Positions 1 to 33,028 of a stretch of DNA of 33,028 nucleotides are shown piece after piece. A program made the position numbers and the translations under genes. Under the pieces are notes generated by a model. It saw only the letters and a program-made list of their open reading frames with translations. It was not told where the DNA came from and made no database searches. This DNA is from Chloroflexia bacterium (GTDB lineage: Bacteria; Chloroflexota; Chloroflexia; Thermomicrobiales; UBA6265), in assembly GCA_013697005.1 (NCBI GenBank), contig JACCXM010000278.1, forward strand, positions 1 through 33,028. Direction: 5' to 3'. The stretch's first letter is position 1, and every line of letters begins with the position of its first letter.

Positions 1-308
1 CCGTGCTGGTCACGAGCACGCGATTCGATTTGCCGAGCGCGGCGAGCGTCACCGGGCCCGCGATGTCTTTCGCGTCTTTCACCGGCGGCGGCGAGTCGAG
101 GTTCGTCTCGCCCCAGCTGTCCGCGGACGCTTGCACGAGCGGCGTCGTGCCGCGCTCCGCGATCAGCGCGCGCGGCTGGAACCACAGCGTCGCGCGCGTG
201 CCCGCAAAGCCTTCGTTGATCGGATGCTTCGCGTAGTTGTCGAGGATGTAGAGCGCCCCGGGCAGCTCGCGCACCGACAGGGACGGATCGATCGCGAACG
301 CCGCCGGG
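1..308 (-). CDS. Partial: GldG-like ABC-type transport auxiliary (gliding-motility type) protein fragment, foreign-looking sequence
   Basis: Minus-strand reading from 310 to 1 is open: IPAAFAIDPSLSVRELPGALYILDNYAKHPINEGFAGTRATLWFQPRALIAERGTTPLVQASADSWGETNLDSPPPVKDAKDIAGPVTLAALGKSNRVLVTST; 'SxxSWGETxL...DxxGPVxLA' resembles GldG-type auxiliary proteins. Codon style (GCG/CTC/CCG heavy) differs from the rest of the window. No start codon; the frame closes at 323-325. Confidence 0.4.
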
Positions 309-1151
309 ATGAAGAATCTCGGCTATTCATTCGGCTACCCCGAGCAGTCAACCGCGACCGTCGAAGTTCAAGGCCGCGGCGAAGTCGAGAGCGCGGTCGT
401 CCGCGCCGGCGCCGCCGATGTCGGGCAGGGCTCGCATCTGGCGCTGCGCCAGATCGCCTCCGAAGTGTTAGAACTGCCTCTGGAACAGATCACCCTGATC
501 GCCGACGATTCGTCGCAGGCGCCAAACGCGGGCAGCGCCTCCGCCTCCCGCTTGACCCTGATGGCCGGCCGCGCCGTTCACGATGCGGCGGAACAAGCCC
601 TCCACCAATACCGCGCCAGCGACGAAGAGCGCGTCACGGCGACGGTTCAGTTCCGCCCCGCCGCGACCACCATGCTCTCCGGCGAAGATGGCTCCGGCAT
701 CCCGAACTATTGCTACGGCTACGCCGCCCAGGCCGTCGAAGTCGAGGTCGACACGCTCACCGGTCAGGTGCGGGTCTGCAAGATCATCAGCGTCCACGAC
801 GTCGGCCGCGCCATCAACATGCAGCAAGTCGAAGGGCAGATCGAAGGCTGTCTGGCCCAAGCGATCGGCTACGCGCTGCTGGAGGACCTGAAAACGCGCG
901 ATGGCATCATTCTCACTCCCCACCTCAGCACCTATCTCCTCCCCACCGCGCTCGACATGCCGGACGAGATCGTGCCGATCGTGATGGAGCTGGCCGATCC
1001 CCACGGACCCTTCGGCGCGCGCGGTGTGGCGGAGATGCCCCTGGTGCCATTCCTCCCCGCCGTCGCGATAGCGGTCCATGACGCGGTCGGCGTCTGGTTG
1101 ACGGAGCAGCCATTCACCCCGGAGCGGATCCTCGCCGCGCTTTTCGCATGA
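300..1151 (+). CDS. Xanthine dehydrogenase family molybdopterin-binding subunit, C-terminal part (5' truncated)
   Basis: AAGMKNLGYSFGYPEQSTATVEVQGRGEVESAVVRAGAADVGQGSHLALRQIASEVL...INMQQVEGQIEGCLAQAIGYAL...FGARGVAEMPLVPFLPAVAIAVHDAVGVWLTEQPFTPERIL is typical of the Mo-cofactor subunit C-terminus. Confidence 0.85.
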   Translation, partial: AAGMKNLGYSFGYPEQSTATVEVQGRGEVESAVVRAGAADVGQGSHLALRQIASEVLELPLEQITLIADDSSQAPNAGSASASRLTLMAGRAVHDAAEQALHQYRASDEERVTATVQFRPAATTMLSGEDGSGIPNYCYGYAAQAVEVEVDTLTGQVRVCKIISVHDVGRAINMQQVEGQIEGCLAQAIGYALLEDLKTRDGIILTPHLSTYLLPTALDMPDEIVPIVMELADPHGPFGARGVAEMPLVPFLPAVAIAVHDAVGVWLTEQPFTPERILAALFA

Positions 1152-1152
1152 T

Positions 1153-1401
1153 TCACTGAACGCGCTCGTCACTTCCGATGACCAGCTCGCGCACCGTCAG
1201 CCGGCCCACCGTCAATTCGTCAACCGCGAGCTGCCCAAACTGGCCCCTCCTGACCGCCAATCGGCCGATACCGAGCCGGCCAATTGCGAGCGCCCCAATG
1301 GCGAGCGCGCCGATCGCGGCCGCGCCGATTGCCATTGCGCTTACCGCTACCGCCTTCCAGACAGTCGGCGCCAGCGCCTGTCCCTGCTCGACCCGTTCCA
1401 T
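1153..1401 (-). CDS. Small tandem pentad (A-I/V-G-x-L) repeat protein, beta-helix-like
   Basis: MERVEQGQALAPTVWKAVAVSAMAIGAAAIGALAIGALAIGRLGIGRLAVRRGQFGQLAVDELTVGRLTVRELVIGSDERVQ; start at 1401 is preceded by AGGAGGTCGGG(ATG), a strong Shine-Dalgarno. Confidence 0.65.
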   Translation of the reverse strand: MERVEQGQALAPTVWKAVAVSAMAIGAAAIGALAIGALAIGRLGIGRLAVRRGQFGQLAVDELTVGRLTVRELVIGSDERVQ

Positions 1402-1510
1402 CCCGACCTCCTGCTTCTCGTGACGCGAATCGCTGCTTGGTGACTCCAACCGCACCGCATACACTCTCACAGAGCGCAAGCTGCACGAATATGGAAACGG
1501 AGCAAACCGC

Positions 1511-1927
1511 GTGAGTCAATTACTGAAGATCACCGCGGGGCCCTATGCGTTCGTGGCCCGCACCGAGCAGGACGCGGCGCCCAAGACCTGCGCCGCCTTC
1601 CTGGAACGGTTGCCCTTCCGCGACAAGATCATCCACGTGCGCTGGAGCGGCGAATCGGCCTGGATCCCGCTTGGCGCTTTCGACTTCGGGCTCGGCTTCG
1701 AGAACGCCACCAGCTACCCCGCACCTGGCCAGATTCTCCTCTACCCCGGCGGGTACAGCGAAACCGAGATCCTTTTCCCCTACGGCTCTTGCTGCTTTGC
1801 CTCGAAAATGGGCCAGCTCGCCGGCAATCACTTCCTGACCGTCATCGAGGGAAATGAACACCTCGCGGCAATCGGCGAGATGTGCCTCTGGGAAGGCGCG
1901 CAGGACATCCTGTTCGCCCGTGCGTAG
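1511..1927 (+). CDS. DUF3830 family (cyclophilin-like fold) protein
   Basis: 138 aa; LKITAGPYAFVARTEQDAAPKTCAAFLERLPFRDKIIHVRWSGESAWIPLG...GQILLYPGGYSETEILFPYGSCCFASKMGQLAGNHFLTVIEG is DUF3830-like; GTG start. Confidence 0.75.
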   Translation: MSQLLKITAGPYAFVARTEQDAAPKTCAAFLERLPFRDKIIHVRWSGESAWIPLGAFDFGLGFENATSYPAPGQILLYPGGYSETEILFPYGSCCFASKMGQLAGNHFLTVIEGNEHLAAIGEMCLWEGAQDILFARA

Positions 1928-2012
1928 CGGCTTCCGAAGATGCAATAATGGGTCGGTTCCAAATGCCGCATTGTCGCGGCGCGTGACAAGTCAGCGGTAG
2001 AGGAGGAGCGAT

Positions 2013-3128
2013 ATGATCCGTCGCAGTCTATTCGCCGTGCTCGCGGGGCTCGTGCTCACCGGTGGGATAGTGACGTCGCTCGCCGGTGTCGCCGCGCAAG
2101 ACGCGACCCCGGCCGCCGAGCCATTCAAAGTTGGCTTCGTCTACGTCGGTCCCGTTGGCGATCTGGGTTGGACCTACGCTCACGATCAGGGACGGCTCGC
2201 GCTCGAGGAAGGCTTCCCCGGCATCGAAACTGGTTTCCAGGAGAATGTCCCGGAGAACCCGGCCGACGCCGAGCGCGTCATCCGCCAATTCGCCCAGGAC
2301 GGCTTCGACGTCATCTTCACCACCTCGTTCGGCTACATGGACCCGACGATCAATGTCGCTCAGGACTTCCCCGACACGACGTTCATTCATATCTCCGGGT
2401 TCAAGACCGCCGATAATGTCGGTACCGGCTTCGGCAAGATCGAGGAGCCGCGCTTCGTCTCCGGTCAGGTCGCCGGGGCGATGACCGAGACGAATCAGAT
2501 CGGATACGTCGCGGCCTTCCCCATTCCCGAAGTGATTCGTGGCATCAACGCCTTCACCCTCGGCGTGCGCGAAGTGAATCCGGAAGCAACCGTCCAGGTG
2601 GTGTGGACCAATACCTGGTTCGATCCCGCCAAGGAGCGGGCCGCGGCCGAGGCGCTGCTCGACGGCGGTGCTGACGTGATCGCCCAGCACCAGGACACCG
2701 CCGGTCCCCAGCAGGCCGCCGAGGACCGTGGTCTCTACAGCGTCGGCTATAACGCCGATATGGCGTCGCTGGCTCCCGATGCCGTGCTTACCTCGGCGAT
2801 CTGGAACTGGGGACCCTTCTACAGCGACGTTGTGCAGCAGGTCATGGACGGCGCCTGGGAGAGCAGCCAGTACTGGGGCAGTTGGCAGGACGGGGTGGTC
2901 GACATGGCCCCTGTCGCCGAATTCGTCCCGGAAGAAATCCGCGCCGCGGCCGCGGAGGAGGTCGCCCGCTTCAAGAGTGGTGAGGAGACGATCTACACCA
3001 TCTTCACCGGTCCCCTCCTCGACCAGAGTGGCGAGGAACGGGTCGCCGCGGGTCAGGCTATGACCGACGAAGAACTGCTCAGCATGGACTGGTTCGTCGA
3101 GGGTGTTGACGGCGACATCCCGACGTAA
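2013..3128 (+). CDS. BMP family ABC transporter substrate-binding protein
   Basis: Signal peptide, then EPFKVGFVYVGPVGDLGWTYAHDQGRLALEEGFPGIETGFQENVPE...; AGGAGGAG SD upstream; next to matching ATPase and two permeases. Confidence 0.9.
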   Translation: MIRRSLFAVLAGLVLTGGIVTSLAGVAAQDATPAAEPFKVGFVYVGPVGDLGWTYAHDQGRLALEEGFPGIETGFQENVPENPADAERVIRQFAQDGFDVIFTTSFGYMDPTINVAQDFPDTTFIHISGFKTADNVGTGFGKIEEPRFVSGQVAGAMTETNQIGYVAAFPIPEVIRGINAFTLGVREVNPEATVQVVWTNTWFDPAKERAAAEALLDGGADVIAQHQDTAGPQQAAEDRGLYSVGYNADMASLAPDAVLTSAIWNWGPFYSDVVQQVMDGAWESSQYWGSWQDGVVDMAPVAEFVPEEIRAAAAEEVARFKSGEETIYTIFTGPLLDQSGEERVAAGQAMTDEELLSMDWFVEGVDGDIPT

Positions 3129-3250
3129 GGTGATGGGGTGATCGGGTCATAGGGTGATAGGGGACCATGGGTTGATGTCGCAACACCTGATCACCTCGTC
3201 ACCCTCGTCCTCACCCATCACCTCATCACCCCAGCACCCCAGCACCCACC
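3129..3250. repeat. 8-bp-unit repeat arms around a short spacer, same family as 5861-6017
   Basis: Left GGTGATGGGGTGATCGGGTCATAGGGTGATAGGGG; right CTGATCACCTCGTCACCCTCGTCCTCACCCATCACCTCATCACCCCAGCACCCCAGCACCCACCG. Confidence 0.75.
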
Positions 3251-4797
3251 GTCCGGCGATCGCGATGCGCGACATCAGCAAGCGCTTCGGAACGGTGATC
3301 GCCAACGATCGCATCACCTTCGATGCCTCCTGGGGCGAGGTTCACGCCCTGGTCGGGGAGAATGGCGCCGGCAAGTCGACCCTGATGAGCATCCTGGCCG
3401 GGCTCTACCGGCCCGATAGCGGCGCGGTCGAGATCGATGGCCAGCCGGTTCACTTCCGCTCGCCGCGCGATGCCATCGGGCACGGCATCGGCATGGTCTA
3501 CCAACATTTCATGCTCGTCGAACCGTTCTCGGTCGCGGAGAACGTCGTCCTCGGCGAGCGCCGCTCCGGTGTCAATCTGGAGACCGCCCGCGTCGCGCGC
3601 GAGCTGACCGCGCTGAGTGAAAAATATGCGCTCGGCGTCGACCCCCAAGCCAAAATCTGGCAGCTCTCCGTCGGCGAGCAGCAGCGCGTCGAGATCCTGC
3701 GACTCCTCTATCTCGGCGCGCGCATCCTCGTCTTCGACGAGCCGACCGCGGTCCTCACCCCGCAGGAGACGCACGGCTTGTTGCGCAACCTGCGTGGGAT
3801 GGCCGGACAAGGTTTCAGCGTCGTCTTCATTTCGCACAAACTGGACGAAGTGCAGGAGGTCGCGGACCGCATCAGTGTCCTGCGCCGCGGCCAGATTGTC
3901 GCCACCACTACCCCCGCCGCGACCGACCGCCGCACCTTGGCCCGGATGATGGTTGGCCGCGAGCTCGCTGATTTCGTCGCCCGCCCCGCCGACGAGCCAC
4001 GTGCGGAGGTCGATCGCGGCGGCGCCATGCTCGAGTTGCGCGGACTCTCCGCGCTCGGCGAGAAGGGGTTACCCGCGCTGCGCGAGATTGATCTCGAAAT
4101 CCGCTCCGGTGAGACGCTCGGCATCGCGGGCGTGGCCGGCAACGGGCAACGCGAGCTCGCCGAGACCGTGACCGGTCTCCGTCCCGTCACCGCCGGGACC
4201 GTCCGCATCGACGGCAAGGCGATGACGAATCGTCCCGCGGCGGAGATTACCCGGGCTGGAGTCGCGCACATTCCCGAGGATCGTCTCGCCACGGGACTGA
4301 TCGGCGGTATGGACTTGAGCGCCAACGCGATCCTGCGTGACTACGGCCAGCCCCCGCTCTGCCACGGCCCCTTCCTCCTGACCAGGGCGGTCTCTGCCTT
4401 CACCGACCGCCTCCTGACCGCCAACGATGTCAAGGCGCCCGGCCGCTGGACGAAGTTGCGCACCCTTTCCGGTGGAAATCAGCAAAAACTGCTCCTGGGC
4501 CGCGAGCTTGCCGGTGAACCACGCCTGATCGTCGCCGTCCACCCCACGCGGGGCGTCGATGTCGGCGCCACCGAGGCGATCCACGACGCCTTGCGCGCCC
4601 AGCGCGCCCGCGGTGCAGCGACGCTCTTGATCTCCGAAGACCTCGACGAGTTGCTCGCTCTCGCCGACCGCATCGCCGTGCTTTTTGCCGGACGTATCAT
4701 GGGCACGATCCCTACCGCGAGCGCCGACCGGGAACAGATCGGTCTGATGATGGCGGGAATCGAAAGTCGTGAGGCGGAAGTCGTAATGGATGTCTAA
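3175..4797 (+). CDS. ABC transporter ATP-binding protein, duplicated ATPase domains (nucleoside/sugar type)
   Basis: MRDISKRFGTVIANDRITFDASWGEVHALVGENGAGKSTLMSILAGLYRPDSG..., second half HIPEDRLATGLIGGMDLSANAILRDY...LSGGNQQKLLLGREL. Start uncertain (3154, 3175 or 3265); the N-terminal STP-rich stretch is repeat-derived. Confidence 0.9.
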   Translation: MSQHLITSSPSSSPITSSPQHPSTHRPAIAMRDISKRFGTVIANDRITFDASWGEVHALVGENGAGKSTLMSILAGLYRPDSGAVEIDGQPVHFRSPRDAIGHGIGMVYQHFMLVEPFSVAENVVLGERRSGVNLETARVARELTALSEKYALGVDPQAKIWQLSVGEQQRVEILRLLYLGARILVFDEPTAVLTPQETHGLLRNLRGMAGQGFSVVFISHKLDEVQEVADRISVLRRGQIVATTTPAATDRRTLARMMVGRELADFVARPADEPRAEVDRGGAMLELRGLSALGEKGLPALREIDLEIRSGETLGIAGVAGNGQRELAETVTGLRPVTAGTVRIDGKAMTNRPAAEITRAGVAHIPEDRLATGLIGGMDLSANAILRDYGQPPLCHGPFLLTRAVSAFTDRLLTANDVKAPGRWTKLRTLSGGNQQKLLLGRELAGEPRLIVAVHPTRGVDVGATEAIHDALRAQRARGAATLLISEDLDELLALADRIAVLFAGRIMGTIPTASADREQIGLMMAGIESREAEVVMDV

Positions 4798-5881
4798 CCG
4801 GCTCACCGGCTCACCGGCTCACCGGCTCCGCCTCGAGCGCGTACCGTCTCCCTCGCGCGGGGCGACCGCCCTCGTCACCGTCCTCTCGTTCGCGCTCGCT
4901 CTCCTCGCCGGCGGAATCGTCCTGGCATTGGCTGGCGAAAACCCGATCGCGGTCTACCTGGCGATGGTAAAAGGCGCCTTCGGCGACCGCAACGGGGTCG
5001 CGGAGGTTCTGGTCAAGACGACACCTCTCCTGCTGACCGGTCTGGGCGTCGCCGTCGCCTTTCGGATGCAGCTCTGGAACATCGGCGCCGAAGGTCAGCT
5101 CTACTGGGGCGCCATTTTCGCCACCGGTGTCGGGCTCTTCGTGCTCCCGGCCGCCCCCGGCTGGGTGTTGGTACCGGCCATGATTGCCGCCGGTCTCCTC
5201 GGCGGGGGGTTGTGGGGACTCATTCCCGGCGCCCTCCGCGCCTGGTTCGGCGCGAGCGAGATCATCACCTCGCTCATGCTCAACTACGTCGCCATCCTTT
5301 TCAGCGAGTATCTGGTGCACGGTCCGTGGCGGGACCCTGGGGCATTCGGTTTCCCCGGCACCCCGCCCCTGCCCGCCGCGGGTTGGCTACCGAATCTGGG
5401 CACGACCCGGATTCACCTGGGTCTGCTTTTTGGTCTCATCGCCGCCCTCCTCCTCTGGATCATGCTGCGCCGGACCCGGTGGGGATATGAGATCGGCGTC
5501 ATGGGTGAGAATCCCCGCGCCGCGCTCTATGCCGGGATGCCGACCAAACGCACCATCCTGCTCGTGATGGCGCTCTCCGGCGCGCTCGCCGGGCTGGCCG
5601 GGATGAGCGAAGTGGCGGGGATCGGCCACCAGCTCCAGCGCAACCTCTCTCCTGGTTATGGCTACGCCGCGATCATCGTCGCCTGGTTGGGCAGACTCCA
5701 TCCTTTCGGCGCGGTGCTGGTCGCCTTCCTGTTAGCGGCGCTCACCGTCGGCGGCGACCAGCTCCAGATGAATCTCGGTCTGCCCGCGGCCATCGCCCCC
5801 ATGCTCCAGGGCGCCATCCTCTTCTTTCTCCTCGGCGGCGAAGTCCTCACCCGTTACCGTCTCACGAGGGTGATAGGGTGA
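4790..5881 (+). CDS. ABC transporter permease (BMP/nucleoside type)
   Basis: LAGENPIAVYLAMVKGAFGDRNGVAEVLVKTTPLLLTGLGVAVAFRMQLWNIGAEGQLYWGAIFATG...; overlaps the ATPase gene; stop lies in a repeat arm. Confidence 0.9.
   Translation: MSNRLTGSPAHRLRLERVPSPSRGATALVTVLSFALALLAGGIVLALAGENPIAVYLAMVKGAFGDRNGVAEVLVKTTPLLLTGLGVAVAFRMQLWNIGAEGQLYWGAIFATGVGLFVLPAAPGWVLVPAMIAAGLLGGGLWGLIPGALRAWFGASEIITSLMLNYVAILFSEYLVHGPWRDPGAFGFPGTPPLPAAGWLPNLGTTRIHLGLLFGLIAALLLWIMLRRTRWGYEIGVMGENPRAALYAGMPTKRTILLVMALSGALAGLAGMSEVAGIGHQLQRNLSPGYGYAAIIVAWLGRLHPFGAVLVAFLLAALTVGGDQLQMNLGLPAAIAPMLQGAILFFLLGGEVLTRYRLTRVIG
4799..4828 (+). repeat. 9-bp tandem repeat (CGGCTCACC) x3.3 at the 5' end of the permease gene
   Basis: CGGCTCACCGGCTCACCGGCTCACCGGCTC read directly. 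Confidence 0.85.
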
Positions 5882-6017
5882 TGGGGTGATGTGGTGATAG
5901 GGGGTCGCGAATTGCGCCATCAGCGGGTGCTCGATTCGCCAACGCGCACGGAGAATGGGGGCATTCGTATGACCCGATCACCCCATCACCCCATCACCCC
6001 ATCACCCTCGTCGTGAG
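5861..6017. repeat. Inverted repeat with arms made of tandem 8-bp units (GGGTGATN), about 66 nt spacer
   Basis: Left arm CTCACGAGGGTGATAGGGTGATGGGGTGATGTGGTGATAGGGG (5861-5904); right arm GACCCGATCACCCCATCACCCCATCACCCCATCACCCTCGTCGTGAG (5971-6017), reverse-complementary. Confidence 0.85.
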
Positions 6018-6960
6018 CGACTTCCTCACTCCCACCTTCGTCATCTCCGTGCTGGCCGCCGCGGTCGCCGCGGGCACCGCCATCCTCTTCGCCTGTCTCG
6101 GCGAGCTGATCACCGAACGCGCCGGGGTGCTCAATCTGGGAATCGAGGGGATCATGCTCATGGGCGCCCTCGCCGGCGCGGGCGGCTGCATCTGGTCGGG
6201 GAGCGCCTGGGTCGGAGCCGGGGCCGCCCTCCTCGCCGGAGCGGCGATGGCCGCGATCCACGCCCTGCTCTGCGTCGGTCTGCGCGCCAACCAGGTGGTT
6301 TCAGGACTCGCCCTGACCATTTTCGGGACCGGGCTCTCGGCGTTTCTGGGACGCGATATCGTCGGCATGCCACCGCCGAGCTCCTTCCGGCGTATCGACA
6401 TTCCCTTCCTGGCGGAGATCCCCATCCTCGGCCGCATCCTCTTCCAGCAGTCGGCGCTGGTCTACGTCTCGATCGCTCTGGTGGTGTTCCTGTGGTGGTA
6501 CATCTTCCGCACCCGGGCTGGACTGCGGCTGCGCGCGATCGGTGAACGGCCGGAGGCAGCCGACGCCATGGGGGTTGACGTGGCCCGGCTGCGGGCGCTC
6601 TACGTGGTCATGGGCGGGGCATTGGCCGGTCTCGGGGGGGCGGCCTTGTCATTGGGCACGAACCCGGGCTGGACCGAGGGCATGACCGCCGGACGCGGCT
6701 GGATCGCCGTCGCCCTGGTGATCTTCGCCGCCTGGAACCCGGCGCGTGCCGCCGCCGGGGCCTACCTCTTCGGCGGGGTCGAAGCCGGGCAATTCCGGCT
6801 CCAGACCGCCGGTGTCGACCTCTCCCCTTTCTTCCTCAGCATGCTGCCCTATCTCTTCACGATTCTCGTCCTGGTGCTTTCCACCCGGGAGGCGACCCGG
6901 CGCGCGCTAGGAGCGCCGGCCGCACTGGGCCGCGCCTACATGCGCGAGGACCGGGGATAA
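6013..6960 (+). CDS. ABC transporter permease (BMP/nucleoside type)
   Basis: FACLGELITERAGVLNLGIEGIMLMGALAGAGG...GLRLRAIGERPEAADAMGVDVARLRALYVVMGGALAGLGGA; GTG start abuts the repeat arm. Confidence 0.9.
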   Translation: MSDFLTPTFVISVLAAAVAAGTAILFACLGELITERAGVLNLGIEGIMLMGALAGAGGCIWSGSAWVGAGAALLAGAAMAAIHALLCVGLRANQVVSGLALTIFGTGLSAFLGRDIVGMPPPSSFRRIDIPFLAEIPILGRILFQQSALVYVSIALVVFLWWYIFRTRAGLRLRAIGERPEAADAMGVDVARLRALYVVMGGALAGLGGAALSLGTNPGWTEGMTAGRGWIAVALVIFAAWNPARAAAGAYLFGGVEAGQFRLQTAGVDLSPFFLSMLPYLFTILVLVLSTREATRRALGAPAALGRAYMREDRG

Positions 6961-7038
6961 GCCGCTGACCCCGGACGCCTCGTTTATCATGATCGTGCCA
7001 TCACGCCGCCCAACGCACCCGTCCGGGAGGACGCCACG

Positions 7039-7941
7039 TTGACCTCGATCCTGCCCCGGTACACCAGACCGCATGAGGAAGTCGCCGCCGCTCCTCTGGA
7101 CGAGATCATCCCGTTTGCCGAGAGCGATGCGGTGATCGACGCCTCATCCCTCACTCCCGGGTCGCGGGCGTTGTTGCGTGGTCTGCTACGGATCGGCACG
7201 GTCCGGGTTTTTCCGGGCGGCGGCGCCGGCATCGAGTACGGCGGGCTGCTCAAGACCGCGGCCCGGCCGGAGTACATCGGCGGCCACGTGTGGGAGGCCG
7301 CCGCGCACCTGAATCAGCACCGGAGCGATCTCCTCCTCGTGCCGGGGATGTCCGGCTATCCAGTCGGATCGATGTACGCCCTGGCGGCGGGCATCCCGGC
7401 GCTCCTGCTGAAGAAATCGCCTCTCGGCGACGAAGAACCACATGCCTACCCCACCGGCGCCTTCGTCATCCCCTCCTATACCGGCGAAGGCGACGTCGTG
7501 ATGCACGCCGACCCGGCCGCCGTCGAGGACATCGTGGCCACGATCGTGGCGCGCAAGCTAACGGAGCAAGCAGACCAACCGGCAGTCGATCTCGAGCTGC
7601 GCGTCGCCGGCGGGGATGACATCATCGACAAGGCGACCATGAGCCAAGCCGTCGGTGAGAGCGCGGTCATCGTCGGCGAAGCGGCCATGACCCGCTGCCT
7701 GGCCCGATATCGGGCCCGCAGCGGCGACGAGCGTCCGGTACGGATGCGCGTCTCGGTCGTGGCCTGGGTGACGCCGCTGATCAAGGGGTACAACCATCCT
7801 TACGAGCATTTGCAGCAGGCATTTGGACGGCGCCCGTTCGCCGGGATCGATCTCTGCGCGCTGCACCTCGACCCTCCGGCGATCGGAGTTACCGGAGTCG
7901 GCACGATCGGATTCGCCGCGGATTACGCCGTCCGCGAGTGA
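7039..7941 (+). CDS. Uncharacterized two-domain protein, N-terminal phosphoribosyltransferase-like
   Basis: 300 aa; SDLLLVPGMSGYPVGSMYALAAGIPALLLKKSPLGDEEPHAYPTGAFVIPSYTGEGDVVMHAD resembles a PRTase-like fold; separate C-terminal MRVSVVAWVTPLIKGYNHPYEHLQQAFGRRPFAGIDLCALHLDPPAIGVTGVGTIGFAADY. Family assignment weak. Confidence 0.5.
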   Translation: MTSILPRYTRPHEEVAAAPLDEIIPFAESDAVIDASSLTPGSRALLRGLLRIGTVRVFPGGGAGIEYGGLLKTAARPEYIGGHVWEAAAHLNQHRSDLLLVPGMSGYPVGSMYALAAGIPALLLKKSPLGDEEPHAYPTGAFVIPSYTGEGDVVMHADPAAVEDIVATIVARKLTEQADQPAVDLELRVAGGDDIIDKATMSQAVGESAVIVGEAAMTRCLARYRARSGDERPVRMRVSVVAWVTPLIKGYNHPYEHLQQAFGRRPFAGIDLCALHLDPPAIGVTGVGTIGFAADYAVRE

Positions 7942-8076
7942 TTTCGACCGGTGCGAACTTCGGGAACATCGGGAACTTCCTGGGTGTCGGGAATCGCGGG
8001 GAGTTCGCTCACGATCGCTCCTGAGTACACGTGAGCATGATGAATTGCGGCACAAACTGTCGCGGAGGGGGTCGTC

Positions 8077-9372
8077 GTGGCACGGGTGAAAATCGCCTAC
8101 GTCGGCGGGGGCAGCACGCGCGCGCCGGGCACGATGGCGTCGCTCATCGCCCAGGGCGAAAACTTCGCCGGCTCCGAGATCGTCCTCATCGACCTCGACG
8201 AGGATCGGCTGGCGCTGGTGCAAACGCTGGCCGCGAAAATGGCGCGCTGTCGCAATCTCGACCTGACGATCCGCGCTACCACCGATCGCCGCGCCGGGCT
8301 GACCGGCTGCGACGCCGTGCTCACCAGCTACCGCCCCGGTGGTTTTGCCGCCCGTATTCACGACGAGCGCATTCCCCTCAAACATGGCGTGATCGGGCAG
8401 GAGACTCAGGGACCGGGCGGGTTTTTCATGGCGCTGCGCTCGATCCAGGTGATGAAAGCGATCGTCGCCGATCTGGAGCGGGTGGCGCCAAAGGCGATGA
8501 TCGTCAATTACACCAATCCGGTGAATATCGTCGCCCAGGCGGTGACGACAAACACGTCGATTCCGTTCGTCTCTCTCTGCGAGGGACCGCTCATTTACCC
8601 TCACGAGGCGGTCGCCGCCGCTGGTCTCGACCCTGGAAAGCTGGACGCCCGCTCGATCGGGCTGAACCACGCGTCCTGGACCGTCCGCCACCAGTACGAC
8701 GGCGCAGACGTCATCCCGCTGCTTGCCGCCGCCTGGCCACGCGTCAAGGACGACCCTACCATACGGACGTCGACGCGGCGCATGCTCCAGATCGCAATTA
8801 CCCTCGGATCGCTACCCAGCGAGTACATGCAGTACTACTTTTTCACCGGCGAAGTGCTGGCCGCTCTCCAAGCCAAACCCACGACCCGCGCCGAGGACAT
8901 CTTCGCCTCGGTTCCCGACTACTGGGCGCATTACCGGCAGCAGGCGGAGCGCGCCTGTCCGGAGCTCGATCCCGCCCGGTCACGGGGCGGGATCAATGAG
9001 CTGGAACTGGCCATCGACGTCATGGATGCCATCTTCAATGACCGCAAGGAGCTGCTGCCGGTGAATGTGCCGAACCGCGGCGCCATCCCCGCTCTCCAGG
9101 ACGATCTGGTTGTCGAGACGGTCGGTTATGTCGATGCCGCCGGCATCGCCCCGCTTGCGTTGGGTCCCTTGCCAGCGCCAGTGGCGGGTCTGGTGAAGGC
9201 GCTCGCCGAGTATCAGACGTTGGCCGCCCAGGCTGCCTGGAGCGGAACCCGCCGCGAGGCGATCCAGGCGTTGCTGGCCAACCCACTGTGCACGTCGTTG
9301 CCGGTGACGGAAGCGATCTATGCCGAACTGGCCGCGGCGCACCGGGAGTTTCTCCCCGAACGGCTGTTATGA
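8077..9372 (+). CDS. GH4 family NAD-dependent glycosidase (6-phospho-glycosidase/alpha-galactosidase-like)
   Basis: VKIAYVGGGSTRAPGTMASLI...IVLIDLDEDRLALVQTLAAKM...QETQGPGGFFMALRSIQVMKAIVADLERVAPKAMIVNYTNPVNIV...IGLNHASW: GH4 hallmarks. GTG start. Confidence 0.85.
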   Translation: MARVKIAYVGGGSTRAPGTMASLIAQGENFAGSEIVLIDLDEDRLALVQTLAAKMARCRNLDLTIRATTDRRAGLTGCDAVLTSYRPGGFAARIHDERIPLKHGVIGQETQGPGGFFMALRSIQVMKAIVADLERVAPKAMIVNYTNPVNIVAQAVTTNTSIPFVSLCEGPLIYPHEAVAAAGLDPGKLDARSIGLNHASWTVRHQYDGADVIPLLAAAWPRVKDDPTIRTSTRRMLQIAITLGSLPSEYMQYYFFTGEVLAALQAKPTTRAEDIFASVPDYWAHYRQQAERACPELDPARSRGGINELELAIDVMDAIFNDRKELLPVNVPNRGAIPALQDDLVVETVGYVDAAGIAPLALGPLPAPVAGLVKALAEYQTLAAQAAWSGTRREAIQALLANPLCTSLPVTEAIYAELAAAHREFLPERLL

Positions 9373-10376
9373 GGGTTTCCGAACCGTCGCTCGTCCTTGG
9401 TGTCGACGGCGGCAACACCAAAACCATCGCCATCGTCGCCCGGTCCGACGGCACGATCGCCGGCGCGGGGCGCGCTGGGTGTGCCGATATCTACAACGCC
9501 GTTGACGAGGAGACCGCGATCGACGCCATCCGCATCGCGGTCGATGACGCGCTGCGGGCGGCGGGAGCCGCCTGCGCCGACATCCTGGCCGGCGCCTTCA
9601 GCGTGGCCGGCGCGGATTGGCCGGAAGACATCGCGCTGCTGGAAAACGCGGTGCGCGGGCTCGGATATGGCCAGAGCACCCAGGTCGTCAACGATGCCAT
9701 CGGCGCCCTGCGCGCCGGCACACCAGATGGTCTTGGCGTCGGAGTCACCTGCGGCACCGGCATCGCCATCGGCGCGCGCAACGCGGAAGGCAAGATCTGG
9801 TACTCCGGACACTGGCCAGTCGCCGCCGGCGGCGCCGAGTTGGGGTGGCGCGCGCTGCGTGCCGTCTACGAGGCGGAGCTCGGTCTGGCGCCACCAACGT
9901 CACTCAAAGCAGGAATGCTGGAGTATTTCGGGGTCGATTCGATTGAAGACGTTCTGCACCTCACCACCGCGCGGGGGAGAATCTGGGGAACGCCTCAGCA
10001 GGCACGGCTCGCCCCGGTCCTGCTCGATCAGGCGGCGCTCGGCGATGAGACCGCGCTCGACATCGTGCTGGATGCGGCCGCGCGCCACGCGGACGCGGCG
10101 CTCGCCGCCGCCGGAGCGGTCGGTTTGCGGCAGAGCTCGTTTCGCCTGGTCTTGAGCGGAGGTGTGCTGCGCCATCCGTCCGGTCTGCTGGAAGGCTCCA
10201 TCCGCACCCGGGTCGAAGAGCTGGCCCCGGCGGTCGAAACCGTCCACGACCCACCGGAGCCAGTCATCGGCGCGGTGCTGCTGGCGATGGACCTGACAGA
10301 GCGCAAAGGTGGCCCCCAGTCACTCGCGCGGTTGCTGGCGACCCTCCCCGGTCCAGACCTCTTCACAACGGGCTGA
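9369..10376 (+). CDS. BadF/BadG/BcrA/BcrD-type ATPase, N-acetylglucosamine kinase-like
   Basis: [36 protein letters not shown]...[33 protein letters not shown]...GGAELGW; ATGA overlap with the GH4 gene. Confidence 0.85.
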
Positions 10377-10501
10377 GCGTCACCGCGCGTCATCTGGGCG
10401 GCGGGGTTTCTGGTACCTTGAGCGCATCTGCCGCGAGAAGGATCTCGCCGGCCCGCCCTGCGGCGGTACGCCAACCGCCCAATCGAGGAGGTCAATCCGC
10501 G

Positions 10502-11140
10502 ATGCCTTTCGAGCTTCCCCCGTTGCCATACGCCTACGATGCTTTGACACCCTATATCGACGAAGAGACGATGCACCTGCATCACGACAAGCACCACCAG
10601 GCCTACGTCAACAACCTCAACGCCGCCGTCGAAGGCACGTCCTTTTCCAACATGAGCATCGACGAGTTGGTCCGAAATCTGAGCATGGTGCCCGACGACA
10701 AACGGACGGCGGTCCGCAACAACGGCGGCGGTCACTACAACCACTCCATGTTTTGGGAGATCATGCGCTCGGGCGGTGGCGGCGCGCCGCAGGGGCAGAT
10801 CGCGGGAGCGATCGACGATGCCTTCGGCGGTTTCGATGCTCTGAAGGAAGCGTTCAACAAAGCCGGCGTCGGCCGTTTCGGCTCCGGATGGGCCTGGGTG
10901 ATCATCGGTTCGGACGGCAAACTGGCGGTGGTCTCGACCCCGAACCAGGACAACCCGCTCATGACCGGGCTGGTGGAGACGACCGGTTACCCCGTGTTCG
11001 GCAACGATGTCTGGGAGCACGCCTACTATCTCAAGTACCAGAACCGTCGCCCCGAGTACCTCGAAGCCTGGTGGAACACCGTCAATTGGGACGCCATCAA
11101 CGAGCGCTACAACAGTGGTCTCACCGGCATGGGCGGCTAG
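10502..11140 (+). CDS. sodA: Superoxide dismutase (Fe/Mn)
   Basis: [45 protein letters not shown]...[14 protein letters not shown]...GSGWAWVI...[37 protein letters not shown] upstream. Confidence 0.97.
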
Positions 11141-11146
11141 CCGCTT

Positions 11147-11274
11147 TCACGAGGGTCATAGGGTCATAGGTCCGGGCTTCGGTCTAGGGTCCGTTTCTCG
11201 ATACGTCAACCGCGACTGACGGTCGGACCGTACCGGAAACTCCCTATCGCCCCATCACCCCATCACCCTCGTAC
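11147..11274. repeat. Inverted repeat with 8-bp-unit arms, same family as 5861-6017, between convergent genes
   Basis: Left TCACGAGGGTCATAGGGTCATAGG (11147-11170); right TCCCTATCGCCCCATCACCCCATCACCCTCGTACC (about 11241-11274). Confidence 0.8.
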
Positions 11275-11778
11275 CTTGGCGCGTTGCCGCCAGCGGCCCC
11301 GGAACGCGGGCTGCTCCTCGCGCTGTCCCATGGGAACACCCGCCTCCTCGATCATCGGCTGGAGCGTCGCAATCTGCGACGCCAGCCGGCTGGCGATGGT
11401 TTTGGCAAGAGGACGATCGAGACGCCCCAGCGGCGCGGATTCGAAAAGGTGCCCCCAGGAGGCCGTCCACCGCTCCAGCTCGACGTGGGGACCGAGGTGG
11501 TGCTTGATCTCCACGATCCGCGTATCGAAGTACGCGAGGTAGGCCAGGGTGCTGGCTGGACCGTCCTCGAAATGCAACCCGATCTCGATGCGGCCCCGCA
11601 CGCCGTCGGTCCAGACTTCGAAGTGGATGCGGTCGTTGCCGTAGTCGATTTTGAGCAGCATCGCGTTCGCACGATGGCGGAAATCCGCGAGTTCAGACGG
11701 CAACGCGGACCGCGCTTCGCTCACGATCGCGGCGAAAAAATCCCTTCGGTTGAGATTGCTCGCGCTGCGGTGGCTCAT
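11263..11778 (-). CDS. Hypothetical protein
   Basis: MSHRSASNLNRRDFFAAIVSEARSALPSELADFRHRANAMLLKIDYGNDRIHFEVWTDGVRGRIEIGLHFEDGPASTLAYLAYFDTRIVEIKHHLGPHVELERW...; natural composition; alternative TTG start at 11805; stop lies in a repeat arm. Confidence 0.7.
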   Translation of the reverse strand: MSHRSASNLNRRDFFAAIVSEARSALPSELADFRHRANAMLLKIDYGNDRIHFEVWTDGVRGRIEIGLHFEDGPASTLAYLAYFDTRIVEIKHHLGPHVELERWTASWGHLFESAPLGRLDRPLAKTIASRLASQIATLQPMIEEAGVPMGQREEQPAFRGRWRQRAKVRG

Positions 11779-11885
11779 GCTGGCACGCACCCTGCGATTG
11801 TCCAAGCCGTGAGTGTAGCGACACGTCAGACGCGGTCCCAGCCGATGCCTGATGATCCGGTGCAGCGCCGGAGTACACTACCTCC

Positions 11886-12119
11886 ATGGCAAACCCGGTC
11901 CGCGTCGTTCACGGACATGAAGCGCGGCTTTCTCCGATCGCGTTGGAGCGAATGATGTCGCCGACCTCCTCCCCACCCAGGACATTGGGTGACAAGCTCT
12001 CCGATCTTCTCGATCGTCTCATCGGCGGTCTGACTCAACCCCTCCGTCCCATCCCGGCTCCGGTGCCGGTTCCGATACGTCGCCCGGACGCGGCGCGGGC
12101 GCCCCGAACCCGGCGCTAG
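11886..12119 (+). CDS. Small hypothetical protein
   Basis: 77 aa MANPVRVVHGHEARLSPIALERMMSPTSSPPRTLGDKLSDLLDRLIGGLTQPLRPIPAPVPVPIRRPDAARAPRTRR in an otherwise empty interval; no homology recognised. Confidence 0.35.
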   Translation: MANPVRVVHGHEARLSPIALERMMSPTSSPPRTLGDKLSDLLDRLIGGLTQPLRPIPAPVPVPIRRPDAARAPRTRR

Positions 12120-12294
12120 CCTCGACCACAACTCCTTTCGCGTGGCGATGCGCGCGGTTCATTCCCGTTGCGTGTAACATTTCTGGCGCCACGCACGCCC
12201 AGAGCGCGTGCCGTGGCATTGCGTGTGTCCGATCGTTGACGACCACGATCGAGACGCCGCCTGTGATTCGTGTGAGCGCTAGCGCGAGGGACGT

Positions 12295-13470
12295 ATGGAA
12301 GGCGAGACGGCGGGCGCGCTGATAGTGGGCGTGCCACGGGAGTCTGCTCCCGGCGAGCAGCGCGTGGCGATGACACCCGACACCGTGAAACGGCTCACCG
12401 CCACTGGCGTCGTCGTCCGGGTCGAGCATGACGCCGGTTTGGCCTCCGGGCACAACGACGACGCCTATGTCGCCTCCGGCGCCACCATCGTTCCCGATCC
12501 CGGGCCGGTGTACGAGGCGCAGGTCGTGATCAAAGTGCAGAAGCCGGATACGACAGAAGCGGCCCTGCTCACCCCCGGCACGACCCTGATCGCGCTGCTG
12601 CAGCCGATGACTAACACGGAGCTGATGCGCGAATTCGCGGGCCGGGATATCACCTCGTTCAGCATGGACGCCATCCCGCGCACCACCCGCGCCCAGTCGA
12701 TGGACGTCCTCTCCTCGCAAGCAACCGTCGCCGGCTACAAGGCGGTCCTGATGGCTGCCGCCACGTTGCCCCGCTTCTTTCCCATGCTCACCACCGCGGC
12801 CGGTTCGATCGTTCCGGCCAAAGTGCTCATCGTCGGCGCTGGTGTGGCCGGTTTGCAGGCCATCGCCACCGCCCGCCGCCTGGGGGCGGTCGTCGAGGCT
12901 TACGACACCCGGCCAGTGGTCAAGGAGCAGGTCGAAAGCCTCGGCGCGAAGTTCGTCGATATCCCGGTCGACACCAGCGATGCCCAGACGGCTGGGGGAT
13001 ACGCCAAAGAGCTCTCGGCGGAGACCCTGCGCAAACAGCAGGAAGTGCTCGCCGATCACGCCGCGAAATCAGACGTCGTCATCACCACCGCGGCAATACC
13101 GGGCCGACCCGCGCCCCGTCTGATTTCCAGGGAAACCGTCGAGCGCATGCGGCCGGGATCGGTCATCGTCGATCTCGCCGCGGAGACGGGCGGCAATGTC
13201 GAGCTGACCCAGGCCGGCGAGAACGTGGAACACAACGGCGTCACCATCATGGGCCAATTGAACCTACCGAGCACCATGCCGGTTCACGCCAGTCAGATGT
13301 ACGCCAAGAACATCCAGAATCTGCTCGATCTGCTGATCAAAGACGGCAAATTCGATCCCGACTATGAGGATGAGATCGTCAAGGGCACGGTCATCACCCG
13401 GCAGGGCGAAATTGTTCACGAAATGACCCGGCAGCGAATGGCAGAGGCGGCCGAGCCTTCGCGACAGTGA
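12295..13470 (+). CDS. pntAA: NAD(P) transhydrogenase subunit alpha part 1
   Basis: IVGVPRESAPGEQRVAMTPDTVKRL...VLIVGAGVAGLQAIATARRLGAVVEAYDTRPVVKEQVESLGAKF...MRPGSVIVDLAAETGGNVELT. Confidence 0.95.
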   Translation: MEGETAGALIVGVPRESAPGEQRVAMTPDTVKRLTATGVVVRVEHDAGLASGHNDDAYVASGATIVPDPGPVYEAQVVIKVQKPDTTEAALLTPGTTLIALLQPMTNTELMREFAGRDITSFSMDAIPRTTRAQSMDVLSSQATVAGYKAVLMAAATLPRFFPMLTTAAGSIVPAKVLIVGAGVAGLQAIATARRLGAVVEAYDTRPVVKEQVESLGAKFVDIPVDTSDAQTAGGYAKELSAETLRKQQEVLADHAAKSDVVITTAAIPGRPAPRLISRETVERMRPGSVIVDLAAETGGNVELTQAGENVEHNGVTIMGQLNLPSTMPVHASQMYAKNIQNLLDLLIKDGKFDPDYEDEIVKGTVITRQGEIVHEMTRQRMAEAAEPSRQ

Positions 13471-13507
13471 CCGATACGTTCCCGGAATGGAGGATGGAAG
13501 GGGTACG

Positions 13508-13918
13508 ATGCTAGCGCCGATACCGGGTTTCTTGTTCTTTCTGATGCAGGTGACCACTGACTCGTTGCAGACGACATTGAGCGACAACGCGACGGTGCTG
13601 TTGCTCACTGTCTATGTCCTGCTGCTCGCGATTTTTCTCGGCTTCGAGTTGATCGGGCGGGTGCCGGCCACCCTGCACACCCCACTCATGTCCGGCACCA
13701 ACGCCATCCACGGCATCGTCGTGCTTGGCGCGATGATCATCCTGGGCAGCATCGAGGGCTCCTCGCTGACTGACACCGTGCTCAAGATTCTCGCCTTCAT
13801 CGCGGTCGTCCTCGGTTCCGCCAACGTCTTTGGTGGCTTCGTCGTCACCGACCGTATGTTGGAAATGTTCAAGCGCAAACCCGTCGCGCGGAAGAGCCCT
13901 GGGGCGGGAGGCCAGTAA
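13508..13918 (+). CDS. pntAB: NAD(P) transhydrogenase subunit alpha part 2
   Basis: TVYVLLLAIFLGFELIGRVPATLHTPLMSGTNAIHGIVVLGAMIILGS...VLGSANVFGGFVVTDRMLEMFKRK; GGAAGGGG SD favours 13508 over 13487. Confidence 0.93.
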   Translation: MLAPIPGFLFFLMQVTTDSLQTTLSDNATVLLLTVYVLLLAIFLGFELIGRVPATLHTPLMSGTNAIHGIVVLGAMIILGSIEGSSLTDTVLKILAFIAVVLGSANVFGGFVVTDRMLEMFKRKPVARKSPGAGGQ

Positions 13919-15330
13919 TGGACTGGATTATGGATAACCGCGTCGAACTGATCAATATCGCCTATCTGATTGCGGCGGTCTGTTTCATCGTCGGGCTCAA
14001 ACTGCTCAGCTCCCCGGCCACCGCGCGGCGGGGCAATCAGATCGCCGCCCTCGGCATGGCGATCGCGGTTGTCGCGACGCTGTTCATGCCGGGGATGCAG
14101 AATATCTGGTTGATCCTGGTTGGTCTCGTCATCGGCGCGGTGCTAGCGACGTTCCCGGCGCGCTCGGTCAAGATGACGGCCATGCCGCAGATGGTGGCCA
14201 TCTTCAACGGCATGGGCGGCGCGACGGCGGCGCTCGTCTCGCTGGTCGAGTTCCAACACCGGGCCAATGTCGGCCGTGGCGAAATCGTCTCGATCGTGCT
14301 CGGCCTGATCATCGGCTCCATCTCATTCGCCGGCAGCATGATCGCCTTTGGCAAGCTGCAGGAGCTTATCTCCGGCCGCGCCATCTCATATCCGAATCAG
14401 CGCCAGGTCAACGCCATCATCGGCGTAGCGGTAGTGGCCCTCGGCATCCTCCTCGTCGTGCTCGGCCAGGCCGGGGTGAGCTACCTCCTGATCGTCGTGC
14501 TCTTTCTGACCGCGCTGGTGCTCGGGGCCGCGGTCGTGCTGCCGATCGGTGGCGCGGACATGCCCGTCGTCATCGCCGTGCTCAACTCGATGACCGGTGT
14601 CGCGGCGGCGCTGACAGGGTTCGTGCTCAATAACCAGGCCCTCATCATCGCCGGTATCCTCGTCGGCGCTTCCGGGGCGTTCCTGACCCTGCTCATGGCG
14701 CGCGCGATGAACCGCTCGGTGAGCAATGTGCTCTTCGGCGCCTGGGGCGCCGCCGCGGTGGGCGCCGGCAGCGCCGCCGCGGGCGCGGCGCCGGAGCTAC
14801 CCATGCGCGAGGCGACACCAGAGGACGCCGCGGTCCCCCTCGCCTACGCGGAGAAGGTGATCATCGTGCCCGGCTACGGTCTGGCGGTGGCCCAGGCGCA
14901 ACACGCGGTCCGCGAATTGGCGGAGACCTTGCAGGATCGCGGTGTGAATGTGCGCTATGCCATCCACCCCGTGGCCGGCCGCATGCCCGGTCACATGAAC
15001 GTGCTCCTCGCCGAGGCGAACGTCCCCTATGACGAGCTCTTCGAGATGGAGCAGATCAACGAGGACTTCGCCAATACCGACGTCGCGATCGTCGTCGGCG
15101 CCAACGACGTCACCAACCCCGCGGCGCGCGACGATCCGGGGAGTCCGATTTACGGTATGCCGATTCTGAACGTCGACCAAGCCAAGCAGGTGTACGTCCT
15201 CAAGCGCGGCCGTGGCGCCGGATTCGCTGGGATCGAAAACATGCTCTTCCACGATGCAAAAACGGCGATGCTCTTCGGTGACGCCAAGGAATCGTTGAGC
15301 AAGCTCAACTCCGCGGTCAGGGACGCATAG
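13918..15330 (+). CDS. pntB: NAD(P) transhydrogenase subunit beta
   Basis: LLSSPATARRGNQIAALGMAIAVVATLF...MPQMVAIFNGMGGATAALVSLVEF...KVIIVPGYGLAVAQAQHAVRELAETL...VNVRYAIHPVAGRMPGHMNVLLAEANVPYDELFEMEQINEDFANTDVAIVVGANDVTNPAA. Confidence 0.97.
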   Translation: MDWIMDNRVELINIAYLIAAVCFIVGLKLLSSPATARRGNQIAALGMAIAVVATLFMPGMQNIWLILVGLVIGAVLATFPARSVKMTAMPQMVAIFNGMGGATAALVSLVEFQHRANVGRGEIVSIVLGLIIGSISFAGSMIAFGKLQELISGRAISYPNQRQVNAIIGVAVVALGILLVVLGQAGVSYLLIVVLFLTALVLGAAVVLPIGGADMPVVIAVLNSMTGVAAALTGFVLNNQALIIAGILVGASGAFLTLLMARAMNRSVSNVLFGAWGAAAVGAGSAAAGAAPELPMREATPEDAAVPLAYAEKVIIVPGYGLAVAQAQHAVRELAETLQDRGVNVRYAIHPVAGRMPGHMNVLLAEANVPYDELFEMEQINEDFANTDVAIVVGANDVTNPAARDDPGSPIYGMPILNVDQAKQVYVLKRGRGAGFAGIENMLFHDAKTAMLFGDAKESLSKLNSAVRDA

Positions 15331-15339
15331 TTCAGCGAG

Positions 15340-15449
15340 CCGACAGTCGACAGTCGACAGTGGAATCGAGATTGGTGGCGTCCCCTCTGACGATGTCACC
15401 CATGGCGCCACACGCGGCCCACACCGACTGACGGCTGACGACTGGAGAC
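15340..15449. repeat. Heptamer tandem arms (CGACAGT x3 / CTGACGR) in imperfect inverted arrangement
   Basis: Left CCGACAGTCGACAGTCGACAGTGG; right CACCGACTGACGGCTGACGACTGGAGACT. Confidence 0.6.
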
Positions 15450-15454
15450 TAACG

Positions 15455-15877
15455 ATGTCCACCGAAGCGAACAAAACCCTCATCCGCGAGTTCTTCGAGC
15501 AGGTCTGGAATCAGGCCGATGAAGCGGCGATCGATCGCTTCATCGCCGAAGACGCCGGGGGCAACGACCCCGATTTCGGGTTGGGCCGCGAAGGATTCCG
15601 GCGCCAGTGGCGAAAATGGCAAGACGCGTTTGCCGATCTCCATTTCGAGATCGAGGAAATGATTGCCGAGGGCGATACCGTGGTCGCCCGGTGGACCCTG
15701 ACCGGCACGCACCGCGGTCCGTTTCTGGGAATTGCTCCCACCGGGCGCACCATACGGGTCGGCGGCATGAGTCTGGACCACCTTCAGGATGGCATCCTCG
15801 TTGCCGGTTTCGACGGCTGGGACAATCTCGGTCTGCGCCAGCAACTTGGGGTTATCCCAAGCGATCCCGACAAGTAA
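15455..15877 (+). CDS. SnoaL-like / ester cyclase family protein (NTF2-like fold)
   Basis: NKTLIREFFEQVWNQADEAAIDRFIAEDAGG...EGFRRQWRKWQDAFADLHFEIEEMIAEGDTVVARWTLTGTHRGPFLGIAPTGRTIRVGGMSLDHLQDGILV. Confidence 0.85.
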   Translation: MSTEANKTLIREFFEQVWNQADEAAIDRFIAEDAGGNDPDFGLGREGFRRQWRKWQDAFADLHFEIEEMIAEGDTVVARWTLTGTHRGPFLGIAPTGRTIRVGGMSLDHLQDGILVAGFDGWDNLGLRQQLGVIPSDPDK

Positions 15878-15909
15878 TTCAGATTTCGCGCCGCGGCACG
15901 GGAATCGTG

Positions 15910-16830
15910 TCAGATCCCCCCTGCCGCCACCCGGCCGAGCGCGGTGATCCCCAAGATGTCGTCCAGGTCGTCGACCCACTGCAACATGATCCCCTGCACG
16001 CCCGCGGCTTCCCACGCTCGCAGTTGATCCGGGATTTCGGCGGCGGTGCCGACGATTTGTCCGGCCGCGCGTAGCTCGTCGGCGTTTTCTCCGGCCAGCC
16101 GTTCGGCGAGCTGATGCTCGTCCCGGCCGAAAATGATCCTAGTCATCAACGTCCGCCGCACCTCCGCCGGTTGGCGTCCTTCCTCACGCAGCAGGTCGTC
16201 GAGCAGCTGATTGCGCGCGCGAAACGTGTCGTGATCGATGTAGACCCCGTTCCATTCGTCCGCATAGCGGGCGGCCAGCGGCAAGGTGCGGCGGGGCCCA
16301 TTGCCTCCGACGACGATCGGTAGCATTCCCTGGCTGATGGGATTCGGCACGATTTCCGCGTCTTTCAGCGTGTAGAACTTGCCGGAATACGACACGGGTC
16401 CCACCGTGCGTGCCAATCGGGTCGCAATTTCCAGGGCCTCGGTGAAGCGCTGGAAGCGGTCGTCTATCCCGAGCAGGTCGAATCCCCACTCGTCATGCTC
16501 GCGCTCGTTCCAGCCGGCTCCCAACCCCAGCCGCAACCGTCCCGGGGCCAGCGCGTGAATGGCCGCGGCCTGCCACACGGCAATCCGCGGATCGCGGAAC
16601 GATACCGGCGCCACCACCGGCCCCAGCGAGATGCGCGCGGTGTTGGCCGCCGCCCAAGTCAGCGACGTCCAGAGCTCCAGCGCGTCGAGGTGCGGCCCCT
16701 CCGGGTCCGTAAAGTGATCCGAGCGATACAACCCGGCGTATCCCGCCTCCTCCACCGCCAACGCAATGCGCTGCCACCGCGGCCAGGTGACACCCTGCTG
16801 ACCTTCGATCATCAACCCAACGTCGATCAC
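15910..16830 (-). CDS. LLM class (F420-dependent-type) oxidoreductase
   Basis: DVGLMIEGQQGVTWPRWQRIALAVEEAGYAGLYRSDHF...LELWTSLTWAAANTARISLGPVVAPVSFRDPRIAVWQAAAIHALAPGRLRLGLGAGWNEREHDEWGFD. Confidence 0.9.
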   Translation of the reverse strand: MIDVGLMIEGQQGVTWPRWQRIALAVEEAGYAGLYRSDHFTDPEGPHLDALELWTSLTWAAANTARISLGPVVAPVSFRDPRIAVWQAAAIHALAPGRLRLGLGAGWNEREHDEWGFDLLGIDDRFQRFTEALEIATRLARTVGPVSYSGKFYTLKDAEIVPNPISQGMLPIVVGGNGPRRTLPLAARYADEWNGVYIDHDTFRARNQLLDDLLREEGRQPAEVRRTLMTRIIFGRDEHQLAERLAGENADELRAAGQIVGTAAEIPDQLRAWEAAGVQGIMLQWVDDLDDILGITALGRVAAGGI

Positions 16831-16852
16831 CCCATCACCCCGTCACTCGTAC
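16825..16852. repeat. Single arm of the 8-bp-unit repeat between apt and the LLM gene
   Basis: GATCACCCCATCACCCCGTCACTCGTAC; apt stop and LLM GTG start both lie in it. Confidence 0.65.
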
Positions 16853-17406
16853 TTCAACAGGCTCGTCACCGGATAGTCCGCCAGTTTCTCACGCCCACGT
16901 AGCCCCACCAGCTCGATGAGCACCGCGATACCGGCGACCTCCCCGCCCAGGCGCTCGACCAACTCCGCGGCGGCGGCCGCCGTCCCACCGGTCGCCAGCA
17001 CGTCGTCGATGATGAGCACCCGTTCTCCGGGTAGGATCGCGTCAGTATGCATCTCGACCGTGTTGGCGCCGTACTCCAGGGCATAGTCGGCGCGCACGGT
17101 GGCCCGTGGCAACCGGCCCAGCTTGCGCACCAGCACCAGTCCCACCCCGAGCGCATACGCGACCGGCGCCCCCAGGATGAAACCCCGGCTCTCGATGCCG
17201 ACCACCGAATCGATGTTTGGATACGCTCTGGCCAGAGCGTCGACCGCGGTTCGCAACGCCTGACCATTGCCCAGCAGGGGGGTAATGTCACGGAAGAGGA
17301 TCCCCGCTTGCGGGAAATCGGGCACATCACGCACCAGTGGCTTCAACCCGAGCGCATCGCCCTTGTCCTGCCCCCCGTCTGCCTCCGTCACCACCCCGCA
17401 CCTCAC
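16843..17406 (-). CDS. apt: Adenine phosphoribosyltransferase
   Basis: LVRDVPDFPQAGILFRDITPLLGNGQALRTAVDALARAYPNIDSVVGIESRGFILGAPVAYALGVGLVLVRKLGRLPRATVRADYALEYGANTVEMHTDAILPGERVLIIDDVLATGGTAAAAAELVERLGGEVAG. Start uncertain. Confidence 0.95.
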   Translation of the reverse strand: MRCGVVTEADGGQDKGDALGLKPLVRDVPDFPQAGILFRDITPLLGNGQALRTAVDALARAYPNIDSVVGIESRGFILGAPVAYALGVGLVLVRKLGRLPRATVRADYALEYGANTVEMHTDAILPGERVLIIDDVLATGGTAAAAAELVERLGGEVAGIAVLIELVGLRGREKLADYPVTSLLKYE

Positions 17407-17605
17407 CGGCCATCAACACCGAAATTTTTCACCCTCGACTTATAGCAGCAATGGCACGACACGGACCGGATCGCTATCGTTTCTGAAATCTGGGTGATAA
17501 ACTGCGCTTAGGTGGCGATAGCTACGGTCGACGCAATGGAGCGCGCCGGCAACGGCACGGCCACTTCGCGGAGAGCGGCGCGAAGTCGGGTAAGGGGGGA
17601 TCGGA

Positions 17606-18217
17606 ATGAGTCAACCGAGCCAGATGCAGCCTGGCGGGGCGGCGTTCGGTCAATCGCCACTGCTCCCAGGAGGCTTGGCATTCGAGCTTGCCAAGAAGTG
17701 GTGGGTACTACTCATCAGGGGCATTCTCCTGATCATCATCGGTCTGCTCGCCTTCGTGAGTCCACTCGTCTGGATCACGTTCGTCGGCATCTACATGCTC
17801 ATCGACGGCATGACCATGCTCTTCTCCGGTTTCGGCGACCAACCTCCGGGGCAAAGCCGCGGCCCGCTCGTCATCATCGGCGTGCTCAGTCTCCTTGCCG
17901 GATTGATCATTCTCTGGAACCCGGCCCTGGGTGGCATCACCCTTACTCTGGTCATCGCCGCCTGGGCGGTGGTCGCGGGCATCTTGACCATTATCTCGGC
18001 CATTCGGTTGCGCGAGGAGATCGACAACGAATGGTGGTTGATCCTGTCCGGGATCCTCGCCGTGATTTTCGGTATCCTGGTCTTTACCAATGTTTTGGCA
18101 GGCGTCCTGACCATCGCCTGGACATTCGGGGTATTCGCCGTGTTGGTCGGCATTCTGTCGATCGTGCTCGCGCTCCGGGTGCGGGACTTCGGAACCCAGA
18201 TCGGAGCAGTCACCTAG
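17606..18217 (+). CDS. HdeD/DUF308 family membrane protein
   Basis: WWVLLIRGILLIIIGLLAFVSPLVWITFVGIYMLIDGMTMLFSGF...GGITLTLVIAAWAVVAGILTIISAIRLREEIDNEWWLILSGILAVIFGILVF; AAGGGGGG SD. Confidence 0.88.
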   Translation: MSQPSQMQPGGAAFGQSPLLPGGLAFELAKKWWVLLIRGILLIIIGLLAFVSPLVWITFVGIYMLIDGMTMLFSGFGDQPPGQSRGPLVIIGVLSLLAGLIILWNPALGGITLTLVIAAWAVVAGILTIISAIRLREEIDNEWWLILSGILAVIFGILVFTNVLAGVLTIAWTFGVFAVLVGILSIVLALRVRDFGTQIGAVT

Positions 18218-18250
18218 CCGGCAATCCGGCTCCACATCCATGCATTACCT

Positions 18251-18276
18251 GGGGCACGGCGTTGGCGCCGTGCCCC
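18251..18276 (+). terminator. Perfect GC hairpin (11 bp stem, 4 nt loop), intercistronic terminator/attenuator candidate
   Basis: GGGGCACGGCG-TTGG-CGCCGTGCCCC; followed by GCTTACG rather than a U-tract. Confidence 0.55.
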
Positions 18277-18305
18277 GCTTACGTCTGGCGCGAAGGAGTG
18301 ACATC

Positions 18306-18872
18306 ATGACCAAGAAACCACTCATCGCCTTTATCGCCACCTATGACGATGTTGCCGGCGCGCGGCAGGATTACGACGAAGTCAAACAGGCCCACGGCAA
18401 GGGGTTTATCCGGGAATACGACGCCGCGATCATTTGGAAAAACGACAAGGGCAAGATCGAAATCGACTCGGTCAGCGAAGAAGCGAGCCGCAAATGGCTG
18501 TTGGCGGGATTGGGCGCCGGCGCTCTGATCGGGCTCATATTTCCGCCCTCGATCCTCGCCACCTCCGCCATCGGGGCGCTGAGCGGCGCCGTCATCGGCA
18601 AGTTTCGCGACGGGCTCGCCCAGGACGATCTCGAACAGATCGGCGCCGCGATGACAGGCGACAACGCCGCGCTGGTCGTCGTCGCCGAGGACAAGGTCGC
18701 CGACGCCCTGCACAGCATCGGAGCGAAACTCGATGCCTCGAATCAGCAAATCGAGGTGGTCCTCAGCGCCGATGCCGCCGTCGCCGCCGAGCAGCTTCAG
18801 GATGCGATCGCCGAGGCGTCGCTGCAACTCGATCAACTCGCCAAACAGGATGCCGAGCGGGCGTCTCAATGA
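18306..18872 (+). CDS. DUF1269 family membrane protein
   Basis: LIAFIATYDDVAGARQDYDEVKQAHGKGFIREYDAAIIWKNDKGKIEIDSVSEEASRKWLLAGLGAGALIGLIFPPSILATSAIGALSGAVIGKFRDGLAQDDLEQIGAAMTGDNAALVVVAE. Confidence 0.8.
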   Translation: MTKKPLIAFIATYDDVAGARQDYDEVKQAHGKGFIREYDAAIIWKNDKGKIEIDSVSEEASRKWLLAGLGAGALIGLIFPPSILATSAIGALSGAVIGKFRDGLAQDDLEQIGAAMTGDNAALVVVAEDKVADALHSIGAKLDASNQQIEVVLSADAAVAAEQLQDAIAEASLQLDQLAKQDAERASQ

Positions 18873-18893
18873 GTCGGACGTCCGACGTCCGAC
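18873..18893. repeat. Heptamer repeat/palindrome GTCGGAC-GTCCGAC-GTCCGAC directly after a stop codon
   Basis: TGA stop at 18870-18872 followed by GTCGGACGTCCGACGTCCGAC. Confidence 0.8.
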
Positions 18894-18986
18894 GAGTTAC
18901 GATCGAGACCCATCGCGGCGGCATCGCCCGCGGCCACGGCCTATCCTTAGCGGGAATCGGCTCTGGACCCAAGTGGGAGTGAAGCG

Positions 18987-19940
18987 ATGCAGGCTCCGAA
19001 TACCCCGACAATCGGTTCGCCCCTCCTCATCCCCTTCGATGGGTCCGCCAATGCCGAGGTTGTGCTCCCCTATGTGAGTCTGCTCGCCGCACCGGAGCAA
19101 CAGGTCATCCTGTTGCAAGTCATACCTACCACTCAATCTGTGACAAGCCCGCTCGGCGACGTGATGCTGTCCGCCGAGGAGGTGCACCGTGCCGCCGAGG
19201 AAGCGGCGCGGCAGGATTTGGCACGGATCGCCGCACGTCTGGCCACGATGGCGCCCGATCTCCACATCGAGCAGGTCATCGAGACTGGGGACCCTTGGGA
19301 GTGGATCGCCAAGGTCGCCACCCGCAGTCAGGCGCACACCATTCTGCTCGCCAGCCAGGGCGCCAGCGCCGCCGCGCCCGGCGGTTTTGGCAGTGTGGTT
19401 GGTCACGTCGTGCGCACGGCGCCCGTACCCGTCATGGTCGTCAAACCCGGCAACGAGGCGGCGGACGCCAAGATCGTCGCCCGGCTGGTCGTCGCGCACG
19501 ATGGCTCGGATCGCGCCGCGCAGGTGTTGCCGATGATTCAGGCGTTGGCGAAACGGCTCGGTGCCCACGTCCACATCGTCGCCGTGGTCGAGGACGAAGA
19601 AAGCGCGCTGCCGGCCAATGCCGCGGCCGGTATTGATCCGCACGTGCGTGAGGAGGCTCGAGCTGACCACTTGAATGCGGCCAGGAGTCGCGTCGAAGCC
19701 GCGGGCGCCGGTCTCATGCGTGAGGGACTCTCGGCCTCGTGGCAGGTGCTGAGCGGCCCAGCCGCCGCCGCCATTATCGAGGCGAGCGCGGCGCACGACG
19801 TGCTCGCGATCACGTCGCATGGGCAGAGCGCATCGCGCTGGATGCTCGGCAGCGTTGCCGAAAGGGTCATCCGCGAATCGCCCGTCCCAGTCATCCTGCT
19901 GCGCACCCCCCCGGAGACGCCCCCGGGCCCGACCGTATGA
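18987..19940 (+). CDS. Universal stress protein, tandem UspA domains
   Basis: LLIPFDGSANAEVVLPYVSLLAAPEQQVILLQV...GSVVGHVVRTAPVPVMVVKPG, repeated RLVVAHDGSDRAAQVLPM...GSVAERVIRESPVPVILLRTP. Confidence 0.93.
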   Translation: MQAPNTPTIGSPLLIPFDGSANAEVVLPYVSLLAAPEQQVILLQVIPTTQSVTSPLGDVMLSAEEVHRAAEEAARQDLARIAARLATMAPDLHIEQVIETGDPWEWIAKVATRSQAHTILLASQGASAAAPGGFGSVVGHVVRTAPVPVMVVKPGNEAADAKIVARLVVAHDGSDRAAQVLPMIQALAKRLGAHVHIVAVVEDEESALPANAAAGIDPHVREEARADHLNAARSRVEAAGAGLMREGLSASWQVLSGPAAAAIIEASAAHDVLAITSHGQSASRWMLGSVAERVIRESPVPVILLRTPPETPPGPTV

Positions 19941-20749
19941 CCATGTTCAACCGCATCCTGGCGCCCCTCGACGGTTCTGCTCGCGCCGAGACCGCGCTGG
20001 GCTGGATCACCATTCTCCCCGCCCGCCATGTCCGGTTACTCCAGGTCTGCCCCGGCGAGGATACGCGGCGGGCGGAAGCAGAGGAGTATCTGACGGCGAT
20101 CGCGGCTCGCGTGCAGGCCGTCGCGACCGAAGTCGAAATCCGCGTCGTGCACGACGAACCGGCCGAAGGCATCGTCGCCGCCGCCGCCGATGCCGACCTG
20201 GTGGTGATGTGTACTCAGGGTGCCGGGGACGGGGGGCGGCTGCTGTACGGCAGTGTTGCCGATCGGGTCGCCCGGCACGCCCCGGTACCGACTCTGCTCG
20301 TGCGCGGCGGTCGCGATCCGATTGCAGCCACGCCGGTACGCCGGATCGTGGTTCCCCTCGATGGCTCACCAGCCGCCGAACGCGCCCTGCCGATGGCGGC
20401 GAAACTGGCGACGATTCTCGCCGGACAGCTTCATTTCATTACGGTCGATGACGCGGATGGCGTTGACCAACCCCGGTCATCCACGACCGATAAAGGCGCA
20501 ACCGCGGCTCACGCCTATCTCGAGCAGATGGCGGGAGACACGACGGCGGACGCTGTAGCCCCCTCCACCGAAGTGCGATCCGGTGAAGCCGGGAACGAGT
20601 TACTGACGGCGGTCGGCCCCGGTGATCTGCTGGTGATCACGACCCATGGCCGCGGCGCAGCGCGACGCTGGCAGATCGGCCGGGTGGCCGAAAAACTGCT
20701 CCGTCACGCGGCCGCACCGATCGTGCTGATCCGCGCCGATTCACCTTGA
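19937..20749 (+). CDS. Universal stress protein, tandem UspA domains
   Basis: MFNRILAPLDGSARAETALGW...GSVADRVARHAPVPTLLVRGG...RIVVPLDGSPAAERALPMAAKLA...IGRVAEKLLRHAAAPIVLIRADSP; ATGA overlap with the preceding gene. Confidence 0.92.
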   Translation: MTMFNRILAPLDGSARAETALGWITILPARHVRLLQVCPGEDTRRAEAEEYLTAIAARVQAVATEVEIRVVHDEPAEGIVAAAADADLVVMCTQGAGDGGRLLYGSVADRVARHAPVPTLLVRGGRDPIAATPVRRIVVPLDGSPAAERALPMAAKLATILAGQLHFITVDDADGVDQPRSSTTDKGATAAHAYLEQMAGDTTADAVAPSTEVRSGEAGNELLTAVGPGDLLVITTHGRGAARRWQIGRVAEKLLRHAAAPIVLIRADSP

Positions 20750-22680
20750 CCATATCCTCGGTCTCGCTATGGTTCCGCCTCAGTATCGCGCTGATCGTCA
20801 TCACGACGGCTGCGCCGGCGATCGTCTCCGCCCGCCAGGCGACGCCCGCGGCAACGGCGGCCGGGCCAACACCGCCACCCTTGGCCTGCCCCGTGCCCCC
20901 GCTCAGCGCGGCCGCGTTGGTTTCCATCCTGCGCGAACCAACACCGGAAGACCCTTCGGCGGATGACCCAAGAGGCGACGCCGTGCCTCCCGCCGAACGC
21001 GAAGCGATTGGCCAACTTGTCGCAACCTGGACGATGTGCCTGGCTGCTGGTGATATTCCCGCGCTGCTTGGTCTATTCACGCCCGATGGCGTGCGGCGCC
21101 TGCTCGGCGAGCGGGCTCCCTTGCTCGGCGGACCCGCCGGTCTCCGCGTTGCGGTCCCGACGGTCTCCAGCATCGAGCGGCTCGAGGACGGCCGCATCGC
21201 GGCGCGTATAACGATCGATCCCTCCCCCGCCGGAACCGCTCCCCTGGAAACCGTCATCATGCTCGCCGAGCAAGGCGCGGACGGCCGCTGGTGGATCGAC
21301 CATCTCCATTCGTCAGGGGAGCTGGCCGGGACCTCTGGTCCGGCTCCCCCGCCCAGGAATGACGCTCGCCCCCTGTTGCGCCATCCGATCGCGCCAGGTG
21401 CTGGGGTGCCGGTCCTCGGTCCCGGACCGACCGTACCCATGCGCGGCGCGGACGGCGCCCGGACCGGTCTCCAGAGTGGACCCCTGCCCAAGGGCGACCC
21501 GGTCGAGCGATGGCGAACCCCGGCCGGTTGGTATTCCGATGTCCAACCGGTGGTGGCCCGAGGTCTCGTCTACTTCGGCGGATTCTCCCTTGGCGAGCGA
21601 ACACCGGTACTGGCGGCGATCGATACCGCGACTGGCGGCGTGCGCTGGCAAACCACCGCGCCCGTCGCCTGGGCCGACTTCCCGGATGCCCCGGCCCTGG
21701 CTAGCGATATCCTCTTTGCTCCCGTCGAGGCGCCCGTCGCCGGGGTCATGGCCGTCGCCGCGGCGACCGGCGCACCGCTCTGGTTCGCACCATTCGGATT
21801 CACCTCGGTCACGGCCCCGGCAGTCGATGCCGACGCGGTCTACAGTGCCGGCTGGGGAGTGCGCAACACGCGCGACCGCACCCAGAATGACGCCTCCGGC
21901 GCCGTCTTCGCCCTCGATCAGCGCACTGGACGCGAACGCTGGCGCTTTCTCGCCCCCGCTCGCTTCGGTCCAGTTGCGGTCGGACCCGATATCGTCTATG
22001 TCCCGAGCGATCGCGGGCTCTACGCCATTGACCGCGCCACTGGCCGCAAGCGCTGGCAGGCTCGCTTTTCCCCGGATGCGGGTGAGCCGGCGACCCTTGC
22101 GGCAGACACCATCGTCTTCGCCGGCTCGGAAATCACCTCCGGCCAGACCGGCGTGTTTGCGCTCGATGCCAGCAGTGGCGCGTTGCGCTGGCGTGTCGAT
22201 CTGCCACCGACACCCGGCGTCCGCGCCGGGACGGCGGCGGCGAATGACCGCGTCTTCGTGACCCGCTGGGAAGCCCCGGCGGGCGATCCCGCCCGTGGTA
22301 TGCCGACCCTGCGCACCTACGATCTGACGACCGGCCAACAAAGCTGGGTCTTTCAAGTGAGCGCGGACAATGCCTCCCCCGGTCAGCCGGTCGGGACCGG
22401 CTCGCTGACGACACCGGTGGTATCCGGTGAGTCCGTGGTGTTCGGGGTAGCGGTGCGGGTTCCCGCCCCCGGCGCCGCGGGGAACGCGGACGGTCTCTAC
22501 GCGGTCGATCGCACCACCGGGATGCTAAGCAGGCGCGACTCGGCCGCTGTTCCCATCCGCTCCGCGCCGGCGATCCTCGACGGTGCCATCTATGCCATGG
22601 GTGGGTTGCGGGCGCGCGGCGGCGCCAGCGGCGGTATGCTGCTCGCGTTCGGCGCTGACGCGGGCGATATCGCCTCGTGA
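20746..22680 (+). CDS. Secreted PQQ-binding-like beta-propeller protein with N-terminal NTF2-like domain
   Basis: Signal peptide; propeller repeats (GGFSLGERTPVLAAIDTATGGVRWQTTAPV, AVFALDQRTGRERWRFLAPA, GLYAIDRATGRKRWQARF, GVFALDASSGALRWRVDLPP); TTG start overlapping the previous stop. Confidence 0.85.
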   Translation: MTISSVSLWFRLSIALIVITTAAPAIVSARQATPAATAAGPTPPPLACPVPPLSAAALVSILREPTPEDPSADDPRGDAVPPAEREAIGQLVATWTMCLAAGDIPALLGLFTPDGVRRLLGERAPLLGGPAGLRVAVPTVSSIERLEDGRIAARITIDPSPAGTAPLETVIMLAEQGADGRWWIDHLHSSGELAGTSGPAPPPRNDARPLLRHPIAPGAGVPVLGPGPTVPMRGADGARTGLQSGPLPKGDPVERWRTPAGWYSDVQPVVARGLVYFGGFSLGERTPVLAAIDTATGGVRWQTTAPVAWADFPDAPALASDILFAPVEAPVAGVMAVAAATGAPLWFAPFGFTSVTAPAVDADAVYSAGWGVRNTRDRTQNDASGAVFALDQRTGRERWRFLAPARFGPVAVGPDIVYVPSDRGLYAIDRATGRKRWQARFSPDAGEPATLAADTIVFAGSEITSGQTGVFALDASSGALRWRVDLPPTPGVRAGTAAANDRVFVTRWEAPAGDPARGMPTLRTYDLTTGQQSWVFQVSADNASPGQPVGTGSLTTPVVSGESVVFGVAVRVPAPGAAGNADGLYAVDRTTGMLSRRDSAAVPIRSAPAILDGAIYAMGGLRARGGASGGMLLAFGADAGDIAS

Positions 22681-24335
22681 CCTCCCGTGCGCCAAAATGG
22701 AGACCGCCTGTGCCGGGCTCTCAGACCACCTCACTGTTGCGGAAGGTCATCGCCCAGCTCCGCAAGCGCGCTCGCGTCATCACGCTCTCCGACTCCACCG
22801 GCGCTGCATTGACCGGCCGCGAAACGCTGCTGCGCGCCCTGGTGCTGCGGCGGCTCCTGCGCCGCACTATCGCCCCCGGCGAACGGAACGTCGGCGTTCT
22901 TCTCCCGCCGACCGTCGCCGCGGCGGTGACGAACCTTGCCCTGGCGCTGGATCGCCGGGTCGCGGTGAATCTCAACTACAGCCTCTCCGCGGAGCTGGTC
23001 CGCTTTTCGATTGCCGAGGCTGGGCTGCGCCACGTGATCACCTCCCGCACGTTTCTGGAGCGGATGCCGGTCGATCTCAGCGGGGTCGCCACAATCCTCC
23101 TCGAAGATTTGGCGCCGCGCGCTTCTCTGCTCGACAAGGCAGCCGCCGCGCTGCTCGCATTCCTCCCGCTGCCTCTGTCCCTGCTGGAACGCCTCCTGGG
23201 TATCAACGACATGCCCGCGGATGACCCGATGACGATCATCTTCACCTCGGGGTCGACCGGGAGACCCAAGGGGGTCGTCCTTCCCTGGCGCAGCATCGAA
23301 GCGAATACCGGCATGGTCAACGCACTCCTCCAATTGCGCCCCGACGACGTCATGCTTGGCGTCTTGCCGTTTTTTCACACCTTTGGCTACACCATCACCC
23401 TCTGGACTATGCTCGCAATGGGGGTCGGCGCGGTGTTTCACACAAATCCCCTGGAGGGGCGGGTAGTCGGCCGTCTCCTGCGCGATCGAAACGTCACCAT
23501 TGTCCTGGGGACGCCCACCCTGCTTCGCGCCTACATGCGGCGCTTGCCCCCGGAAGATTTTTCCTCCGTCGAGATCGTCGCGGCGGGATCGGAACCCTTG
23601 TCGGGCGCGGTCAGCGACGCCTTCGCGGTCAAATTCGGCATCCGGCCCTTTCAGGGCTACGGCGCGACCGAGCTCGGACCGATCGTCTCCGCCAACGTCC
23701 CGGCGTCCCGCGCCCTGGGCGATCCCAGCGCCGGATTGCGGGAAGGCACCGTCGGCCGCCCGGCGCTCGGGGTTCGGGTTCAGGTGCGCGATGCCGAGAA
23801 CGGGACGGTGCTGGGACCGGGCGAGCGGGGTGTGCTGTGGGTGACAGGACCGCACGTGATGCTCGGCTACCTGAACCAGCCGGAGCTCACCAATCAGGTG
23901 CTCGTGGACGGTTGGTACAACACCGGCGACGTAGTGACCATCGACGACGACGGCTTCATCACGATTGTCGGCCGCCAGAGCCGCTTCGCCAAGATCGGCG
24001 GCGAGCAGGTGCCATTTGCCGCTATCGAAGAGGTCCTGGCCACGCTGACCGGGGGCAGTGAGGATGGCGCGCCGCGTGCCGTCGTCACCGCCGTGCCCGA
24101 CGACGCCACCGGGGAGCGGTTGATCGTCGTCCATACCGCGCTGGAAGAATCTATCGAGCAGCTTGTCGCGGGGATGGTTGCCGCCGGGCTCCCCCGGCTC
24201 TTCATTCCGGCCCCGGCCGATTTCCACCAGATCGCGGTCATGCCATTGATCGGTATCGGCAAAGTCGATCTCGAATCGGTCAACCAGTTCGCGCACACCG
24301 CCGCCGCCAAGCGGCGAACCACCTCGAAAACATAG
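22677..24335 (+). CDS. AMP-dependent acyl-CoA/acyl-ACP synthetase (Aas-synthetase-like)
   Basis: TIIFTSGSTGRPKGVVLPWRSIEAN...LGVLPFFHTFGYT...VEIVAAGSEPLSGAVSDAFAVKFGIRPFQGYGATELGPIVSANVP...GWYNTGDVVTIDDDGFITIVGRQSRFAKIGGEQVP; GTGA overlap. Confidence 0.92.
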   Translation: MTSRAPKWRPPVPGSQTTSLLRKVIAQLRKRARVITLSDSTGAALTGRETLLRALVLRRLLRRTIAPGERNVGVLLPPTVAAAVTNLALALDRRVAVNLNYSLSAELVRFSIAEAGLRHVITSRTFLERMPVDLSGVATILLEDLAPRASLLDKAAAALLAFLPLPLSLLERLLGINDMPADDPMTIIFTSGSTGRPKGVVLPWRSIEANTGMVNALLQLRPDDVMLGVLPFFHTFGYTITLWTMLAMGVGAVFHTNPLEGRVVGRLLRDRNVTIVLGTPTLLRAYMRRLPPEDFSSVEIVAAGSEPLSGAVSDAFAVKFGIRPFQGYGATELGPIVSANVPASRALGDPSAGLREGTVGRPALGVRVQVRDAENGTVLGPGERGVLWVTGPHVMLGYLNQPELTNQVLVDGWYNTGDVVTIDDDGFITIVGRQSRFAKIGGEQVPFAAIEEVLATLTGGSEDGAPRAVVTAVPDDATGERLIVVHTALEESIEQLVAGMVAAGLPRLFIPAPADFHQIAVMPLIGIGKVDLESVNQFAHTAAAKRRTTSKT

Positions 24336-24376
24336 GTCAGCGGTCTGAGATACTTCCCGCATGAGCAGCGCAAGTC

Positions 24377-25726
24377 ATGAGTAGCGCGAGCGTGGTCTTT
24401 CCCGATGACTGGGTCTGGGGCGCGGCGACCGCCGCCTACCAGATCGAAGGCGCGGTCCGCGCCGGGGGCCGCGGACAATCGATCTGGGACACCTTCAGCC
24501 ACACCCCGGGCAAGATCGTCAATGGCGACACCGGCGACATCGCTTGCGACCATTTCCACCGCTACCCCGACGACATCGCGCTCATGCGCGAGCTCGGTCT
24601 CGGCGGCTATCGCTTCTCCATCGCCTGGCCGCGCATCTTCCCCACCGGATCGGGACGCCCCAATACCGAGGGTATCGACTTTTATCGCCGGCTGATCGAC
24701 GAGCTGCACACCGCCGGCATCACCCCCTATGTCACCCTCTATCACTGGGATTTGCCACAGCCGCTGCAAGACCGCGGCGGGTGGGGCAACCGCGATACCG
24801 CACATCGCTTCGGAGAGTACGTCCAGACCGTGGCGGCCGCCCTCGGCGCGGGGGTACAGCACTGGTTCACCATCAATGAGCCATGGGTCGCCGCGTTTCT
24901 CGGTCACTGGACCGGCGACCACGCCCCTGGGGCACGCGATTTTCGTCTGGCTCTATTGGCGGCGCACAATCTCCTGCTCGCCCATGGCGAAGGGATGGCC
25001 GCCCTGCGCTCCGAGATGCGGCCGGGGGACGAGGCCGGTATCGTGCTCAACCTCGCGCCGAGCGAACCCGCGGACGACAGCAACGCCGATCTGGAAGCCG
25101 CCCACCGCATGGATGGGTTCGTCAACCGCTGGTTCCTCGATGCCCTCTATCGCGGCGTCTATCCCGACGACATGGTCCGCCTCTACGGCGACGCGATGCC
25201 GGAGATCGCCGCCGGTGACATGGACCTCATCTCGCGCCCGACCGACGTGCTTGGGGTCAACTATTACTCGCGATCAGTGGTTGCCTACGACCCCGCCGCC
25301 ATGCCCCTGCACACCCGGCGCGTCACGCCTCCCAGTGCCCGCGTCACGGCGATGGGCTGGGAAATCTTCCCGTCAGGGTTGTACGACGTCCTGCAACGGG
25401 TCCACGACGACTATGCCCCCGGCCGCCTCCTCGTCACCGAAAACGGCGCCGCGCTGAACGATGTGCTCGATGAGGGAGTGGTCGACGATCCCGCACGGGA
25501 GGACTTTCTGCACGAACACCTCCTGCAGGTATACCGGGCCGTCCAGGCGAGCGTGCCGGTGGCCGGCTATTTCGCCTGGTCCCTCCTCGACAATTTCGAA
25601 TGGGCCTGGGGATACAGCGCGCGGTTCGGGCTGATTTTCGTCGATTTTGCAACCCAGGAACGGATCGTCAAACGCAGTGGACGCTGGTACTCAGAGGTGA
25701 CACGGGAAAACGTAGTCGGCGCATGA
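24377..25726 (+). CDS. GH1 beta-glucosidase
   Basis: FPDDWVWGAATAAYQIEGAVRAGGRGQSIWDTFSHTPGKI...FTINEPWVAAFLGHWTGDHAPG...LLVTENGAAL...VAGYFAWSLLDNFEWAWGYSARFGLIFVDFATQERIVKRSGRWYSE. Confidence 0.97.
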   Translation: MSSASVVFPDDWVWGAATAAYQIEGAVRAGGRGQSIWDTFSHTPGKIVNGDTGDIACDHFHRYPDDIALMRELGLGGYRFSIAWPRIFPTGSGRPNTEGIDFYRRLIDELHTAGITPYVTLYHWDLPQPLQDRGGWGNRDTAHRFGEYVQTVAAALGAGVQHWFTINEPWVAAFLGHWTGDHAPGARDFRLALLAAHNLLLAHGEGMAALRSEMRPGDEAGIVLNLAPSEPADDSNADLEAAHRMDGFVNRWFLDALYRGVYPDDMVRLYGDAMPEIAAGDMDLISRPTDVLGVNYYSRSVVAYDPAAMPLHTRRVTPPSARVTAMGWEIFPSGLYDVLQRVHDDYAPGRLLVTENGAALNDVLDEGVVDDPAREDFLHEHLLQVYRAVQASVPVAGYFAWSLLDNFEWAWGYSARFGLIFVDFATQERIVKRSGRWYSEVTRENVVGA

Positions 25727-25808
25727 GCCGCAACCCAAGGTCGTGCCTTTCTGGAGAACCGCGTCCAGGCAGCAGTGTCATGCCGTGCGCGCGAGGAATC
25801 TCGGCCGG

Positions 25809-26684
25809 CTACTTCTCCGCCCAGGTGATGAACGTCACGACCTGAGTTCCATCATCGAGCCGTTCCACACTGACCGTCTCCGATCCATCCAACGCGCTCA
25901 GCGCGCCGGGCATCACCGCCGGGTCGAAGAAGTTCTCGGTGCTTGCGGCTCCGTTCTGGGTCCGTGTCGGGGTACTGGCGCCGCGCGTCGTCTTTTTCGT
26001 GTTCTTGCTGCCTTTGCCTTTGCCTTTTTTCTTCTTCTTTTTCTTTTTCGGTGATCCGGCGATCGTGTTCGTTGAGTCACTATGCTGATAGATGCGTGCC
26101 AACTGCTGGAAGTCCTTGTTGATCGGCTCCAGGTTGTTGAATATCGCCGCGGTGCTATCGTTCATACAAGATTCCGTGTTGACATGGTCGAGACCGGGAG
26201 TGTGACCCAGCTCATGGCACATCGTGTGTCGGCGGGCGGCATCGCTGTTGTACTGGCCGTTGTTCGCGTTGAAGAACGAGTCGTTCATCTGCACCGTCGC
26301 GGCATCGATGTGACCACTCCGGTCGAAATAGAGCCGCGTCAGTCCCAACCAGCCCACTGGCTGCCCGTACTGCCCGTTGCACATCTGGACCGTGCCCGGT
26401 TTGGACCGGCATTCCTGGGGGGTCGTCGCCCCGCCAACGATCTGGAAGCTGACCGTGTCACCCCGGTTCCAGTCGGCGACGACGGCGCTCAGTATGCTGT
26501 TCCAGCCGCCATCGACATTGTCGCCAACCTGCAGCGTGAACGGCGTTTGCTGGCGCGCCCAATGGAATCCGCCCGAGCCCTGGAGCGCAAGCGTTGCACT
26601 TGGGGCCAGACTCGTCACCGGAGCGAACACCAGCACCGCCGCGAACGCGGCGAGCACAATCTGTTGGGTCAGTTTCCTCGTCAC
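25809..26684 (-). CDS. Secreted matrixin-like zinc metalloprotease with Lys-rich C-terminal linker
   Basis: HTMCHELGHTPGLDH = HExxHxxGxxH; signal peptide LTQQIVLAAFAAVLVFAPVTSLA; linker SPKKKKKKKKGKGKGSKNTKK; GTG start at 26684 with GGGAG SD (longest ORF to 26753). Confidence 0.8.
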   Translation of the reverse strand: MTRKLTQQIVLAAFAAVLVFAPVTSLAPSATLALQGSGGFHWARQQTPFTLQVGDNVDGGWNSILSAVVADWNRGDTVSFQIVGGATTPQECRSKPGTVQMCNGQYGQPVGWLGLTRLYFDRSGHIDAATVQMNDSFFNANNGQYNSDAARRHTMCHELGHTPGLDHVNTESCMNDSTAAIFNNLEPINKDFQQLARIYQHSDSTNTIAGSPKKKKKKKKGKGKGSKNTKKTTRGASTPTRTQNGAASTENFFDPAVMPGALSALDGSETVSVERLDDGTQVVTFITWAEK

Positions 26685-26762
26685 GCGTCGTACTCCCAGT
26701 TGCGTCCGTCGCGGATCCCGGACAGAACAAACGCGAGCACAGGGCTCGCGCACATTATGTCG

Positions 26763-27314
26763 TTATGATACCGTTCGCGGTCCGTTGCCGCCAAGCCCCA
26801 GTGGTCCCCTTCCGGGGGAGTCTGCCTTCAATGACGCCGCATCGGCGGCAATCGTTTCGCTCTCAGCCACGGGCGACATCGCCAGCGCCTGCCACACCAC
26901 CCCGCCTTGACTGATCGTGAGCAACACGGTCAGGATCGCCGAGACCACACACCACTGGCAGATCGCGCCGATGACGGCCACCTCGAGCCAGGTCAGATAC
27001 GAAGCGAACACCGTCCCTCCCAGCGCGGCAGCGAAAGCAATACTCAGCGCGGCGAACGCGAGTGATGGGCGCACCCGCGCCACGACGTTGCCGGCCAGCA
27101 CGGTCCCGTACATCGCCAGACCGAGCAGCGCCACCGGCACCGGACCCACGGTCGCGAACTCGCTCGCCTGCACCGTGTGGCAGTCGCCGAGCCCGCAAAC
27201 GAGCGCGCCCGCATCGAAATGGGTCCACGTCAGATAGGCGGACAGGATGACGCCCGCCACCACGACGGTGGTCGCGGCAATCCAGAGCGGAGAACGTGGT
27301 CGCTGGATGGTCAT
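26763..27314 (-). CDS. Vitamin K epoxide reductase (VKOR) family membrane protein
   Basis: ILSAYLTWTHFDAGALVCGLGDCHTVQASEFATVGPVPVALLGLAMYGTVL...GTVFASYLTWLEVAVIGAICQWCVVSAILTVLL; ATG follows the DsbA-like TAG directly. Confidence 0.93.
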   Translation of the reverse strand: MTIQRPRSPLWIAATTVVVAGVILSAYLTWTHFDAGALVCGLGDCHTVQASEFATVGPVPVALLGLAMYGTVLAGNVVARVRPSLAFAALSIAFAAALGGTVFASYLTWLEVAVIGAICQWCVVSAILTVLLTISQGGVVWQALAMSPVAESETIAADAASLKADSPGRGPLGLGGNGPRTVS

Positions 27315-28139
27315 CTAAGCCTGCGCCAGCGCATCATCGATTGCCTGTTTGACGGCGTTCCAGTCTTGCCACGCATCGACCTCATCACTGCCGACGAACA
27401 GCGTTGGCGTGCTGTCGATCCCCGCCGCTTGCGCCGCGGCGATCGACTGTTGGACCTGTTCCAGTTTTTCACCTCCGTCGAGGCAACTGTTGAATGCGCC
27501 GGTATCGAGTCCCAACGTCTCGGCCATCTGCTTCAGGCGCGGATCGGTGAAGCTGTTGGCGCCGCCTTGATTGAGAAACAACGTGTCATGATAGCGCCAG
27601 TATCCGTTCTGGTCGGCGGCGCAGGCCGCGGCTTCCGCGGCGCGCACGGCCTGGGGGCCGCGGAACGCATAGTCGCGATACTCGAACCGGACCGCGCCCG
27701 ATTCCACGTACTCGGCAACAATCAGGGGTTTCACCGCACGGGTGAACTCACGGCAGCCGGGTCAGGTGTAGTCTCCCCACTCGACAACCGTGACCGGAGC
27801 GTCGGCAGCACCCATCGCCATGCCGTCCACCGGTATCTCGGGGGGCATCGCCTCGGCCACCAACACCGGCGCCCCCGCGTCCTGCGGCCGGTTGACCAGG
27901 ATCAGGACGAGGGCCACGATGACCGCCGCCGCAATCGCGCCGCCAAGGAGCGTGAGCTGCTTGCGCCGGACCGCCTGCTCCTCGGCGATCTTGCGTTGGG
28001 CGCGGCCAGAGCTACGGCGCTCCGCCCTACCAGCGCGTCCTGGATCAGGACCCGGCTGGTCCTGCGATTGGGGTGGCATCGTTTGCGACATCCTCTCTTC
28101 GGGTCTCATCGACCCGCCAACCATCGTCGTCCTGAACAA
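27315..28139 (-). CDS. DsbA-like thioredoxin-fold protein, candidate selenoprotein with in-frame TGA (Sec) at 27762-27764
   Basis: Same-frame ORFs 28139-27762 and 27734-27315 join as ...APVTVVEWGDYT-[TGA]-PGCREFTRAVKPLIVAEYVESGAVRFEYRDYAFRGPQAVRAAEAAACAADQNGYWRYHDTLFLNQGG...AAGIDSTPTLFVG. TGA occupies the first Cys of CxxC. Start could be 28109, 28091 or 28079. Confidence 0.85.
27728..27764 (-). promoter_or_regulatory. Candidate bacterial SECIS element: TGA plus downstream hairpin
   Basis: UGA-CCCGGCUGCCGUGAG-UUCACC-CGUGC-GGUGAA-AC: 6 bp perfect stem (7 with a bulged A), 5 nt loop starting 22 nt after UGA with G at loop position 2. Confidence 0.6.
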
Positions 28140-30888
28140 AGATAAGCCGTGCCGCCTCCTGCTGGGAGGGATTCACGGGCGCATTGGGATCGTGGGAATG
28201 ATTGGCCGGGTTGTCGACCAGCACCCGCGCACTAACCCGGCCGTCCTCCAACCGCCGCACGTCTTCGACCCCCAGCAAGGCTACCCGTTCCGCCAGTGTC
28301 AGGGGAAGCGGAGTCTTCGCCATCGTCTCCAGCGCTCGCGTCGACCCATCCGGATAGGCGTAGCGGAGGCGATCGTCGCTGTACAGCGCCAGCCGCCGCA
28401 GGATGTCACCGGCGTTCGAACAGGCGACCAGCTCCCGCGCCGTCGCTGTGACCGCGAGGCGCGTTGCCTCGTCCGCCGCGACACCGCCGCTCTCGGTGGC
28501 GTTCGGTGGCTCATCCACGGCCGGTCCCCCCGCCAGCGCCCCGATCTCTTCCAGCGTGCGCGGTTCCACCACGCAATCCTCGGGTCCGGGAGCATCACGC
28601 GCCAGCAACGCGGTCTGCTGCAAACCTCGCACGTAGGCGATGACGTCTCGCACCTGACCGCTGTCCAGTTCTTCACCGAAACCGGGCATCTCGGTACCGT
28701 CGATACCATTCTCGATCCAGTAGGCGTAGTCGTCGTCCGAGTGCGGCAGGGCATGACCCGAGGTGAGGTCGGCCGGCGGTCTGGACAGCGACGCCGCCCC
28801 CGGCCCGTCGCCGCGGCCACCGGCGCCATGACAGAGCACACAATTCTGGGCGAAAAGCGGCTCCCCGCGCACGACCGCTGCCGGATCCGCCGCGGCCATG
28901 CTGACCGCAACCGGCGATTCGATCGCGGCAATCGCCTCGGTGGAAAGACGCGCCTGGAACAACAGCACCAGCCCGGCCACGATCGCCGCTGAGCCGAGCC
29001 CAGCGGCCTCCTTGCGAAATACCGGTGTGCCACCGGCCAGCGCAAAGCCGATACCGGCGATCCCGAGCACCAGCATCACCAGCGCGGCGATTCCGGACGG
29101 ACCGAACAGCGGTGGCGGCGGCGGAATCTGGACCGGCGCGGCATCCGCCGCGATCGAAGAGGTCGCCGTCGGCACCCAGTCCGGTTGACCCGGCATCCGC
29201 ACCGTCACCTGCATCCGCCAATCGCCGGGGAAGGCCAGCTCCGAGCCCTGCGCCTCATATCCCCCCGCGGGAGCGCTGGTCAGCGGAATGTCGATCTGCC
29301 CGGTTTGCCGCTCCGGCAGCTCCACGCGGAGGGTGGCATCCGTGATCGCGGGGTTGCGCAGATGGGCGTCATGCCCGCTCCCCAGCTCCAACCGGTAGCG
29401 ATTCTGACCGACACCGCCCGGAGAGATGATCAGCGCCCCGGATTGTCCGCCGGCATCCAGGGGAATCCTGACACTGGCGGCATCCCGCGCGATGACCTGC
29501 CGTGCCGGTGGCGTCCCGATCAGCATGCCGACGACCCCGAGCAGGAGTGTGACCACCACCGCTTCCGCCAGCAGCGCCGTCACGAAATGATTGCTCCACC
29601 CTTCCGCGCCCTCCTCCGTCACCGCTCCGCGCAGCTTGCGCGTAATGACGGCGAGATTGAATGCGCCAAGCAGGAGCAGCGGCACGATCAGAATCAGCTT
29701 CAGGAGCAGTGTCTGACCGTAGGGAGTACCCGTCAGCGCGGGCAGATTCCCGACCTGGAGCCACGCGGAGTAGAGCCCCGTGAACCCCATCACCCCCCAC
29801 GCGATCAACGCCAGCAGCGAAAATCGCGGGATCGCGCGCCCCAACACGACGCGCCGCCCCGTGGCGGTGAGATCGCGCACCGCCGGCGTCAACGCGGCCA
29901 CCAGGAAGAGCAATCCTCCCGCCCAGAGCGCCGCGCCGAGGAGGTGGATGTAGTCGAAGGCGACCGCGGTCGCCTGGCCCGCCGGCTCCGCGCCGGCGTG
30001 CGAGATCATCGAGAACGGGAACGGCAGCGCCGCACTGGCGAGCACCGCCAACAGCGTTGGGACGCGCCGCCGCCACGGCCACCACCACGCCGCGCCCAGC
30101 AGTACCGCGGCGAAAACGAGCAGAACGCCCACCCGCACCAGCCACCACGTACCGTACCGGGTCTGGCCGAGGGTGATCGTCAACCCATTGAGCAAATCTC
30201 CCGGACCCGAGATCGCCATCGCCTGCACGACCAGGGCGATGGCATTGGCGATCAGCGAGAAGGCGAACGCGCCGATCGCATAACCGCGCACCCGCCGCGT
30301 CAGTTTCGGTCCCAACTGCCACGCCGGCGAAATCGCGGGCCGGACGACGAAAAGCCAGACCGGCCAGATGGCGGCGACCGCGGCCAGACCGAGCAACGCC
30401 AACCAGCGCGCGACCGGCAGCATCCATTCCGGAACCGCGCCCGCCGCCGTCTCCGGAGCTGGCTCGGCCACCGCGCGCACATCGGCTTGCGTGCCGACCG
30501 TGAACGGCACGTACCCCTGGGCCGTGTGACCATCCACGGTCGAGAGGGTGCGCCACAACAGCGAATAGGTGCCGTTGGCGAGATCGGGCGGCATCGTGAC
30601 GGTCATCGTCCGCGGTTCTGCACCGATCGTGCTGACCGCGCCCGAGATTTCCGTTCCTGTTTGGTCGAACAGCTCCACCAGGGAATACGACGGCTCGAGC
30701 GGTTCGGTGAAGCGCAAGGTGACGACGCGCGGCGGGATTGGCAGCACCGCGCTGGCCGCGGGATCGCTGCTCTCGAGAAACGCGTGCGCCGTTGCTGGCG
30801 TCGTGGACATGCCGAACCATGCCGTCATCCACAGGATGATCAGCATGGCTCCGCGCAGGCGCGCTCGAGCGCGGGCTCGGCTCACCAT
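28045..30888 (-). CDS. CopC-CopD fusion with cytochrome c domain and C-terminal NTF2-like domain
   Basis: HAFLESSDPAASAVLPIPPRVVTLRFTEPLEPSYSLVELFD (CopC); multi-TM CopD region; GEPLFAQNCVLCHGAGGRGDGPGAASLSRPPADL...MPGFGEELDSGQVRDVIAYVRGL (cyt c, CxxCH). Confidence 0.88.
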   Translation of the reverse strand: MVSRARARARLRGAMLIILWMTAWFGMSTTPATAHAFLESSDPAASAVLPIPPRVVTLRFTEPLEPSYSLVELFDQTGTEISGAVSTIGAEPRTMTVTMPPDLANGTYSLLWRTLSTVDGHTAQGYVPFTVGTQADVRAVAEPAPETAAGAVPEWMLPVARWLALLGLAAVAAIWPVWLFVVRPAISPAWQLGPKLTRRVRGYAIGAFAFSLIANAIALVVQAMAISGPGDLLNGLTITLGQTRYGTWWLVRVGVLLVFAAVLLGAAWWWPWRRRVPTLLAVLASAALPFPFSMISHAGAEPAGQATAVAFDYIHLLGAALWAGGLLFLVAALTPAVRDLTATGRRVVLGRAIPRFSLLALIAWGVMGFTGLYSAWLQVGNLPALTGTPYGQTLLLKLILIVPLLLLGAFNLAVITRKLRGAVTEEGAEGWSNHFVTALLAEAVVVTLLLGVVGMLIGTPPARQVIARDAASVRIPLDAGGQSGALIISPGGVGQNRYRLELGSGHDAHLRNPAITDATLRVELPERQTGQIDIPLTSAPAGGYEAQGSELAFPGDWRMQVTVRMPGQPDWVPTATSSIAADAAPVQIPPPPPLFGPSGIAALVMLVLGIAGIGFALAGGTPVFRKEAAGLGSAAIVAGLVLLFQARLSTEAIAAIESPVAVSMAAADPAAVVRGEPLFAQNCVLCHGAGGRGDGPGAASLSRPPADLTSGHALPHSDDDYAYWIENGIDGTEMPGFGEELDSGQVRDVIAYVRGLQQTALLARDAPGPEDCVVEPRTLEEIGALAGGPAVDEPPNATESGGVAADEATRLAVTATARELVACSNAGDILRRLALYSDDRLRYAYPDGSTRALETMAKTPLPLTLAERVALLGVEDVRRLEDGRVSARVLVDNPANHSHDPNAPVNPSQQEAARLIFVQDDDGWRVDETRREDVANDATPIAGPAGS

Positions 30889-30920
30889 GAGACGCGAATC
30901 ACCGGCTCACGTCCAATCCG

Positions 30921-31664
30921 TCACCGTATCAGCTTTCCCGAGGGTTCGCTCTCAAGCGGGAGAGCCGCTGGCGATGCGGGCGACGCACTTGCAGGCATCG
31001 CCCCTAAGGACGTTGGCCGGCGCGAGCGAGTCAAAGCCACCGCAGCGACAATGACGCCCAGCACCCCGGCCACGATACCCGCGATGCCCAGCGCGCGCGC
31101 CGTCTCCGCCGAAGCCTGCGCGTTCGCCGTTTCGGCTTGGAGCAGCGCCAGGTCGGGTCGCGTCACGGGAAACTCGATCGCGGTCAGCGGCTCGACACTG
31201 TTGAACGTCGTTGGGCCCGAGGTAACGCTTTCGTCGACCGTCGCCTCGCCGATCGTTCCGAAGATACGGAACGTGTAATCCCCACTCGCGGTGGGCACGA
31301 ATACCGCCTCGTACGCGCCGTCTTCCACCGGCGCCAATGCCAGCTCTTTGGTTTGTCCGTCCCTGCTCACCTCCGCGTTCAGGGTCGCCGCCAGCCCTGC
31401 GACCGGCTCCGTGCCGCCGGTGGCGTACTCCTCCACGCTGAGATAGAGCGCGTTCGGCTGTCCGAGATAGGCGGGCTCGTCACGAAATCCGATCTCCATG
31501 ACATATCGCCCCTCGCCCACTTCGATATCGACGTGGGCGAGCGCGCGGTCTGCCGTGGTCAACATCGCGCCAGCGACTCCCGCCAAGGCGATCGCCAGCA
31601 AACGCCCGCGGAGAGCTGCCGGACACGTGCCAGTCCTACAGCTCTGGTGTCGCCGCCGCGTCAT
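30921..31664 (-). CDS. YtkA-like/copper-associated secreted membrane-anchored protein
   Basis: MTRRRHQSCRTGTCPAALRGRLLAIALAGVAGAMLTTADRALAHVDIEVGEGRYVMEIGFRDEPAYLGQPNALYLSVEEY...EAVFVPTASGDYTFRIFGTIGE...; GAGGAGG SD upstream of 31664; C-terminal TM. Confidence 0.65.
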   Translation of the reverse strand: MTRRRHQSCRTGTCPAALRGRLLAIALAGVAGAMLTTADRALAHVDIEVGEGRYVMEIGFRDEPAYLGQPNALYLSVEEYATGGTEPVAGLAATLNAEVSRDGQTKELALAPVEDGAYEAVFVPTASGDYTFRIFGTIGEATVDESVTSGPTTFNSVEPLTAIEFPVTRPDLALLQAETANAQASAETARALGIAGIVAGVLGVIVAAVALTRSRRPTSLGAMPASASPASPAALPLESEPSGKLIR

Positions 31665-32301
31665 GTCCGTCCTCCTCGGCGTGCTCGTGCTCGGCATCTT
31701 CGCCCTCGGCATGTTCGTGTTCGGCCTCATCAGCGCCCGCGTCACTCGGCTCGGCAATACCGCTTGCGGCAGAAACTGGCGCCAGGGCGTGCCCAATGAT
31801 GACCGTTACCAGGGTTCCGTCGCCCTCCGCCGAAAACATGGCGAACCCGACATATCCTGGCGCTCCACTCTCGGCGAGACCGGTAATCAGCGTGTCGCCC
31901 GCCATCGCCCCGCCGACGTCGCCACAGGCAATCGCCTCCATGGCCTCATCGCTCTCGTAAACCATCACCGCGTGCGGGGCGGTCACCACATCGTCGAGCG
32001 TGCCGTCGATCGGCGTCTCACTGACCATCATCTGATAGGCCGCATCCGGGTTGACCGCGGTCGGCGTCGCCACCGGCGCATTATCGAGATCGACGCTACC
32101 GCCGACGCCATTGAGGCGGACTGCCACCCCGCCCAATTGCTCGCACGTTCCTTCGTGGATTCTGGCCGGGTGGCCATGCTCCGCGTGCGCCAGCGTCGGA
32201 CTCGCGCCGAAGCACAACGCGGCCGCGCTCAGCCAGATTCCGGCCGCCCGGACAGTTCCGCTCGCCACGCGTGGCGACGTATTTTTGGCACGTTTGCGCA
32301 T
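31636..32301 (-). CDS. Secreted protein with His/Glu-rich metal-binding tail
   Basis: Signal peptide; C-terminus DEAEHEHAEGEDAEHEHAEEDGHDAAATPEL; overlaps the start of the next gene. Confidence 0.7.
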   Translation of the reverse strand: MRKRAKNTSPRVASGTVRAAGIWLSAAALCFGASPTLAHAEHGHPARIHEGTCEQLGGVAVRLNGVGGSVDLDNAPVATPTAVNPDAAYQMMVSETPIDGTLDDVVTAPHAVMVYESDEAMEAIACGDVGGAMAGDTLITGLAESGAPGYVGFAMFSAEGDGTLVTVIIGHALAPVSAASGIAEPSDAGADEAEHEHAEGEDAEHEHAEEDGHDAAATPEL

Positions 32302-32364
32302 TGAATCAGTCCTCTCTCCTCGTTAATCGTTGCCGCGATCGGAATGGTTCCCGCGGCTCGCGGC

Positions 32365-32832
32365 TTACGCCGTGGCCGCGATTCGCCGGGGAGGAGGGAG
32401 GAGAACGCGCTGGTATAGACTCTGAGGTATCCGGCTCGCGAACCCTATTGGCGCGCGGCTCGCCGCCGCGATAACGACCGTCGTCATGGCGCCGGCCAGG
32501 AAATGCACGTCGCTCGCGGTGGGAGCCGCGTCGTGTTGCTCACCAACGTCGAGGCTCGCTAGTCCGTGTTCGCGATGCTCGCCAGCTGAGCCGGCGCCAA
32601 CCACCGGATCGAACCAGCTCGCTGCACCACCACCCGCATGCGATGGACCAGACTCGTGATGAGACGGCACGAAGTCGTGGTGATGGACCGATCCGTCGCC
32701 GGCATCGACCCACAGTTGCGCCAGCGAATGCGCATGAGCCGTTTCCGCTCCAGCCCGGTACTGCGTGGGAAGGAGGAAGAGACCCAACAGCGCCAAGCCC
32801 CAGATGAGACCCGGCCACGCTGAGCGTCGCAT
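32365..32832 (-). CDS. His-rich membrane protein, copper-cluster associated
   Basis: MRRSAWPGLIWGLALLGLFLLPTQYRAGAETAHAHSLAQLWVDAGDGSVHHHDFVPSHHESGPSHAGGG...SDVHFLAGAMTTVVIAAASRAP; ORF extends to 32973. Confidence 0.5.
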   Translation of the reverse strand: MRRSAWPGLIWGLALLGLFLLPTQYRAGAETAHAHSLAQLWVDAGDGSVHHHDFVPSHHESGPSHAGGGAASWFDPVVGAGSAGEHREHGLASLDVGEQHDAAPTASDVHFLAGAMTTVVIAAASRAPIGFASRIPQSLYQRVLLPPPRRIAATA

Positions 32833-33028
32833 GTTCGTTACAGGTCGTTGCACGGCGGACGTGATCGCTCCCCTGGATTGGGAATCGTGGCCGGGATGGC
32901 TGGCGGGTATCAGCCCCGACCGACGCCAAAAGCCTACCACGCCAGATTGCGATGTCACTGGGAGCGCAATCATGGGACGGCGACGGCGAATGAAAAAACC
33001 TGGGTCGATTCGCCCCTCGGCGAAACGC

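Follow-up and report, generated by a model that had tools for sequence, protein, structure and literature searches.

An in-frame TGA at the nucleophilic cysteine position of a Chloroflexia DsbA/BdbD-like gene is probably read as selenocysteine

The window (the whole 33,028-nucleotide stretch of Chloroflexia DNA analysed here) carries on its minus strand a DsbA/BdbD-like reading frame that runs from an ATG at 28079 to a stop at 27315, and its sole interruption is a TGA at 27762–27764. A preliminary description of this DNA had joined two open reading frames, 28139–27762 and 27734–27315, into one candidate selenoprotein gene, and its account of the junction is borne out: the two share one frame, nine codons lie between the TGA and the next GTG, the translation across the join is VVEWGDYT-U-PGCREFTRAVKP, and the downstream part contains the cis-Pro motif STPTLFVG (proline codon at 27405–27407; the T-P pair is conserved). 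The frame stood but 28139 as a start did not, being merely the first TTG of the open frame. The gene likely starts at ATG 28079, because no other start codon close to the 5' end is kept as ATG in both nearest homologues; a candidate ATG at 28091 is ATA in both. So delimited, the coding sequence (27315–28079, stop codon counted) would specify 254 residues with selenocysteine (Sec) at position 106 and Cys at position 109, forming a UPGC redox motif; the TGC for Cys109 (27753–27755) is present in all aligned copies. Pfam Thioredoxin_4 (PF13462) spans the TGA (residues 105–269 of the read-through translation, 120 bits against a cut-off of 23) and Pfam DSBA (PF01323) matches the same translation at 45 bits, giving a thioredoxin-type domain with both a [CU]xxC motif and a cis-Pro (TP) motif. 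The hydrophobic segment QLTLLGGAIAAAVIVALVLILVN (27891–27959) is a probable N-terminal membrane anchor. An AlphaFold2 model built from four sequences was too poor for use (mean pLDDT 58, below 50 in the active-site region).

The gene lies between two others on the same strand. Directly downstream, 26763–27314 encodes a VKOR-family protein (Pfam VKOR, 72.8 bits) that has both cysteine pairs, in the motifs CGLGDC and CQWC, and is a probable redox partner. Upstream, 28045–30888 encodes a single 947-residue protein in which Pfam identifies a CopC-CopD-cytochrome c fusion; this gene overlaps the 5' end of the DsbA-like one. Farther out on the minus strand are a protein predicted to be secreted (25809–26753), in which a metalloprotease-like HTMCHELGHTPGLDH motif and a stretch rich in lysine occur, and, upstream of the CopC-CopD-cytochrome c gene, three predicted proteins (30921–31796, 31636–32301 and 32365–32973); none of these four has a Pfam match.

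The TGA occupies the first Cys position of the CxxC motif, as the preliminary description had stated. Among solved structures, Bacillus BdbD (PDB 3eu3) is nearest in sequence (E 8e-20); it has Cys in its CPSC motif, and the window's Sec codon aligns with the first of these. Searching this genome and 80 relatives with stops read through, we found DsbA-like homologues in 58 of the 81 genomes. The catalytic codon, examined in 39 copies, is TGA in 13 (the window's included) and TGC or TGT in the remaining 26, with nothing else seen, which is the pattern that the preliminary description had proposed to look for; thus an in-frame UGA stands where homologues hold Cys, with conserved sequence on either side. 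Ten genomes contribute the TGA copies: this one, G001 and G002 of its genus, and G034, G036 (three copies), G045, G046, G048, G060 and G064 (two copies); the records JAHWJF01 and JAUIIK01 carry sequences identical to those of G002 and G036. Two TGA homologues from the same genus are 74% and 62% identical to the window protein, and the copy in G003, also of this genus, has Cys at the Sec codon. On a homologue tree from which this codon was omitted, the Sec/Cys label changes at least five times, and at least three of these changes are forced by well-supported branches, the bootstrap not having settled and the deep order being weak. A genome-wide reassignment of UGA is ruled out because TGA ends 13 of the 27 likely genes in the window, acting there as an ordinary stop.

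Beyond the codon itself, the Sec copies share an RNA element to which the preliminary description had made no reference. On the minus strand of the window, a SECIS-like hairpin (27730–27746; UUCACC-CGUGC-GGUGAA) pairs 27746–27741 with 27735–27730 around the loop CGUGC (27740–27736), beginning 15 nt past the UGA, with its loop 21 nt past it. Across 12 Sec copies in a gapless alignment, 90.3% of stem cells are paired and seven changes are two-sided, comprising G-C/A-U at one pair, C-G/U-A at another and U-A/A-U at a third; the covariation score was reached by 1 of 500 shuffles, and slid registers pair at 51% or less. L097, the copy from G034, was excluded from this alignment because its hairpin, with the loop CGUGU, sits 4 nt closer to the UGA. 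In 15 Cys homologues, by contrast, the same stem columns are 50% paired and the stem is absent. The hairpin bases also encode protein, making the difference between Sec and Cys copies the stronger argument. A published bacterial SECIS model asks for a loop of 3–9 nt, a stem of 4–16 bp, a distance of 16–37 nt from the UGA, a G in the first two loop positions and an energy of at most −7.5 (PMC13188914). The window hairpin has a loop of 5, a stem of 6, G in the second loop position and a distance of 21 nt, and is marginal in energy: the 40-nt fold reaches −7.9 and passes the −7.5 rule, whereas the hairpin alone, at −6.6, does not. Against shuffled sequences the 40-nt fold has no advantage; only the isolated hairpin clearly beats its shuffles.

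Decay after the TGA, which the preliminary description had named for related copies as part of a case against Sec, was not seen. The downstream sequence is intact, with dN/dS values of 0.11 against G002 and 0.36 against G001 and changes mostly at third codon positions, and to judge from these comparisons the part 3' of the TGA evolves like a coding sequence subject to purifying selection.

The same description had called for a search for the Sec machinery, and selA, selB and selD, the three protein genes expected of a genome with bacterial selenoproteins, are all in this genome. SelB (323 bits) and selD (233 bits; a contig end cuts off roughly the first 90 codons) score above their cut-offs; selA is in two contig-end pieces (237 and 209 bits), one reaching model position 221 and the other picking up at 232. 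The tRNA-Sec gene selC, with anticodon TCA, occurs in many genomes of the same family, but was not found in this assembly with Rfam, with a custom covariance model built from 15 relatives, or with three patterns covering the T-arm, the D-arm and the anticodon-to-T-arm region, the last of which recovers selC in same-genus G001. The RF01852 matches checked in this genome were called Leu, Ser or Arg tRNAs by ARAGORN, and five weak D-arm matches look like chance (a control gave six, and the only nearby tRNA was a tRNA-Asn). The analysis turned up no formate dehydrogenase carrying an internal UGA. The assembly is fragmented into 479 contigs, and both selA and selD are interrupted by contig ends; the missing selC therefore does not refute the Sec reading.

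Decoding of this UGA as Sec is strongly supported by the alternation of TGA with Cys codons, the covarying hairpin, purifying selection downstream and the presence of selA, selB and selD, in line with the initial proposal; Sec insertion itself is predicted from the sequence. We consider it very probable that 27315–28079 encodes an anchored extracytoplasmic DsbA/BdbD-like protein whose nucleophilic Cys is Sec (UPGC). On this view the hairpin would direct SelB and Sec-tRNA(Sec) to decode the UGA, and in the anchored enzyme a selenolate would stand in for the nucleophilic thiolate. Exported proteins would undergo disulfide exchange with the Sec-Cys pair, which would in turn be re-oxidised by the product of the adjoining downstream VKOR gene, a probable partner judging by gene order. 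The protein is most likely an extracytoplasmic thiol-disulfide oxidoreductase, with a predicted membrane topology. Its redox direction is probably that of an oxidase, with a smaller yet appreciable chance of a reductase.

The latter possibility takes a specific form, in which Sec is inserted but the protein, instead of forming disulfides as an oxidase, acts as a reductant in the maturation of copper proteins or cytochrome c. Such a role would fit the CopC-CopD-cytochrome c gene, which is found upstream of the dsbA-like gene in seven genomes of the family (this one counted), and the arrangement in G001 and G002, where VKOR is not adjacent and the next gene is a homologue of window 25809–26753. 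However, VKOR adjoins the dsbA-like gene here and in most homologous loci, and the nearest solved relative, BdbD, is an oxidase, whose partner BdbC is a DsbB homologue. We regard the reductant role as possible though rather unlikely.

It is also conceivable that the lineage uses Sec but that this genome has lost selC, for example by an insertion-sequence rearrangement, so that UGA would now be a stop and the gene newly dead. In most of the same-family genomes examined selC lies near recQ, usually following it, and the recQ contig of this genome is without selC and has an IS5-like transposase roughly 0.5 kb beyond recQ; together with the failure to find selC in this assembly, this arrangement is in keeping with such a loss. 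Yet selA, selB and selD are retained and the DsbA-like gene has not decayed. The recQ contig, one of the 479, ends 2.2 kb past recQ; in G022, whose RecQ is comparably short, selC comes some 2 kb later, and here the gene may therefore lie just beyond the contig end. With the assembly broken inside selA and selD as well, we judge loss of selC to be improbable. A related reading, that the genome has no canonical selC while keeping selA, selB, selD, the SECIS element and the UGA, would mean either that Sec loss is underway or that its tRNA-Sec is too divergent for the models applied, and it too seems quite improbable. It is barely credible that a Cys-type DsbA gene owes this TGA to a sequencing error or a plain nonsense mutation: the codon is one base away from TGC or TGT and the assembly is fragmented, but the identical TGA recurs in 12 other copies from nine genomes (one of them a two-contig assembly) and the hairpin is specific to TGA copies, upholding the earlier argument that a chance hit on the catalytic codon is unlikely.

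On the recQ contig itself (L118, 1688–6871 of G000:C254), the RecQ-like gene ends before the C-terminal part found in most relatives and is followed by the IS5-like transposase and an AAA/LuxR-type ORF, where relatives have selC. A relic of selC was not detected 3' of recQ, the score there falling within that of shuffles.

Returning to the Sec-containing oxidoreductase, the preliminary description had rightly placed it in a known kind of bacterial selenoprotein. The UxxC type of DsbA-like selenoprotein has been in the literature since 2005: it was reported from the Sargasso Sea (PMC1088965), then found in sequenced bacteria (PMC1794560) and included in recent catalogues (PMC9312934, PMC13188914), and the window gene is a newly recognised member of this group. 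Like the UxxC DsbA-like form (PF01323 / COG2761), it has a predicted Sec as the first residue of CxxC in a DsbA-like fold, Cys homologues, and a SECIS-like element directly downstream; unlike that form, its best Pfam match is Thioredoxin_4 and not DSBA, and it has an N-terminal anchor and a VKOR neighbour. The best NCBIfam match, for the window protein and for the Sec and Cys homologues tested, is NF041057 (Rcas_1661 family thioredoxin-like (seleno)lipoprotein), a family whose name includes selenoproteins, but the window protein scores 130.3 bits and the tested homologues also fall below the equivalog cut-off of 190 bits. In contrast to a lipoprotein of that family, the window N-terminus looks like a membrane anchor, with no lipobox Cys seen. 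BdbD differs too, having Cys at the Sec position and BdbC as its partner, while the neighbour here is VKOR. Our literature search, incomplete in coverage, found no report of this Sec-containing DsbA-like branch.

Standard annotation would split the gene into two fragments and miss its function, and at least 12 homologues in the class run the same risk. With at least five Sec/Cys switches at a single catalytic residue, one of them within a single genus, the family can be used as a compact natural comparison series, well suited to asking what selenium gives an extracytoplasmic thiol-disulfide enzyme.

This genome also encodes a second Thioredoxin_4 protein, which contains Cys, at G000:C478. Elsewhere in the sample, G036 has three different Sec-containing DsbA-like paralogues (L052, L094 and L095), one with UPHC and not UPGC. 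Very divergent Sec-containing copies (26–31% identity, tree position unsure) occur in G064 (L096 and L098) and G034 (L097), with the motifs UPYC, UGYC and UPTC.
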